From the NCBI GenBank assembly GCA_026002875.1, contig BPGE01000001.1, forward strand, positions 2,604,001-2,668,000: DNA of 64,000 bases. Direction: 5' to 3'. Below the pieces are notes generated by a model, which did no database searches, had not been told where the DNA came from, and worked only from the letters and a program-made list of their open reading frames with translations. Source of the DNA: Bryobacteraceae bacterium (GTDB lineage: Bacteria > Acidobacteriota > Terriglobia > Bryobacterales > Bryobacteraceae). Shown one piece after another: positions 1-64,000 of the stretch. Every line of letters begins with the position of its first letter. The stretch's first letter is position 1. The position numbers and the translations under genes are program-made.

Positions 1-326
1 CCGGCTTTTTCGCCGCGCGAGAGAGTGCGGAGTTCGCGCGCGCGCCAGGGCTCGCCCGACATGTCGAGGACGGTGAGCGAGAAGCGGTTGGGGCCGCCGT
101 TGGCCGTCACCGCGAGTTTGCCGTCGGGGCTGACGGCAAGGCCGAAGGCGCCGGGACCGGTGTTGAACTGGCGGCCGAGCGGCGTGACGATGCGGCCGCC
201 GGGGAGGATGGTCTCCGCGCCGGGGCGGCGCGCGGCGTGGCGCGTGCCGGCGGGAGGCCGGAATTCCGCCGCCGGGAGGGCGGCGCAGACGAGGATGGGC
301 CACAGGGCCCGCTGAAACCAGCTCAC
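1..326 (-). CDS. N-terminus of a secreted YVTN-type beta-propeller protein (truncated by window edge)
   Basis: Only about the first 108 codons are present and the gene runs off the left edge. A GTG at 326..324 follows a purine-rich GAAAGAG about 10 nt upstream and opens a signal peptide (hydrophobic WPILVCAALP). After it comes a propeller-like blade with the phrase LAVSPDGKLAVTANGG, followed by LTVLDMSGEPW. This pattern opens the YVTN propeller-phosphoesterase fusions of Acidobacteria; a complete relative lies at 17234-19753. Whether this copy also carries the C-terminal phosphoesterase domain cannot be seen. The N-terminal signal and propeller blade are visible; membership in the fusion family is inferred. 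Confidence 0.55.
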   Translation of the reverse strand, partial: MSWFQRALWPILVCAALPAAEFRPPAGTRHAARRPGAETILPGGRIVTPLGRQFNTGPGAFGLAVSPDGKLAVTANGGPNRFSLTVLDMSGEPWRARELRTLSRGEKA

Positions 327-357
327 TTCTGTTACTCTTTCAAAGCGGATCGGCCCA

Positions 358-1140
358 ATGCAACGCAGGCAATTTCTCGCACTGACAGGAACCACGATGA
401 TGGACGCAATGACGCAGACTCCGGGGGCGCCGCGCCGCGCGCCGCGCTTCTTCGTGCTCGAGCAGTATCTGCTGAAGAACGGCAGCCAGCCGGGACGGAT
501 GCACGCATTTTTCGAGAAAGGCGCGATGCCGGCGCGGAAGCGGCTGGGGCTGCCGGCGCCGGCGGTGGTGATGGAGGCGCTGGTGGCGGCGCATATGCCG
601 CAGGTGGCGTGCGTGACGGCCTACGCGTCGGCGGAGCAGTGGATGGAGGCGCGGGCGAAGCTGCAGTCCGATGAAGGCTACAGCCGGGCGCTGGCGGAGC
701 TGGAGGCGGGCGAGGAGGCGCCGTACGAGCAGTACTCGGAGATCCTGCTCGAGGCGGCGCCATACACGCCGCCGCTGCCGGAGAGCCTGCCGCGGCAGGA
801 GACGCCGCGGGTGTTCGAGCTGCGCCTGTACCATCCGCCGACGGAGCGGCAGCTGAAGGCGCTGCACGAGCGCTTCGCGGGGCCGGAGATTCCGATTTTC
901 CATCGCTGCGGCATTCATCCGCTGCTGTACGGGTCGACGCTGGCGGGACCGCACAAGCCGAATCTGGTGTATCTGACGCCGTTTGATTCGCTGGCGGCGC
1001 GGGAGAAGGCGTGGGCGGCGTTTGGAGCGGATCCGGAATGGGTCAAGGTGCGGGCGGAGTCGATCGCGCGGCACGGACAGATTTCCAGCGTGATTCAGAT
1101 CTCGCTGTACCGGGCTGCAGCGTATTCTCCGCTGAAGTAA
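358..1140 (+). CDS. NIPSNAP family protein, two ferredoxin-like domains, exported
   Basis: 260 aa. The N-terminus has a Tat-like RRQFLALTG motif, so export is likely. Two alpha+beta NIPSNAP-type repeats follow: residues ~30-130 (FFVLEQYLLKNGSQPGRMHAFFEK) and ~150-255 (FELRLYHPPTERQLKALHERF, then the NLVYLTPFDSLAAREKAWAAF strand-helix). NIPSNAP proteins adopt a dimeric alpha/beta-barrel fold and their biochemical role in bacteria is unsettled. A TTACTCT motif about 19 nt before the ATG could be its -10 element. It is divergent from the truncated propeller gene, with about 30 bp between them. Family assignment is firm from the repeated pattern; function is unknown. Confidence 0.75.
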   Translation: MQRRQFLALTGTTMMDAMTQTPGAPRRAPRFFVLEQYLLKNGSQPGRMHAFFEKGAMPARKRLGLPAPAVVMEALVAAHMPQVACVTAYASAEQWMEARAKLQSDEGYSRALAELEAGEEAPYEQYSEILLEAAPYTPPLPESLPRQETPRVFELRLYHPPTERQLKALHERFAGPEIPIFHRCGIHPLLYGSTLAGPHKPNLVYLTPFDSLAAREKAWAAFGADPEWVKVRAESIARHGQISSVIQISLYRAAAYSPLK

Positions 1141-1149
1141 CAGCCGGGC

Positions 1150-2463
1150 TCAGCCGGGCAGGAGCTTGGTGATGTCGTTGTAGAGGACGAAGACGACGAC
1201 CATCATCAGGAAGACGAAGCCGAGCTTGAAGACGGCCTCCTTGAAGCTGAGGCTGAGGTCGCGCCGGATGAGCATTTCGATCAGCAGAAGGAGGATGACG
1301 CCGCCGTCGAGGATGGGGATGGGCAGCAGGTTGAAGATGGCGAGGTTGAGGCTGACGGTGGCCATCAGGTTGATGAAGGCGGCGGCGCCTTCGCGCGCCG
1401 CCTCGCCGGAGAGCTGGGCGATGCGGATGGGGCCTTCGAGAGACTTTGCGGAAGAGCGGCGCTCGAGGATGGACTGAAGGAACTGGTAGATGAGCGTGGC
1501 GCCGCGGGCGTTCTGGCGGAGGGACTCGCGGAAGGCATCGACGGGGCCGAGGCGCGTGAAGGTGACGCGGGGGGAGAGCTCGACGCCGAGCATCCAGCGG
1601 GGAGCGCCGCCGCCCTGTTCCGACATGGTGGGCTGGAGGACGACGGTGTGCTGGCGGCCGTCGCGGATGTAGGTCAGCTCGACGGGCCTGCCCCCGCAGT
1701 TCCGCATGACGTCGTGGATTTTGTAGACCGTGCGGATCGGCTCGCCATTGATGGCTACCAGGAGGTCGCCGCGGCGGAGGCCTTTTCTCTCGGCGTCCAG
1801 ACCGGGGACGAGTCCGCCGACTTCGATCTCGGTCTGTTCGGCCCAACCGACAAGGCCGACGCCGGTGGCGGGGTCGAGCTCGGGCATGACGGCGAGGGAG
1901 ATCTTTTCATCGCCGCGCTGGATGACGAGAGGCAGGGGGCGTCCGGCGCTGACGACCTCGCGCATCAGCACTTCTTCCCAGGTGGGGTTGGTGCGGTTTT
2001 CGAGCTGGATGATGACGTCGCCTTCGCGCAGGCCGGACTTGGCCGCCGGGGTGCCGGGCTTGACGTAGCCGATGACGGCAGGACCGCCGGCGCTGGCGGG
2101 CTTGGGATAGCGCACCATGTAGAGGCCGGTCAGCAGGGCGACGGCGAGAATGATGTTCATGGCCGGACCGGCGAGGACGACGATGAGGCGCTGCCAGCGG
2201 GGCCTGGACGTGAAGCCGTCGGGGTCGGGCTCGTCGTTGGGCTGCTCGCCCGCCATGCGGACGTAGCCTCCGAAGGGGATCCAGGCGATGCGGTATTCGG
2301 TCTCGCCTCTGCGGAAGGAGATGAGTCTGGGGCCGAAGCCAATGCTGAAGGTGGAGACGCGGATGCCAAAGAAGCGCGCCGCCCAGAAGTGGCCGAGCTC
2401 GTGGATGACGATCATCACCCCGATCAGGACCAGGAGCCACCAGATGTTGTGAAGAAGAGCCAT
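1150..2463 (-). CDS. rseP: RIP site-2 metalloprotease RseP
   Basis: 437 aa inner-membrane zinc protease that cleaves transmembrane segments, typically of anti-sigma factors. The first membrane helix carries HELGH at residues 21-25 (two His ligands and the catalytic Glu). The third zinc ligand is the Asp of LDG near residue 386, followed by the last membrane helix. Two PDZ domains are visible at ~120-200 (GTPAAKSGLREGDVI) and ~205-285 (GLRRGDLLVAINGEPI), the usual RseP architecture and length. It is immediately downstream of dxr with a 22-nt gap, the classic dxr-rseP pairing, with an AGGA ribosome site before ATG. No sigma-E/anti-sigma pair is in the window. Confidence 0.95.
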   Translation of the reverse strand: MALLHNIWWLLVLIGVMIVIHELGHFWAARFFGIRVSTFSIGFGPRLISFRRGETEYRIAWIPFGGYVRMAGEQPNDEPDPDGFTSRPRWQRLIVVLAGPAMNIILAVALLTGLYMVRYPKPASAGGPAVIGYVKPGTPAAKSGLREGDVIIQLENRTNPTWEEVLMREVVSAGRPLPLVIQRGDEKISLAVMPELDPATGVGLVGWAEQTEIEVGGLVPGLDAERKGLRRGDLLVAINGEPIRTVYKIHDVMRNCGGRPVELTYIRDGRQHTVVLQPTMSEQGGGAPRWMLGVELSPRVTFTRLGPVDAFRESLRQNARGATLIYQFLQSILERRSSAKSLEGPIRIAQLSGEAAREGAAAFINLMATVSLNLAIFNLLPIPILDGGVILLLLIEMLIRRDLSLSFKEAVFKLGFVFLMMVVVFVLYNDITKLLPG

Positions 2464-2485
2464 GGAGCGATTCCTGTTGCGGGCT

Positions 2486-3670
2486 TCAGACCATCACGCG
2501 GGCGCCCGCCCTCTCCCGAACGATCCTTCCAGCGGTCTCGCGGGACCGCCGGTCGATGTCGAGCAATTGTCCTACGCTTTCCGCCTCGATGCAAGCCACG
2601 CGGGCGAGGGTTTCCTCCACCACTTCAGCGATGGCGGAAAACGGGATTTCGTGACGCAGAAAAGCCTCTACAGCGATCTCATCGGCCGCATTGAGCGTAC
2701 ATCCAGCCGAACCGCCGGTTTTCAGGGCATCATAGGCCATCCGGAGCAGCGGGAAGCGGTCCGTGTCCGGGGGGTGGAAGTCCCAGGTTCGCGCTTCTTT
2801 CCAGTCGAGCCGCGGGACGGGGGCTTCCCAGCGTTCCGGCCAGGTGAGGGCGTACTGGATGGGCATGCGCATGTCGGTGGCGCAGACCTGGGCGATGACG
2901 CTGCCGTCGTTGAATTCGACCATCGCGTGCACGGTCGACTGGGGATGGATGACGACCTCGACCTGTTCCGGGGCCAGCCCGAACAGCCAGCAGGCTTCGA
3001 TGACTTCGAAGCCCTTGTTCATGAGCGTGGCCGAGTCGATGGTGATGCGCGGGCCCATCTTCCAGGTTGGATGATTCAGGGCCTGTTCCGGAGTCACTCG
3101 CGCGAGCGCTTCTTTCGGAGTATTGCGGAAGGGGCCGCCGGAAGCGGTCAGAATCAGCTTGCGGACGTCGCTGCGCTCGCCGGCGCGGAGGCACTGGTGC
3201 GCGCCGTTGTGTTCGCTGTCGATGGGGATCAGCTCCGAGTTGTGGCGGCGGACAGCCTCCATGACGAGCCTGCCGCCGGCGACCAGGGTTTCCTTGTTGG
3301 CCAGACCGACACGCTTGCCGGCGCGGACGGCTTCATAGGTGGCCTCGAGACCCGCGATGCCGACGATGGCCGAGACCACGACATCGGCTTCGGCGGCTGT
3401 CGCCACGCGGACGTAAGCTTCGGGGCCGGCGAGCAGTTCCGTGCGCCGGGCAGCGCGGCCTTCCAGGGCTTTGCGGAGGCGGTCGAGGCCCGCTTCATCG
3501 GCGACGACAGCCACTTCCGGCTCGAACTCGGCGATCTGGGCGGCCAATTCGTCCGTGTTCTGTCCGGCAACGAGGGCAAATACGCGGAAATGTCCGTCAT
3601 TGCGCCGGATGACGTCGAGGGTGCTCCGCCCGATGCTGCCGGTCGAACCAAGGAGAGTCACTCGCTGCAT
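2486..3670 (-). CDS. dxr: 1-deoxy-D-xylulose 5-phosphate reductoisomerase
   Basis: 394 aa, normal family length. It catalyses the NADPH-dependent rearrangement and reduction of DXP to 2-C-methyl-D-erythritol 4-phosphate, the committed step of the MEP isoprenoid pathway. Visible signatures are the N-terminal Rossmann loop GSTGSIG (residues 8-14), the NKETLV motif, the metal-binding PIDSEHNGAHQCL region, and the MNKGFEVIEACWLF catalytic-domain motif. It is first gene of the dxr-rseP pair. A TATGAT hexamer at 3686-3691 (minus strand) ends 15 nt before the ATG and is the best -10 candidate. Upstream lies the 63-bp hairpin array. Confidence 0.96.
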   Translation of the reverse strand: MQRVTLLGSTGSIGRSTLDVIRRNDGHFRVFALVAGQNTDELAAQIAEFEPEVAVVADEAGLDRLRKALEGRAARRTELLAGPEAYVRVATAAEADVVVSAIVGIAGLEATYEAVRAGKRVGLANKETLVAGGRLVMEAVRRHNSELIPIDSEHNGAHQCLRAGERSDVRKLILTASGGPFRNTPKEALARVTPEQALNHPTWKMGPRITIDSATLMNKGFEVIEACWLFGLAPEQVEVVIHPQSTVHAMVEFNDGSVIAQVCATDMRMPIQYALTWPERWEAPVPRLDWKEARTWDFHPPDTDRFPLLRMAYDALKTGGSAGCTLNAADEIAVEAFLRHEIPFSAIAEVVEETLARVACIEAESVGQLLDIDRRSRETAGRIVRERAGARVMV

Positions 3671-3685
3671 ATCCGCGCGTCCGTC

Positions 3686-3691
3686 ATCATA
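3686..3691 (-). promoter_or_regulatory. -10-like element of dxr-rseP
   Basis: TATGAT on the minus strand, 15 nt upstream of the dxr ATG. No good -35 hexamer at standard spacing. Predicted leader only about 8 nt. Confidence 0.4.
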
Positions 3692-3791
3692 ACATCCGGG
3701 GTTCCTTCTGTTGGATGATGGCGCAATGGCGGGCGACAGTGAAAACGCACGGCGGAGGGACGGGGAGAGCCTGCTTTCGAGGTCCGGGCAA

Positions 3792-4563
3792 CACGGTTGG
3801 GATGCAGCCCTCGCGCGAGCGCGAGGGGAAACCCGTTGGGGAGGGCGCGAGGAGGACGGTTGGGATGCAGCCCTCGCGCAAGCGCGAGGGGAAGCCCGTT
3901 GGGGAGGGTGCGGGCGGCACGGTTGGGATGCAGCCCTCGCGCAAGCGCGAGGGGAAACCTGCAGGAGAGGGGGCAGGTATCACGGTTGGGATGCAGCCCT
4001 CGGCCAAGGCCGAGGGGAAACCCGTTGGGGAGGGCGCGAGGGGGGACGGTGGGGATGCAGCCCTCGCGCAAGCGCGAGGGGAAACCCGCAGGAGAGGGGG
4101 CAGGTATCACGGTTGGGATGCAGCCCTCGGCCAAGGCCGAGGGGAAACCCGTTGGAGAGGGTGCGGGCGGCACGGTTGGGATGCAGCCCTCGGCCAAGGC
4201 CGAGGGGAAACCCGTTGGGGAGGGCGCGAGGGGGACGGTGGGGATGCAGCCCTCGGCCAAGGCCGAGGGGAAACCCGTTGGGGAGGGCGCGAGGGGGACG
4301 GTGGGGATGCAGCCCTCGCGCAAGCGCGAGGGGAAACCCGTTGGGGAGGGCGCGAGGGGGACGGTGGGGATGCAGCCCTCGCGCAAGCGCGAGGGGAAAC
4401 CCGCAGGAGAGGGGACAGGTATCACGGTTGGGATGCAGCCCTCGGCCAAGGCCGAGGGGAACCCCGTTGGGGAGGGCGCGAGGGGGACGGTTGGGATGCA
4501 GCCCTTGCGCAAGCGCGAGGGGAAGCCCGGGGAAGAGGGCAAGGCGGCACGCTCGGAATGCAG
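3792..4563. repeat. Tandem array of 12 hairpin units, 63-bp period
   Basis: The array fills the divergent gap between dxr (minus) and the S9 peptidase (plus). Hairpin stems begin at 3808, 3871, 3934, 3997, 4061, 4124, 4187, 4250, 4313, 4376, 4439 and 4502; only the fourth unit is 64 bp because of one extra G. Each unit is GGGATGCAG, an 8-bp stem with a CAAG loop, GAAACC, then a ~28-bp G-rich linker. Two stem versions occur: CCCTCGCG/CGCGAGGG and CCCTCGGC/GCCGAGGG. Three linker versions occur: GGCGCGAGGGGGACGG, GGTGCGGGCGGCACGG, and GGGGCAGGTATCACGG. They combine in no fixed order. Unit 1 has a CGAG loop. Unit 12 is degenerate but keeps its stem through a G-T wobble. No family name is recognised. 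Because 63 is a multiple of 3, long spurious reading frames run through it on both strands. Confidence 0.9.
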
Positions 4564-4654
4564 CAGAGCCGGCCCCGATCAGGGAACATTTTTTTGTCCG
4601 CTTCGTATGCCAGCATGGTAGCCGAACTCTTCGTGGAAGGAGCCCCTGCCCGCC

Positions 4655-7315
4655 ATGCGACATCTGCCCGCATTTCTGCTGCTTCTGGCGCTGCCTGCCG
4701 CACCCGTGTCCGCGCAACTGCCTCCGCTGATCGACCGCGATCTGTTTTTCGGCGAAGTGGAAATCGCCGGTGCGCAGATTTCGCCGGACGGCCGCTATAT
4801 TTCGTTTCTGAAGCCCTATCAGGGGGCGCGAAACATCTGGGTGAAGAAGGCCGAAGAGCCGTTCTCTGCGGCGCGTCCGGTGACGGCGGAGACGAAGCGC
4901 CCCGTGCCGCTGTATTTCTGGTCCCGCGACTCGAAGTTCATCCTCTACGTGAAGGACCAGGACGGCGACGAGAACTTCAACGTGTACGCCGTCAATCCTG
5001 CCGAGGCGGCCGCTGCCGGCGCCGCGGTTCCGCCCTCGCGCAACCTTTCCAACGCCAAAGGTGCGCGCACGATCATTTACGAGGTTCCCAAGGCGGACCC
5101 GGCCCACATTTACATTGGCCTGAACGACCGCGACGCCGCCTGGCACGACCTGTACAAGCTGAACCTTGCGACGGGCGAGAAGACCCTGCTGCGGCGCAAC
5201 ACGGACCGCATCACCGGCTGGGTGTTCGACCACAAGGCGCAGCTGCGGCTGGCGACGCGTTCGGCCGACAACGGCGACACGGAGTTTCTGCGGGTGGACG
5301 AAAAGGGGTTCACGAAGATCTATTCCTGCCCGGTGCTGGAAACCTGCCAGCCGGTGCGGTTCGACGAGACCAATTCGAAGTTCTACTTCATCACCGACGC
5401 CGGTGATCTCGATCTTTCGCAGCTGATGCTGATGGACCCCGCCACGGGACGGGCGACGCTGGTGGAAAAAGACCCGCTGAACAGGGTGGATTTTTCCGGG
5501 GCCATTTTCTCCGAAGTCACCAACCGGCTCGCCGCCACGATTTACGAAGACGAGCGGGAGAGGATCTACTGGAAGGACAAGGCGTTCGAAGCGGACTATC
5601 AGTGGCTGCAGAAACAGCTGCCGGGCTACCGGATCACGTTCGCCTCGCGCACGGCTGACGAATCCCGCTTCATCATCAGCGCCAGCCGCGACACCGATCC
5701 CGGCCAGGCTTTTCTCTTCGACCGCAAGACGAAGCGGCTGGCGCTGCAGTACAGACTGCGCGAAAAACTGCCCCGGGAAGCGCTGGCCGAGATGAAGCCG
5801 ATCCGGTACAAGTCCTCCGACGGTCTGGAAATCCCGGCTTACCTCACGCTGCCGAAGGGCGTGCCGGCGAAGGGGCTGCCGCTGATCGCCGTTCCGCATG
5901 GCGGACCGTGGGCGCGGGACAGCTGGGGCTACAACACGCTGCACCAGTTTCTGGCCAACCGCGGCTATGCCGTTCTGTCGATGAATTTCCGCGGCTCCAC
6001 CGGCTACGGCAAGAGATTTCTGAACGCCGGCAACCGGCAGTGGGGCGAGAAAATGCAGGACGACATCACCTGGGGCGTCAAACACCTCGTGGAAACGGGC
6101 GTCGCCGATCCGAGGAGGGTGGGCATTCTGGGCGCCAGCTATGGCGGCTACGCCACGCTGGCGGGCGTCGCCTTCACGCCGGATCTGTACGCCGCCGGGG
6201 TGGCCATCGTTGCGCCGTCCAATCTGATCACGCTGCTCGATTCGATCCCGCCTTACTGGGAGCCCATCCGGAAGATGTTTTACGAGCGCATGGGCGACCC
6301 CACGAAGCCGGAGGGCAAGGCGCAGCTGGAACGGCAGTCGCCGCTGTTTTCGGCGCAGAAGATCAAGACTCCGCTGATGGTCGTGCAGGGGGCCAATGAT
6401 CCGCGGGTGAAGAAGCGCGAATCCGATCAGATCGTCATTGCGCTGCGCGACCGGAAATTCCCGGTTGAATATCTCGTCGCCGAGGACGAAGGCCACGGCT
6501 TCGCGCGTCCGGTGAACAATCTCGCGATGTTCGCCGCAGTGGAGAAGTTCCTGGCCAGGCATCTGGGCGGCCGGTATCAGGAGTCGATGACGCCGGAGGC
6601 CGAGAAGAGGCTGAAGGAGATCACGGTCGATCCGGCCACGGTGACGCTGCCCTCGATGCCCGCGCCTTCGGCCTCCGTGCCTTCCCTGGCGGTTCCGCCG
6701 TCGAAGCTGCCTCATTCCTTCAGGGCGAAAATCGAGGCCGGCCCGCAGGCGGTGGCGCTCGAGCTGAAATCGGTCATTGAAGAAACGCCTGAAGGCTGGC
6801 GCGCCACGGACACGATGCAGACGCCGATGGGCGAAGTCTCCGATGTCACGCTGCTGGACAGCAGGACGTTCACGGTCCTGCGGCGCAGCATCAAACAGGG
6901 ACCGGTTCAGATCGAGGTGCAGGTCCGGGATGGCAAGGCCACCGGAACGATGCAGATGGGCGCCCAGAGCCGCCCGATCGACGTGACGCTGGACGGTCCG
7001 CTGTTCGCCGACGGCGCCGGATCGGGTCAGGTGCTGGCCGGGCTGCCTCTGGCCGAAGGCTACACGGCTGCGTACCGCACGCTCGATCTGCAGACGCAGA
7101 AGACGGCGCTGTCTGCGCTGAAGGTGACAGGCTCGGAAACCGTCACCGTGCCCGCCGGCACGTTCGAGTGCTGGCGCGTGGAGATCAGTCCCGCCGACGG
7201 TTCGGCAGGCAGACAGACCCTGTTCATTGCGAAAAAGGAGCGGCGCCCGGTCAGGATCGAGGCAGTCCTGCCGCAGATGGGCGGGGCGAAGCTGACGGCA
7301 GAGCTCGAGCCCTGA
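4655..7315 (+). CDS. Secreted S9 family prolyl oligopeptidase-like peptidase with extra C-terminal domain
   Basis: 886 aa with signal peptide ([18 protein letters not shown]). Residues ~40-360 form the beta-propeller seen in S9 enzymes. Residues ~370-640 are the alpha/beta-hydrolase domain with the catalytic triad Ser495 (GASYGGY), Asp582 (GANDPRV) and His614 (EDEGHGF). Beyond residue ~670 there is a ~210-residue extension rich in beta strands, with [14 protein letters not shown] and [10 protein letters not shown] phrases resembling DUF3108-like domains; the usual S9 dipeptidyl/acylaminoacyl peptidase lacks it. The start is supported by GGAAGGAG 13 nt upstream. Predicted role is periplasmic or extracellular peptide degradation. 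The gene sits immediately downstream of the hairpin array. Confidence 0.9.
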
Positions 7316-7325
7316 GAGGCAGCCT

Positions 7326-7438
7326 GGCGGAACGACTCCGCCGCGCGCCCGAGGCCTGCGCGGTCCGGGCTGCAGAGGGATCGCGGCGGGAACGGAGCTC
7401 CGCCGGGAAACCATCGCCGCCGATGGAGCGGAGCTCCG
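7326..7438. repeat. Cluster of inverted repeats between convergent genes (possible bidirectional terminator)
   Basis: The gap between the S9 peptidase and clpP holds a GGCGGA-N5-TCCGCC hairpin at 7326-7342. Further on, two copies of the 10-bp palindrome CGGAGCTCCG (7393-7402 and 7429-7438) flank a CCATCG-N4-CGATGG hairpin (7411-7426). No T-tract follows on either strand, so a canonical Rho-independent terminator is not proven. Confidence 0.4.
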
Positions 7439-7496
7439 TCCGCGCGGACAGACTGAGGCCGGAGGAAACGCTCCGGTCCGGATCAGGATCCGGGAA

Positions 7497-8123
<627 letters not shown>

Positions 8124-8179
8124 TCCGCCTCCTTTGATTCAGAAGCCGCCCCGCCGGGCGGCAAATGCCCCCGCCGGGC

Positions 8180-8656
8180 TCAGGCTTTCTCGCTCTTCGC
8201 GGAGCGCCTTCCGGCCTTCTTCTGCATCCGCTCCAGGTTCTTCCGCTTCTGTTCGAACCCCTTGGCCAGATCCAGAATCGTCGTGCGCTCCAGATACTCC
8301 ATGATACGATTCCGCAGGGCCTTCCAGTTGTCGTGCATGCCGCAGGGGGCGTCGTCGTTGCAGACGGCCATGCCGGCCGGGCAGCGCTCGAAATCAGCCA
8401 GCCCGTCGACGGCGTCGACGATGGCGAGCAGATTCAGCTCGCCGGGGGGAATGCGGAGGCTGAAGCCGCCGGTGGGACCCTTGCTGGAACGGAGGAATCC
8501 CTTGCGCGCCAGCTGCTGGAGGATCTTGGCGAGGAAGTGCGCCGGGATGTCCGCCTGCTCGGCGATCTGTTTCACCATGGCGTATTTGCCCTCGGGCACG
8601 GTGGCGAGCTGGACGAACGCCCGGATTGCGTATTCGGCCGAACGTGAGTAGATCAT
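8180..8656 (-). CDS. Rrf2 family transcriptional regulator with Fe-S cluster ligands
   Basis: 158 aa. The N-terminal winged helix-turn-helix (MIYSRSAEYAIRAFVQLA, then the SSKGPTGGFSL wing) is typical of IscR/NsrR/CymR. Three cysteines at 92, 99 and 105 plus His108 (CPAGMAVC...CGMH) match the cluster-binding loop of IscR/NsrR/RsrR, so it probably senses iron-sulfur status, nitric oxide or redox. The C-terminus is Lys/Arg-rich. The ATG at 8656 is preferred because AGAGG precedes it by 6 nt and it opens the conserved MIYSRSAEYA; longer readings run into the IMPase gene. The cognate ligand cannot be told from sequence. Confidence 0.88.
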   Translation of the reverse strand: MIYSRSAEYAIRAFVQLATVPEGKYAMVKQIAEQADIPAHFLAKILQQLARKGFLRSSKGPTGGFSLRIPPGELNLLAIVDAVDGLADFERCPAGMAVCNDDAPCGMHDNWKALRNRIMEYLERTTILDLAKGFEQKRKNLERMQKKAGRRSAKSEKA

Positions 8657-8702
8657 GGAAACCTCTAGAGCGCTGGGTGTTAATACACGTTTGTCCTTAA
8701 AT

Positions 8703-8730
8703 ACTATATACGAAGATGCAAGATTCGCAA
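8703..8730 (-). promoter_or_regulatory. Predicted sigma-70 promoter of the Rrf2 gene in an AT-rich island
   Basis: Minus strand: -35 TTGCGA (8730..8725), 16-bp spacer, -10 TATAGT (8708..8703). The surrounding 8675-8750 is strikingly AT-rich for this window, with TATTTAAGGAC and GTATTAACAC segments downstream of the -10 where an autoregulatory Rrf2 operator would be expected. Predicted leader about 40 nt. Confidence 0.55.
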
Positions 8731-8750
8731 CAGAAGATTCAGACTTTGTT

Positions 8751-9530
8751 TCAGGCGCCGAGGCCCAGAAACGCCCGCACTGCGGGCTCGAGGCCGGGCG
8801 CATAGAGGGCGAGGCTGCCGCCGTAGATGGTTCTGCGGCCCTCGAAATCGTGCCACAGACAACCGGCCTCTTCGCCGATGACGGCCAGGGCGGCCACGTC
8901 CCAGGGCTTGAGGCCGGGCTCCATGTAGACCTCGGCCCTGCCGGAAGCGACGAGCATGGCATCGGTGGCGCCGCCGAGGGAGCGGACGGCCCAGAAGGGC
9001 TCGAGGAAGGCGAGAAGGCGCTCTCCCCAGGGGGCGCGGCGCGCCTCGTTCAGCTGGCCGAAGCAGAGCACGGCGCGGCGGGGCTCGCGGATTTCCGAAC
9101 AACGCAGCTGCGTCTCGGTGCGGCCCTCCACGCACCAGGATCCCTGGCCCTTCGCTGCGTAGTAGATGCGCCCCTGCACGGGAAATGCGGCCACGCCGAG
9201 CACGACCTCTCCTTCCGTTTCGAGCGCAAGCAGGTGGCACCAGAGGAAGCTGCCGCGGACGAAGTCGCGCGTGCCATCGATGGGATCGATGATCCAGCGG
9301 CGGCCGCTCGAGCCGGCGCGGTTGGCGCCCTCCTCGCCGAAGACGCCGTCGGCGGGGAACGCCTCGGCCAGCCGCGCGGCGATCAGGCGCTCGCATTCGC
9401 GGTCGGCGGCCGTGACTGGGGAATCGTCGGCTTTCGCCTCGGCCTGGACACAGCCGAAATGCGACAGCGCCACGGAAGAGGCGGCTTTGGCCAGCTCCAG
9501 TGCAGTTTCCAGTTCGCGTTCCCAGGCCAT
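8751..9530 (-). CDS. Inositol monophosphatase family phosphatase (possible histidinol-phosphatase)
   Basis: 259 aa Mg-dependent phosphatase. The metal-binding motifs are visible: GEEG near residue 70, the DPIDGTRDFVRG signature near 80-91, and GLKPWDVAALAVIGEEAG near 205-222, which positions the third Asp. The family includes inositol-1-phosphatase, CysQ (PAP phosphatase) and the HisN-type histidinol-phosphatase. The TRDFVRG variant rather than TxNF is common in HisN-like members, but substrate cannot be fixed here. A TAAGAT hexamer ends 6 nt before the ATG, predicting a leaderless mRNA. Confidence 0.87.
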   Translation of the reverse strand: MAWERELETALELAKAASSVALSHFGCVQAEAKADDSPVTAADRECERLIAARLAEAFPADGVFGEEGANRAGSSGRRWIIDPIDGTRDFVRGSFLWCHLLALETEGEVVLGVAAFPVQGRIYYAAKGQGSWCVEGRTETQLRCSEIREPRRAVLCFGQLNEARRAPWGERLLAFLEPFWAVRSLGGATDAMLVASGRAEVYMEPGLKPWDVAALAVIGEEAGCLWHDFEGRRTIYGGSLALYAPGLEPAVRAFLGLGA

Positions 9531-9536
9531 CCCATC

Positions 9537-9542
9537 ATCTTA
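9537..9542 (-). promoter_or_regulatory. -10-like TAAGAT, leaderless start of the IMPase gene
   Basis: TAAGAT on the minus strand ends 6 nt before the ATG at 9530, putting the expected transcription start on or next to the start codon. Confidence 0.5.
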
Positions 9543-9619
9543 CTGCTGCGCGATCCATTACCCTGAAAGGAGCCGCGCTCTCCGGCGCGCCGATCCCAAC
9601 GAACGAGGAAAAGATCCGC

Positions 9620-11434
9620 ATGGCCCGGACAGCCCCTGCCGTGCCCAAAGAGAAGAGAACCGTCTACCGCATGCTCCGCACGGCCGCGGAGACGTGGGGA
9701 GAGCGGCCCGCGCTGCATCAGCCTGCGGGCAAGGGCCAGTACCGCACGTGGACCTGGAAGGAATACCTGCGCGCGGCGGAGAAAGGCGCCGCCGCCCTGC
9801 GCGCGGCGGGGATCCGGAAAGGAGACATCGCCGGCCTGGCTTCGGAGACGCGCGCCGAGTTCTACCTGGCCGACCTTGGGATCATGAGCGCAGGCGCAGT
9901 GGCCGCGGCCGTCTACACGTCGCTGCCCGCCGCGGAACAGGTGCGCACGCTGAAGGCCTGCCAGCCGAAGGCCGTTTTTGTGGAGAATCCGAAAGCGCTG
10001 CGCGCGCTGGAGCAGGCCGGGCTGGGGGATCTGGGAATTCCGCGAATCCTGCTGACGGGGGAGGCGGAAAGCGCCGTTTCGTTCGAGGAATTCCTGGCCT
10101 CCGGCGAGCGGACGCTGGCCGCGGATCCCGCCCTGATCGAGCGCATCCAGGACGAACTGACACCCGCCGATCCGGCGATCCTGTACCTGACCTCGGGAGC
10201 GACGGGCGAGCCGAAGATGGGCCTGGTGAGCCACAACGCCATCCTCGCCAACTGCGAATGCGGGCCTCCGGCCCTGCCGATCGGCGAGGACGACTCGACG
10301 CTCGTCTTCCTCCCGTCGGCCCACATCACGCAGCGGCTGGTGCTGGAGCTGCTGATGATCCGCATGGGGGTGCCGGTCTGGTTCAGCGAGGGGCTATCGA
10401 AAATGCCGGCCGAGCTGCGGTCGGTGAAGCCGACATTTTTTGTTGCGCCGCCGCGCGTCTGGGAGCGGATTTATTCGAGCATCACGACGGAAATCCGGAA
10501 AAAACCGGCGGCCGTGCGCCGCCTTTTCTACATGGGCCTGGGCGCGGGTTCGGAAGCCGCGCGGGCGCGCGCGCAGGGCCGCGAGCCTTCGGCTCTGGTG
10601 AAGGCGTCGCTGAGGTTCTTCGACCGTGCCGTTTTTTCCAGGATCCGCGAGCGCCTGGGCGGACGCATCAAGGTGGCCGCAAGCGGGGCGGCGCCGCTGG
10701 GCCGCGACCTGGCCGAGTTCTTCTCCGCCATCGGGCTGCCGCTGATCGAGGGCTACGGCCTCACCGAGGGCGGCGTCGTGATCCTCAATCCGCTGTCGAA
10801 CCCGCGGCCCGGCTCGATCGGGAAGCCCCTGAAGGGCGTTGAAGTGCGGCTTTCCGAAGAAGGCGAGCTTCTTCTGCGCGGAGAGATGCTGTTCTCCGGC
10901 TACTACAACGATCCCGCGGCCACCGCGGCGGTGCTGCGCGACGGCTGGCTCCACACGGGCGACGTCGCCGAGATCGACGCGGACGGCTACGTCTGGATCA
11001 CGGGGCGCAAGAAGGAACTGATCGTCTCCTCCAACGGCAAGAAGATTTTCCCGGCGAAGATCGAAGGGCTTTTCAAGCTGGAGCCCCTGGTCAACCAGGT
11101 CATGCTGCTGGGAGACCGGATGCCGTACGTGGCGGCCGTCTTCACGATCAACCCGGACGCGGCGGCGTCGCTCGGGCTCGTGCCCGCCGGGACGCCGCTG
11201 GCCGAGGCCGCCTCCTCGCCGGCGGTGCAGGAGGAGATGAAGCGCATCGTGGCGAAGGTCAACCGGCAGCTGGCGCCGTTCGAGCAGATCCGGAAATTCA
11301 AGGTTCTGGACCGGGAATTTTCGATCGAAACGGGAGAAATGACGCCGACGATGAAGCTGCGGCGCGGGAAAGTGATCGCCAATCTGAAGGAAATCATCAA
11401 CGAATTGTATCTGGGACGGGAAGAGTTCGAATGA
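9620..11434 (+). CDS. Long-chain acyl-CoA synthetase (AMP-dependent ligase)
   Basis: 604 aa, the FadD15/ACSL length class. It activates fatty acids with ATP and CoA through an acyl-adenylate. Visible motifs are the P-loop-like YLTSGATGEPKMGLVSHNA (~190-210), the FLPSAHITQRL region, the adenine-binding EGYGLTEGGVVILN (~380), the GWLHTGDVAEIDADGYVWITGRKKELI hinge (~440-468), and a C-terminal NGKKIFPAKIEG lid. The ATG at 9620 is chosen because CGAGGAAAAG precedes it with 9-nt spacing. Its stop overlaps the next gene's start (ATGA), implying translational coupling. Confidence 0.92.
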   Translation: MARTAPAVPKEKRTVYRMLRTAAETWGERPALHQPAGKGQYRTWTWKEYLRAAEKGAAALRAAGIRKGDIAGLASETRAEFYLADLGIMSAGAVAAAVYTSLPAAEQVRTLKACQPKAVFVENPKALRALEQAGLGDLGIPRILLTGEAESAVSFEEFLASGERTLAADPALIERIQDELTPADPAILYLTSGATGEPKMGLVSHNAILANCECGPPALPIGEDDSTLVFLPSAHITQRLVLELLMIRMGVPVWFSEGLSKMPAELRSVKPTFFVAPPRVWERIYSSITTEIRKKPAAVRRLFYMGLGAGSEAARARAQGREPSALVKASLRFFDRAVFSRIRERLGGRIKVAASGAAPLGRDLAEFFSAIGLPLIEGYGLTEGGVVILNPLSNPRPGSIGKPLKGVEVRLSEEGELLLRGEMLFSGYYNDPAATAAVLRDGWLHTGDVAEIDADGYVWITGRKKELIVSSNGKKIFPAKIEGLFKLEPLVNQVMLLGDRMPYVAAVFTINPDAAASLGLVPAGTPLAEAASSPAVQEEMKRIVAKVNRQLAPFEQIRKFKVLDREFSIETGEMTPTMKLRRGKVIANLKEIINELYLGREEFE

Positions 11435-12237
11435 TCTTTCCCGCATTCCTGCTGCTCTGGCAGGCCGGATTCATCTTCTCCGGGGCCCAGCCGTGGCGGT
11501 GGAGCGAGGGCCGGGGCGAGTTCATCCCGGCGCTTTCGGCCGTTCTGGACAACCAGACCGGGCAGGACTACGTTTCTGTCCGCTTCCAGGTGCGAGTGCG
11601 CTGCGGGGAGGGCGGCATCCGGGAGTACGGGGTGGTCCTGCGGGACGTTCTGATGGGGAAACAGCGGGTGGAAGCCACGGCGTACGATGCAATCGGGACC
11701 GTTGCGCACTGCAACGGAGAGCCCGAGATCGTTCCGCTGGAGGCGACGCCGTATCCGGAGAAGGAACGGCCGGCCTTCCTGCTGTTCGGATTCTCGCGCA
11801 GGGACGCCGCCGGGGCGCTCTCGACGGAGCTTGAAGGCATCCTGGATTACCGCCGCCGCTCGGATTCAGACCAGTCGGTGGAATTCCGGTCGTGGCGGCG
11901 CCACGGCGCGCGGTTCACGCTGGACGGCGTGCCGGACACGGCTTTCTATCTGATCCGCGTGCCGCCGGGCCGCGCGGGGCTGGCGGGTTTCGTCGTGGAA
12001 CCCGGGACGGAACCGCGCAGCCAGCTGTCCCGGTTCCTGCGGTTCTACGATGCGCCTGCGGGGATGGCCGCGTACATCGGCGTGTTTCGACTGGAAGAGC
12101 AGACGCCGGGCAGGCGGTTCCTGGGTCACGAGCCAATGCCGGAACTGCTGGCGCCGCTGTCGGCGCAGACGCCGCGTCCCGTCATCGCCGTGCGCGGCAG
12201 CGCGCCGGCGCCGGGCTCGGCACTGGTCACGCAGTGA
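11431..12237 (+). CDS. Secreted protein of unknown function
   Basis: 268 aa with a short hydrophobic N-terminus (IFPAFLLLWQAGFIFSGAQ) that should direct export. No domain is recognised. The body is beta-rich (YVSVRFQVRVRCGEGG, FTLDGVPDTAFYLIRVPP) with two widely spaced Cys (VRCGEG, AHCNGE). Its start codon overlaps the stop of the acyl-CoA synthetase by 4 nt, so the pair is almost certainly one transcript, but the link to fatty-acid activation is unexplained. The C-terminus is Pro/Ala-rich. Confidence 0.75.
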   Translation: MIFPAFLLLWQAGFIFSGAQPWRWSEGRGEFIPALSAVLDNQTGQDYVSVRFQVRVRCGEGGIREYGVVLRDVLMGKQRVEATAYDAIGTVAHCNGEPEIVPLEATPYPEKERPAFLLFGFSRRDAAGALSTELEGILDYRRRSDSDQSVEFRSWRRHGARFTLDGVPDTAFYLIRVPPGRAGLAGFVVEPGTEPRSQLSRFLRFYDAPAGMAAYIGVFRLEEQTPGRRFLGHEPMPELLAPLSAQTPRPVIAVRGSAPAPGSALVTQ

Positions 12238-12287
12238 TGATCACGCGATGAATGGGCCCGCGAAACGGGCTTCCGATGCGCTTGACT

Positions 12288-12326
12288 TGTTATCATGTAG
12301 TGGATTCTGCACGAGACGGAAAGGAG
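12288..12326 (+). promoter_or_regulatory. Extended -10 (TGTTATCAT) and Shine-Dalgarno that fix a TTG start for icd
   Basis: TG-T-TATCAT at 12288-12296 is an extended -10. TTGACT at 12282-12287 could alternatively be a -35 for a weaker downstream -10. AAGGAG at 12321-12326 sits 6 nt before TTG 12333, far better placed than for any upstream ATG. A small GCCCG-N5-CGGGC hairpin at 12256-12270 precedes it. Confidence 0.5.
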
Positions 12327-12332
12327 TGCCCC

Positions 12333-13787
12333 TTGATTCAAGCAGTTCCCATTACGGTTGCGAAGGGCGACGGCATCGGTCCGGAAATCATGGACGCCAC
12401 CCTGTTCATTCTTCAGCAGGCTGGCGCGCGTCTGGCGATCGAAGAGATCGAAATCGGCGAGAAGGTATACCTGCGCGGCAATTCGGCCGGCATCGAGAAG
12501 GAATCGATCGAGAGCCTTCTCCGCACGAAGGTTTTCCTCAAGGCGCCCATCACCACTCCGCAGGGCGGGGGCTTCAAGAGCCTGAACGTCACCACGCGCA
12601 AGCTGCTGGGCCTGTACGCCAACATCCGTCCGTGCGTGGCCTATGATCCGTTCATTCCCACCAAGCACCCCGGGATGGACGTTGTCATCGTGCGGGAGAA
12701 CGAAGAGGACCTTTATGCGGGCATCGAGTACTTCCACACGCCCGACCAGGTGCAATGCCTGAAGGTCATCACCTACGGCGGCTGCCGGCGCATCGTGCGC
12801 TACGCGTTCGAGTACGCCGTGCGGAACAACCGGAAGAAGGTCACCTGCTTCACGAAAGACAACATCATGAAGCTGACCGACGGGCTGTTCCACCGCGTGT
12901 TCGACGAGATCGGCGCGGAATATCCGCAGATCGAGAAGGAGCACTGGATCGTCGACATCGGGGCGGCGAAGCTGGCCGACACGCCGGGCGCATTCGACGT
13001 GATCGTCATGCCGAACCTGTATGGCGATATCCTGTCGGACGTGGCCGCGCAGATCGCGGGCTCGGTGGGGTTGGCCGGTTCGGCCAACATCGGCAAGGAA
13101 TACGCGATGTTCGAGGCGATCCACGGCTCGGCGCCGCGGCGGGCGGGGCAGAACCTCGCCAACCCGTCGGGCCTGCTGCTGGGCGCGGTGATGATGCTGG
13201 TGCACATCGGGCAGCCGGAGATCGCCGAGCTTGTCCACAACGCGTGGCTCGCCACGATTGAAGACGGCATCCACACCTACGACGTAGCCAAAGAGGGCAA
13301 GAACCCCTACACGAAGCAGCAGGTGGGCACGAAAGAGTTCGCGCAGGCGGTGGTTGAGCGGCTGGGACGGAAGCCGCAGCAGCTGAAGCCGGTGAAATAC
13401 GCCGCCGCCAGCCAGACGCTGAAGGCGGACGAGCCGCCGCCGCCCGCGTCGAAGCGCGAGCTGGCGGGCGTGGACGTCTACATCCACCATCCCGACACGG
13501 ATCCCAACCAGATCGGCGCGATGATGCAGAGCGTCGCGGGCGACGGGCTGGACCTGATCATGATCACCAACCGCGGTGTCAAGGTCTTCCCCGATCCGCT
13601 TCCGGCGACACTGCACTGCGACACGTGGCGGTGCCGCTTCCAGCCGAAGCAGGGCGGCGCGGTCAACCCGAGGCAGATCCTGTCGCTGCTGGAGCGCTGC
13701 GTCGGCAGCAACATCGAGGTGGTGAAGACCGAGCACCTGTACACGTACGACGGCAAGCCGGGCTACTCGCTCGGCCAGGGCCAGTAA
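12333..13787 (+). CDS. icd: NADP-dependent isocitrate dehydrogenase with C-terminal extension
   Basis: 484 aa. It oxidatively decarboxylates isocitrate to 2-oxoglutarate in the TCA cycle. The isopropylmalate/isocitrate dehydrogenase fold is shown by [19 protein letters not shown] (start), [15 protein letters not shown], the metal-binding [29 protein letters not shown] and the [18 protein letters not shown] nucleotide loop. About 150 extra residues (~345-484), with [14 protein letters not shown] and CRFQPKQGG, match the added domain of the Thermus/Rickettsia-type enzyme and are absent from E. coli Icd. A TTG start is preferred because of the AAGGAG Shine-Dalgarno; an upstream ATG at 12252 would add 27 unconserved residues. 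Confidence 0.93.
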
Positions 13788-13812
13788 GCGACCCGCACGC
13801 CGCGCCGGGGGC

Positions 13813-13818
13813 TATGCT
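13813..13818 (+). promoter_or_regulatory. -10-like TATGCT upstream of purE
   Basis: TATGCT ends 7 nt before the ATG at 13826; the intervening GGAGGAG is too close to act as a normal Shine-Dalgarno. The alternative ATG at 13814 lies inside this hexamer. Confidence 0.5.
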
Positions 13819-13825
13819 GGAGGAG

Positions 13826-14341
13826 ATGCAGTCCTCCCAGCAGCCCCTGGTCGGCGTGGTCATGGGCAGCCGCTCCGACTGGGACACCATGCAGCACGCC
13901 TGCGCGATTCTCGAGCAGTTCGGCGTGCCTTACGAAAAGCGCGTGACGTCGGCCCACCGGACGCCGGATCTGATGGCGGAGTACGGCCGCACGGCCCGTT
14001 CGCGGGGCATCAGAGTCATCATCGCCGGAGCCGGCGGAGCGGCCCATCTGCCGGGCATGATGGCCGCCCATACGACGCTGCCCGTGCTGGGGGTGCCGGT
14101 GAAAGGGTCCTCGCTGGACGGGCTGGATTCACTGCTTTCCATCGTGCAGATGCCCGCCGGGGTGCCCGTATCGACGTTCGCCATCGGCCGGGCGGGAGCG
14201 GTCAATGCAGGCCTGACCGCTGTGGCGATCCTGGCTCTGTCCGATCCGGGGCTGGCCGAGAAACTGGAAGCCTACCGCGCGGAGCTGCGCGCCGCCGTGG
14301 CCGCCTCCGTTCTGCCCGACACCGCCGCGCCGCAGTCATGA
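13826..14341 (+). CDS. purE: N5-carboxyaminoimidazole ribonucleotide mutase
   Basis: 171 aa class I PurE, converting N5-CAIR to CAIR in de novo purine synthesis. The signatures are [14 protein letters not shown] at the N-terminus, [44 protein letters not shown] and [20 protein letters not shown]. It overlaps purK by 4 nt (ATGA), the standard purEK arrangement. The start at 13826 follows from a TATGCT -10 seven nt upstream; starting at 13814 would add four residues. Confidence 0.95.
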
Positions 14342-15489
14342 TGCGCATTCTGCCCCCGGGTTCCGTCATCGGCGTTCTTGGCAGCGGTCAGCTGGGCCGG
14401 ATGTTCGCGATCGCCGCGCGCCGCATGGGCTACCGCGTCCATACGCTCTCGCCGGACGAGGACACGCCGACGGGCCAGGTGTCCGACGTCGAGATCCGCG
14501 CTTCCTACGAGGATCTGGACGCCGTGCGCGCCTTCGCGTCCCGCGTACACGCCGTCACGTTCGAGTTTGAAAACGTGCCCGCGGCGTCCATCGAGGCCTG
14601 CGCCGCGCTGGTTCCGGTCCATCCCCGGGCGGAGGTGCTGCACACGACGCAGCACCGGCTGCGTGAAAAAACATTTCTGTCGAAGAATGGTTTTCCGTGC
14701 GCGGCCTTCCGCCACGTCCGTTCTCTGGATGAGCTCGCCGCCGCTGCCTCGGAGACCGGCCTGCCCGCCGTGCTCAAGACCGCGGGCTTCGGCTACGACG
14801 GCAAGGGCCAGAGGCTGCTGAAGACGGCGGAAGATCTCGAACCCGCGTGGCGCTCGCTGGGCAGCGCCGACGCCGTGCTGGAGCAGTTCATCGATTTCGA
14901 GTGCGAGCTGTCCGTCGTCGCCGCGCGCGATCAGCAGGGGCGTTTCGCGCACTTCCCCGTCTGCCTGAACACGCACGCGCGCCACATTCTGGACGTCACT
15001 CTGGCGCCGGCGCCCGTGGATCCGCGCACGGCGGCCCGCGCTGTCGAGGTGGCCCGCGGCATTCTGGAAGCGCTCGACGTCGTGGGCGTGCTCTGCGTGG
15101 AGTTTTTCCTGGCGCGCAACGGGGACCTGCTGGTGAACGAACTCGCCCCTCGCCCGCACAACTCCGGCCATTACACCTTCGACGCCTGCATCACCTCGCA
15201 GTTCGAGCAGCAGCTGCGCGCCGTCTGCGGGCTGCCGCTGGGGTCGACGGAGCAGATGCGTCCCGCAGCGATGGCGAATCTGCTGGGCGACCTGTGGACC
15301 GGCGGCGAACCGCTGTGGCACTGCGCCGCCGCGTTTCCGGACGTCAAGCTTCATCTGTACGGGAAGCTGGAGGCCCGTCCGGGGCGCAAAATGGGCCATC
15401 TGACCGCGCTGGCGCAGAGCGTGGAGCAGGCGCGCGAACGCGTGCTGGCCGCGCGCGGCTCGCTGACGGACCGCAGCGCGGAGTCCTGA
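14338..15489 (+). CDS. purK: N5-carboxyaminoimidazole ribonucleotide synthase
   Basis: 383 aa ATP-grasp enzyme that makes N5-CAIR from AIR, bicarbonate and ATP, supplying PurE. The N-terminal [21 protein letters not shown], the ATP-grasp stretch [19 protein letters not shown] (~140-158), [13 protein letters not shown] and the closing [36 protein letters not shown] all fit. Translationally coupled to purE and followed 4 nt later by lhgO, so purE-purK-lhgO form one operon. Confidence 0.96.
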
Positions 15490-15492
15490 CCG

Positions 15493-16692
15493 ATGCCTGC
15501 ACCGCGCATCCTGGTGATCGGCGGCGGCGCCGTGGGCCTCGCTTCGGCCTACCGGATTCTGGAACGCTGGCCGGAGGCGCGGCTCACGCTGCTTGAGAAA
15601 GAGCCGCGGGTGGCCGCCCATCAGACGGGGAACAACTCGGGCGTGATGCATTGCGGCCTTGCCTACCGGCCTGGTTCGGCGAAGGCGCGCCTTGCGGTGC
15701 GCGGCATCCGGCAGCTCATCGCGTTCTGCCAGGAGCATGGCATCCCGCACGATGTCTGCGGCAAGCTCGTCGTCGCTTCGCGCGAGGACCAGATTCCGCG
15801 ACTCCACGACCTGCTTGCGCGAGGCACGGCCAACGGCCTGCAGGGGCTCGAAATCCTGGCGCCGGAGCGCATCCGGGACTACGAGCCGCACGCCGCGGGC
15901 GCGGCCGCCCTGCGCGTGCCCGAGGAAGGCATCGTCGACTACCCCGCCGTCTGCGAGACTCTGGCCCGCTGCATCGAAGCGCGCGGCGGCCGCGTCGTGC
16001 TGGGCGCGCCGGTGCGCCGCCTGAGGCTGCGCGGCGAAGAGTGGATCGCGGAAACAGATCAGGGCGAATTTGTTTCAGACTTCCTGGTCGCCTGCGCCGG
16101 CCTGCAGGCCGACCGCATCGCCCGCATGGCTGGCGAGCGGACCGAAATCCGCATCGTTCCCTTCCGCGGCGACTACTACCGCCTCAAGCCGCACCGCGAG
16201 TTCCTGGTCCGCAATCTCATCTATCCGGTCGCCGATCCGCGCTTCCCGTTTCTTGGCGTCCATTTCACGCGCATGATCCGCGGCGGCATCGAAGCGGGGC
16301 CGAACGCCGTGCTTTCGCTGGCCCGCGAAGGCTACTCGCGCACGGCTTTCTGTCCCCGCGACGCCTTCGACGCGCTCTCGTTTCCCGGGCTGTGGCGCTT
16401 CCTGGCGCGGCATGCCGCAATGTGCTGGAGCGAGCTGCGCCGCGCGTTCTCCCGCCAGCTGTTCTGCCGCTCGCTGCAGACGCTGGTGCCCGAGGTGCAG
16501 CCCGAGGATCTCGAGCCCGCCGGCGCGGGCATCCGGGCGCAGGCGATGACGCCCGACGGACGCCTCGTCGAGGATTTCGCGTTCCTCACGCGGCGGAGAG
16601 CCGTTCATGTCCTCAACGCTCCCTCGCCTGCCGCCACCGCCTGCCTGGCGATTGGCGAAGAAGTGGCCGGGCAACTCGCCGCCATCTTCTGA
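15493..16692 (+). CDS. lhgO: L-2-hydroxyglutarate oxidase
   Basis: 399 aa DAO-family flavoenzyme that oxidises L-2-hydroxyglutarate, a side product of central metabolism, back to 2-oxoglutarate. FAD-binding begins with ILVIGGGAVGLASAYRI (residues 5-21) and E36 in LLEKE. The family block GNNSGVMHCGLAYRPGSAKARLAVRG is well conserved, as are IRIVPFRGDYYRLKP and the C-terminal LNAPSPAATACLAIGEEVA. It is 3 nt after purK. It has no obvious purine role and is likely just co-transcribed. Confidence 0.93.
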   Translation: MPAPRILVIGGGAVGLASAYRILERWPEARLTLLEKEPRVAAHQTGNNSGVMHCGLAYRPGSAKARLAVRGIRQLIAFCQEHGIPHDVCGKLVVASREDQIPRLHDLLARGTANGLQGLEILAPERIRDYEPHAAGAAALRVPEEGIVDYPAVCETLARCIEARGGRVVLGAPVRRLRLRGEEWIAETDQGEFVSDFLVACAGLQADRIARMAGERTEIRIVPFRGDYYRLKPHREFLVRNLIYPVADPRFPFLGVHFTRMIRGGIEAGPNAVLSLAREGYSRTAFCPRDAFDALSFPGLWRFLARHAAMCWSELRRAFSRQLFCRSLQTLVPEVQPEDLEPAGAGIRAQAMTPDGRLVEDFAFLTRRRAVHVLNAPSPAATACLAIGEEVAGQLAAIF

Positions 16693-16746
16693 GTGGCGCT
16701 TTTGTCACGCGCCCGCCGCGGGCGCATCTGAACAGGTGGAAAGAGC

Positions 16747-17193
16747 ATGAAAGGCACCGTCATCCGCCACTGTCCGTCCTGCGGCAAGGCGAACCGCGTT
16801 CCTGCCGCGCGCCTGGCCGACCACGGCCGGTGCGGGGCGTGCCGCGCCGACCTTCCGCCGCTGGCCGAGCCTCTGGAAGTGACCGCTGCGGAGTTCGACT
16901 CGATCATCGCCTCTTCGCCCGTGCCGGTGCTGGCCGACTTCTGGGCGCCGTGGTGCGGCCCCTGCCGGATGGCCGCGCCGGAGCTCATCTCGCTTGCCCG
17001 CGAGGTGGCCGGCCGCGCGCTGGTGCTCGAAGTGAACGTGGATCAGAATCCCGGGCTCGCCTCGCGCTACGGCGTGCAGTCGATTCCGAATTTCCTCGTT
17101 TTCTCCGGAGGGCGGCTGCTGATGCAGCGCGCCGGGCTTGTCCCGCGCGCCGAAATGCGCCGCTGGCTGGAAAAGGCGTACGCCGCCGCCTGA
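16747..17193 (+). CDS. trxC: Thioredoxin 2 with N-terminal zinc finger
   Basis: 148 aa. The first ~35 residues carry two CxxC pairs (CPSCGK and CGACRA) forming the zinc ribbon diagnostic of TrxC. The thioredoxin fold follows, with the redox motif WCGPC at ~68-72, VDQNPGLASRYGVQSIPNFLVF containing the cis-Pro, and the C-terminal helix. It reduces cytosolic disulfides and is often tied to oxidative stress. GGTGGAAAGAG precedes the ATG. It follows lhgO by 54 nt and may be in the same transcript. Confidence 0.94.
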   Translation: MKGTVIRHCPSCGKANRVPAARLADHGRCGACRADLPPLAEPLEVTAAEFDSIIASSPVPVLADFWAPWCGPCRMAAPELISLAREVAGRALVLEVNVDQNPGLASRYGVQSIPNFLVFSGGRLLMQRAGLVPRAEMRRWLEKAYAAA

Positions 17194-17220
17194 GACCTCG
17201 CGGAAGGGCCGCGCCTCCGC

Positions 17221-17226
17221 TAGTCT
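17221..17226 (+). promoter_or_regulatory. -10-like TAGTCT, leaderless start
   Basis: TAGTCT ends 7 nt before ATG 17234 of the propeller-phosphoesterase; no Shine-Dalgarno between them. Confidence 0.5.
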
Positions 17227-17233
17227 GGTCTCG

Positions 17234-19753
17234 ATGCCCTTCCGCTTCCCTGCCCTCTTCCTTCTGCTCTCTGCGGCTGCCCAGACCCCGGAACGGCCCG
17301 TGCGGGCGGTCACCGATCCGGGCGTGGTCACCACGCGGCAGGCCATCACGCCTGCAGGCGTGCCGACCGTTTTCCAGGGCAAAGTCCACGCCGTCTCGTT
17401 TGGAAAAACGGCCGGCGAACTCTGGGTCCTCACCGCCAGCCATCTCTATCATCTCGACTGGCGCGAGAACCGCGTGATCGCGCTGTTCCCGCACAAGGGC
17501 ACGCCGGGGCTGCAGGGCCTTTCTTTCGCAGGCCAGCCCTGGTTCACCGCCGTCGGGGCGAAGAAATCCGCTTCGCTTTTCACGGTCGAGAACGGCGCCC
17601 TGAAGACCGTGGCCGCGGGTTTCGGCGCCCACATCACCGGAGCGCCCGTGCTGGCCGGCCAGCGCGTCTTCGTGCCTCTGACGGCCGAGAACCGCCTTGC
17701 CGTGCTCGACGCGAAGACCGGCGCCGTGGAGGCGAAGCTCGAAACCGGAATCGCGCCGTTCGCCGCGGCGGTCAACCGCGAGGGGACGGCGGCCTACGTC
17801 ACCAACTGGGGCGGACGCAGGCCACTGCCCGGCGAGCCCGTGGCGAAGACGGGCCTCGCCCAGGATGCCGATGACGTGGTGGTCGACGCGCGCGGCGTTG
17901 CGGCCACGGGTACGATCACGCGCCTCGATCTGCGCGCGCTCCGCGCGACGGGTTCGCTGACGGCGGAGCTGCATCCCACGGCTCTTCTCTGGGACGAAGC
18001 CAGTCACCGGCTGTACGCCGCCAACAACAACCGCGACTCGGTCTCCGTTTTCGACACGCGCAACCAGTCGCTGATCCGGCACGTGCGCCTGCAGCCATTC
18101 CGGGAAGACGTGACAGGGATCGCGCCCACGGCGCTGGCGCTGGACGCGGCGGCGGCACGCCTCTACGTGGCCTGCGGCGGCATCAATGCCGTGGCGGTGC
18201 TCGACACGCGGTCGTTCAACGTGCTCGGCTACATTCCGGCCGGCTGGTATCCATCCTCGCTGGCGCTCTCCCCGGATGGAAAGCACCTGGCCGTGGGATC
18301 GCTGCTCGGCATCGGCTCGGGCTGGAGAGACGAGCCGCGCAAGCGCTTCGTCCATGCCTACCGCGGCATGGTGAACGTTGTGCCCGTGCCCGGCGAGGCT
18401 GAACTGGCCGCCTACACGCTGGCCGTCTCGGAGAACAACCGCCTGCCGCTGCGGTCCGCGGCGGCGGCTCCGAAGCCCCCGCGCACGGCCGCCGCGCGCG
18501 CCATCCCGCTGCGCCCCGGCGACCCTTCGCTGATCGAACACGTCGTCTACATCGTCAAGGAGAACCGCACCTACGACCAGGTTCTCGGCGATCTGCCGCG
18601 CGGCAACGGCGATCCATCGCTCGTGCTGTTCGGCCGGGACGTGACGCCCAATCACCACAAGCTCGCGGAAGAGTTCGTGCTGTTCGACAACTTCTACGCC
18701 ACCGGAGGCAACAGCGCCGACGGCCATCAGTGGCTGACGCAAGCCAACGAAGTCGCCTACACGCTGTATCCCGGTTATCAGGGACGCAGCTATCCCTTCG
18801 ACGGGACAGATCCCATCGCCATCGCGCAGGCGGGCACGATCTGGGACCTCGCCGCGCGCGCCGGCAGGACCGTCCGCATCTATGGCGAATACGCCGGCAG
18901 GTTGCCCGAGCCTGCCTCCGAGCGGATCGGATACCTGAAGCGCTGGCGCGAGGGCGAAGACTTCGCTTCACGATGGTTCATCACGGCGCCCATCGCTTCC
19001 ATGAACGCGTTTCTCGCGCGCAACTATCCCCCCTACTCGAATGCCGTTCCCGATGTCGTGCGGGCGCAGATCTTCCTGAAGGATCTGAAGCAGTGGGAGG
19101 CCGAGGGCCGCATGCCGAATCTTGTCATCCTTCAGCTTCCCTGCGACCACACGTACGGAACCACGCCCGGCGCCTCGACGCCCCGCGCCATGGTGGCCGA
19201 TAACGACCTCGCGCTCGGCCTGATTGTCGAAGCCCTCTCCCGCAGCCGCTTCTGGCCGCGCATGGCGATCTTCGTGGTCGAAGATGATGCGCAGGACGGA
19301 GTCGACCACGTCGACGGGCACCGCACCGTGGCGCTCGTCGCCAGCCCCTACGCGCGGCGCGGCGCGGTCGATTCCACTTTCTACTCGCAGCCCAGCCTGC
19401 TGAAAACCATCGAGCTGATTCTGGGGCTGCCGCCGCTGTCCCTGTTCGACCTCATTGCCACGGACATGAGAGCCGCGTTCACGGACACGCCTGACCTGAA
19501 GCCTTACGAGCATGCGGCGGCAACGTGGGATCTGTTCGAGCTCAATCCGCCGCTGCAGGCGCTGAAAGGCCCGGCGCGGCGCGCCGCGGCCGACTCCGCC
19601 CGCATGCGCTGGGACGTGCCCGACGCGGCGCCCACAGCCCGCCTCAACCGGATCCTGTGGCATTCGATCAGAGGCTGGCGCACGCCGTATCCGGGCGTGC
19701 GGCGTTCCGTGTTTGCGCCCTACTCGCTGGATCTCGACGACGACGAGCGCTGA
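17234..19753 (+). CDS. Secreted bifunctional YVTN beta-propeller / phosphoesterase
   Basis: 839 aa with signal peptide (FPALFLLLSAAAQ). Residues ~40-410 form a seven-bladed propeller of the YVTN type, with repeats such as LAVLDAKTGAVEAKLETGIAPFA and ALDAAAARLYVACGGINAVAVLD. From ~435 to 760 comes a PF04185-like phosphoesterase: VYIVKENRTYDQVLGDL, a block with NSADGHQWL, and the late metal motifs FVVEDDAQDGVDHVDGHRT, all typical of the alkaline phosphatase/phospholipase C superfamily. The substrate is unknown. A truncated possible relative sits at the left window edge. ATG chosen from the TAGTCT -10 seven nt upstream. Confidence 0.88.
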   Translation: MPFRFPALFLLLSAAAQTPERPVRAVTDPGVVTTRQAITPAGVPTVFQGKVHAVSFGKTAGELWVLTASHLYHLDWRENRVIALFPHKGTPGLQGLSFAGQPWFTAVGAKKSASLFTVENGALKTVAAGFGAHITGAPVLAGQRVFVPLTAENRLAVLDAKTGAVEAKLETGIAPFAAAVNREGTAAYVTNWGGRRPLPGEPVAKTGLAQDADDVVVDARGVAATGTITRLDLRALRATGSLTAELHPTALLWDEASHRLYAANNNRDSVSVFDTRNQSLIRHVRLQPFREDVTGIAPTALALDAAAARLYVACGGINAVAVLDTRSFNVLGYIPAGWYPSSLALSPDGKHLAVGSLLGIGSGWRDEPRKRFVHAYRGMVNVVPVPGEAELAAYTLAVSENNRLPLRSAAAAPKPPRTAAARAIPLRPGDPSLIEHVVYIVKENRTYDQVLGDLPRGNGDPSLVLFGRDVTPNHHKLAEEFVLFDNFYATGGNSADGHQWLTQANEVAYTLYPGYQGRSYPFDGTDPIAIAQAGTIWDLAARAGRTVRIYGEYAGRLPEPASERIGYLKRWREGEDFASRWFITAPIASMNAFLARNYPPYSNAVPDVVRAQIFLKDLKQWEAEGRMPNLVILQLPCDHTYGTTPGASTPRAMVADNDLALGLIVEALSRSRFWPRMAIFVVEDDAQDGVDHVDGHRTVALVASPYARRGAVDSTFYSQPSLLKTIELILGLPPLSLFDLIATDMRAAFTDTPDLKPYEHAAATWDLFELNPPLQALKGPARRAAADSARMRWDVPDAAPTARLNRILWHSIRGWRTPYPGVRRSVFAPYSLDLDDDER

Positions 19754-19779
19754 GACAGGCCTGCCCTTCCGCGCCCGGC

Positions 19780-19785
19780 TACACT
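19780..19785 (+). promoter_or_regulatory. -10-like TACACT upstream of the lipoprotein gene
   Basis: TACACT ends 11 nt before ATG 19797, giving a predicted leader of only about 4 nt. Confidence 0.4.
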
Positions 19786-19796
19786 GAAAACGGCGG

Positions 19797-20960
19797 ATGA
19801 TGCGCCGAACCGGTTTCCTGCTTCTGGCTGTTGCGGCTCTCCTCGCACTCACGCATTGCCGCCCGCTTCAGGATCATCGCAGCCGCTCCCGTTTCGCGCA
19901 GCCCTCGGAAGCCGACGACGCCGCCAGATTCCTCGCCGGGCTGCCCGGGCGGGGAACCAGCCCGCTGAAACTGCTGGAGTCCGAGGCGGCGTGGCGGGAG
20001 CACGCGCGCCGCATGGACGACCAGTTCACGGATTTCCGCGACCGCCGCGCGCCGCAGATGCGCGAATTCGCCCGCAACGAGCTCAGCCGCCGCGAGGATC
20101 TCGCCTGCCCCGTGTTTTACCCGTTCTCCGGCGCCGACGCGCTCACGCTGCTGACGTTTTTCCCCGGCCGCAAAACGTACGTCATGGCCGCCCTGGAACC
20201 GCCCGGACGCGTCCCGCTCCCGCGCGAACTGCCGGCGGAGTCCCTGCCGCGCCTGCTCCCGCCGCTCGCCTCGACGCTCGAGTCCCTTCTGCGGAAGAGC
20301 TTTTTCGTGACCCGCGAGATGGACCGGCAGCTGCGCGGACAGATCACCGACGGCGTCGCCTGGCCGCTGCTCATTCAGCTGGTGCGCGCAGGCTACGTGA
20401 TCACCGGCCACGATTACGTCACCCTGGATGACAGGGGCAGGCTGGCGCACCGCCACCAGGACACGCGGCGCGCGCAGTCCGGCCGCAACCGCGGCCTGCG
20501 TCTGTTCCTGACAGAGGGGGAAAAAGGCCGGCCGCTCGAACTGTATTACTTCTCGCTGAACCTCGACGACGCCCACCTGCGGAACAATCCCGCTTTTTCA
20601 AAATTCGTCGCCTCGCTTGGTTCCACCTGCACCATGCTGAAGGCGACGTCCTATATGCTCCATGATCCGGGCTTCTCCCGCATCCGGTCGCTCATTCTCG
20701 ACCGTTCCGCCCTCATCCTGCAGGACGACACCGGCATTCCGTGGCGCTTTCTTTCTTCCGGCGCCTGGGAAGTGCAGCTGTACGGGGACTACGAGCAACC
20801 CTATGGCAAGGCTTTTCAGTTCCGCATGCAGCGGGATTTGCGTGCCGCGTACGACGATCCCGGGCGGCGGGTCAAACCGCTGCGCTTCCGCATCGGGTAC
20901 GGCGCGGGCCGGGTTGCCTCAAACCTGCAGATCGCCCGCCGCAAAAGCGGCAGATCCTGA
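19797..20960 (+). CDS. Predicted lipoprotein of unknown function
   Basis: 387 aa. The signal sequence ends in a lipobox (LLALTHC, Cys at residue 21), so membrane anchoring by lipid is likely. No catalytic family is recognised. Conserved-looking segments include RREDLACPVFYPFSGADALTLLTFFP and ELYYFSLNLDDAHLRNNPAFSKF; the latter also sounds like a protein-interaction or substrate-binding region. Charged and aromatic residues are abundant. It converges on the DUF4097 lipoprotein with a 1-nt gap. Alone on its transcript. Confidence 0.72.
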   Translation: MMRRTGFLLLAVAALLALTHCRPLQDHRSRSRFAQPSEADDAARFLAGLPGRGTSPLKLLESEAAWREHARRMDDQFTDFRDRRAPQMREFARNELSRREDLACPVFYPFSGADALTLLTFFPGRKTYVMAALEPPGRVPLPRELPAESLPRLLPPLASTLESLLRKSFFVTREMDRQLRGQITDGVAWPLLIQLVRAGYVITGHDYVTLDDRGRLAHRHQDTRRAQSGRNRGLRLFLTEGEKGRPLELYYFSLNLDDAHLRNNPAFSKFVASLGSTCTMLKATSYMLHDPGFSRIRSLILDRSALILQDDTGIPWRFLSSGAWEVQLYGDYEQPYGKAFQFRMQRDLRAAYDDPGRRVKPLRFRIGYGAGRVASNLQIARRKSGRS

Positions 20961-20961
20961 G

Positions 20962-21894
20962 TCAACGCTTTACGATCCGGATCTGTCCGTTCGAGGTCGT
21001 CAGCTCGATCCGTTCTCCGCCGCCGCCGAGGCGCCCTTCCAGGCGGTTTTTGCCGAAGTCGCGCGCCGTGACTTCGTAGTCGCTTGTCACGCGGCCGTTG
21101 CTTGTAGCCGCCCTGATGTCTGCGTTCACGCCTTCGGGCAGCGCCAGGGTGATCGATGCGTTCGAGGTCTGAATGCGCAGCGGATTCCGCGCCCAGCGGT
21201 TCAGCCTGACGTTGATGGAACCGTTCGAGCTGCGGAAGACGAGCGGCGCGCCCTCCTGCGGCTCTGCAATCTCGGCGTCGATCTGCCCGTTGCTCGTTTC
21301 CACATCAGCCCGGCCGCGCAGCCCGCTGAGGCGCACGCGCCCGTTCGACGTGCGCGCCGACACCGAGCCGCCCGCCTTGTCGAGCTCCACTGCGCCGTTG
21401 GACGTGCGCAGCGCCCACTCCCCGCTGAGATCCCATGCCTGGATCTTCCCGTTCGACGTCGTCGCCTTTCCGCTTCCCTCCAGCGACTCGAGCACGATAG
21501 CGCCGTTCGAGGTCCGCGCTTCCTCGAGCACGACTTTCCGCGGGACGCGCACCGTCAGGCTGGCGCCGCACTCGCAGTTGTTTTCAGGCTGGCGGACCCG
21601 CACGCGGAGCGATCCTCCATCGGCCACGACATCCACCTCCATGCGGTCCGCCATCTCCTGTCTCGAGGCGTACTTCACGGCCTCGACAGAGGCTTCTTCG
21701 CGGTCCCATCCGCGGATCTCGATCGGCCCGTTGAATGTTTCCAGCATCACCCGTCCGCCGCTGGCCAGCTTCTCGGTCTTTGAAAACGGCTCCCTGAAGC
21801 GCTGTGTCGAGCCCCATTGGGAAGGATCGGTCCAGTCGCAGCCGGCCAGCCCCAGCAACGCGGCCATCGGGAACAGCAAAGCGCTTTTGTGCAT
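20962..21894 (-). CDS. DUF4097 family lipoprotein with TSNG repeats
   Basis: 310 aa. It starts with a lipoprotein signal (LLGLAGC, Cys at residue 19). From ~95 onward it is a chain of about ten short repeats centred on TSNGxI/V (for example ARTSNGAIVLESL, ATTSNGKIQAWDL, TTSNGQIRIVKR), the DUF4097 right-handed beta-helix pattern. Such proteins are thought to be envelope adhesins or scaffolds; function unproven. The ATG at 21894 is chosen because GAGGG lies 8 nt upstream and it opens the signal peptide. Divergent from pyc. Confidence 0.85.
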   Translation of the reverse strand: MHKSALLFPMAALLGLAGCDWTDPSQWGSTQRFREPFSKTEKLASGGRVMLETFNGPIEIRGWDREEASVEAVKYASRQEMADRMEVDVVADGGSLRVRVRQPENNCECGASLTVRVPRKVVLEEARTSNGAIVLESLEGSGKATTSNGKIQAWDLSGEWALRTSNGAVELDKAGGSVSARTSNGRVRLSGLRGRADVETSNGQIDAEIAEPQEGAPLVFRSSNGSINVRLNRWARNPLRIQTSNASITLALPEGVNADIRAATSNGRVTSDYEVTARDFGKNRLEGRLGGGGERIELTTSNGQIRIVKR

Positions 21895-21951
21895 CGGGGA
21901 AACCCTCGCATAACCTGTTACGGATCGGATTGGCCGAAAGTTCCCCCATGC

Positions 21952-21957
21952 TAGCCT
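21952..21957 (+). promoter_or_regulatory. -10-like TAGCCT, leaderless start of pyc
   Basis: TAGCCT ends exactly 7 nt before the pyc ATG; TTGGCC 16 nt upstream of it is a reasonable -35. The same GCTAGCCTGA decamer recurs upstream of 38456 and of bshC. Confidence 0.55.
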
Positions 21958-21964
21958 GATTCTC

Positions 21965-24900
21965 ATGAAGAAGTTGATGGCCCTCAACCGGGGCGAAATC
22001 GCGATCCGCATTTTCCGCGCCGCCAACGAGCTGGGCCTGGAGACCGTTGCCATCTACAGCCAGGAGGACCGCCTCAGCCTGCACCGTTTCAAGGCCGACG
22101 AGGCCTATCTGGTCGGCCAGGGCCTCGGCCCCGTGCAGGCGTATCTCGACATCGAGGGCATCGTCGGACTCGCCAAGGAGAAAGGGATCGACGCCATCCA
22201 TCCCGGCTACGGATTCCTGAGCGAAAACCCGCAACTGGCCCGCGCCTGCGCCGAGGCCGGCATCACGTTCGTCGGCCCCAGCGCGGAGCTGCTCGAACAG
22301 CTCGGCGACAAGACCGCCGCGCGCCGGCTGGCCCGCGAAGCCGGCGTGCCGACGCTCGCCGGAACCGACCGCCCGGTCCGCACCGTCGAGCAGGCCCGCC
22401 GCGCCGCCGAAAGCACGGGCTACCCGCTGATTCTGAAGGCCGCCTTCGGAGGCGGAGGCCGCGGAATGCGCATCGTCCACCGCGCCGACGAGCTGGAAGC
22501 CCGCTTCCACGAGGCCAGCCAGGAAGCGCACGCCGCGTTCGGCAACGGCGCGCTGTTCGTCGAGCGCTACATCCGCCATGCGAAGCACATCGAGGTGCAG
22601 ATCCTCGGCGACACGCATGGCAATCTGGTCCACCTCTGGGAGCGCGACTGTTCGGTCCAGCGCCGGCACCAGAAGATCGTCGAAATCGCCCCCGCCTTCA
22701 GCCTCGATCCCGCCATCCGGCGCGAGCTCTGCGAAGCCGCCGTCCGGCTGTGCCGCCATGCCGGCTACTATTCGGCGGGCACCGTCGAGTTCCTTGTCGA
22801 CGTCGACTCCGGCGAATGGTTCTTCATCGAAGTCAACCCGCGCATCCAGGTCGAACACACGGTGACGGAGGTGGTGACGGGCGTCGACATCGTGCGGGCG
22901 CAGATCCAGGTGGCGCAGGGCCTCGCGCTGCACAGCCCGGAAATGGCCATTCCGCCGCAGGAGGAGATCCGCGTCTTCGGCGCCGCCCTGCAGTGCCGCA
23001 TCACGACGGAAGACCCGTCGAAGAACTTCCTGCCGGACTACGGCCGCATCACGACGTACCGGTCTCCCGCGGGCTTCGGCATCCGGCTCGACGGCGCGTC
23101 GGCTTACGGCGGCGCGGTGATCACGCCCTATTACGATTCCCTGCTGGTCAAGATCACGGCATGGGGCAACGACTTCCGCACCGCCTGCCAGCGCATGGAC
23201 CGCAGCCTGCGCGAATTCCGCATCCGGGGCGTGAAAACGAATATTCCATTCCTCGAAAATGTCGTCAACCATCCGGCGTTCCGGGAGGGAAAAGCGACCA
23301 CCACATTTCTCGAAAATACCCCGGAACTGTTCCGCTTCCGCCCGCGCCAGGACCGCGCCACGCGCCTGCTCTCATATCTGGCCGAAGTGGCCGTCAACGG
23401 CAACCCGGAGATGGCCCGGCGCCGGCCTCCGGAACTCGTCCGCCAGCCGCCCCTGCCGCCGCACAACCCCGCTCCGCCCCCGCCGGGCACGCGGCAGCTG
23501 CTGCTGGAGCTGGGACCGGAAGGGTTCGCTCAGTGGGTGCTGAAACAGAAGCGGCTGCTGCTCACCGACACCACCATGCGCGACGCCCATCAGTCGCTGA
23601 TGGCCACGCGGATGCGCAGCTACGACATGCTCGCCATCGCGAACTTTTACGCGCACTCGCTCTCCGGGCTGTTCTCGCTGGAGATGTGGGGCGGCGCCAC
23701 GTTCGACGTGGCGATGCGCTTTCTGCTGGAAGACCCGTGGGTGCGGCTGCAGAAACTCCGGAGGGAGATTCCCAACATCTGCTTCCAGATGCTGTTCCGC
23801 GCCTCCAACGCCGTCGGCTACACCGCTTATCCCGACAATGCGGTGCGGCGCTTCGTCGAGGTCGCGGCGCAGGAAGGCATCGACATCTTCCGCATCTTCG
23901 ACTCGCTCAACTGGCTGCCGAACATGAAGGTGGCCATGGAAGCCGTCCGCCGGACCCATGCCGTCTGCGAGGCCGCCATCTGCTACACGGGCGACATTCT
24001 CGATCCGAAGCGGGACAAGTATCCGCTTGAGTATTACGTCCGCCTCGCCAAAGAGCTCGAGAAGATGGGCGCCCACATGATCGCCATCAAGGATATGGCC
24101 GGACTCGTCAAGCCGTATGCGGCCTACAAACTGATCAAGGCTCTCAAGGAAGAGATCGGCCTGCCCGTCCACTTCCATACGCACGACACGTCGGGCCTCA
24201 ATGCGGCATCGATCCTGAAGGCGGCCGAGGCGGGCGTCGATATCGCCGACGCCGCCGTCTCCTCCATGAGCGGCTCCACGTCGCAGCCGAACCTCAACTC
24301 TCTCGCCGCCGCCCTTCAGCACGACGCGCGCCGCTCGACGGGCCTCGACTTCGAGGCGCTGAACCGCTGCTCGGATTACTGGGAGCAGGTCCGGCTGAAC
24401 TACGCGCCCTTCGACACCGCCCCGCGCTCGGGCGCCGCTGACGTGTACATCCATGAAATGCCCGGCGGCCAGTACACGAACCTCCGCGAGCAGGCCGAGA
24501 GCCTCGGCCTCGGCCACCGCTGGCCCGAGATCGCGCGAATGTACGCTGACGTCAACCGCGCCTTCGGCGACATCGTCAAGGTGACTCCGTCCTCGAAAGT
24601 CGTGGGCGACATGGCGCTGTTCCTCATCCAGCACGGAATGACCGTCCATGAATTTGAAAATCTGGGGCCGAATCACTCGCTGAACATTCCGAATTCCGTC
24701 GTCGAAATGTTCGAGGGCGCTCTGGGAGAGCCCGAGGGCGGATGGCCGCCGAAGATCGCCTCCGTCATTCTCAAGGGCCGCAAGCCCCGCCGCGGCCGGC
24801 CCGGGGCGCGGCTCGAGCCCGTCAACTGGGACGAAACGCGTGCGCTGGTGGAAAAGAAAACCGGCCACAAGCCGTCCGAAACCGACCTGCTGAGCTACGT

Positions 24901-25414
24901 GATGTACCCGGACGTTTACCTGAAGTTCGACAAGGCCCGCGCCGCCTACGGCGATCTGACGGTGCTCCCGTCGCCCGCGTTTTTCTACGGGCTGAAGCCG
25001 GGCGAAGAGATCACCGTGGACATCGAGCCCGGCAAGACCCTGATCATCAAATACACCGCCACCGGCGACGCGCACCCCGACGGCACGCGGACCGTCTTCT
25101 TCGAGCTGAACGGCCAGCCCCGCGAGATCACCGTGCGCGACCGGCACATCAAGGCGGAGACGAAGACGCAGCCCAAGGCCGATCCGTCCAAAGAGGGCCA
25201 CGTCGGGGCCCCCATTCCCGGAGCCGTCACGTCGATCGCCGTCGAGCTCAACCAGACCGTGAAGAAGGGCGACAAGCTCCTCGTGCTCGAGGCGATGAAG
25301 ATGCAGACCACCGTTTACGCGCCCATCTCGGGCAAAGTCACGGAACGCCACGTCAGCGTCGGCCAGACGGTCGAGCCCAAGGATCTCCTGCTGGTCATCA
25401 CTCCGGTATCCTGA
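21965..25414 (+). CDS. pyc: Pyruvate carboxylase
   Basis: 1149 aa single-chain biotin enzyme that carboxylates pyruvate to oxaloacetate, the main anaplerotic reaction. Biotin carboxylase occupies ~1-450 (LMALNRGEIAIRIFRAANE, ATP-grasp AAFGGGGRGMRIV, EVNPRIQVEHTVTE). The carboxyltransferase is ~515-800 (LLTDTTMRDAHQSLMATRMR, HFHTHDTSGLNAAS). The allosteric/tetramerisation segment follows. The biotin carboxyl-carrier domain ends the protein with Lys1112 in EAMKMQ as the biotinylation site. Full domain order and length are normal, so it is intact. Divergent from the DUF4097 gene across a 70-bp promoter region. Confidence 0.97.
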   Translation: MKKLMALNRGEIAIRIFRAANELGLETVAIYSQEDRLSLHRFKADEAYLVGQGLGPVQAYLDIEGIVGLAKEKGIDAIHPGYGFLSENPQLARACAEAGITFVGPSAELLEQLGDKTAARRLAREAGVPTLAGTDRPVRTVEQARRAAESTGYPLILKAAFGGGGRGMRIVHRADELEARFHEASQEAHAAFGNGALFVERYIRHAKHIEVQILGDTHGNLVHLWERDCSVQRRHQKIVEIAPAFSLDPAIRRELCEAAVRLCRHAGYYSAGTVEFLVDVDSGEWFFIEVNPRIQVEHTVTEVVTGVDIVRAQIQVAQGLALHSPEMAIPPQEEIRVFGAALQCRITTEDPSKNFLPDYGRITTYRSPAGFGIRLDGASAYGGAVITPYYDSLLVKITAWGNDFRTACQRMDRSLREFRIRGVKTNIPFLENVVNHPAFREGKATTTFLENTPELFRFRPRQDRATRLLSYLAEVAVNGNPEMARRRPPELVRQPPLPPHNPAPPPPGTRQLLLELGPEGFAQWVLKQKRLLLTDTTMRDAHQSLMATRMRSYDMLAIANFYAHSLSGLFSLEMWGGATFDVAMRFLLEDPWVRLQKLRREIPNICFQMLFRASNAVGYTAYPDNAVRRFVEVAAQEGIDIFRIFDSLNWLPNMKVAMEAVRRTHAVCEAAICYTGDILDPKRDKYPLEYYVRLAKELEKMGAHMIAIKDMAGLVKPYAAYKLIKALKEEIGLPVHFHTHDTSGLNAASILKAAEAGVDIADAAVSSMSGSTSQPNLNSLAAALQHDARRSTGLDFEALNRCSDYWEQVRLNYAPFDTAPRSGAADVYIHEMPGGQYTNLREQAESLGLGHRWPEIARMYADVNRAFGDIVKVTPSSKVVGDMALFLIQHGMTVHEFENLGPNHSLNIPNSVVEMFEGALGEPEGGWPPKIASVILKGRKPRRGRPGARLEPVNWDETRALVEKKTGHKPSETDLLSYVMYPDVYLKFDKARAAYGDLTVLPSPAFFYGLKPGEEITVDIEPGKTLIIKYTATGDAHPDGTRTVFFELNGQPREITVRDRHIKAETKTQPKADPSKEGHVGAPIPGAVTSIAVELNQTVKKGDKLLVLEAMKMQTTVYAPISGKVTERHVSVGQTVEPKDLLLVITPVS

Positions 25415-25422
25415 TAGGCGCC

Positions 25423-26694
25423 ATGCGCGCCACCAGACGATTCTTTCTCGGCGCGGGCGCAGCAAGCCTCGCTGCGGCCCGCGCGCAGACCGCGGCCAGC
25501 GACCGGATCCGCGTGGGCTTCATCGGCTGCGGCGGCATGGGCACGGCCCGCATCAGGCACTTCCTGGAGCACCCGGACGTCGAAGCCGCCGCCGTCTGCG
25601 ACGTCGACCGCCGCCATCTGGACCGCGCCGCCGCCCTGGTGGATTCTCTCCGCGGCCGCAGACCCGACGCCTATGGCGATTTCCGCCGCGTGCTTGACCG
25701 CCAGGACATCGATGCGGTGATGATCGCCACGCCCGATCACTGGCACGCCCTGCCCGCCATCCTCGCCTGCCAGGCTGGCAAGGATGTCTTCGTCGAGAAG
25801 CCCTTCTCCTACAGCATCGGCGAGGGCCGCCGCATGGCCGAGGCCGCGCGCCGCCACGGCCGCGTCACGCAGATGGGCAATCATATCCACAACGACCTGC
25901 CCAACTACCGGCGCGTCGTCGAACTGGTCCGCTCCGGCCTTCTGGGCCGCATCGTGCGCGTGCACTGCGGCCTGCGTTCGAATGAAAAGTCCATCGGCTC
26001 GCCTCCGGACGGGCCTCCGCCGCCGGAACTGGATTACGATTTCTGGCTCGGACCTGCCCCGAAACGGCCCTACAATCCCAACCGGTCGCATCTCCGTTTC
26101 CGCTACTTCTGGGATTATTCCGGAGGCGTTTTCGCCGATTTCTGGTGTCATTTTGCCGACGTGGCCTACTGGGCCCTCGATCTGCGCGCTCCCCGCTCGG
26201 TCAGCGCCGCCGGCGGCCGCTGGCTGGCAGAAGACAACGCCGAGACGCCGGATGTGTTGGAAGCCGTGTTCGAATATCCCGGTCCAGTGCTGCTCACCTG
26301 GACGCAGCACCCGCAGGGACGGCCCGGCTTCGAGCATATGGGCAGTTGCGTCGTCTTTGAGGGAACCGAGGCCACGCTCGTCACGAATTACTCGAAACAC
26401 GAGGTCTGGGTGAAGGGCAAGCCCGCCCCGGACTTTCCGCGTCCCGATCCCTCCATTCCAGACTCCCCGGGCCACATCCGCGAGTTCCTCGACTCGATTC
26501 GCTCCCGCAACACCCGGACGACGTGCAACTTCGACTACTCCCACCAGCTGAACAAAGGCGCGCTGCTGGCCAACATCGCTTTCCGCACCGGTGCGCGGCT
26601 CGAATGGGACGATGCGCGGGAGCGGATCGCCAATCACCGGGAGGCCAACCGTTTCCTCACGCGCCGCTACCGCAAGCCGTGGAGGCTCGCCTGA
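25423..26694 (+). CDS. Tat-exported Gfo/Idh/MocA family oxidoreductase
   Basis: 423 aa. A twin-arginine signal (ATRRFFLGAGAASLAAARA) marks export. The Rossmann domain follows: IRVGFIGCGGMGTARIRHFLEHPDV (~30-54), with ATPDHWHALPAILACQAGKDVFVEKPFS carrying the EKP motif. The C-terminal substrate domain has GNHIHNDLPNYRRVVELVRSGLLG and the YFWDYSGGVFADFWCHFADVAYWALD block common to the exported acidobacterial and planctomycete members. The substrate is unknown, probably a sugar or cyclitol. It begins 8 nt after the pyc stop. Confidence 0.88.
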   Translation: MRATRRFFLGAGAASLAAARAQTAASDRIRVGFIGCGGMGTARIRHFLEHPDVEAAAVCDVDRRHLDRAAALVDSLRGRRPDAYGDFRRVLDRQDIDAVMIATPDHWHALPAILACQAGKDVFVEKPFSYSIGEGRRMAEAARRHGRVTQMGNHIHNDLPNYRRVVELVRSGLLGRIVRVHCGLRSNEKSIGSPPDGPPPPELDYDFWLGPAPKRPYNPNRSHLRFRYFWDYSGGVFADFWCHFADVAYWALDLRAPRSVSAAGGRWLAEDNAETPDVLEAVFEYPGPVLLTWTQHPQGRPGFEHMGSCVVFEGTEATLVTNYSKHEVWVKGKPAPDFPRPDPSIPDSPGHIREFLDSIRSRNTRTTCNFDYSHQLNKGALLANIAFRTGARLEWDDARERIANHREANRFLTRRYRKPWRLA

Positions 26695-26754
26695 GCCGGA
26701 TTTCCCTCAAATCTGCCCGCCGCGGTCCGATATGCATCGCGAGGTTGCAGATAC

Positions 26755-27159
26755 ATGCCATTCGTCGATTGGAAACCCGAATACAGCGTCGGCCATCTGG
26801 AGATCGACCAGCAACACAGGAAGCTGGTCGATATCATCAATCATCTCCACGATTCCATGAAACTCGGCGGAAAACCCGAGGACCTGAGGCGGATCATGGA
26901 TGACCTGGTGAACTACACCCGATTCCACTTCGAGCACGAAGAGAAGCTCATGCAGAATGCAGGGTATCCGGATCTGGCCAATCACCAGCGCGTGCACCGC
27001 GCCATGGTCGAGCAGGTGGAGAAGTTCCGCCGCGAGGCGGGCAGCAGCCGCACGGGCTTTTCCATCAAGCTCATGGGCTTCCTGAAGAACTGGCTCACCG
27101 ACCACATCATGGGCACGGACCAGAAATATGCTCCCACGCTGAAATCCACGCGGGTCTGA
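26755..27159 (+). CDS. Bacteriohemerythrin
   Basis: 134 aa four-helix non-heme di-iron protein that binds oxygen. All seven expected iron ligands are present: His21, His58, Glu62, His77, His81, His117 and Asp122 (IDQQH, HFEHEE, HQRVH, HIMGTD). It has no fused sensor domain, so storage or delivery of oxygen, or sensing, is likely. Monocistronic by position, with a GAGG ribosome site 12 nt before ATG. Confidence 0.94.
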   Translation: MPFVDWKPEYSVGHLEIDQQHRKLVDIINHLHDSMKLGGKPEDLRRIMDDLVNYTRFHFEHEEKLMQNAGYPDLANHQRVHRAMVEQVEKFRREAGSSRTGFSIKLMGFLKNWLTDHIMGTDQKYAPTLKSTRV

Positions 27160-27243
27160 TCAGGCAGGGCTGGGCCGGCGCGCGCCGTCCGTCCGGCGAA
27201 ACGATTCGGCTCCTTCCCTGCAAAAGACGCAGCGGCGGGAAAC

Positions 27244-29139
27244 ATGCCGCCCTCGCCGCTCGTCTTTTCAGTGATGGATTCCGCCTCTGGAGCCCGTCGC
27301 GGAGATCTTTCCTTCTCCAGCCGTTCACGGACGCCCGCCGCCGTGCGGGCAGTGCTGGCTGCCCTTTTTCTTGCCCCTTTCGCCATCGCCGCACCGCCGC
27401 CGGACCCCCGCGACTCTCTCAATATCGATTCGAAGACCACTTTCACGCCCCGCCATTATGCGGATCTGAAAACGTGGGAGGCGCGGAGGGCGGTCCTCCG
27501 CAGGCAGATCCTCGTCTCTGCGGGACTCTGGCCTCTGCAGAAGCGCGGACCACTCGCCGTGCACCGCTTCGGCAGAACTTCCAAAGGCCCCTATGTGGTC
27601 GAGAAGCTGGCCCTGGAGACCCTGCCCGGCTTTTACGTTGGCGCAAATCTCTATATTCCAGCCAGACTGTCCCGTCCCGCGCCTGCAATCCTTGTCGCCC
27701 ACGGCCACTGGAAACACGGCCGTACCCATCATGCCGATGATTATTCCGTACCGGCGTTGTGCGCCAATCTGGCCGCGCAGGGTTTCATTGCGCTCGCCTG
27801 GGACATGGTTGGCTATGAAGATACCCGGCAACTGCCCCACAATTTCGGTGATTCGCCGGAAGAATTGTCCTGGCTCTTCACGCCTTTCAGCCTGCAGTTA
27901 TGGAATGCGATCCGCGCGCTGGATTTTGTTGAATCCCTGCCCGAAGTGAACCGGTTCCAGATCGGCATGACCGGCACTTCCGGCGGCGGCACGCAGACTT
28001 ATCTGCTCGCCGCCATCGACGAGCGCATCCGTGCGGCTGCGCCCGGCGGCATGGTTTCGGCCACGTTCCAGGGCGACGACGTCTGCGAGATGGCGCCCGG
28101 ACTCCGCATCGGCACAAACAATCTGGAGCTGACCTCTCTGATCGCGCCCCGCCATCTTCTCCTGGTTGCCGCGACCGGAGACTGGACACGCAACACGCTG
28201 AAGGTGGAACTGCCGGCCATCCGCTCCATCTACGCCTTGTACAGACAGGAGCGGCGCGCCTCGGCGGCGATGATCAACGCCGGCCACAACTCCAACCGGG
28301 AGAGCCGCGAGGCAGTTTATGCATTTTTCCACCGGGCTTTCATGAGGCGCTATCTCTACTCGGCTCCGCCGCGCGAAAGCGGTGACGTCCCTCTTCCCTC
28401 GCGCGAGGAGCTTCTCGTCGGCGACGCTCTGAGCGCGAAACCGCTGGCCTCCCGCTCCGCCATCTTCGCCGAATGGAGAGCCATGGCGATTGCGAGAACC
28501 GCTTCCATGACGGACGGACTCCTCCGCGAGCGCATCGCCGCGCTGTTTCACGTGTCCCTGCCCGAGCAGGTGACCGTGCCGGACTCTTCCGCCGAACTCG
28601 TCCTGCTGCGCACGGACACGGGCACGCCCGTCCGGGCGCAATGGCTGAATCCGCCGGCTGAAGACACGGCCGAGTTCGAGATCGGCGTCAGCCCCGAAGG
28701 TCTCTCCTGTGAGAGGTGCAGGCAGGCGGCGCCCGGCGAAGCTCCCGTCCGCGCCCGCCTCCTCATCGAGGTCTACAAGGCAGGACTCCCTCCGCAGCCT
28801 TTCCGTCTCGAAAGAGCCACCTTCCACCGCAGCATTTTCGCCGAACGCGCCCAGGACATTCTCGCCGCCATCCGCTATGTGTCGGGATTCGCCAGACAGA
28901 AGCCGATCATACTTTCCTGCTCGGGTCTCGCCCGCGCCTGGTGCCTTCTGGCGGCAGCCGCCGCTCCGCCTGAGATCAGCCTCCGGCTTGCAGCCGAACT
29001 CGATGAAGACTATGCGGCGGGGCTTGCCGAGTATCTCAACCGGCCCGGCATCGCCTATTCGGGCGGACTGCCCGTCCTGTTCCGCCTTGCCTCGCGCCAG
29101 CCGGTCCGCGCAGAGACGGCCGCTACAATGGGAAAGTGA
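27244..29139 (+). CDS. Exported alpha/beta hydrolase (acetyl xylan esterase-like)
   Basis: 631 aa. A hydrophobic stretch (AVRAVLAALFLAPFAIAA) at ~36-53 should direct export after a long N-region. The hydrolase core at ~130-360 shows VAHGHWKHGRTHHADDYS, ALAWDMVGYED and the nucleophile elbow MTGTSGGGTQT, as in acetyl xylan esterase-like enzymes. A beta-rich C-terminal half (~400-630) is unassigned. The start is uncertain: ATG 27244 has no strong Shine-Dalgarno and ATG 27274 is possible. It overlaps the HAD gene (GTGA). Confidence 0.7.
   Translation: MPPSPLVFSVMDSASGARRGDLSFSSRSRTPAAVRAVLAALFLAPFAIAAPPPDPRDSLNIDSKTTFTPRHYADLKTWEARRAVLRRQILVSAGLWPLQKRGPLAVHRFGRTSKGPYVVEKLALETLPGFYVGANLYIPARLSRPAPAILVAHGHWKHGRTHHADDYSVPALCANLAAQGFIALAWDMVGYEDTRQLPHNFGDSPEELSWLFTPFSLQLWNAIRALDFVESLPEVNRFQIGMTGTSGGGTQTYLLAAIDERIRAAAPGGMVSATFQGDDVCEMAPGLRIGTNNLELTSLIAPRHLLLVAATGDWTRNTLKVELPAIRSIYALYRQERRASAAMINAGHNSNRESREAVYAFFHRAFMRRYLYSAPPRESGDVPLPSREELLVGDALSAKPLASRSAIFAEWRAMAIARTASMTDGLLRERIAALFHVSLPEQVTVPDSSAELVLLRTDTGTPVRAQWLNPPAEDTAEFEIGVSPEGLSCERCRQAAPGEAPVRARLLIEVYKAGLPPQPFRLERATFHRSIFAERAQDILAAIRYVSGFARQKPIILSCSGLARAWCLLAAAAAPPEISLRLAAELDEDYAAGLAEYLNRPGIAYSGGLPVLFRLASRQPVRAETAATMGK
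29124..29129 (+). promoter_or_regulatory. -10-like TACAAT before the HAD gene
   Basis: TACAAT ends 6 nt before the GTG at 29136, inside the 3' end of the hydrolase gene, so the HAD gene may also have its own leaderless transcript. Confidence 0.4.
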
Positions 29140-29747
29140 TCCGCACGCTGATCTTCGACCTAGGCCGCGTCATCGTCCCGTTTGATTTCCGCCGCGGCTA
29201 CGACCGGATGTCGCAGCAGTGCGGCCTCGCGCCCGAGGAAATCCGCGAGAGGCTCAAGTCCGACGGGCTCGTCCGCGCCTTCGAATCCGGGGCCATCGAC
29301 GGACGCGAATTCCACCGCCGCGTGGCCCGGCTGCTCGAAACGGACGTCCCCTACGACCAATTCTGCGAGATCTGGTTCAGCGTGTTTCTGCCCGAGACTC
29401 TCATCGCCGACCGCTTCGTCGAGTCCCTCCACGCGCGCTACCGGCTGGTTCTGCTTTCCAACACGAACCCGATCCATTTCGAGATGATCCGCGCCCGGTA
29501 CCCGATCCTGCGCCATTTCGATGCGTACGTGCTTTCCTACGAAGTCGGCGCAATGAAGCCCGAACCCCGGATTTATGCCGCAGCCATTGAGGCGGCGCAG
29601 TGCGCCCCTCCAGAGTGCTTCTTCACCGACGACATCCCCGAGTACGTGGAAGGCGCCCGGCAGGCAGGCATCGACGCCGTCGTCTTCGAAGGCGCGGAGG
29701 CGCTCGAGCGCGAACTCCGCGCCCGCGGCATCGTCTGGGATCAGTAG
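29136..29747 (+). CDS. HAD family hydrolase (YihX-like)
   Basis: 203 aa. The nucleophile motif reads [13 protein letters not shown]: the usual DxD is DLG, as in YihX and epoxide-hydrolase N-terminal phosphatases. Motif II is [11 protein letters not shown], motif III is the Lys of [13 protein letters not shown], and motif IV is [17 protein letters not shown]. Likely a sugar-phosphate phosphatase of subfamily IA. GTG start overlaps the hydrolase by 4 nt. Its 3' end overlaps the convergent E1 gene by 7 nt. Confidence 0.85.
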
Positions 29748-31849
29748 GACAGCAGCCGCTCGGCCTCGCGCTGGATGTCCTGCGTCTGCGGCAGAATCGC
29801 GTCTTCCAGCTCCGGGTGGTACCCGACCCACGTGTCCAGAGCCGCCACGCGCGCCACCGGCGCATCGAGGTGTTCGAAGAGCTCGCCGGCGATGCGCGCC
29901 GCAATCTCGGCTCCGTAGCCGAAGCTGAGCATGTCCTCGTGCACGACGAGCGCGCGGCTCGTTTTCCGCACGCTCCGCGCGATCGCCTCCCAGTCGTAGG
30001 GGGCCAGCGTCCGCAGATCAAGAATCTCGATCGACAAATCCGGCCGTTTCTGTTCGATCCAGGACGCCGCCACCAGCGACTTCTGCACCGTCATTCCGTA
30101 GGTGATGATCGTCAGATCATCGCCCGGCTTCACCACGCGCGCCTTGCCGAAAGGAATGGTGAAATCCGGTCCCGGATGCGGGCTGCGGTTGTAAGGCTCG
30201 CGGTAGAGGCGCTTGTGTTCCAGAAACAGCACCGGGTCGTCGCAGCGGATCGCCGTGCGGAGCAGTCCGCATGCGTCCAGCGCGCTGGAGGGGAAAACGA
30301 CGCGCAGCCCGGGGATGTGCGTGAAAGACACCTCCCCGCACTGGCTGTGATAGATCGCGCCGCCGTTCAGATACCCGCCGATCGCCACGCGGATCACGGC
30401 CGGCGCTTTCCAGCCGTTGTTGGAGCGCCAGCGGATGTTGGCCAGCTCGTCGCGGATCTGCATCATCGCCGGCCAGATGTAGTCGAAGAACTGGATCTCG
30501 ACCACCGGCTTCATGCCCCGGCTGGCCATGCCGATGGCGCGGCCTACGATGGCCGCCTCCGCGATCGGCGCGTTGAAGACGCGCCTCGAGCCGAACCGCG
30601 CCTGCAGCCCGTGCGTCGCCTTGAACACGCCGCCTTTGCCCTTCACCTCGCGCAGGTTCTCCTCGCGGCTGCAGTCAGCCACGTCTTCGCCGAAGACGAC
30701 GATGTTCGGGTTGCGCTCCATCTCCTCGGCTAGCGTCAGGTTGATCTCATCGACCATCGTGCGCGGCTCGCCATCGAAGGCGGGTTCCGCTTCCAGCGCG
30801 GGCGAGCAGGGATCGAAGTCGGGCGAATACAGGTAACGAAGGGCCGTTGAAGGGGCGGGCGGATCGGCCTTCAGCACGCGCTCGGTGATCTGCGCGATTT
30901 CCAGGTCCACTTCATGGCAGATCCGCTTGTAGGAGACCTCTTCCAGCAGGTTTTCCGCGATCAGCCAGCGCGGGAACTGAATGATGGGATCGCGGGCGGC
31001 CTCGGCGGCGCGCTCGGCTTCGGTCTTGTACAGCCGTTCATCGTCGCTGAGCGAGTGCGAGTAGGGCCGGATGCAGTGCGCATGGACGAGCGCGGGACCC
31101 CGGCCGGAGCGTGCGTGCGCTTCCGCTTCTTTCATTGCCCGGAAGGAGGCGAGGAAATCGGTGCCGTCGCACTCGATGATCTTGAGATCGGGAAAACCGG
31201 ACACCAGCTTCGAGATGCTCGCACCCGGCGTCTGCTTCTCCACGGGGACGGAGATGGCCCAGCCGTTGTCTTCGATCAGGAAAATCACCGGCAGCCGGTT
31301 CAGGCAGGCGGCGTTCAGCGCCTCCCAGAATTCGCCTTCGCTGGTGGAGCCCTCGCCGCCGCAGACGAGCGTCACCTCGTCCGACTCCGGCCGCAGGTAG
31401 CGCGAGGCCTCGGCGCAGCCGACGGCCTGCAGATACTGGGTCCCCGTGGGCGAGGATCCGGTGAAGATGTGCAGCGCCGGCGAAGACCAGTGCGACGGCA
31501 TCTGCCTTCCGCCAGACGCCGGACCCGCCGCCGCGCCCACGCTCTCCAGAAGCATGTCCTCCGCCGTGACTCCCAGCGCCAGGGCCAGCGCGCGGTCGCG
31601 ATAGTAGAGGTGGAACCAGTCGTAGCCGGGCCGCAGCGCCAGCCCCGCCGCCGTCTGGATGGCTTCATGACCGGCGCCGCTGATCTGGAAGAAGATCCGG
31701 TTCTGCCGCTTCAGCATCACTTCGCGGTCGTCCAGCCGCCGCGACATCTGCATGATGCGGAAGGCGCGCTGGAACGTCTCGCGGTCGAGGCCGCAGTAGT
31801 CGGGAACGGGCGTGGTCACGGGCACAGTGGCAGGCTTGGCGGTCGCCAT
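29741..31849 (-). CDS. 2-oxoisovalerate/2-oxo acid dehydrogenase E1, alpha and beta subunits fused
   Basis: 702 aa. Residues ~1-350 are the E1-alpha part with the ThDP motif [21 protein letters not shown]...EDNGW. Residues ~370-702 are the E1-beta part ([39 protein letters not shown], ending in the transketolase C-terminal domain). In many bacteria these are two genes (bkdA, bkdB); here they are one chain. It starts the decarboxylation of branched-chain 2-oxo acids or related substrates for a lipoyl E2. No E2 or E3 is adjacent, so they are encoded elsewhere. GAGAAGGGAAG precedes the ATG. Confidence 0.92.
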
Positions 31850-31912
31850 CGGCTTGCTTCCCTTCTCCTCAGTTTACCCGCTCGGCGCGGGCTGGCCATC
31901 CAGCCGAAACGG

Positions 31913-31918
31913 TACAAT
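31913..31918 (+). promoter_or_regulatory. -10-like TACAAT upstream of serS
   Basis: TACAAT ends 10 nt before ATG 31929, with no Shine-Dalgarno between. Confidence 0.45.
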
Positions 31919-31928
31919 GTGTAGTTCG

Positions 31929-33212
31929 ATGCACGATCTCGGCCATTTTCGCGCAAATCTGGACGCCATTGCGGCCCGCCTGGCGGACCGCGGCTTCGCG
32001 CTGGACGTTGAAGAATTCCGTTCGTTGGATGCCCGCCGCCGCGCCGCCGTCACAGAAGCCGAAGAACTCCGCGCCCGGCGCAACGCGGAGAGCCAGGAGA
32101 TCGGGCGGCGCAAGAAGGCGGGCGAGGACACGTCAGCCCTGCAGGCGGAAGTGCGCGCCCTCGGCGACCGCATCGCGGAACTGGAGGAGCAGGTCAAAGC
32201 CCTCGACGAAGAGTTCCGCTCGCGCCTTGCCGCAATCCCCAACGTGCCCCATGAAAGCGTTCCAAAGGGCGCATCCAGCGACGACAACGTCGAAATCAAA
32301 CGCTGGGGCGAGCCGCGCGAGTTCTCCTTCGAGCCCAAATCCCACTGGGATCTCGGCCCGCAGCTCGGCATTCTCGACTTCGAACGCGCCGCCAAAATCA
32401 CCGGCGCGCGTTTCGCCGTTTACATGGGCGCAGGCGCGAAACTCGAGCGCGCGCTCATCAACTTCATGCTCGATCTGCACACGCGCGAGCACGGCTACAC
32501 GGAAGTCCTGCCGCCGTTTCTCGTCAACTCCGGCTCGCTCTACGGCACTGGCCAGCTGCCCAAGTTCGCCGCCGATCTGTTCAAGTGCGAGAACTTCGAT
32601 TTCTGGCTGATTCCCACGGCGGAAGTGCCGGTCACGAACCTCCACCGCGAGGAGACGCTGGACGGCGACGCGCTGCCCATCCGCTATTGCGCCTTCACGC
32701 CGTGCTTCCGCAGCGAGGCAGGCTCGTACGGGCGCGACGTGCGCGGCATCATCCGCCAGCACCAGTTCCAGAAAGTGGAGCTCGTCAACTTCACGCGGCC
32801 CGATCAGAGTTACGAGGCGCTGGAGCAGCTCACCGAAAGCGCCGAGCATGTGCTCGAAAAGCTCGGCCTGCCCTACCGCCGCGTGGTGTTGTGCGCGGGC
32901 GACATGGGCTTCGCTTCAGCCAAGACATACGATCTCGAAGTCTGGATGCCCGGCCAGCAGGCTTTCCGCGAGATCAGCTCGTGCTCGAATTTCGAGAGCT
33001 TCCAGGCGCGCCGCGCCGGCATCCGCTTCCGCTCGGGCAAAGGCAAGGCGGAGTACGCGCACACGCTCAACGGCAGCGGCCTCGCCGTCGGCCGCACGTG
33101 GGTGGCGGTCGTCGAAAACTATCAGCAGCAGGACGGCTCCGTGGTGCTCCCCGAAGCGCTGCGGCCATACCTGAACGCCGAACTGATCGACGCGAAGGGC
33201 CAGCTGCGCTGA
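31929..33212 (+). CDS. serS: Seryl-tRNA synthetase
   Basis: 427 aa class II synthetase that charges tRNA-Ser and tRNA-Sec. The N-terminal coiled-coil arm (~25-105, Ala/Arg/Glu-rich heptads) is followed by the catalytic core: motif 2 [26 protein letters not shown] and motif 3 [36 protein letters not shown]. Normal length. ATG 31929 is preferred over the in-frame ATG at 31917, which overlaps the -10 hexamer. Divergent from the E1 gene. Confidence 0.97.
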
Positions 33213-33428
33213 TCCGCCCGCCCCCCGCCCGCCGGGCTTCCGGCAGCACACGGCGGGCACCGGTCAGGCTGAAGCGCCGGCCGTTGTCGATGTCCCGGCG
33301 ACCCGGCGGAGACAATTTTCCCGGACACAGTCCAGGGCGGCCGACAACCGGTTCGTCTTCGCCCCCGCGCCCGTTCCCGTCTGGTCCCTTCAGGCTGAGC
33401 AGAGCTCTTGCCGCTCCGGGGCAGCCTT

Positions 33429-34907
33429 TCAGGCGGCGGACGACTGCTGGAGCCGGAGGAATTTTTCGTATGCCCGGTCCCAGGTGGAATCCGGGCGCGG
33501 CTCGATCGTTTCGAGATAGAAGGAGTCGCGCACGACGCGGCGCAGCGCCGACAGGCCGTCGATTTCCCCTGCGCCCATGGCCTGCACAAGGATGTTGCCG
33601 GCCGCGGTGGCTTCGGCCGGACCCGCGACGACCGTGCGGCCTGTCGCTGACGCCACGAAATGGTTCAGCAGGCCGTTGCGCGAACCGCCTCCGACAATGT
33701 GGATCACCTCGATCTTCAGCCCCGTCAGTTCTTCGATCATCTCGAGCACCTGACGGTATCTCAAGGCGAGGCTTTCCAGCGCCACGCGGATGAACTGAGC
33801 ATGCGATTCCGGTTCCTTCTGCCCGGTTTTCCGGCAGAACTCGGCGATGCGGCGCGGCATTGTTCCGGGCTCGATGAACTGATCCGGATCAATAACCGCC
33901 ACAAACGGCGGCGCGCCGGCAGCCATTTCCGTCAGTTCCGCGTAGCTGTATTCCCTGCCCTCGAGCAGCCACTGCCGCCGGCATTCCTGCACAATCCAGA
34001 GGCCGGCGATGTTCTTCAGCAGACGGATCCTGCCCTCGACGCCAATCTCGTTGGTCAGGTTCATCGCCAGCGATTTTTCGTTGATCACCGGCGCGTCGGC
34101 CTCCACGCCCATCAATGACCAGGTGCCAGAACTGATGTAGCACCACGGGCGGTCTCCGGCGGCAGGCACAGCCGCCACGGCCGAGGCCGTATCGTGGCTC
34201 GCCGTTGTGAACACCGGCACCGGATCCAGAGCGCAGGTGGAACAGATCTCGTCGAGCAGCACGCCCAGCCGCTGTCCCGGCGGGAGCACGCGGCCGAGGA
34301 TCGCTTTCGGCAGACCCAGCGCGTCAAACAGTTCCATCGACCACTGTTTCGAAGCCGGGTTGAAGAACTGCGACGTGGAGGCGATGGTCAGCTCGTTGGC
34401 CTGCTCGCCGCAGAGCCAGTAGTTGAACAGGTCCGGCATGAACAGCAGACGCGAGGCCGACCACAGCCCCGGCGAGGCGGCGCGCCGGGCCGCATACAGC
34501 TGGTACAGCGAGTTCAGCGCCATGAACTGGATGCCCGTCTCAGCGAAGATCTTCTCGCGTCCGGCTTTGGAAAGCGCCTCTTCGTAAGCAGCCTGGTTGC
34601 GCGGATCGCGGTAGTGCCGGGGGTTGAGGCACAGTTCGCCGTTGATGTCCAGAAGGCCGAAATCCACGCCCCACGTGTCGACCGCCACGCCGTCGAGCTT
34701 CAGCCGCCGCTCGCGGCCGGCGATCCGCAAACCCTCGCGGATGTCGTGAAAGAGCCGGAACGTATCCCAGTACAGACCGTCCGGCAGCCGCACGGGCTCA
34801 TTCAGAAAACGGTGCAGTTCCTCCAGCTCAAGACGGCCGTTTTCCAGTGTTCCCAGAATGGCCCGGCCGCTCTCGGCGCCAAGGTCAAAAGCCAGATATC
34901 GGGACAT
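33429..34907 (-). CDS. rhaB: Rhamnulokinase
   Basis: 492 aa FGGY-family sugar kinase. The N-terminal phosphate loop is YLAFDLGAESGRAILGTL, and VDTWGVDFGLLD with CLNPRHYRD is the pattern of L-rhamnulose kinases. The C-terminal ATPase lobe includes IHIVGGGSRNGLLNHFVASATGRTVVAGPAEATAAGNILVQ. It phosphorylates L-rhamnulose. It is last in a minus-strand operon with a zinc dehydrogenase 5 nt upstream and a transporter. rhaA (isomerase) and rhaD (aldolase) are not in the window. Confidence 0.9.
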   Translation of the reverse strand: MSRYLAFDLGAESGRAILGTLENGRLELEELHRFLNEPVRLPDGLYWDTFRLFHDIREGLRIAGRERRLKLDGVAVDTWGVDFGLLDINGELCLNPRHYRDPRNQAAYEEALSKAGREKIFAETGIQFMALNSLYQLYAARRAASPGLWSASRLLFMPDLFNYWLCGEQANELTIASTSQFFNPASKQWSMELFDALGLPKAILGRVLPPGQRLGVLLDEICSTCALDPVPVFTTASHDTASAVAAVPAAGDRPWCYISSGTWSLMGVEADAPVINEKSLAMNLTNEIGVEGRIRLLKNIAGLWIVQECRRQWLLEGREYSYAELTEMAAGAPPFVAVIDPDQFIEPGTMPRRIAEFCRKTGQKEPESHAQFIRVALESLALRYRQVLEMIEELTGLKIEVIHIVGGGSRNGLLNHFVASATGRTVVAGPAEATAAGNILVQAMGAGEIDGLSALRRVVRDSFYLETIEPRPDSTWDRAYEKFLRLQQSSAA

Positions 34908-34912
34908 GGCAT

Positions 34913-35950
34913 TCAGTCCTTCAGGTCGAAATCAAAAATGAGTTTCCCCACCCCGTCCGCGTAGGAATGCAGGATTTCGAAGCCTTCCTGGGCCCGTTCG
35001 AGCGGGAGGCGGTGCGTGATCAGATCCGTGGGAATCCTGCCTGAAGCGAGCAGGGCGGCGGCCTGCGCGCCCTTGTGGTTCGAGCGCCGGATGGCCTGGA
35101 TGCGCAATTCCTTCGCCAGCGCCGCGTGCAAGTCCACCGCGAACTCCAGCGGCTCGGGGATGCCAATCAGGACAAACGAACCGCCGGGGCGGACGCATTG
35201 CAATCCGAGGGCAATCGTCTCCGGAGCGCCCGCCGCGTCGTAGACGAGATCGGCGCCCCGCCCGCGCGTGCGGTCCATGACCAGCTCCCGGAAGTCGCGC
35301 ACGGGCACCGCCTCATCCGCGCCCATGCGCTTTGCCAGTTCAATGCGGTGCGGAACCCTGTCGCCCGCCAAAACCATTTCCGCCCCGGCCTGTTTTGCCA
35401 TGGCGATTCCCAGCAGCCCGATGGAGCCCGCCCCGAGCACGGCCACCGTATCGCCGAGGCGGACGGGCTCGAGTTCAAACACGTGCACCCACACGGCCAG
35501 CGGCTCGATCAGCGTGGCCTGATGCACCGTGAGCCCCGCCGGCACGCGGTCCGCGTTGTGCACGGGAATCACGGCGTAGTCGCGCAGGAATCCGGGCGCT
35601 TCCGGACCGCCCTGGAAGCGCGCATGCACGCACAGGTTGTGCCTGCCGGCGATGCAGAATTCGCAATGGCCGCACGTCAGGGAAGGTTCGACGGAGACGA
35701 GATCCCCCTGGCGGAACCCCTGCACTCCAGCACCGGCGGCAACCACTTCACCCACCGGCTCGTGACCGAGAATCTGCGGATACCGGGCGGGCGTCGAGTG
35801 GATGCGGCCTTCGGCCCACCAGTGCAGATCGGAGCCGCACAGCCCGACGGCACGCATCTGCAGGAGCAGTTCGCCGGCGCGCGGACCTTCAGGCAGAGGG
35901 GCCTGCACCAGTTCCAGCCGCCGCGGCGCCACCAGGGGAACGCTTCTCAT
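34913..35950 (-). CDS. Zinc-dependent alcohol/polyol dehydrogenase
   Basis: 345 aa medium-chain dehydrogenase. The catalytic zinc site shows CGSDLHWW and GHEPVGEV; the structural zinc loop is CGHCEFCIAGRHNLC; the NAD fold has AVLGAGSIGLLGIAM. Closest in style to sorbitol/threonine dehydrogenases. Position between a sugar transporter and rhaB suggests a sugar or sugar-acid substrate. The ATG at 35950 is preferred; a TTG at 35971 sits upstream. TATTCT ends 9 nt before this ATG. Confidence 0.86.
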   Translation of the reverse strand: MRSVPLVAPRRLELVQAPLPEGPRAGELLLQMRAVGLCGSDLHWWAEGRIHSTPARYPQILGHEPVGEVVAAGAGVQGFRQGDLVSVEPSLTCGHCEFCIAGRHNLCVHARFQGGPEAPGFLRDYAVIPVHNADRVPAGLTVHQATLIEPLAVWVHVFELEPVRLGDTVAVLGAGSIGLLGIAMAKQAGAEMVLAGDRVPHRIELAKRMGADEAVPVRDFRELVMDRTRGRGADLVYDAAGAPETIALGLQCVRPGGSFVLIGIPEPLEFAVDLHAALAKELRIQAIRRSNHKGAQAAALLASGRIPTDLITHRLPLERAQEGFEILHSYADGVGKLIFDFDLKD

Positions 35951-35959
35951 GAAGCGACC

Positions 35960-35965
35960 AGAATA
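35960..35965 (-). promoter_or_regulatory. -10-like TATTCT before the zinc dehydrogenase
   Basis: Minus strand hexamer ending 9 nt before ATG 35950; suggests an internal near-leaderless promoter within the sugar operon. Confidence 0.35.
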
Positions 35966-35998
35966 TCTCAACTGACAGCCCGGGCACGGAATCCAGGC

Positions 35999-37279
35999 TC
36001 AGGAAAACCGTGTCCGGCGCCAGAGCATCCAGCCGCCGGCGCCAAGCGCCGAAACCGAGAGCGCCGACAACACACCGAGCCAGAGCAGATCCACCTGAAG
36101 CGGTTGCCGCTCCGCATGCCAGCCGAGCCACACGAACACGCCCACGGCCAGCGCCACGACAGCGAATTCCCACCAGCGCCGCGCGGGCGCGGTTTCCGCG
36201 AGCGGGTCTCCGCCGGCGAGCGCCTCCTCCACCTCCGCCTCGCGCAGACCGTACCGCTCGCACTCGCGCCGCATCGCTTTGCGCCACGAGTGCCGTTCCG
36301 CTTCCGGGGCCACAGCCACGCTGATCGCCACCGCGCCGGCGATCATGACGAGAGACCCGGCGATGATGAGCGTGCGCGCCGCCGGGCCGAGTCCCGCGAA
36401 CTCGCCAAACACGAGCGCGCCCCACGCCAGTCCCCAGAGCTGGTTCGTGTTCGAGAGAGGAATCCCGCGGCCGATGCCAATGTATTTGGCCGCATACTGC
36501 TGGAACAGGTCGCCGAGAACCCAGCAGAACCCGCCGAGGAAGAGCCAGAACATGGCCGGGCGCACGCGCGCCAGTTCATCGAGCATCGGCTGCCAGCCGC
36601 CGTGGAAGGCCATCGCCAGCACGATGCAGGTGGCCAATTCGCCGACGGTGAACACGGTGACAAACGACAGCGGATTCATGCCGCTGATGTAGGCCTTGCG
36701 GTAGGGAATGTACATCGTGCCCCAGAGCAGCCCGGCCATCAGGGCTGCCGCCACTCCCATCGGAGCGGAATGTTCGGCGTTCGGAGGCTGATGCGCCGTG
36801 GCCCAGGCCAGCAGCATCGCTCCGGCTACGATGGCTGCCGCGCCGCCGAGGACCTTCGCCCACGCGCCGCGCCCCGCGTCCCGCAGCTCGTTGAACAGCA
36901 GCCAGCCCCAGAACAGGCCCACCAGGCTGTTCGTGTTCCACAGCGGAAACGCTACAGAGAGCCCCACGTTGCGGATGGCGAACACGGTGAGCGTGTTGGC
37001 GACGGCCCACAGCATGCCGGCCAACACAGCCCAGACCGCCAGGTGCGGCTTGTCTTTCAGGTCCAGCCAGACGTACGACGTGCCCTTGATGGCCACGGGC
37101 AACGTCCAGCGCGCCACAAACACGCCGGCCACCATGCCCAGCGAGATGATGAAGGGCGAGATGCCTGTCATCACGAGCTTTGTGGGCGCTTCCGCCGCGC
37201 CAAGCCAGGCGCCCGCCGTGAGGCCGCAGATCACTCCCAGGGCATGGAGCGAAAGCCGTGAATTGCGCAGCTCGTGCAT
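35999..37279 (-). CDS. DMT/GRP-type sugar transporter (RhaT-like)
   Basis: 426 aa with about ten to twelve predicted membrane helices. Two copies of the motif NTNxLxGLxWGxLxFxE (NTNSLVGLFWGWLLFNEL and NTNQLWGLAWGALVFGEF) mark the two duplicated halves of drug/metabolite superfamily sugar permeases. A ~55-residue cytoplasmic loop rich in Arg/Glu precedes the last helices. Adjacency to rhaB makes L-rhamnose uptake the likely role; this is inference. A 29-aa membrane ORF lies 5 nt upstream and its last codons contain the transporter's GAGG ribosome site. Confidence 0.8.
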   Translation of the reverse strand: MHELRNSRLSLHALGVICGLTAGAWLGAAEAPTKLVMTGISPFIISLGMVAGVFVARWTLPVAIKGTSYVWLDLKDKPHLAVWAVLAGMLWAVANTLTVFAIRNVGLSVAFPLWNTNSLVGLFWGWLLFNELRDAGRGAWAKVLGGAAAIVAGAMLLAWATAHQPPNAEHSAPMGVAAALMAGLLWGTMYIPYRKAYISGMNPLSFVTVFTVGELATCIVLAMAFHGGWQPMLDELARVRPAMFWLFLGGFCWVLGDLFQQYAAKYIGIGRGIPLSNTNQLWGLAWGALVFGEFAGLGPAARTLIIAGSLVMIAGAVAISVAVAPEAERHSWRKAMRRECERYGLREAEVEEALAGGDPLAETAPARRWWEFAVVALAVGVFVWLGWHAERQPLQVDLLWLGVLSALSVSALGAGGWMLWRRTRFS

Positions 37280-37284
37280 CGGTC

Positions 37285-37374
37285 TTACCTCATCGCCGCC
37301 AGCAGCATGGCGCCGAGAAACAGCACGGCCACAGGAATCCAGAACTGGACGTCAGTGAGTATCGAACGAAGCAA
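37285..37374 (-). CDS. 29-aa single-helix membrane protein upstream of the sugar transporter
   Basis: Reads MLRSILTDVQFWIPVAVLFL followed by GAMLLAAMR from a TTG at 37374..37372, with GGGAGG 6 nt upstream. It has one hydrophobic helix and a positively charged end. The stop is 5 nt before the transporter start. An in-frame ATG at 37422 would add 16 residues but coincides with a -10-like TACTCT. Possible small accessory subunit or a coupling leader; no family recognised. Confidence 0.55.
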   Translation of the reverse strand: MLRSILTDVQFWIPVAVLFLGAMLLAAMR

Positions 37375-37457
37375 GGCAGACCTCCCGGGCGGAGACCACG
37401 GACCGCAACCGGTCCGAATCATGCCAGAGTATCGCGTTCCCGCGGGCGGGCGCAGCT

Positions 37458-38456
37458 CTACCGCTGCGGAAGGCTGAAGAAGTCGTAAGTCAACCGCCAG
37501 GAAACACGCCTGCCGGGCGGGACGGTGATGCGAACATAAGGCTCGGGGCAGAATGTCCGACGCATGCACCAGAAGACCAGCCTCGAAAGCGGCAGCGAGC
37601 CGCGGATGCGCACGCCCGCGTTGGCCGGTTCGTGCTCGATGCGGATGTCGTAATCGGAAGCGCGGGCCGAAAAGCCGCGGAACTCGCCGATGGTGCTGGC
37701 CCCTTCCGGGATTTCTTTGACAAATTCGATCGTCTTGCCCCGCTTTTCCACGAAATCCGCCTGAAATTCCCGCACGGTTTCCAGCTCGAACGGGAAGATG
37801 ACCCGGATGCCGGGGGTCACGGGAAGCCCGTCGATGACAAAGAAATTGTGGTTGTACTGGTCCGTCTCGATGGTTTTCGAACCTGTATTGATCAGCGTAT
37901 GGTCGATCACCATCTGCGGCTTCTGCCGCACCAGCCGCACGGTCTTGCGGTATTCGTAGGCGTAGCCGTTGGCGGGGCGGATCGTGTGGATGAACTGCAC
38001 GCGGGACCGGCCCCGGATGATGCGCCACTGGCCCGGATCGACCATCTCGTAGGTGCGGAACGTCTGGAACGGTTCGTCCGCCGGCTTGCGGAGAATTCCC
38101 ACGCCGATCCGCACGAATTCTCCCCCGGCAGGGGCTTCGTCATATCCGAGGGCGGCGCTGCCTGTCCGGAACTCCTCGACCGGCCCCATGATGGCGTCAT
38201 GCAGGTACGGGTCGTAGCGGTCGAACCACTGGCCGAAATACTCGTTGCGCACCGTGCGCAGGCTGAACACCTGGCCGGACCAATCGAAGCGGGTGCCGCG
38301 GTAGTAGCCGCGCTGCGGGTCGGGCAAGTACACGCGGGCTGTCAGCGAGCGGTTGCGCAGCAGCACCTGAGGCGGGGGAACCTGGGCCGGCAGCGGCGCC
38401 AGAAGCGGAAAAAACAGAGCGATGGCGGGAAGCAGCCTGCGGGATTCCGGCATCAC
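37458..38456 (-). CDS. Secreted protein of unknown function, sugar-operon associated
   Basis: 332 aa (from GTG; 331 from the next ATG). It has a signal peptide (LLPAIALFFPLLAPLPAQ). The body is beta-rich with the segments VIDHTLINTGSKTIETDQYNHNFFVIDGLP and IRVIFPFEL, reminiscent of the galactose-mutarotase-like fold, and a C-terminal YVRITVPPGRRVSWRLTYDFF. The mutarotase idea is inference from pattern only. First gene of the rhaB operon. Confidence 0.65.
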   Translation of the reverse strand: MMPESRRLLPAIALFFPLLAPLPAQVPPPQVLLRNRSLTARVYLPDPQRGYYRGTRFDWSGQVFSLRTVRNEYFGQWFDRYDPYLHDAIMGPVEEFRTGSAALGYDEAPAGGEFVRIGVGILRKPADEPFQTFRTYEMVDPGQWRIIRGRSRVQFIHTIRPANGYAYEYRKTVRLVRQKPQMVIDHTLINTGSKTIETDQYNHNFFVIDGLPVTPGIRVIFPFELETVREFQADFVEKRGKTIEFVKEIPEGASTIGEFRGFSARASDYDIRIEHEPANAGVRIRGSLPLSRLVFWCMRRTFCPEPYVRITVPPGRRVSWRLTYDFFSLPQR

Positions 38457-38461
38457 GGATC

Positions 38462-38467
38462 AGGCTA
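38462..38467 (-). promoter_or_regulatory. -10-like TAGCCT upstream of the sugar operon
   Basis: Minus strand; ends 5 nt before GTG 38456 or 8 nt before ATG 38453. Contained in GCTAGCCTGAT, identical to the pyc site. Confidence 0.5.
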
Positions 38468-38478
38468 GCAAACGCGGC

Positions 38479-39555
38479 TCAGATCCGCTCGAGCAGGCAC
38501 AGCCTGCGGCCGGCGCCGGTTTCCGTGACCCGGCTGAAGCGGAATCCGCGGCGAAGCGTGTCCACGAAGAGATTCCAGGCTGCGGGATCCTCGCCGCCCG
38601 CAAATTCCACCAGCGCTGCCGGGGCCATGCGCCGGATCACCTGCGCGAACCGTGCGAGTTCAGGCGCTGCCGCCGGCACATTCCCGCGGCCCGTGGCGAC
38701 AAGCAGATCCGCCTCAGGACGCTGCGGGCAGACGGCCGGGGGGTCGCCCGTGCGGTTCCACAACGGCAACGCGCAGGCCCGCAGGGCATGCTGCTCGAGG
38801 TAGTCGGCCGCCGCCTGTTCCTCGTCCTCGTGGAAACGGACCCAGGCCACGCCGGGGCAGGGGCGCAGGGGCGCAGTAGAGGGCCTCGAACCACGCCATT
38901 CATAAATCAGCCGCGCGCCGCGCCGCACAGCCTCCTCCTTGACCAGGATTTCCGCAAGCCCTGCAGGCTCTACCGCCCGCGTGCAGATCTGCCAGGGCGA
39001 CCAACGCCCGCGCAGCGTCAGCCTCTCCACAAGACCCTCCAGTTCCGCGAGAGGTTCAGGGCCGCGGCCTCCGGAGACGGAGCGAATTCTCGCCAGCAGA
39101 GCGCCGCCCCACCGCCGCAGGCGGTGGCTGCCGCCCTGACGGGAGCAATGGCGCAACAGTGGCGACAGGAAATTGGATTCGAACTCTTGCCGCGCCATCC
39201 ACTCTCTCCGCCGCCGGGGGCGGAGGACACCCTGGCTGATCCAGGCCGGACGGCATCCGGCAAACTGAACCCAGTGCGCCGCCGCTGAGCCCAGCGTCCA
39301 GTTCATTTCATTCAGCGCAGCTTCCACACGAAGGACGTGCAGAGCAGCGTCTTTCAGATGTTCCGCAGTCCATTCACCGGGCGACGACAGCGTGAGGACG
39401 GTCTCCGGCCCCGGAGTCCGGCCTGGATCGGGCTGCCAGACGAGTCCCTTTTCGACAAGCCTGTTCCAGACCTGCTCTCTCTGCGCAAGGCGCCGTTCCG
39501 CTTTCCAGGCGATTGCTGCGGCCGGACTGACTGGAATTACCTGGGCGTCTGCCAT
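38479..39555 (-). CDS. Degenerate SAM-methyltransferase-like protein
   Basis: 358 aa. The pattern TLGSAAAHWVQFAGCRPAWI, a segment with RQEFESNFLSPLLRHC, then a C-terminal block with ALVEFAGGEDPAAWNLF follows the layout of a large class of SAM-dependent methyltransferase-like proteins (LKDAxxYNVQF...RQFCxxFLxPL...IEFVPKxDP). The glycine-rich SAM motif I expected between these blocks is not visible, and several signature residues are changed. Either an inactive paralogue or a diverged enzyme. Lies downstream of the LTXXQ gene on the same strand. Confidence 0.5.
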   Translation of the reverse strand: MADAQVIPVSPAAAIAWKAERRLAQREQVWNRLVEKGLVWQPDPGRTPGPETVLTLSSPGEWTAEHLKDAALHVLRVEAALNEMNWTLGSAAAHWVQFAGCRPAWISQGVLRPRRRREWMARQEFESNFLSPLLRHCSRQGGSHRLRRWGGALLARIRSVSGGRGPEPLAELEGLVERLTLRGRWSPWQICTRAVEPAGLAEILVKEEAVRRGARLIYEWRGSRPSTAPLRPCPGVAWVRFHEDEEQAAADYLEQHALRACALPLWNRTGDPPAVCPQRPEADLLVATGRGNVPAAAPELARFAQVIRRMAPAALVEFAGGEDPAAWNLFVDTLRRGFRFSRVTETGAGRRLCLLERI

Positions 39556-39629
39556 GCGTTTTCCCGGATGATTTCCCGCCCGGAGGGGGCGGGAAGAAAG
39601 TGCGTTTTCCTCGCCCGCGACGGGAACGT

Positions 39630-40118
39630 TCACATTTCGGGACGCACGCGGCCGCCGGGCCCCGCGCCGCCCGGTCCCATCCCGCCAGGTCCCATTCCGA
39701 AGCCGCGGACGGGCATCTGGTCGTACCTGGTTTTCTGTTCCGCCGTCAGCAAGGCGTAGAAAGCCGCCTGCGCGCGGGCATCGATGATGGTCATTTCGCC
39801 CGTGGCGGTCCCGATCTCGCGCGCGTTGCGCTCGATCGACGCCAGGTCGTTGGCCTTGATCGCCGTCTGCAGCTCCTGCCGCGCCACCTGCATTTCCTCG
39901 CGGAAGCGCTCCGCAGCAGCCTGGGCGTCCGAAAAGATCTTGAGGGCCTGGGCTTTCTGGGCTTCGGTCAGATTCAGCGTCTGCGCCAGCATGGCGACGC
40001 GGGCCTCCACCATTTTGGCGGGATCCATCTGCCCGCCGGGCAAACCGCTTCTCATTTGCGCGGGTGCAACCGAAGCAGCCAGAAGCAGCACTCCAGACAG
40101 ACACGTCAGGCGTTTCAT
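39630..40118 (-). CDS. LTXXQ-motif periplasmic protein (Spy/CpxP-like)
   Basis: 162 aa with signal peptide (LSGVLLLAASVAPAQ). Residues ~45-130 are helical and Gln/Ala-rich, with two LTxxQ elements: LTEAQKAQALKIF and LTAEQKTRYDQMP. The C-terminus is Gly/Pro/Met-rich. The family includes the chaperone Spy and metal-resistance proteins. GAGAGGAG precedes the ATG. A TTGACA at 40176-40181 (minus) is a good -35 but has no convincing -10. Confidence 0.8.
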   Translation of the reverse strand: MKRLTCLSGVLLLAASVAPAQMRSGLPGGQMDPAKMVEARVAMLAQTLNLTEAQKAQALKIFSDAQAAAERFREEMQVARQELQTAIKANDLASIERNAREIGTATGEMTIIDARAQAAFYALLTAEQKTRYDQMPVRGFGMGPGGMGPGGAGPGGRVRPEM

Positions 40119-40339
40119 GCGAGGTTCTCCTCTCTTCCCTGAACGGGGTTTCTCTGAAAAGGGTTGCAGGCGGATTGTCAAAGTTTGTAAAGTGCCGCCG
40201 CCGGCCGCGGGCCAGGCTGTCCAAACCGGCAGCTCAGCGAGACGCGGAATGCGTCCGTCCCGCCGATCCGTGCCGGGCCGGTGCAGGCGCCGGAGCGCAT
40301 CGTGGAACCTCGCGAGGGATGCCGCGGGCCGAGCCGGGC

Positions 40340-40345
40340 TAGAAT
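40340..40345 (+). promoter_or_regulatory. -10-like TAGAAT upstream of the TonB receptor gene
   Basis: TAGAAT lies 6 nt before a TTG (40352) and 54 nt before ATG 40400. The hydrophobic signal peptide starts at the ATG, so a ~48-nt leader is favoured over a leaderless TTG start. Confidence 0.4.
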
Positions 40346-40399
40346 GAAAGTTTGGCCGTACCCCGGCCGCATCTCGCATCCGTCCACAACAAGTTGCCT

Positions 40400-43300
40400 A
40401 TGCGTTTTCTCCTGCTGCTCGCTTTTTGCGTGCCTGCGGCCTGGGCCCAGGACACGGCGTTGCTGTCCGGCACCGTCCTGGACGCGAAAGGAGCGCCGGT
40501 ACCGGTGGTGCGTCTCCGCCTGGCATCTCTCGATTCGCAGTTCAGCGTGGAGAAGAAAGCCAATCAGGGCGGCGACTTCGCCTTCGATCTGCTGCAGCCT
40601 GGCGAGTACGAGCTCACCGTATCGAAAGAATCGTTCGAAACGCTGCGGCTGCAGCGCATCGTGCTCCGGGCGCGCGAGCGCCGCACGCTGCTGCTGACCC
40701 TGAACGCCGGCGACACGGCCAGAATCGTCGACATCAAGGAAGCATCCGAAGGTCTCGGCGGCGATGTTCATCTGGCAGCCTCCGCGAATGCCTTGGAACT
40801 CCACCACCTGCCGCTCAACGGCCGCCACGCGCTCGCCCTGGCGCCCGCGGCGCCCGCCACCGTAACCGGCGCTGCGCCTCAGGGGCAGCCGAACTCCCTC
40901 GCTGTGCCCGTCCAGTTCAACTACCTCGCTCTGGACGGCCTCAATCTGTACGAGCCTCTGGCGCGGCTGAGCCACGCCGCCAACGCGCCGCGCGAGCCGC
41001 TTTCCAGCCTGGCGCTGACGCTGTCGGAGCCCGCGCCCGCCATTTTCGTCAGCCTCGACTCGCTGACGGAAGTGCGCGTGCAGACGCAGAATTTCATCCC
41101 GCAGCTCGGAAGAACGCCCGGCGCGCAGATCGCTCTGGCTTCCCGGCGCGGGCAGAACGCTCTGCATGGATCGGCCTACAACTACCACCGCTCCGACCGC
41201 TTCGCCGCCAACGACTGGTTCGCCAATGCCCTGAGCCACGGGCGGGGGCGGCTGCGGCAGAACCAGTTCGGCGCCTCGCTGGGCGGCCCCATCGTTCCGG
41301 GCGGCACGCACTTCTTCGCTTCTTACGAAGGTCTGCGGCTGAAAGCGCCGCAGACCGTGTACACCGTGGTCCCTTCCGCCGGATTCCGCCAGGCTGCACC
41401 GGCTTCCCTGCGGCCGTTTGTCAGCGCCTATCCGATGCCGAACCGTCCCAATCTGACGGGGCAGGCCGCTCCGTTCACCCAGGTCTTCTCCTATCCCTAC
41501 GACCGTGACACGGCCTCCCTGCGCATCGACCAGAAGATCGGCGCATCGCATTCCGTTTTTGCCCGCCTGAATTACGCCAAAACCGACGCGGAGAGCCGCG
41601 GATCGGTTTTCCTTGCACCGAATGTTCGCCGCTCGTACAAGGATGACTACAAGTCGGCCACGCTGGGGCTGATCTCGACTCTCAATCCGGGGACGACGAA
41701 CGATTTCCGCCTCAACTACACCAACGTGTCGCTGGACATGGAGAACCGTTATTCGGATCTCATGCATGAAACGCTGCCCGATTTCGCGAGGATTTTCCCC
41801 ACGGCAGTCAACCCTGCAAATGCCGAGTACGGCTTCCACATTTTCGGCATGTCGGGTTATTCTTTCGGGCCTCAGATTTCGAACCGCCAGTGGCAGCTCA
41901 ATGCGACCGATACGGTGACGATGGTCGCGGGCGCGCACTCCTACGTGGCCGGATTCGATTTCCGCTACATTGCGCCGACGATCCGCAAACCGGCTTACTC
42001 GAGCGTTTCCTACTTCCGTTCTCTGTCCGAGCTGCAGGCGGACGGCACGGAAGCGGCAGGCACGTTTCTCTCCTCGCGGTCGGTCTCTTCCGTCGTGTCG
42101 TCCAATTCGGATGCGATTTACCCGGCGTTTCAGAACCTGTCTTTCTTCCTGCAGGACACGGCCAGGATCGGGTCCCGCGTGGTTCTCGCTTTCGGCATCC
42201 GCTGGGATGTCAACTCTCCGCCGGGCGTGCGCAGGGGGCCGCGGCCGGCGGCGCTGTCGTCGGCGTTTTCCAACCGGATCGTGCAGAACGAAGCGATTTT
42301 CAATCGAAGCTGGTCCGACGTGGCTCCGCGGTTCAGCTACACGCAGGTCATCTCCGCGAAGCCCGGCAGGGAGCTGATCGCCCGCATCGGCGCCGGGGGC
42401 TTCCACGCCTTTGGCGCCAGCACTGTGACGAGCTTCTTCGACGGAGCGCCCTACTCGAACGTCCGCATCATGTCGCTGCCGCCATTCCCCCTCGTGGGAA
42501 CGGATCTGGCAGCGCCGGTCATGCCGCCTTCGCGGCGTTACGGCCTCGTGGTCGTGCCCGACCGCAGCGCTCTGCAGTCTCCCATCATCCGCCATCTGAA
42601 TGTCAGCGTCGAGAAGCATTTCGGTCCGGAACAGATCGTCTCGGTCGCCTATCTGAACACCACGGGCCGCCGCCTCCTGCGCACGTCGGCGGAGCGCAGC
42701 GCCACGGCCGACTACATCGACCTGCACAAGGTCATCAGCGTCGTCGATTCGTCCTGGCATGCGTTGCAGGCCGAGTACCGGCGCAGGCTCTCCCGTCGCC
42801 TCCAGATGCAGGCCACCTATACCTACGGCCACGCCACGGACGATGACGCCAACTACAGCGGCATCGGCTTCGCCACCATCTTCGGCAACGAGAAAGGCAA
42901 CGCCGACTACGACGTGCGCCACCTGCTCAACGTCTCGGGGTCTTATCTCATCCCTGCCCCGCAGATCAGCGGTCTGAACGCTGCTCTGCGCGACTGGCAT
43001 CTGGAGTGGATCGCTTCGGCCCGCACCGGTCTTCCGTTCGACGTCCTGATGCTGAACTCGACGCCTTCGGCCGACGCCGGCGCCGTGCAGACTCCGCTCA
43101 TCCGCGGGCTGCACGGATTCGTGCGCCCCAACTATAACGGCGCCGATCTGTGGATTTCCGACAACAACGTGGCCGGCGGACGCCGCCTGAATCCGGCCGC
43201 TTTCACCGCCCCGGCCACGAACAGAACCGGAGACCTCGGCCGGAACATCCTGTATGGAAGGCCGGCGGCGCAGATCGACCTGGCGCTGCGGCGCGAAATT

Positions 43301-43525
43301 CCGTTCACCGAATCGCTGCGGCTCAACATCGCCGTGCAGGCGTTCAACCTGACCAATTCGCCGGCCTTCGCCAACCCGAACCGCAACGAGGGCGGCTATC
43401 TGGGCAGCCCGGTGTTCGGATTTCCGGTGCGCTCGCTGAACGCGTCCTTTGCTCCGAACCCGTCCTCGTATTTCGCGCCCGGCGGTCCGCGCTCCGTGCA
43501 GCTGGCCGTCCGCGTCCAGTTCTGA
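40400..43525 (+). CDS. TonB-dependent receptor with carboxypeptidase-regulatory-like N-domain (Oar-like)
   Basis: 1041 aa outer-membrane barrel. It has a signal peptide (RFLLLLAFCVPAAWAQ). Residues ~20-100 form the carboxypeptidase-regulatory-like beta-sandwich (SGTVLDAKGAPVPVVRLRLAS, GGDFAFDLLQPGEYELTV). A plug domain and large barrel follow, with GSAYNYHRSDRFAANDWFANA and repeated FRYTYG-type strands, ending in an aromatic-terminated strand (AVRVQF). This arrangement is abundant in Acidobacteria and takes up large or polymeric substrates. Followed by an OMP-barrel gene. Confidence 0.9.
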   Translation: MRFLLLLAFCVPAAWAQDTALLSGTVLDAKGAPVPVVRLRLASLDSQFSVEKKANQGGDFAFDLLQPGEYELTVSKESFETLRLQRIVLRARERRTLLLTLNAGDTARIVDIKEASEGLGGDVHLAASANALELHHLPLNGRHALALAPAAPATVTGAAPQGQPNSLAVPVQFNYLALDGLNLYEPLARLSHAANAPREPLSSLALTLSEPAPAIFVSLDSLTEVRVQTQNFIPQLGRTPGAQIALASRRGQNALHGSAYNYHRSDRFAANDWFANALSHGRGRLRQNQFGASLGGPIVPGGTHFFASYEGLRLKAPQTVYTVVPSAGFRQAAPASLRPFVSAYPMPNRPNLTGQAAPFTQVFSYPYDRDTASLRIDQKIGASHSVFARLNYAKTDAESRGSVFLAPNVRRSYKDDYKSATLGLISTLNPGTTNDFRLNYTNVSLDMENRYSDLMHETLPDFARIFPTAVNPANAEYGFHIFGMSGYSFGPQISNRQWQLNATDTVTMVAGAHSYVAGFDFRYIAPTIRKPAYSSVSYFRSLSELQADGTEAAGTFLSSRSVSSVVSSNSDAIYPAFQNLSFFLQDTARIGSRVVLAFGIRWDVNSPPGVRRGPRPAALSSAFSNRIVQNEAIFNRSWSDVAPRFSYTQVISAKPGRELIARIGAGGFHAFGASTVTSFFDGAPYSNVRIMSLPPFPLVGTDLAAPVMPPSRRYGLVVVPDRSALQSPIIRHLNVSVEKHFGPEQIVSVAYLNTTGRRLLRTSAERSATADYIDLHKVISVVDSSWHALQAEYRRRLSRRLQMQATYTYGHATDDDANYSGIGFATIFGNEKGNADYDVRHLLNVSGSYLIPAPQISGLNAALRDWHLEWIASARTGLPFDVLMLNSTPSADAGAVQTPLIRGLHGFVRPNYNGADLWISDNNVAGGRRLNPAAFTAPATNRTGDLGRNILYGRPAAQIDLALRREIPFTESLRLNIAVQAFNLTNSPAFANPNRNEGGYLGSPVFGFPVRSLNASFAPNPSSYFAPGGPRSVQLAVRVQF

Positions 43526-43571
43526 GCCGCCCATGGGCAGATATCCTGAAATCATCGCGAGAACAAAAGAA

Positions 43572-44387
43572 ATGCGTTTCGTTTTGATCCCCGCTCTGCT
43601 GGCATTCAGCCTCGCCGCGCCCGCCCAGCAGCAGGCCGAATCCCCGGCCGCCCAACCTCCCGCAGCCGCAAAACCGAAGCCCGACTCGCAGGAGTCTTCG
43701 CCGTTCTTCCAGGACGAGCCTTACATCCGCCGGTTTACCGTGGGCGGCAACGCCAGCATCCTCATCCTCGGCCTGATGAAGGGCGGAGAGCAGTCCGAAT
43801 CCATCACCGCGCCTCCGTTGCAGATCGACACCAAGAACGAGAACAAAGGCACGCTGTTCGGCGGCGGCGTCTCCGTCCAGTTCTTCATCACCGAGCGCTA
43901 CGCCGTCAACGCCGATCTGCAACTGCGCCGCACCCGCTACAAGCTGACCACGACTTTCTACGAGGGCGTCGACAATCCGAACACGCCGTTCGACGACCGC
44001 ACAGCCACGTTCACGACGGAGGATACGCGCGCCCGCTATTGGGACCTGCCCGTGCTGGTCCGCCGGTACAACGAAAGCCGGTTCGAGGACCGCTGGAAGT
44101 GGTTCTACGAGGCCGGCCCCGTCGTGCGCCGCGTCACCGGCATCCGCAGTTCGACCGAACGGGAAGCCCGCAACGTGCGAACCTGCTGCGACGAGACGCC
44201 CGCGACGCCGGCGCACAAGAACATCTTCGGCGCCGTGGCCGGCATCGGCCTCGTCCTGAAAGACGATTTCGGGATCAAGCTGATTCCGGAATTCCGCTAC
44301 ACGCGGTGGTTCGGCGGCATCTTCAACAACCGGGCGGCGCAGTCCCGCCGCGACCAGTACGAAATCCTGTTTTCGATCACTTTCTAG
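43572..44387 (+). CDS. Outer-membrane beta-barrel protein
   Basis: 271 aa with signal peptide (MRFVLIPALLAFSLAAPAQ) and a Gln/Pro/Ala linker. Alternating strands such as GGGVSVQFFITERYAVNADLQL and FGIKLIPEFRYTRWFGG, and a terminal aromatic strand (ILFSITF), indicate a porin-like barrel of the OMP_b-brl type. An internal CC pair (RTCCDET) is unusual for this fold. Transcribed 46 nt after the TonB receptor and probably with it. Confidence 0.75.
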   Translation: MRFVLIPALLAFSLAAPAQQQAESPAAQPPAAAKPKPDSQESSPFFQDEPYIRRFTVGGNASILILGLMKGGEQSESITAPPLQIDTKNENKGTLFGGGVSVQFFITERYAVNADLQLRRTRYKLTTTFYEGVDNPNTPFDDRTATFTTEDTRARYWDLPVLVRRYNESRFEDRWKWFYEAGPVVRRVTGIRSSTEREARNVRTCCDETPATPAHKNIFGAVAGIGLVLKDDFGIKLIPEFRYTRWFGGIFNNRAAQSRRDQYEILFSITF

Positions 44388-44400
44388 GCCGGCGCGAGGC

Positions 44401-44595
44401 TTACAGGATCGCTTTCACGATCTTCGCCGGCAGCAGGAACAGCGCGCCGATCAGCTCGAACACCCCTGCGATCGCCACGCCAAGCAGCTTCAGCGGCAGC
44501 AGCAGCAGCCACACGATCGGGTAGAGGATCAGCGCCAGCAGGGCGAGCGGCCAGCACAGAACCGCCAGAATGCAGAACAGCAGGAACCCGGCCAT
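44401..44595 (-). CDS. 64-aa membrane protein
   Basis: Two hydrophobic helices (FLLFCILAVLCWPLALLALIL and ...LPLKLLGVAIAGVFELIGA) with a final KIVKAIL. The ATG at 44595 has GAGGAGG 8 nt upstream. No family recognised. An AT-rich inverted repeat lies just upstream of it. Confidence 0.7.
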   Translation of the reverse strand: MAGFLLFCILAVLCWPLALLALILYPIVWLLLLPLKLLGVAIAGVFELIGALFLLPAKIVKAIL

Positions 44596-44689
44596 CGGGC
44601 CACCTCCTCGCTGAAAGATACGCTCTCCCGGGCCGGGAAGTTCCCCGTGCTCAAAAATCCAGGGCCGGCCGGACGGCGCGGCACTATAA

Positions 44690-44711
44690 AACAAATCTTG
44701 TTAAATTTGTT
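44690..44711. promoter_or_regulatory. AT-rich inverted repeat AACAAAT-N8-ATTTGTT between divergent genes
   Basis: Perfect 7-bp arms inside a 30-bp AT-rich island in otherwise GC-rich DNA. The island overlaps a TATAAA (plus, 44685-44690) and, on the minus strand, a TATAGT. It fits a repressor operator shared by the small membrane protein (minus) and the glycosyltransferase (plus). Confidence 0.5.
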
Positions 44712-44797
44712 ATCCCACTGGAACCGGCAGGCGCTACCGTCGGAGGTGGCCGCCGGCGGGCGCCGGCCCTTCCGCGCGCCGGCCGCGCATTCCTGCT

Positions 44798-46090
44798 ATG
44801 TTGAAGACGCTGCATCTCACCAACGCCCACCACGAATCCTCCGGCGGCGTCGCCACCTTCTACCGTGCGCTTCTCTCCGCAGCCCCCGAAGCCGGGTGCC
44901 TGGTCCGGCTCGCCGTTCCCGCCGCTGAAAGCCGCGTGGAAGCTCCTGACCGCTGGACGCGCATTTATTACGTACGCTCGCCGCGCGCCCCTTTCAATCC
45001 GGCCTACCGGATGATCCACCCGGCATCCTACCTGCTTCCCGGAGGCGAGCTGCGCCGCATTCTGAACACGGAGCGCCCGGATCTCGTGGAAGTGTGCGAC
45101 AAGTACACCCTGAACTATCTCGCCGGGCTGCTGCGCACGCGCCGCCTTCCCGGCGTCTCTTTCCGGCCGGCCACCGTGGGCCTGAGCTGCGAGCGCATGG
45201 ATGCCAACGTGCGCGCCTATCTTTCCCCGCACCGGGCTGCGATGGCCTTCGCGCGCCGTTACATGAAGTGGCTGTACTTCCCGATGTTCGATCACCACAT
45301 CACGGTGTCCGGCTATACGGCGGAGGAGTTGCGGCTTGCGGCGCGCGGGCACAAACGCGCCCGCGCAGTCTGGATCCGGGGCATGGGCGTCGATGCCGCC
45401 TTTTTCCGGCCTTCGCGGCGTTCGCCGCACGTCCGCCGGCAGCTTCTCTGGCTGACCGGAGCGCCGGACGACGCCGTGCTCATTCTCTATGCCGGCCGCC
45501 TGGTTCCAGAGAAAAACCTGCCCCTGCTGCTGGACACTCTGCAGGAACTTGCCCGGGACGCGGACCGCGAATACAGGCTGCTGATCGCCGGCAGCGGCAT
45601 TCTCTCGGCCTCCCTGCAGGCCGAGGCGCGGAGGCGGTTGCCGGGCCTCGTGACGTTTCTGGGGCATCTTGGCGACCGGGAAAGGCTGGCCGAAATCCAC
45701 GCCAATTGCGACGTTTTTCTCCACCCGAATCCCGCCGAGCCTTTCGGCATCGCGCCTCTGGAAGCAATGGCCTCCGGTCTGGCCCTGGTGGCGCCGAACT
45801 CGGGCGGTCTGCTGTCGTACGCCAACGGCGGCAACGCCTGGCTGGCCTGTCCCAACGCGCGCGCCATGGCTGGCGCGGTGCGCGCAGCCTCGCCCGGCTC
45901 GCCGGACCGGGAAAAGAAAATCGCGGAGGCCCGCAGAACGGCCGAAGCTCACGACTGGCCCAGAGTTGCGGCGCGTTATTTCGAACTGTACCGGGAGCTG
46001 GCGGAGTCGGTCCGCCGCGACGATTGGGCCCCGGCAACTCCTCCTGCTTTCGTTTCGACGCCCGGCAACTGGCTGGGCATGGAGGTCTGA
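44798..46090 (+). CDS. Family 4 glycosyltransferase
   Basis: 430 aa GT-B enzyme. N-terminal domain: LHLTNAHHESSGGVATFYRALL (~5-26). C-terminal nucleotide-sugar domain: YAGRLVPEKNLPLLLDTLQEL and the EX7E-like block PAEPFGIAPLEAMASGLALVAPNSGG. Transfers a sugar during polysaccharide or glycolipid synthesis; donor and acceptor unknown. No Shine-Dalgarno, so the start is less sure. Confidence 0.88.
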   Translation: MLKTLHLTNAHHESSGGVATFYRALLSAAPEAGCLVRLAVPAAESRVEAPDRWTRIYYVRSPRAPFNPAYRMIHPASYLLPGGELRRILNTERPDLVEVCDKYTLNYLAGLLRTRRLPGVSFRPATVGLSCERMDANVRAYLSPHRAAMAFARRYMKWLYFPMFDHHITVSGYTAEELRLAARGHKRARAVWIRGMGVDAAFFRPSRRSPHVRRQLLWLTGAPDDAVLILYAGRLVPEKNLPLLLDTLQELARDADREYRLLIAGSGILSASLQAEARRRLPGLVTFLGHLGDRERLAEIHANCDVFLHPNPAEPFGIAPLEAMASGLALVAPNSGGLLSYANGGNAWLACPNARAMAGAVRAASPGSPDREKKIAEARRTAEAHDWPRVAARYFELYRELAESVRRDDWAPATPPAFVSTPGNWLGMEV

Positions 46091-47074
46091 ATGACCACAA
46101 GACGGCGGTTTCTCGCCCTGCTCGCCGCGCCTCTGGCGCCGGCGCCGGGCCTTCCTTCAGGTTCTGACCGGATCGTCGCCTACCGCGTCGACGCCGTGAT
46201 TGTCCTGTTCTCCGCGCCGATCTTTACTCGCACGGGCGTGGGCGAGGGCGTGCTCTATTTCCGGAAGGAGGATTCCGCGGCCGAGCGGCAGCTCCGGCTC
46301 GCCTTCGCGGCGGGCTCGCGGCCTGAGAGGGCGCGAGGTCTGAACCGGTTCGGCTACTTCAGCGAGTCCATCCGCATGGCGGAAGACACCGGTGCGGAGG
46401 CGCGGTATTTCGGCTTCATGACCCGGTCGGACGAGAAGAACATCAAAGAGGCGGAACGGGCCCTGCGTGCGGGAGCAGGCGGCGTGCCGGTCGTGACCAT
46501 CTGCGGCGAGGCCCGCGGCGGGCGCCACCTGTCCCGCCTGACCAATCTGGAACTGGAGGCAGGGGCGGGCTGGTCTGTCTGGCCCCGCTGCCTCGCCGCC
46601 GCCGCCCGTGCTCTCAATACGGACGCTCCCGATCCTTCCCGGTCCTCCGGTTCAGACGGCGTCAGAACGTTTCTGCACACTCTCAGCCTGCTGCTGGAGC
46701 AGGCGGGTGCCCGGGGCGAGACGCCGTTCCTGTACGGCCGCAATCCCCGCCGGCTTGTGTGGCAGCGTTCGCCCGACAGCAAAGCCGGACATGAATTCGC
46801 CGCACGGCATCTGGTGGAGCCGGGAACGGCCGTCATGCGCTTCGAGGCGGAGATCATTGATGAATCCACCCGCGGACGCTCCCGCTTCACTCTCTGGCAC
46901 GACCCTGCGGCGCGCCCTTCGCTGCCCCTGAGAATCGAGCTTCAGCCTCGGTCGTTTCTGCGCTTGCGGCTGGAAGCGGTGGAAGCCGACGCGCCCGCTC
47001 TGCGCGCGACGATGATGAACAGCTTCGACGCCTGGCTCGGTCCGGCTTCAGCGGTTCTGCAGGCCGGGCTCTGA
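46091..47074 (+). CDS. Tat-exported protein of unknown function
   Basis: 327 aa. Twin-arginine-like signal (TTRRRFLALLAAPLAPAPG). Beta-rich body: IVAYRVDAVIVLFSAPIFTRTGVGEG and EFAARHLVEPGTAVMRFEAEII. No catalytic motif recognised. Begins directly after the glycosyltransferase stop, so co-transcribed. Its 3' end overlaps the convergent lipA by 27 nt. Confidence 0.7.
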   Translation: MTTRRRFLALLAAPLAPAPGLPSGSDRIVAYRVDAVIVLFSAPIFTRTGVGEGVLYFRKEDSAAERQLRLAFAAGSRPERARGLNRFGYFSESIRMAEDTGAEARYFGFMTRSDEKNIKEAERALRAGAGGVPVVTICGEARGGRHLSRLTNLELEAGAGWSVWPRCLAAAARALNTDAPDPSRSSGSDGVRTFLHTLSLLLEQAGARGETPFLYGRNPRRLVWQRSPDSKAGHEFAARHLVEPGTAVMRFEAEIIDESTRGRSRFTLWHDPAARPSLPLRIELQPRSFLRLRLEAVEADAPALRATMMNSFDAWLGPASAVLQAGL

Positions 47075-47944
47075 GCTCGCCGCCACCGCCTCCGCCGCGT
47101 GATAGGACGAGCGGACGAACGGACCGGATTCGACATGGTCGAATCCCATTTCCTGCGCCGCCCGCCTGTATTCGGCAAACTGCTCGGGCGTCACATAACG
47201 CAGCACCGGCAGGTGCTGCAGAGTCGGCCGCAGGTACTGGCCGATCGTCACGATCTTCACGTGGTGGCGCCGCAGGTCGCGCAGGACCTCGAAGACCTCT
47301 TCGTCCGTCTCGCCAAGGCCGACCATCAGGCCGGACTTTGTGGGGATCTCCGGCCGCAGCTCAGCGGCATAGGCCAGCATTTCCAGCGAGCGTTCGTAGC
47401 GCGCTCCCAGGCGCACTTCGCGGTAAAGCCTCGGAACGGTCTCGATGTTGTGATTCAGCACGTCCGGCGCCGCATCCATCACCGTGCGCATGGCTTCCCT
47501 CGAGCCTTGGAAGTCCGGCACCAGCACTTCCACGCGGCAGCCCGGAATTCTTTCGCGGATCGCAGAGATCACCGCGGCGAAGTGGCCGGCGCCGCCGTCC
47601 TTCAGGTCGTCGCGGTTGACGCTCGTGATGACCGCATGGCGGAGACCCAGATGCGCGCACGCCTCGGCCACGCGGCGCGGCTCGTCCGGATCGACGGGCA
47701 ACGGGGCGCCCTTCTGCACGGCGCAGAAGCCGCAGCGGCGCGTGCAGTAATTGCCGAGAATCATGAACGTCGCCGTGCGGTGGTTCCAGCATTCGCCGAT
47801 GTTCGGGCAGGCTGCAGACTCGCACACCGTGTGCAGGCGGAGGCCGCGCACCAGCCGCTTCAGCTCCATGTAGTTGTCGCCCACAGGGGCGGGCGCCTTC
47901 AGCCACGCCGGACGCCGGGGCCGTGTGTCGATGGAAACCAGCAC
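47048..47944 (-). CDS. lipA: Lipoyl synthase
   Basis: 298 aa radical SAM enzyme that inserts two sulfurs into octanoyl-proteins. Both Fe-S motifs are present: the auxiliary cluster CESAACPNIGECWN and the radical SAM CTRRCGFC. Also VTSVNRDDLKDGGAGHFA and GLGETDEEVFEVLRDL. It serves lipoyl E2 proteins such as the partner of the E1 at 29741-31849. Follows ftcD by 5 nt on the same strand. Confidence 0.96.
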   Translation of the reverse strand: MLVSIDTRPRRPAWLKAPAPVGDNYMELKRLVRGLRLHTVCESAACPNIGECWNHRTATFMILGNYCTRRCGFCAVQKGAPLPVDPDEPRRVAEACAHLGLRHAVITSVNRDDLKDGGAGHFAAVISAIRERIPGCRVEVLVPDFQGSREAMRTVMDAAPDVLNHNIETVPRLYREVRLGARYERSLEMLAYAAELRPEIPTKSGLMVGLGETDEEVFEVLRDLRRHHVKIVTIGQYLRPTLQHLPVLRYVTPEQFAEYRRAAQEMGFDHVESGPFVRSSYHAAEAVAASSEPGLQNR

Positions 47945-47949
47945 TCTTT

Positions 47950-49383
47950 TTATGATACCGGGCCGGGCTGTGCGGCTTCTGAAAGCGCGGCCATAACCTT
48001 CCGGCGGAATTCGCCGTCAGGAAGGGATTCCAGATTGATCTCCACGTTGGCGCGCGCTCCCTCCCGCGCAGCCTGCGCCAGAGCCTGCGCCGTCGCCACA
48101 TCGGAAGCGAACTTCGCCGGAGCCGCATTGCGCAGACTGTCGAGACGCGAGGCGAGGGTTCCCGCTTTCACGAACACCTCGAGCGGCACTGTGGCGGCGC
48201 CTTCCAGAGCCCTCTCCACGAAGGGCGCCCGCTCCTCTTTGGGCCGGCGGTAAGCCGCCATCACCTCCCGGAACGCCGCGGCGTCGCGCTCGACGGCTTC
48301 CGTGAAGAACGCTCGCAACTCTTCGAATCCGCCCGCGTCCAGCTTCGAGAGCCTGGCCACCATGGCGCCCAGTGCGGCTGCCATTGCCGCGGCTGCCGCC
48401 GCGGCGCTGCCCCCGCCCGGAGCTCCGGCAGGCGCCGCGAGCGCATCGAGAAACTCCACGAGTCCGCTCCGCGCCTCGAGGGCCTGCTCAAGGCGGTTTT
48501 CCAGCACGAGCGAGGAATCGAAGTTCTCGATCTGCAGATAGAAATCCGCAGTCATTTCCAGCGCTTTTCTGGGAATCAGTCCGACAATTTCGCTGCCCGC
48601 GATGGCGACGCCGTATCGCGCGGCTTCGCGCTTCACCGTCTCGAAAACGCGGTGCACGGGAGTCGCCTCGAAGTCGGTCAGATTCATCGACACCTGCGCC
48701 AGTCCGCGCGAGGCCAGGTCCACGCCCATGGCTTTCACGTGACGGTAGCCTCCGGAGGAAAAACGGACCGCCTTCGCGATCTTCTTCGCGATTTCCACGT
48801 CCGGCGTGCGCAGGTTGATGTTGTAGGCGATCAGAAACTTGCGCGCCCCCACCACCGTGGCCCCCGCGGTCGGGTGGATGGCGGGATCTCCCACGTCCGG
48901 CATGCGGCCGGGGTTGGACGCGATCTCCTCGCGCAGAGCCTCGAACTGACCCCGCCGGATGTTTTCGAGATTCACGCGGTCGGGTCGCCGCGCCGCAGCT
49001 TCATACAGGTAACAGGGCACGCGCAGCCGCTTCCAGAGTTCGGCGGCGGCTTTTTCGGCCAGCCGCACGCACTCTTCCAGGGTCACTCCGGACAGCGGCA
49101 CGAACGGGAGCACGTCAAGAGCGCCGATCCGCGGGTGCGCTCCGCGGTGCTGGTTCAGATCGATCAGCTCGACCGCCTTGCCGGCGCCTGCCAGCGCCGC
49201 CTCGACGGCGAGCTCCGGCGGCGCGGCGAACGTAATCACGCTGCGGTGATGATCCGGGTCCATCTCCCGGTCGAGAATCAGAACGCCGGGCACGGAAGAG
49301 ATCGCCTCCGCGATCGCCCGCACTTTCGTCTCGTCGCGCCCCTCGCTGAAATTGGGCACGCATTCAACCAGCCGTCTTGCCAT
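47950..49383 (-). CDS. ftcD: Bifunctional glutamate formimidoyltransferase / formimidoyl-THF cyclodeaminase
   Basis: 477 aa. Residues ~1-300 are the formimidoyltransferase (VECVPNFSEGRDETKV, DPDHHRSVITF, NQHRGAHPRIGALDVLPFVP). Residues ~325-477 are the cyclodeaminase domain (APAGAPGGGSAAAAAAAMAA). It transfers the formimino group from N-formimidoyl-glutamate to tetrahydrofolate, then releases ammonia: the last steps of histidine degradation after hutI. Overlaps hutI by 20 nt. Confidence 0.94.
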   Translation of the reverse strand: MARRLVECVPNFSEGRDETKVRAIAEAISSVPGVLILDREMDPDHHRSVITFAAPPELAVEAALAGAGKAVELIDLNQHRGAHPRIGALDVLPFVPLSGVTLEECVRLAEKAAAELWKRLRVPCYLYEAAARRPDRVNLENIRRGQFEALREEIASNPGRMPDVGDPAIHPTAGATVVGARKFLIAYNINLRTPDVEIAKKIAKAVRFSSGGYRHVKAMGVDLASRGLAQVSMNLTDFEATPVHRVFETVKREAARYGVAIAGSEIVGLIPRKALEMTADFYLQIENFDSSLVLENRLEQALEARSGLVEFLDALAAPAGAPGGGSAAAAAAAMAAALGAMVARLSKLDAGGFEELRAFFTEAVERDAAAFREVMAAYRRPKEERAPFVERALEGAATVPLEVFVKAGTLASRLDSLRNAAPAKFASDVATAQALAQAAREGARANVEINLESLPDGEFRRKVMAALSEAAQPGPVS

Positions 49384-50650
49384 GGTTGTCTCCTTCCGCC
49401 GGGAACTCAAGCAGCTTGCCGTTCTTGAAGGTGGCCCTGACCAGGTTCGCTCCGATGTAATAGGCAAGCTCGCGGTAATCGGAGGCGTCCAGGATCAGAA
49501 AATCGGCCTGTTTTCCCGCCTCCAGCGAGCCCGTGCGCTCGCCGATGCCGAGTGCATGCGCGCCGTTCACGGTTGCGGCGCTGATCGCCTCCGCCGGCGT
49601 CATCCTCATCTGTGTGCATGCGAGCGACAGGATCATCTGCATGTTCCACACGGGGCTCGTTCCCGGATTGTAGTCCGTGGCGAGGGCTACCGCCGCGCCC
49701 GCCTCGATCAGCGCCCGCGCCGGCGCGTATCTGGAGCTGCCCAGAAAATACACCGAACCCGGCAGCAGGACGGCAACCGTCTCCGAGCGCGCCAGAACAG
49801 AAACAGACGAGCGGCTGATGTGCTCGAGATGGTCGGCGCTTCGCGCCCGCATTTCCGCTGCAAGCGCCGCTGCGCCCAGATCCTGGAATTGCGCCGCGTG
49901 GATCCGCAGCTCGAGCCCAAGCTTCCGCGCCGCTTCCAGGTAGCGCCTCGCCTGCGGCAGGCTGAAAGCGTTGCGGTCGCAGTACACGTCGGCGAACCGC
50001 GCCAGCTTCCTCCTTGCGACCGCCGGCAGAATCTCGGCGATCAGGTGGCCGATCCAGGCGTCCGCATCCCCGCTGAATTCGGGCGGCACAGCGTGCGCTC
50101 CCAGGAATGTCGGGATCACGCTGACCGGCTCGCCATCCAGCGATTGCAGGATCCGCAGGCATCGCAGCTCGCCTTCCTCCTCCAGCGCATACCCGCTCTT
50201 CGCCTCGGCCGTCGTCGTCCCGCACCGGGCCATCCGCTCCAGTTCCCGCCGCGCCTGCTCCCTGAGCCGGAGCGTGCTCATGGACCGCACCCGCCGCACC
50301 GTCGAGAGAATCCCCCCGCCCGCCCGGGCGATTTCTTCGTAATCTTTCCCGGCGATCCGCATGGAGAAATCGTCCAGCCGCGGCGCCCCGTAAAGAAGGT
50401 GCGTGTGGCAGTCGACAAACCCGGGCAGGACGACTCGGCCATGCACGTCGAGCTCGATCGCGCCTTTCGCCTTCGCCAGGTTCTCGACCCGGCTTGCGGG
50501 ACCTACCGCGGCGATGCGGTCTCCCTCTACCAGCAAAGCCCCGTTTTCGATGATCGAAAGTTCATTGAGCTCCGCTCCGCGCCGGGGGCCGGCGGAGCCG
50601 CGAAGCGTGAGCAACTGGCGCGCGCCCCGCACTAGAAGCCGTGACTGCAT
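49364..50650 (-). CDS. hutI: Imidazolonepropionase
   Basis: 428 aa amidohydrolase that opens imidazolone-propionate to N-formimino-L-glutamate. Metal motif FVDCHTHLLYG, then AEAKSGYALEEEGEL, DVYCDRNAFSL, HAAQFQDLGAAALA, DHLEH and a late TDYNPGTSPVWNMQ Asp. ATG 50650 with AAAAGG about 11 nt upstream; an in-frame TTG is 9 nt earlier. Followed by ftcD and lipA. Confidence 0.95.
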   Translation of the reverse strand: MQSRLLVRGARQLLTLRGSAGPRRGAELNELSIIENGALLVEGDRIAAVGPASRVENLAKAKGAIELDVHGRVVLPGFVDCHTHLLYGAPRLDDFSMRIAGKDYEEIARAGGGILSTVRRVRSMSTLRLREQARRELERMARCGTTTAEAKSGYALEEEGELRCLRILQSLDGEPVSVIPTFLGAHAVPPEFSGDADAWIGHLIAEILPAVARRKLARFADVYCDRNAFSLPQARRYLEAARKLGLELRIHAAQFQDLGAAALAAEMRARSADHLEHISRSSVSVLARSETVAVLLPGSVYFLGSSRYAPARALIEAGAAVALATDYNPGTSPVWNMQMILSLACTQMRMTPAEAISAATVNGAHALGIGERTGSLEAGKQADFLILDASDYRELAYYIGANLVRATFKNGKLLEFPAEGDNHGKTAG

Positions 50651-51022
50651 GACCGACAACCTTTTTCATCGTAGCTGTCCTGACCGCTTTTGTCGATCTG
50701 TTTTTTCCAACATGCACGAACAAATCCGGCGCCCCCATTCCACGTCTGCAGCCGCTTTTCCCTGAATCTTCCGGAATCCAAAATGAAACAGGCGTAAATT
50801 GACCGGACAATTCAGGATTTGGGAAATTCGATTCCTCTGGCTCGCGGAGTCTTCAGCCCTCCTGCCGCGGTCTGGCCGGCATCCGGGCTGCCTCCGTCCT
50901 GAGGCGGGAACCGTTCTCCGCTCCCGGTCGGCTGCAGCCATTCAGAGAAGGGCGCGGAGTTCGCCGGCGCCCGCAGGGAAAGCTGACGGGTGATCAGCAG
51001 GCGGAGCGGGGCCGCCCCGCTC
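50651..51022. other. 372-bp non-coding gap between hutU and hutI
   Basis: No credible gene. It is AT-rich near hutI (T-runs at 50660-50720), holds the palindrome at 50797-50812, a TTCCGGAA at 50769-50776, and next to the hutU stop a GAGCGGGG-N3-CCCCGCTC hairpin (51004-51022) without a T-tract. Likely a promoter and control region for hutI-ftcD-lipA. Confidence 0.5.
50797..50812. promoter_or_regulatory. 16-bp palindrome AATTG-N6-CAATT upstream of hutI
   Basis: AATTGACCGGACAATT is a near-perfect palindrome (one mismatched pair). Lies ~145 bp upstream of the hutI start. Operator for a histidine-catabolism regulator is inference. Confidence 0.45.
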
Positions 51023-52696
51023 TCACTCCGGCCCCGCCGCCGGCTCCTGAGGAGGCATCGGGATCCGCAAACCGTGCCGGCGGGCGCACCGGATCGCTTC
51101 TTCGTAGCCGGCATCCGCATGCCGCAACACGCCAAGACCGGGATCGCAGCGCATCACCCGTTCAGCCCTGCGGGCGGCGCCTTCGCTGCCGTCGACGACC
51201 GTCACCTGCCCCGCATGCTGCGAATAGCCAATCCCGACTCCGCCGCCGTTGTGCACGCTCACCCAGGTCGCCCCTGCCGCCGTGTTCAGAAGCGCGTTCA
51301 GAATCGGCCAGTCAGCGATGGCATCGCTGCCGTCCTTCATTCCTTCCGTCTCGCGGAAGGGCGACGCAACCGAGCCGCAATCCAGATGGTCGCGGCCGAT
51401 CACGATTGGCGCTTTTACTTTGCCTTCCGCCACAAGCCGGTTCATCGCCAGCGCAAAGCGGTCGCGTTCCCCGTAGCCCAGCCAGCAGATGCGCGCCGGA
51501 AGACCCTGGAACCGGACCTTCTCCCGGGCGAGCCGGATCCAGCGCACCAGAGCCTCATTGTCCGCAAACATCGCGCAGGCCACTTCGTCGGTCACATGAA
51601 TGTCGGAGGCTTCGCCGGAGAGCGCCACCCAGCGGAATGGGCCTTTTCCTTCGCAAAACAGCGGCCGGATGTACTCCGGCACGAAGCCGGGGATGTCGAA
51701 GGCCCGCGTCACGCCCCGGTCGAACGCCATTTTGCGGATGTTGTTTCCGTAATCGAACACGCGCGCCCCGGCCCGCTGCATGTCCAGCATCGCCTCCACG
51801 TGGCGCGCAATGGAATCCAGCGCGCGCTCGACATATCCTTTCGGGTCGGACACCCGCAGCCGGGCCGCCTCCTCCACGTTGAAGCCCGATGGGACGTAGC
51901 CGTTCAGCGGGTCATGCGCCGAAGTCTGGTCCGTCACCACGTCCGGAGTCACTCCCCGCCGCACGAGTTCCGGCAACACGTCTGCGCAGTTCGCGCACAA
52001 CCCCACAGACAGCGGCCGGCGCTCGTCGCGGGCGTCCAGCACCAGCCGGAGCGCCTCGTCAAGCGTGTCCGCTTTCACATCGCAATATCCTGTCTGCAGC
52101 CGCCGGGCGATCCGCGCCGGATCCACCTCCACGCACAGGATCGCCGCCCCGTTCATCGTCGCGGCCAGCGGCTGCGCGCCGCCCATCCCGCCCATGCCTC
52201 CGGTGAGCACGAAGCGGCCAGACAAACTCCCCCCGAAATGTTTCCGGCCTGCCGCCGCGAACGTCTCGTAGGTGCCCTGCAGGATGCCCTGCGTCCCGAT
52301 GTAAATCCAGCTTCCCGCCGTCATCTGGCCGTACATCGTCAGCCCGAGCCGCTCGTACTCGCGGAAATGCTCCCAGTCCGACCACCGTCCCACCAGGTTT
52401 GCATTGGCAATGAGCACGCGCGGCGCGTCTTCATGGGTCCGGAACACGCCTACGGGCTTGCCCGACTGCACCAGCAGCGTTTCATCCCGCTCCAGCGCAA
52501 GCAGCTCCCGGACAATGGCCTCAAAACAGTCCCAGTTCCGTGCAGCTTTGCCCGCCCCGCCGTACACCACCAGATCCTCCGGCCTTTCGGCCACGGCAGG
52601 ATCCAGATTGTTCATCAGCATGCGCAGCGCCGCTTCCTGCGGCCAGCCTTTCGCATGGAGTTCGCCGCCCCGCCAGGCTCTGATCGTCCGGTTCAT
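51023..52696 (-). CDS. hutU: Urocanate hydratase
   Basis: 557 aa NAD-dependent enzyme converting urocanate to imidazolone-propionate, the step before hutI. N-terminal [41 protein letters not shown] site, [14 protein letters not shown], and [12 protein letters not shown] plus [21 protein letters not shown] 52696 is preceded by TACAAT ending 6 nt upstream, so likely leaderless. hutH is not in the window. Confidence 0.96.
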
Positions 52697-52702
52697 GCCC
52701 CG

Positions 52703-52708
52703 ATTGTA
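52703..52708 (-). promoter_or_regulatory. -10-like TACAAT, leaderless start of hutU
   Basis: Minus strand hexamer ending 6 nt before ATG 52696. Confidence 0.55.
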
Positions 52709-52852
52709 GGCCGCCCTGCGCGTGGAGTCACCGGGCCCAGGCGCACAAGGAACCTCTGCCCGTGCCACGCACCCTGACGGCTTCATGCATCGCCGAGGCA
52801 GGAAAGCAGCGGCATCGGGATCCCGCCCTGCGGAAACCCGCATGCATTGAGT

Positions 52853-52870
52853 CAGCGACCAGCGTCGCTG
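52853..52870. terminator. Hairpin downstream of the sialate O-acetylesterase gene
   Basis: CAGCGAC-N4-GTCGCTG, 7-bp perfect stem, 16 nt after the stop on the minus strand. No T-tract, so only a weak terminator candidate. Confidence 0.35.
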
Positions 52871-52886
52871 TGGCCGCCTCCCGCCC

Positions 52887-54314
52887 TCATCGCTCGATTT
52901 TCAGAGGACCGAAGGCCGGCGCAGGCATGTCCTCTTCATCGCGCAGGTTCACGTACGGGTTCCGTCCGGCTCCGTAGTACAGGAATGCGTCGTCAGGCAG
53001 TTTGCCCTGGAACAGCAGTTCCACCACGTTCGGCGCCTCGCGCGACACCCGCTGCCGGTAGATGACGCGCAGCTCGTTGCCTGCCCCATCGCGCACCGAG
53101 AAACCGTTCAACCGTCCGGAATGCGTCAGCCGGCCGTTCACTTCGCTGAACTCGACCTGAATCGTCTGCCCCTTCAGCCTGGCCGCCACGGGCCGCGGTC
53201 CGCGCCGCACCCGGCCTTCGGCCAGGTTGGCGAGCCGCCTGCCCAGAAGCCGGAAATCATCCGTGCCCACATGGATGCTGTCGTCCAGTTCGCAATCGGC
53301 ACAGGTGGTCATCCACACATTCGGCAGTTGCGATTCCACGCGCAGCTGGGCATCCTGCACCATGTCCCACGGCGCCTCGGGCGCGGAGACCACGTGGCGG
53401 CCGATCTGGACGTAGTAAAAGGGGAGGTCCCGCAGGCCCGTGTCTTCTCTCAGCCGCTGGATGAAACTCCGGAATTTCTCCTCGAACAGCGGCGCGGCTT
53501 TCTCGTTGGCGTCGCTTTCGCCCTGATACCACAGCACGCCGCGCACGCGGCCGCCGGCCAGGCGGATCCGCCGCAGCATGGCCCCATACAGCGATTCCCC
53601 GCCCCGGTCCTTCAGGTCCGGACTCCACTGATCCATCGATGTTCCGCCATGCGCACACGGGATCAGTCCCACCGGCACGCCGGTCCGCCGCACCATCTCC
53701 AGCGCGAACGGCAGCCCCACGCCTGCTCCCTTGCGCCGCCCGGCGATGAATTTCCGCAGTTCTTCGCCTTCGAGCTTCGCGATTTCGCCTTTGGAGTTCT
53801 TCCGCCAGTGCACTTTGTCCACAGCGTCCGCCAGCCGGTGCAGGGGGTCTTCGGCCACGACCCAGGTATCGGTCATGTCGAGCGAGTTCACCATCGCGCT
53901 CGGCAGCGGCAGGTCTTCAAGATTGCCGACTCCTTCCATGTTCGACTGGCCGGCCAGCACCCACAGATCGCCCACAAGCACGTGCGCGACCGCTGCAACG
54001 TCCGGGGATCCCGCCACGCGGAACTCCAGCCTGTAGGGCCCGCCCGCAGGCAGCCCTTTCAGCTCCGCCGTCCAGCGTCCCCCCGACACCTTTCCAGCCG
54101 CCTTCCACTCGAAGCCCGGCACCGGCATGCCAGCCCTGAGGACACGGGCTTCCACGCCGCGCCCCTCCCCGCCGCTTGCCGCCCCCTCCACGCGGATGTC
54201 AGCTGTGTTGGCCGGTCCGCGCTGAAACACCTGATAGTCCGACGCACCCCTCTCCACGCGCAGCGCCTGACCAGACAGCAGCGACGCAGCAAGCAGGCAC
54301 ACGATCAACCTCAT
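52887..54314 (-). CDS. Sialate O-acetylesterase family SGNH hydrolase
   Basis: 475 aa with signal peptide ([14 protein letters not shown]). SGNH blocks: LAGQSNMEG with the catalytic Ser, [24 protein letters not shown], and a final [18 protein letters not shown] Asp/His. It removes acetyl esters from sugars such as sialic acid or plant polysaccharides; the exact ester is unknown. GGAGG 5 nt before ATG. Confidence 0.88.
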
Positions 54315-54368
54315 GATGACCTCCAGCGCCGCCATTCTATCTCTTCCCTGCCCGGCCTCTGCCGCGCC

Positions 54369-54788
54369 TCATCCGGCACCCGCCGCCGCCCCCGCTCCGG
54401 CCACTGTCTCCAGCACCGTCCGGTGCACCTTCAGCAGCAGGTCGACCTCCCGCCGGGAAACCCCGAGCGCGGCCGCAATGTTCTCCGGACTCTGCCCCAG
54501 CCGGTGCATTCTCAGCGCCTGGCTCCTCTTGCTCAGATTCATGCCCTCCCTCGGGATGGCTGCCCGGTCCACTGCGGCCTTCCGCTCCAGCTCAAGCTCC
54601 TGGGACAGCACCTGCAGGGCGCGCCGCAGCTCGCCTGCCTCGGCCGACCACTGCTCTTCCCTCTCTTCCATCTCCCGGCGCAGGCGCGCCATTTCGCGTT
54701 TCAGACTGAAAAACAGCACGAGCGATCCGGCCAGCGTCAGCACGCAGGCGGCCAGAATCATGATCGGATGCGCCACGACGTCCATCAT
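54369..54788 (-). CDS. DUF2802-like membrane-anchored protein with HTH motif
   Basis: 139 aa. One N-terminal membrane helix (ILAACVLTLAGSLVLFF), a Glu/Arg-rich coiled coil (~35-85), then a helix-turn-helix-like end (SPENIAAALGVSRREVDLLLKVHR). Function unknown. The start could be ATG 54788 or 54785. Confidence 0.62.
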   Translation of the reverse strand: MMDVVAHPIMILAACVLTLAGSLVLFFSLKREMARLRREMEEREEQWSAEAGELRRALQVLSQELELERKAAVDRAAIPREGMNLSKRSQALRMHRLGQSPENIAAALGVSRREVDLLLKVHRTVLETVAGAGAAAGAG

Positions 54789-54872
54789 TCTGATCAACGG
54801 CCGGAGCGGCCAGCCACTTCATATCTCCATCGCCCGGAGGGCATAAATGCCCTTCATCCGCCCCTCTTCTGC

Positions 54873-54878
54873 CAGAAT
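54873..54878 (+). promoter_or_regulatory. -10-like CAGAAT upstream of the DUF192 gene
   Basis: Ends 9 nt before ATG 54888; first base departs from TANNNT. Confidence 0.3.
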
Positions 54879-54887
54879 AGAGCCGTC

Positions 54888-55247
54888 ATGCCGCTGCGCG
54901 TCGTCAACCGGACCCGCTCCACAGTACTCGCCACGCGCGCCGAGAAGGCTGGCGAATCGGCCTCCCGCCGCCGCGGGCTGCTCGGACGCAGTTCCCTGCC
55001 CCAGGGCGAAGGCCTGTGGATCGTCCCCTGCGAGGCTGTCCACTGCTTCTTCATGAAGTTCACCATCGACGTGATCTTTCTGGACCGGAAGCTGCGCGTG
55101 GTGAAGCTGCGCCCGTCGCTGAAACCCTGGCGCATCGCCGGCTGCCTGCGCGCGCACTCGGTTCTCGAATTGCCTGAGGGAACCATCCAGGCCACTTGCA
55201 CGCAGCCCGGCGACCAGCTTGAATTCGAGGAAATCCCGCCTGCCTGA
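54888..55247 (+). CDS. DUF192 family protein
   Basis: 119 aa small beta-barrel. Family blocks: RRRGLLGRSSLPQGEGLWIVPCEAVHCFFMKFTIDVIFLD and VLELPEGTIQ. No signal peptide, although many relatives are exported. Function unknown. Stops flush against the convergent pcm gene. Confidence 0.85.
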   Translation: MPLRVVNRTRSTVLATRAEKAGESASRRRGLLGRSSLPQGEGLWIVPCEAVHCFFMKFTIDVIFLDRKLRVVKLRPSLKPWRIAGCLRAHSVLELPEGTIQATCTQPGDQLEFEEIPPA

Positions 55248-55955
55248 TCAGCGCTTGCCCGGCACCATCGGCACGAACATCACCGGAAACTCGGTCCGCC
55301 GCCGGATCCGACCGTTCGGATCCTTGTCGATCACCACCAGTTCCTGCCACCCTGTGCCCACCGGCGCCACCAGCCGTCCGCCCGGCTTCAGCTGATCGAT
55401 CAGCTTCTGCGGCACGTCGGGCGGAGCAGCGGTCAGCATGATTTTGTCGAACGGCGCCTCCTCCGGCCACCCTTCGTAGCCGTCCCCGATCCGCACGGTG
55501 ACGTTCCTGAAGCCGAGCCGCTCCAGCAGCGCCTGCGCCTGCCTGCCCAGCGGTTCCACCACCTCAATCGTGTAGACGTGCCGCACGAGTTTCGCCAGCA
55601 CCGCCGCCTGGTAACCAGACCCGGTTCCGATCTCCAGCACCCTGTCGGCCGGCTTCGGGTCGAGCATCTCCGTCATCGCCGCCACGATGTAAGGCTGGGA
55701 AATCGTCTGTCCATGGCCAATCGGCAGCGGGTGATCCTCGTACGCCGAGCGCCGCAACGACTCCGGGACGAACAGGTGCCGCTCCACTTCCCGCATCGCC
55801 CTCAGCACTGCCGCGTTGCGCACCCCGCGGCGCTCGATCTGCAGCCGCACCATCTGCTCCCGCAGTGCGGTCCAGTCCTGCCCGTTCGCCGATAAGGAAA
55901 ATGCGGACACAAGCCAAGCCGGAAAGAGGCCGCGCCGCGACGGCCGCTCGCTCAT
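55248..55955 (-). CDS. pcm: Protein-L-isoaspartate O-methyltransferase with signal-like N-terminus
   Basis: 235 aa. It methylates isoaspartyl residues to start their repair. Motifs: REQMVRLQIERRGV, HPLPIGHGQTISQPYIVAAMTE, the SAM loop VLEIGTGSGYQAAVLA, and MLTAAPPDVPQKLIDQLKPGGRLVAPVG. The first ~26 residues (RRGLFPAWLVSAFSLSANGQ) resemble an export signal, suggesting an envelope-located form. TAAGAT ends 9 nt before ATG. Confidence 0.9.
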   Translation of the reverse strand: MSERPSRRGLFPAWLVSAFSLSANGQDWTALREQMVRLQIERRGVRNAAVLRAMREVERHLFVPESLRRSAYEDHPLPIGHGQTISQPYIVAAMTEMLDPKPADRVLEIGTGSGYQAAVLAKLVRHVYTIEVVEPLGRQAQALLERLGFRNVTVRIGDGYEGWPEEAPFDKIMLTAAPPDVPQKLIDQLKPGGRLVAPVGTGWQELVVIDKDPNGRIRRRTEFPVMFVPMVPGKR

Positions 55956-55964
55956 TCCATCCCC

Positions 55965-55970
55965 ATCTTA
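55965..55970 (-). promoter_or_regulatory. -10-like TAAGAT upstream of pcm
   Basis: Ends 9 nt before ATG 55955. Confidence 0.45.
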
Positions 55971-56012
55971 CGCCCGATCCGCCGCTGCGCAACGCCCCGC
56001 TGCGCATTTCGC

Positions 56013-56018
56013 TATAAG
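56013..56018 (+). promoter_or_regulatory. -10-like TATAAG upstream of the aldo/keto reductase
   Basis: Ends 9 nt before ATG 56028. Confidence 0.45.
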
Positions 56019-56027
56019 AGAAGACGT

Positions 56028-56990
56028 ATGGAAAAGCGCAGGCTCGGCAACAGCGACATGTGGATCACGCCGCTCGGCATCGGCCAGTGGGCCATGGGCG
56101 GGGGCGGCTGGAAATTCTCCTGGGGACCGCAGGACGACCGCGAGTCCATCGCCGCCATCCGCGCGGCCCTCGACGCTGGCTGGAACTGGGTGGACACCGC
56201 CGCCGTCTACGGTCTCGGCCACGCCGAGGAAGTCCTCGCGCAGGCGCTCGAGGGCGTCTCGCCGAAACCCTATATCTTCACCAAGTGCGAGCGATGCTGG
56301 CGCGAAAACGGCGAGATCTACGGCTGCCTGAAGCGCGACTCGGTCCTCCGCGAGTGCGAGGCCTCCCTCCGCCGGCTCCGCGTCGACGTCATCGACCTGT
56401 ACCAGATCCACTGGCCGGAGCCCGACGAGGACATCGAAGAGGCCTGGGAGGCCATGCTGGAGCTGAAGCGGCAGGGGAAAGTGCGCTGGATCGGCGTCTC
56501 GAATTTTTCACTTTCCCAGCTCCGGCGGCTGGAAAAATATGGAGAAGTGACCTCTCTGCAGCCTCCGTACAACCTGCTTGCCCGCGAGATCGAAAAAGAA
56601 ATTCTGCCCTATTGCGCGGAAAATAATATCGGCATTCTTGCGTATTCTCCCATGCATTCCGGCCTCCTCACGGGCCGGATGACCCGGGAACGCATCGCCC
56701 AGCTGCCGCCCGACGACCACCGGGCGCGCCGTCCGCAGTTCCAGGAGCCGCTTCTGAGCCGCAACCTGCAGCTCGTGGAAAAACTCCGCGAGATCGGCGC
56801 ACGCCACGGCCGGACTCCGGGCGAGGCGGCCATCGCCTGGGTCCTGCGCCGCCCGGAGGTCACCGCCGCCATCGTCGGCCTCCGTTCCCCCGCGCAACTG
56901 GAGGGCGTGAAGGGTGCGGCCGAATTCCGCCTCTCGGTTCAGGAAATCGACGAAATCGAACAGGAAATGCAGCGGCTTGGCATCGCCTGA
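56028..56990 (+). CDS. Aldo/keto reductase
   Basis: 320 aa NADPH-dependent TIM barrel. Asp and Tyr of the active site lie in NWVDTAAVYGLGHAEEVL, Lys in YIFTKCE, and His in YQIHWPEPDEDIEEAWEAM. Typical AKR11/12-type layout. Substrate unknown. Converges on the HpcH aldolase with a 6-nt gap. Confidence 0.92.
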   Translation: MEKRRLGNSDMWITPLGIGQWAMGGGGWKFSWGPQDDRESIAAIRAALDAGWNWVDTAAVYGLGHAEEVLAQALEGVSPKPYIFTKCERCWRENGEIYGCLKRDSVLRECEASLRRLRVDVIDLYQIHWPEPDEDIEEAWEAMLELKRQGKVRWIGVSNFSLSQLRRLEKYGEVTSLQPPYNLLAREIEKEILPYCAENNIGILAYSPMHSGLLTGRMTRERIAQLPPDDHRARRPQFQEPLLSRNLQLVEKLREIGARHGRTPGEAAIAWVLRRPEVTAAIVGLRSPAQLEGVKGAAEFRLSVQEIDEIEQEMQRLGIA

Positions 56991-56996
56991 AACCGC

Positions 56997-57764
56997 TCAG
57001 GGCTTCAGCTTCGACGCGATCCCTTTGGCGGCTTCGTACAGCATTCCGATCTCGCTGGAGCAGCCGACAAAGAGCATGCCCATGCTCTTCCACCGCTCCG
57101 CCAGCGCGATGCTGCGCGCCTGCGCGCCCGGCGCCACTCCATGCGCCAGGCAGCTCTCGACGATTTTCTCCGCAGCCGCCAGCATCTTCGGGTGCTCGAA
57201 CTCGCCCGGCACGCCAAGACTGATCGATAGGTCCAATGGACCGATCATCACGGCGTCGATGTGAGGCACGCTCAGCAGCTCGTCCCGCGCCTCGAGCGCC
57301 CGGACGGTCTCAATCTGCAGCACCACCATCTGCTCGCGGTTCATGTGCTCCATGATGGCGGCGATCGAAGCGGGCTCGAAGTCGATATGCAGCGGCGTCA
57401 GCCCCATGCCGCGCACGCCGAGCGGAGGAAACTTCGCCCAGCTCACCGCCCGCTCCAGCACTGCCGGATCCTCCACGCGCGGGAAGATCACGCCCTCGGC
57501 GCCGCAGTCCAGCGCGCGGGCGATCAGGGAATACTGAAGGTCGGCCACGCGGACGATCGGCGCCAGTCCCACCTTCACGGCGATCCGGCACAGGTCCTGC
57601 AACGTCTCCAGATCGAACCCGCCATGTTCGGCATCGAGAAAGGCCCAGTCGAACCCCGCCGCCGCCAGCACGCGGATCGCATCCTGCGAGCGCAGCTGCT
57701 GATAGGACGTGCCGAGCTGGAACCGGCCCTCTTTCAAAGCCTGTTTCACCGTGTTTTTCTTCAT
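56997..57764 (-). CDS. HpcH/HpaI family aldolase
   Basis: 255 aa class II metal aldolase. FDWAFLDAEHGGFDLETLQDL, the Arg of PIVRVAD, GVIFPRVEDPAVLERAV and IDAVMIGPLDLSISLGVPGEF give the family and the metal Glu/Asp pair. Members cleave 4-hydroxy-2-oxo acids, such as 2-keto-3-deoxy-rhamnonate (RhmA) or HpcH substrates. ATG overlaps the bshC stop (ATGA). Confidence 0.88.
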   Translation of the reverse strand: MKKNTVKQALKEGRFQLGTSYQQLRSQDAIRVLAAAGFDWAFLDAEHGGFDLETLQDLCRIAVKVGLAPIVRVADLQYSLIARALDCGAEGVIFPRVEDPAVLERAVSWAKFPPLGVRGMGLTPLHIDFEPASIAAIMEHMNREQMVVLQIETVRALEARDELLSVPHIDAVMIGPLDLSISLGVPGEFEHPKMLAAAEKIVESCLAHGVAPGAQARSIALAERWKSMGMLFVGCSSEIGMLYEAAKGIASKLKP

Positions 57765-59299
57765 GGAACCAGCACCTCGTGCGCGGGTTTCATCGCGTCG
57801 GCCGCCTGCAGGATTTCGTCCAGAACTCCCGTGCCGTATTTCGCCAGAAACGGGAGAAAGGAATAATATCTTTCCTGCAGCTGGCGCTCCGGCGCCGCCA
57901 GGCGGAACGCATGCCTTGCCTGGTCGGCGGCCTCATCGGACTTCCGCAGGGCCGCCCGGGCCGTCTTCCGCCGCATTTTTTCCAGTTGATACGCGATTTT
58001 CGCGCCGCTCCGCTTCATCGCCTCTCCCAGCGTGGGGTCGAAGGCGGCGAGCTCGGCGCGCAGGCTTTCCAGGCGCGGCCCGATTCCGGCGGCCGCCTCG
58101 TCCAGCGCTTCTTTCAGCCTCTCGGGCACAAGCCGGACCGCGACGTGCTCCAGCAGGGCTTCTTCCCCGCGCAGACACTCGGCCAGCGTCACGCCGAAAC
58201 GCTCCATCAGCCTTTGCGTCCGTGGATCGATCAGCGTGAATCCGGCGCGCGGCAACACGGCGGGCATCCGTCCCAGCAGCAGGGAGTGCAGCGCCTCGGA
58301 CTGAGCCCAGTACGCCACCTCGGCCGGCCCGCCCACATAAACTGCCGTCGGCAGGAGCCAGTCCTGCATCACCGGCCGCAGCAGCGCGTTCGGCGACCAC
58401 TGCGCGGGATCGTCTGGCACAGCGGCAATCCCAGCCCGCCGGCGCGCGCCGTGTTCGAGAACGAAGAACAGCGCCGTCCCGTCTTCGACGTCCACCTGCG
58501 CGTGAAAGCCGGCCTGTTCCAGCTCCCGCTTCCGCAGCGCCAGCGCCTGGCCCAGTTCCTCCCGGCGCGCCCACGCCCGCTCCAGCAACGGCGCCGCCAG
58601 CCGCCGCAGCCGCGGCTCGAGAGGATCCAAAAACACCATCCCGTAGGGCCGCAGCAGCGGCTCGAGCAGCGCGAGGAAAGACTCCGAAAACGTCCGCCCC
58701 GGCCGGTAGGCGTCCCGCACGAGCGCCAGGGCCTCGTCCGCATGCAGGAAGCCCTCCATCGCCGCAGCGAGCGCTTCCACGGGCGGATGCGGAATGGGAA
58801 TCGTCCCCACCGGACGTCCCCGCCCTTCCCCCGCGGCTGCCTCCAGGCGGACAATCCGCAGACGCGTGTCGAACACGTGCGCGCGGCTGACCTCGATGAG
58901 GTCGTGATCCTCGCTGGCGATCCAGAACACGGGCACGGCCGGCTGGCCTGCTTCTTCCAGCCGCCGCGCCACATGCACGGCCGTCAGGGCCTTGTACAGC
59001 GTGTATGCCGGCCCGCCGAACAGGCCCGCCTGCTGGCCAGTCACGACGGCCACCGTGGCGGGGTCCGCCAGCTTCTGCAACGCGGCGCTCTGCGGATTCA
59101 CCGCTGCCAGCGCTTCGGCCACGTCCCGTCGGGGCGCTCCCTCCGCCGCGCGGGCTTCGCGCGCAGCCTCAAGCCAGCCCGTCAGCGAGAACGGATCGTG
59201 ACGGTAAAAGCGCGCCGCGTCGCCGGAGGCGGATACGTATGCGGCGAACAGGGCGCTCACGCCCGGCAGCTCGGCGTAGGGCACGCTGGCGAATCGCAT
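57761..59299 (-). CDS. bshC: Bacillithiol biosynthesis cysteine-adding enzyme BshC
   Basis: 512 aa. It adds cysteine to GlcN-malate in bacillithiol synthesis. AVVTGQQAGLFGGPAYTLYKALTAV, PVFWIASEDHDLIEVSRAHV, and ALRKRELEQAGFHAQVDVEDG... fit the family and its length. bshA/B are not nearby. TAGCCT is 18 nt upstream of ATG. First gene of a two-gene unit with the HpcH aldolase. Confidence 0.93.
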   Translation of the reverse strand: MRFASVPYAELPGVSALFAAYVSASGDAARFYRHDPFSLTGWLEAAREARAAEGAPRRDVAEALAAVNPQSAALQKLADPATVAVVTGQQAGLFGGPAYTLYKALTAVHVARRLEEAGQPAVPVFWIASEDHDLIEVSRAHVFDTRLRIVRLEAAAGEGRGRPVGTIPIPHPPVEALAAAMEGFLHADEALALVRDAYRPGRTFSESFLALLEPLLRPYGMVFLDPLEPRLRRLAAPLLERAWARREELGQALALRKRELEQAGFHAQVDVEDGTALFFVLEHGARRRAGIAAVPDDPAQWSPNALLRPVMQDWLLPTAVYVGGPAEVAYWAQSEALHSLLLGRMPAVLPRAGFTLIDPRTQRLMERFGVTLAECLRGEEALLEHVAVRLVPERLKEALDEAAAGIGPRLESLRAELAAFDPTLGEAMKRSGAKIAYQLEKMRRKTARAALRKSDEAADQARHAFRLAAPERQLQERYYSFLPFLAKYGTGVLDEILQAADAMKPAHEVLVP

Positions 59300-59354
59300 G
59301 AGAGAACGTACTTTCTCAGGCTAGCAGAACGCCCTCCGCGCCCCGCGCGCGGCC

Positions 59355-62288
59355 TCACTCCAGTCCTGCCGCCTTCCGGAAACGCTCCTTCTCTTTCTCG
59401 CGGTCCAGGAACGGAACGCCCTTCTCCATCCATTCCGGTTTCGGGGCGTCTTTGAGGAAATGATCAAAGAACTGCTTCATGCGGATTGCATAATCCATCT
59501 GATTATGCCTTCTCCGCAGGCCGTGCAGTTCGCCGTTGTAATTCAGCAGATACGCTTCTTTTCCATTGCGCCGGAGCGCAAGGAACAGCTCGATGCCCTG
59601 ATACCACGGCACGGCGTCATCCTGATCGTCGTGCAGAATCAGCAGCGGAGTGGCGACTCTTTTCACATGAAATACGGGCGAATTCTCGACGTATTTCAGG
59701 GGATCGTCATACAGCGGCCTGCCGATCCGGCTCTGGGTTTTCTCATACTGGAACTGCCGCGGCAACCCGGTGCCCCAGCGGATGCCGGAGTAGGCGCTCG
59801 TCATGTTGCCCACCGGCGCTCCCGCCTCCGCCGCGCGGAACCGCGTCGTCTGCGTCACCATGTAGGACACCTGGTAGCCGCCCCAGCTGTGGCCCGCGAT
59901 GCCGATCCGGTCCGGATCGATGAAGCCCATCGACTCCACCGCCTGCACAGCCGCCAGCACGCACTTCAGGGCGCTCTGGCCCGGCTGCCCCTCCGTATAC
60001 ACGATGTCCGGCGTCAGCACCACATAGCCGTCGCTGACATACTGGCTGAAGTTGAAATTGTGCGACGGCCGCGGATGCACGAACGAGTGCACGTTCTGCG
60101 ACAGCTTCTCGTAAATGTAGACCATCAGCGGGTACTTCTTCTTCGGATCGAAGTTCGCCGGTTTGTACAGCGCCGCCGTCAGCGGCACGCCATCGGCGTT
60201 TTTGTAGCGGATCAGCTCGCCCGTCCCCCACAGGAACGGCTGCATCTGATCTCCGCCCCGCGTCGCCCGCTGCGGCGCGCGGAAATCGCTGTTCGTCAGG
60301 TGGACATCGGGATACTCGTCGAACCGCTGCGCCGTGATGGCCAGCACGTCGGCGTCGCGCGCGCGCGTCACATAGCGGAACGCCTTGGCCGCCCACAGCA
60401 GCCGCTGCGGCGTGCCGCCCCCTGCCGGCGCGCGGTAGAAGCCCGTCTCCCGCGTCTCTTCGCTCTCTGCAATCAGCGTCAGCGGCTTTGACAGATCGAT
60501 GCCAGGCTCCTCTTCCTCATCCGGCGGATCGATCCGCTGCACGCGGAATTCAATGCGCGCCTTCCTCCCCTCACCTGCGGTCAGATTGCGCGGCTCCGCG
60601 CCATCGGCGGACAGTTGCCACACGTCGTAGCGGTCGTAGACGAGGAAGCTCTTCGAGTCTTTCGTCCAGCCCGCCGCCCCATAGGCGCCCGGCTCGGAGG
60701 GCGAATCGTGATCTTCCCTGTGAAACGCCACCGGCAACGCCCCCGTCGCGTTTCTCGTCGCGCCGTCGGACAGCCGCACCAGGAACCACGAGCGGCTGTT
60801 GAAGTACGCCGCGTACTGTCCGTCCGGCGACATCTGCCACCCGCCCGTTCCGAAGCCTCCCCCGCGCACCATCTGCGCCAGCCGCTTCCGCGCTCCTGTC
60901 TTCGTGTCCACGGCATAGACGTCCTGATAAGCGCCGTCGTAGTCCACCATCCGGCGGTAGGCGCGGTCGTCGGTTCCGAGCGCCGTCAGCCCCGTGCGCG
61001 CAGGCGTTACCTCGGCCATTTCGGGCGTGGCGAGCTGCACATACCGCTTCTCGTCGAAGTGCCAAACGCCCCGCCACGTGCGGTTCCGCTCGCGGTTGGC
61101 GCGCACGCGCTGCATGGGCTGCACCAGATCGTCGCGCCAGTGCCACAGATCCATCAGCACGCGGTCGCCAGCGTCCTGCTGCGCCTGCTGCTCTCCCTCC
61201 GCCTGCTCTTCCGGCGGAGGCGCAACCGGCACGAACAGCCGCATCCCGTCGGCGGAAAACTGCAGCGTCCCCTTCTCGCTCACAGCCATGCCCGCGGGGA
61301 TGCCGGGCGTCTGGCTGGTCACCGTTTCCACCGCGGCTGCGCCGCCCCGGTCCCACACCCACACGGACTTCTTCTCTTCAAAAAACGCCAGCTTCTTCTG
61401 CCCGCGGTCCCAGGCCAGTTTCGAATACTTCCCCTTGCCCGCTTTCAGCGCGACGGCATCGCCCGTCCCGCCCGGCGTGAACGCGTACACCCCGTTGTCC
61501 TCTTCTTTGCGCGAATTCACGGCATAGACCAGAGTCTTGCCGTCGCGGGCGAACGAATATTCGCTGACGAAAGGAAACACGCGCTCGCTGTTGTCCGCCC
61601 TGTCCAGTTCGCGCAAAACAAGATCGGTTCCGAATGTTTGCCTGGAGCCGGCGCTCCCGCCCGCCCCGCGCTGCTGGTCTTCCGCCTCGTCGTCCTGTTC
61701 GGCCGGCTTGGCCTCCGCGGCGGGCTTGGCCTGGTTGGCGGCTGGCGCCGGCGGCGCCTCTTTGAGGTACGCCACCCACGCTCCGCCGCGCGAAGGAACC
61801 TGGAAGTTCTTCACTCTGTCGATCCGCGTTGTTTCTCCCGAACCCAGCTTCATCAGCAGCAGTCCCTGCTTGGGCATATCATCGGCGCGGCGGCGCTCCT
61901 TGCGCACCTTGTCCACCTCTTCTTTGCGCGGGTAGGTGCTGGCGACGAGCCAGCGGCTGTCGCTGGTGAACGCCACGCGGATCGTCGGCGGCTCGGGCGG
62001 CGGCCCCTCCGCGTCGGCAGGCGTCACCGGCGGCGGGGGCAGCTCGCCCACGTTCTCGCGCCACTCGCGTCCTGTCGCGACTTCGCGCACGACCAGATCG
62101 CCGTCGCCCCGCTGCGGCATGAACGCATACGCCAGATACTTTCCATCCGGCGACAGCGTCACCGCCGAAATCGTCCGCCACGGGTCGAAGTCCCTGTGAG
62201 TGATCGGGCGCTTCGAAGGCGCCTGCGCCGCCAGCGCGGCGGCCAACAGCAGAACCGTCGTCAGCTTTCTGCGAAGAATCGCACGCAT
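59355..62288 (-). CDS. Secreted S9 prolyl oligopeptidase family peptidase
   Basis: 977 aa with signal peptide (LRRKLTTVLLLAAALAAQ). A propeller of unusual length (~30-690), including an Ala/Lys/Glu-rich acidic insert (AANQAKPAAEAKPAEQDDEAEDQ region), precedes the hydrolase domain. Triad: Ser801 (GHSWGGYQ), Asp890 (HDDQDDAVPW) and His922 (GELHGL). Longer than the standard S9 enzyme. TATAAT ends 6 nt before the ATG: a consensus -10 with a leaderless start. Confidence 0.92.
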   Translation of the reverse strand: MRAILRRKLTTVLLLAAALAAQAPSKRPITHRDFDPWRTISAVTLSPDGKYLAYAFMPQRGDGDLVVREVATGREWRENVGELPPPPVTPADAEGPPPEPPTIRVAFTSDSRWLVASTYPRKEEVDKVRKERRRADDMPKQGLLLMKLGSGETTRIDRVKNFQVPSRGGAWVAYLKEAPPAPAANQAKPAAEAKPAEQDDEAEDQQRGAGGSAGSRQTFGTDLVLRELDRADNSERVFPFVSEYSFARDGKTLVYAVNSRKEEDNGVYAFTPGGTGDAVALKAGKGKYSKLAWDRGQKKLAFFEEKKSVWVWDRGGAAAVETVTSQTPGIPAGMAVSEKGTLQFSADGMRLFVPVAPPPEEQAEGEQQAQQDAGDRVLMDLWHWRDDLVQPMQRVRANRERNRTWRGVWHFDEKRYVQLATPEMAEVTPARTGLTALGTDDRAYRRMVDYDGAYQDVYAVDTKTGARKRLAQMVRGGGFGTGGWQMSPDGQYAAYFNSRSWFLVRLSDGATRNATGALPVAFHREDHDSPSEPGAYGAAGWTKDSKSFLVYDRYDVWQLSADGAEPRNLTAGEGRKARIEFRVQRIDPPDEEEEPGIDLSKPLTLIAESEETRETGFYRAPAGGGTPQRLLWAAKAFRYVTRARDADVLAITAQRFDEYPDVHLTNSDFRAPQRATRGGDQMQPFLWGTGELIRYKNADGVPLTAALYKPANFDPKKKYPLMVYIYEKLSQNVHSFVHPRPSHNFNFSQYVSDGYVVLTPDIVYTEGQPGQSALKCVLAAVQAVESMGFIDPDRIGIAGHSWGGYQVSYMVTQTTRFRAAEAGAPVGNMTSAYSGIRWGTGLPRQFQYEKTQSRIGRPLYDDPLKYVENSPVFHVKRVATPLLILHDDQDDAVPWYQGIELFLALRRNGKEAYLLNYNGELHGLRRRHNQMDYAIRMKQFFDHFLKDAPKPEWMEKGVPFLDREKEKERFRKAAGLE

Positions 62289-62294
62289 GCGTGA

Positions 62295-62300
62295 ATTATA
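62295..62300 (-). promoter_or_regulatory. Consensus -10 TATAAT, leaderless start of the S9 peptidase
   Basis: Minus strand TATAAT ending exactly 6 nt before ATG 62288. No -35 hexamer at 17 bp. Confidence 0.6.
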
Positions 62301-62380
62301 TCCGCCGCGCATGGCAGGCCCGCTGCAGCGTGCTCGCAGCGCAGCAAATGCCGGGTTGATGCGGCGCCAGGCCCCGGCTC

Positions 62381-64000
62381 TCAGGAAAGCAGAATCTTGC
62401 GCAGTTCTCCTTCCGGATCGTCCACCATCCGGCATTCGTGATCGAAGACCATCGTCTGGCAACGCTGAGGATCGAACGGATCCCACCTCAAGCCGGGCTG
62501 GCTGGGATTGCCGGTCCGGGCGAAATTGGCCCAGGCGGTCGCCATCTTTCTGGCCAGCGCGCGCGCCTCCGGTCCGTTGCCGGTTCCCTGCGCGCAGCGC
62601 TCGGTGTTGTCGAAACAGAAAGCGAGCTCGGACGTGTGCCAGGCGCCGGCATCTTCCAGCATGGGCGATTGCCAGGTGAAGTAGTAGGTGAAGACCGGAG
62701 CGCCCTTCTGGTTGTATTTCAGCGTGGCCATGCGCGTGACATTGTTGCGCATGTTAAGGGTGTTCAGACTGCTGCCGCCGCACATGTAGGACAGCGTGCG
62801 GATGCTCTTCCGCGGATATGCCTTCTTCAGCCCCTCGACCAGCGCTTTGGCCTTCCCCTCGCCGTACATCTTCGTCAGCGTAGCCAGCCACTCAGCCTCC
62901 GTGGGGCGGAAGCGCATGATATTGCCCTCTTCGCTGACCGAGCCGAACAGGATGGGCACGTTCTTCGAGATCTCCGGCGCGGCATCGTAAAAGGACCGCA
63001 GGGTGATGACGCGGCCGTCGACAGTCGGTCCATTCCCCACGCGCGGTTTCGCAGTTCCTGGCGCCGGAACCGGTCCGCCTGGACCCATCGGCGGGTTCAT
63101 CTTGGCCGCCACCGCGTTGGCGGCGGCGTTCAGTCTGGCCCATTCCATCTTCTGCAGTGCAGCGATGCCGCTGACGCCGAGCTCGGCGAACACCCGTTTA
63201 GCGAACTCTGCGGAGAGCTCCGCATCGGGCGGATTGCCGCCGCCGCCCGACTGCGCCGCAGCGCGATGGACAAGTCCTGCCGCCGAAGGCATTCCCAGCA
63301 GCGTGGTCACTTTGGAACCGCCGCCCGAGTTGCCGTAGATCATGACCCTGTCGGGATCGCCGCCGAAATTGGCGATGTTGTCCCGCACCCAGCGCAGCGC
63401 CGCCACAAGATCCGTCATGCCCACGTTCGCGGAATCGGCGTACGCAGGACCGCCGATCGAGGAGACATCCAGGAACCCCAGAACATTGAGGCGGTGGTTC
63501 ACCGTCACCGACACCACGTCGTGATGCCGTGCCAGTTGCGCCCCATCCTGGCTGGCCAGTTCGTAAGCCGAACCGAACGTGAAGCCGCCTCCGTGGATGT
63601 AGAACATCACGGGACGCCTGCCGCTGAGGCTGGGCGTCCAGATGTTCAGCTTGAGCATGTCTTCGCTTTGCCACCCGTCGGTCCACTGCTGCAGGAAGGT
63701 CTGTTCGATCGACCAGTCATGCAGGCGCTGCGGGCAATTGGGTCCATAGATCAGAGCGGGGTATTCGCCATCCCACGGAACCGGCGGCTTGGCCGGAAGC
63801 CAGCGGTTCTCTCCGCCGGTATCCGCGCCATAGGGGACGCCCTTGAACGTCAGGACGCCGTCCTCGACATATCCGCGCACTTTCCCGTATTGCGTCTTTG
63901 CAACAGCCCACCTCGGCGTGCTGCACGTCGCCCCCGCCGCCTTCTCTCTCTGGCTCGCGTCGCTGGGCGTGTTTCCTGCCAGCCCGGCGACGCCTGCTGT
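62381..64000 (-). CDS. Type-B carboxylesterase (N-terminus outside the window)
   Basis: The reading frame stays open past the GTG at 63880 to the window edge, including ATCSTPRWAVAKTQYGKVRG, so the true start lies beyond 64000. Esterase motifs: TFKGVPYG, SEDMLKLNIWTP, FYIHGGGFTFGSAYELAS, nucleophile GNSGGGSKV, Glu in FGSVSEEGN and His in DAGAWHTSELAF. The frame upstream of GTG looks like the end of an export signal. About 540 residues visible. Confidence 0.85.
   Translation of the reverse strand, partial: TAGVAGLAGNTPSDASQREKAAGATCSTPRWAVAKTQYGKVRGYVEDGVLTFKGVPYGADTGGENRWLPAKPPVPWDGEYPALIYGPNCPQRLHDWSIEQTFLQQWTDGWQSEDMLKLNIWTPSLSGRRPVMFYIHGGGFTFGSAYELASQDGAQLARHHDVVSVTVNHRLNVLGFLDVSSIGGPAYADSANVGMTDLVAALRWVRDNIANFGGDPDRVMIYGNSGGGSKVTTLLGMPSAAGLVHRAAAQSGGGGNPPDAELSAEFAKRVFAELGVSGIAALQKMEWARLNAAANAVAAKMNPPMGPGGPVPAPGTAKPRVGNGPTVDGRVITLRSFYDAAPEISKNVPILFGSVSEEGNIMRFRPTEAEWLATLTKMYGEGKAKALVEGLKKAYPRKSIRTLSYMCGGSSLNTLNMRNNVTRMATLKYNQKGAPVFTYYFTWQSPMLEDAGAWHTSELAFCFDNTERCAQGTGNGPEARALARKMATAWANFARTGNPSQPGLRWDPFDPQRCQTMVFDHECRMVDDPEGELRKILLS

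Follow-up and report, generated by a model that had tools for sequence, protein, structure and literature searches.

The stretch of DNA analysed here (the window) comprises 64,000 nucleotides from the genome of a Bryobacteraceae bacterium, designated G000, and is part of a single contig of 4,863,736 bp. Near its beginning lies an array of short hairpin-bearing units, flanked on the left by a dxr-like open reading frame and on the right by a gene of the S9 prolyl oligopeptidase family (Table 1); since the former is on the minus and the latter on the plus strand, the array is located between divergent genes. An earlier note, made from the sequence alone, had given the same neighbors, and the Pfam match of the S9 gene agrees with it, the name dxr being that of the earlier reading. 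When the N-terminal part of DXR was used as query on five loci, the sole match was the window's own locus, and the empty-site test failed there. The three longest frames upstream of the S9 gene (window:4655) were dissimilar among five genomes of the genus, hinting that this site is often rearranged.

Table 1 Coordinates of the array, its units and its flanks in the window, and of IS1182-type-like ends at other loci
Feature	Position	Strand	Source
Left flank: dxr-like ORF, name from earlier reading	2486..3670	-	ORF list
Array, 12 head-to-tail REP-like units of ~63 bp each	3793..4548	+	sequence read, Tandem Repeats Finder
Starts of units 1-6	3793, 3856, 3919, 3982, 4046, 4109	+
Starts of units 7-12	4172, 4235, 4298, 4361, 4424, 4487	+
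S1C-S2A dimer, units 3-4	3919..4045	+	unit alignment
Further S1C-S2 dimers, units 5-6 and 10-11	4046-4171; 4361-4486	+	unit alignment
Unit 8, conserved core: GATGCAG foot, stem, loop CAAG, GAAA	4243..4273	+
Unit 8 stem, 8 bp, CCCTCGGC/GCCGAGGG	4250-4257, 4262-4269	+	sequence, folding
Unit 9, equal to unit 8 but for four paired stem positions (S2 to S1)	4298..4360	+
Degenerate, cut-off start of a 13th unit (ACGCTCGGAATGCAG); ATGCAG at 4558	4549..4563	+	sequence read
Right flank: S9 prolyl oligopeptidase family gene	4655..7315	+	Pfam PF00326, 8.3e-44
IS1182-type-like ends	L130:1824, ~3546; L055:9088, ~9243; L067:8078
IS1182-type-like ends, continued	L073:11107/11412/11715; L042:4717, ~4872

The earlier note had described twelve units of about 63 bp, composed of two stems (S1, S2) and three linkers (A, B, C), and both the sequence and Tandem Repeats Finder (period 63, 11.7 copies at 3793-4529 of the window) agree with this description, including the order of the unit types, which is S1A, S1B, S1C, S2A, S1C, S2B, S2A, S2A, S1A, S1C, S2A and a degenerate S1. 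Units 4 and 12 depart from the common length, with 64 and 62 bp, respectively. The 8-bp stem capped by CAAG holds in general, the exceptions being unit 1, in which the loop is CGAG, and unit 12, in which the stem has one mismatch (CCCTTGCG). The core of unit 8 was predicted to fold into a hairpin on both strands alike, and the fold energy of a single unit was mildly below that of shuffled sequences (z of -1.1 to -1.8). From the mixed order of stems and linkers, the earlier note had favored recombination of modules over slippage, which is only partly true. Units 8 and 9 are identical at 58 of 62 positions and differ by a swapped stem, and such swapping is not explained by simple slippage; however, the three S1C-S2 dimers (units 3-4, 5-6 and 10-11) are identical at 119-121 of 125 positions, and the unit order is in part ordinary tandem duplication of this dimer.

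A search of the genome and its relatives had been proposed in the same note, with the remark that copies occurring only here would indicate a local minisatellite. Such confinement is contradicted by the genome search: the genome contains 418 exact copies of a core 14-mer and 0 of its reversed version, and the hairpin pattern, in which the variable stem letters were left free, had 536 matches with up to 3 mismatches, its reversed control again having 0. Of 20 evenly spaced stretches (400 kb) taken as a sample, 5 contained matches, 38 in total. Altogether, 1.049 Mb of the genome was read; as these stretches were partly selected for known matches, densities along the genome are biased. With up to 4 mismatches allowed, this part contained 474 elements, grouped into 66 clusters, and 464 of the elements sit in the 56 multi-copy clusters. 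No cluster was of mixed strand, 37 being on the plus and 29 on the minus strand, and the largest array, at 2246359, has 23 units. By a purpose-made gene finder that takes the longest frames, 62 of the 66 clusters lie between predicted genes, compared with a coding share of about 85% in the rest of the sequence; the other 4 touch the ends of longest-frame predictions.

Several other identities were considered and rejected. A polar chromosome motif, reflecting replichore polarity, was dropped because the clusters in the part read are on both strands. A G-quadruplex pattern occurred in 102 of the 474 downstream stretches compared with about 60 in letter shuffles, which is too weak; a plasmid origin had no match in a plasmid collection; and a known RNA family was discarded on the 0 matches in the window to Rfam at gathering thresholds. 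CRISPR arrays consist of regular direct repeats with a hairpin, but here the linkers recur (three in the window array), there are no unique spacers, and dozens of loci are occupied.

The element is about 63 bp long and consists of a conserved foot (GTTGGGATGCAG), the 8-bp stem, a 4-nt loop and then GAAACCCG; its conserved part extends from about CAC-GTTGGGATGCAGCC, via the stem, the CAAG or CGAG loop and the second arm, to GAAA. Next to the stem, the four bases read GCAG in the sense and TTTC in the antisense direction. Four perfect stem types recurred, in 47, 31, 12 and 9 clusters, and 406 of the 474 stems were perfectly paired. Among 126 distinct rows, 93.4% of the stem cells were paired, compared with 80.8% in shuffles, and two-sided changes amounted to 96 cells against 27.8 ± 3.9 in 500 shuffles (highest 40), a count that is inflated by related rows. 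Further pair types were not in excess (13 compared with 11.5 ± 0.9 in shuffles, highest 14). It is to be noted that the collecting pattern prescribes most of the letters in stem pairs 1, 2, 5 and 6 and leaves pairs 3, 4, 7 and 8 free, and that at least 89 of the 96 two-sided changes fall in the free pairs.

Across 257 genomes of the order, the hairpin pattern gave 9 matches in G004, 4 in G003 and 1 in G033, in addition to those of G000; clear copies are held by G004, G033 and perhaps G003, in which not all of the matches were convincing. A match of any kind was found in 15 genomes, 11 of which had a single one with 2-3 mismatches, and the reversed control produced single matches in about as many genomes. 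In a collection of 84,980 species, from which the window's own genome was possibly left out, the exact pattern was found in 3 contigs, belonging to two Bryobacteraceae MAGs, namely G004 and G033. The burst is restricted to a single species, the element being almost missing from its sister species. A solitary element at 3031875 was missing from the matching intergenic place in all four of four sister species, G000 having about 92 bp extra with GAT on both sides; as about 30 bp beside the unit is missing from the empty site, too, the exact ends of the element are not proved by this comparison. The 23-unit array was missing in G001 and G003, its two flanks were far apart in G002, and four units were present in G004, a MAG, in which the unit number may reflect assembly collapse. 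To the left of its array, the G004 tract (L082, G004:C28, ~4334) is about 99% (99.4%) identical to G000; rightwards from the array, the identity is 91.8% over 7.4 kb, including 1.3 kb at 98.6%. It may be a recombination tract or a chimeric MAG contig. Positions of tRNA genes in G000 and G002, considered as synteny anchors, revealed no simple order by eye and were not used. Finally, the IMG/VR contig L191 shares 95.7% identity with the L055 locus along 945 bp and carries two units at this site, the last surely orthologous and the one before probably so, with stems that differ from those of G000 and are again paired; the G000 array is longer. L191 is classed as viral and has host-like DNA with the two array units at one end, such that a prophage may adjoin or lie in the array of a close relative.

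A candidate for the mobilizing enzyme is encoded at 2167718-2168167 by a Y1 (HUH) transposase gene, the product of which has 149 aa. The protein reached Pfam Y1_Tnp (28.1 bits, cut-off 23) and remained below the NCBIfam cut-offs for both IS200 and REP_Tyr_transpos. In an alignment of 25 proteins, to the other 24 of which it is 24-36% identical, Arg66, His69, His71, Lys88, Trp108, Ala126, Tyr129 and Gln134 were invariant, and its catalytic residues are kept, as judged from this alignment. It was modeled by AlphaFold with a pLDDT of 92.3, and in a fold search with this predicted model, ISDra2 and IS200/IS608 TnpA came out best, with E-values of 8e-5 and weaker and a TM of ~0.5, while the REP transposase 4er8 ranked ninth; a PDB sequence search retrieved nothing useful, and no relative turned up when genome contigs were scanned for the transposase. 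Searched with this protein, 29 of 121 genomes had homologues, with three genes in G000 and none in G001-G003; G004 has only a 35% relative, and G033 has none. The PF01797 gene counts were 2 in G000, 0 in G001-G003, 2 in G004 and 1 in G033.

A group of three elements starts 60 bp downstream of this gene, and a double-hairpin version of the element is found on each side, an exact 45-mer of which occurs at these two sides only; two copies with 3 mismatches lie elsewhere, and L202 and L066 contain more diverged ones. The upstream copy is broken by an IS1182-type insertion, and the strict pattern therefore counts the downstream side only. Elements on both sides were found for 1 of 728 predicted genes within 150 bp and for 5 of 728 within 400 bp; thus, the arrangement is rare, not unique. 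Two further class 3-like genes, at 2182253 and 800893, each have their own hairpin family on both sides. At the homologue loci outside G000 and G004, repeated hairpins were found in the available flanks of 0 of 21 (three more loci were left out), and the flanks of the class 3 homologue of G004 have a single repeated hairpin pair. Repeats also follow the G004 class 3 gene in L133 (G004:C69) at ~640-1400, with a recurring AARER.RRDQAVPP in translation.

Solibacter usitatus is of the same order as the window's genome. Class 3 TnpA_Y1 proteins have been described together with high-copy hairpins, which number about 600 in S. usitatus, a genome with three class 3 genes (Quentin et al. 2018, PMC6006769). 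The 2167718 protein resembles this class as a divergent relative. As far as the accessible text of that paper goes, the likenesses are a small protein of the HUH-Y1 kind having the HVH motif and, less clearly, W[TA] and YV..xQ, a gene flanked by several hairpins, high-copy hairpins (here, 536 pattern matches), and three genes in Solibacter compared with three class 3-like genes here. The motifs differ in detail: NHVH is THVH here, with T for N as in several homologues, and W[TA] and YV[VI][AENY]EQ correspond to WA and YVVEKQ, in which Tyr and Gln are kept and K replaces E (PMC6006769). The protein is also devoid of the LHG..GSVD and RHGSTRWLW segments that are common to most of the aligned homologues. 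At the DNA level, the 5' foot is CnGA there and GCAG here, and the elements here are almost all in long direct tandem arrays, which are unmentioned in the available portion of the paper (PMC6006769).

Other known systems share some of these features. In Pseudomonas fluorescens SBW25, three groups of REPINs occur next to three RAYT genes (Bertels and Rainey 2011, PMC3116915), similar to the three hairpin families here with a Y1 gene each, and some ordered tandem clusters are described in the accessible text; however, inverted doublets are the rule there and ordered clusters reach four REPINs at most, whereas all 66 clusters here are same-strand, with up to 23 units, and the inverted doublet was not encountered. 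In Acidobacteria, TIRYT genes and GTAG-tagged REPs are known (PMC3733652), and the likeness extends to small palindromes, clusters reiterated in tandem, and Y1 genes decorated by different repeats; judging from the part consulted, they differ by a GTAG tag abutting the stem, absent here, and by the terminal inverted repeats of the TIRYT genes. Compared with a canonical REP, the elements here are likewise short extragenic palindromes in hundreds of copies, but have GCAG in place of the GTAG or GTGG tag. In the in vitro data available, one REP transposase hardly cleaved a substrate in which GTAG had been replaced by GCAG (PMC8266576). No such family is mentioned in the consulted part of the Solibacter genome paper (PMC3174227), and a literature search, thin on subscription papers, found no paper on such arrays. 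The earlier note had recognized no known repeat family, which stands with regard to Rfam in the window, but REP-like hairpins beside a Y1 transposase are known already. What is new is that the copies read are nearly all in direct tandem arrays, that the burst is limited to one species, and that a second family is nested on the opposite strand.

Considering these results together, our preferred explanation, to which we assign a probability of roughly two-thirds, is a selfish, REP-like, non-autonomous element that was seeded by the 2167718 Y1 transposase and then amplified locally. In this model, the class 3-like TnpA_Y1 would have recognized the folded single-stranded hairpin, cut it and rejoined it, by which single copies would have been seeded at new intergenic sites; each copy would then have multiplied at its site, through slippage and through unequal recombination at microhomologies within the unit, and the resulting arrays hold as many as 23 units and have unit lengths private to the locus. 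Mobilization by the transposase is inferred. Against the model are the GCAG foot, being neither CnGA nor GTAG, together with the divergent protein; the lack of repeated hairpins at the 21 homologue loci; and the presence of elements in G004 and G033 without a close protein. The last point is what one would expect if the element were mobilized by another Y1 protein (2182253, 800893 or the larger 3427295) or by an enzyme now lost, as G004 and G033 do carry Y1 genes along with their elements. We nonetheless regard this alternative as fairly unlikely, since different hairpin families flank 2182253 and 800893, the 3427295 gene has no hairpin element within 1.5 kb, and 2167718 alone among the four Y1 genes of G000 has this family on both sides.

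The local amplification can be followed in the unit spacings. Within clusters (n=408), 291 spacings were 60-68 bp, 16 were 39-40 bp and 13 were 85-88 bp, and individual arrays have private unit lengths, for example 61, 63, 64, 101, 102-103 and 147 bp. Inspection of the junctions by eye indicated that in the 39-40 bp spacings about 24 bp was lost between two GTTGGG-like copies, and that in the 85-88 bp spacings a GAGGGGAAA-type tail was duplicated; most length variants thus look like products of microhomology events, and the junctions suggest local amplification by slippage plus recombination. These microhomology-like variants, the private lengths and the three copies of one dimer in the window array would also suit a plain minisatellite, generated by slippage alone and spread by chance recombination with no enzyme. 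We consider it quite improbable, since slippage is unable to account for one hairpin in 66 separate clusters, for stems that are kept paired across types, or for a solitary unit at a site that is empty in four relatives. The stem swap between units 8 and 9, along with the paired stem change in the array of the close relative, supports exchange of hairpin modules. Conceivably, the Y1 enzyme also works on the arrays themselves, cutting and rejoining at the hairpin feet, swapping stem-loops and adding units, which would make them enzyme-built cassettes with exchangeable stems. Such an enzyme predicts whole-stem swaps, as seen in units 8/9 and in the orthologous last unit of the close relative; however, short-tract ordinary gene conversion would look the same, and we hold this extension of the transposase model to be improbable.

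It is also doubtful that the element is a functional one of the host, such as a structured RNA, a terminator, or a nucleoid or gyrase site, kept between genes by selection. Its intergenic placement and paired stem changes accord with such a role, as do the 21 clusters between convergent genes compared with 7 between divergent ones (p 0.013 against even odds), but this excess was weak against the local gene-pair background (p 0.057). Tandem-flanked clusters had no clear strand preference, with 22 antisense and 15 sense over all 66 clusters (p 0.32), and the antisense excess in an early subset (17 of 23) was not significant once all clusters were included. The distribution over both strands and the absence of an Rfam match in the window also argue against a host role, and the near absence from sister species means that it is not an essential part. 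The transposase-seeded model needs no host function, and effects of the arrays on neighboring expression are possible. A protein with 21-residue repeats is extremely improbable: the 63-bp period is divisible by 3, and frames as long as 1144 aa enter or cross the window array, but they are open on both strands, and 139 of the 292 spacings of 59-68 bp are of 59, 61, 62, 64, 65 or 68 bp, such that the frame is not kept. An assembly artefact, to which tandem arrays are prone, can hardly be credited either, as the units of the window array differ in order and the element recurs in two IMG/VR contigs (L190, L191) and the two Bryobacteraceae MAGs.

The second hairpin family was collected by a pattern of the GCAGCCC-GAA-GGGCTGC and GCGGTCC-GAA-GGACCGC types, which had 67 matches in the genome and 1 in the reversed control; at least 3 of them were of the GCGGTCC-GAA-GGACCGC type, beside the gene at 800893. 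In the part read, with 1 mismatch allowed, 67 such hairpins were found, 54 of them within 350 bp of an element of the main family and 13 elsewhere, and all 54 were on the strand opposite to the element. They are located inside clusters with periods of about 180-310 bp, which suggests that they make up part of these long units. A different association was noticed for the IS1182-type-like ends of Table 1 (GGTCTGTGAARAAATC, up to 1 mismatch), as all 10 of the 10 distinct ends lie in main-family hairpins at the loci examined. The transposase fragment adjoining the 2167718 gene matches IS1182 in NCBIfam at 1.4e-71, below the family cut-off. IS1272 is a member of the IS1182 family. Inverted repeats are reported as the target of IS1272 in the part of the literature consulted (PMC5678879).

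The paper that defined class 3, in its accessible text, calls for experiments on the origin and behavior of these Y1 proteins (PMC6006769). With three class 3-like genes and a separate hairpin family for each, this genome offers a natural test case for such little-studied enzymes, and one family has very many matches, in a burst missing from sister species; the three enzyme-hairpin pairs make the recognition rules and dissemination directly testable. In addition, the arrays point to a way in which minisatellites can arise from a REP-like repeat. Apart from this family, two CRISPR-like repeat arrays were encountered, in L067 at ~2269 and in L075 at ~6560, with the repeats CCCCACGCGCGTGGGGATG and GTTCAAAAGGGGATTGAGAC.
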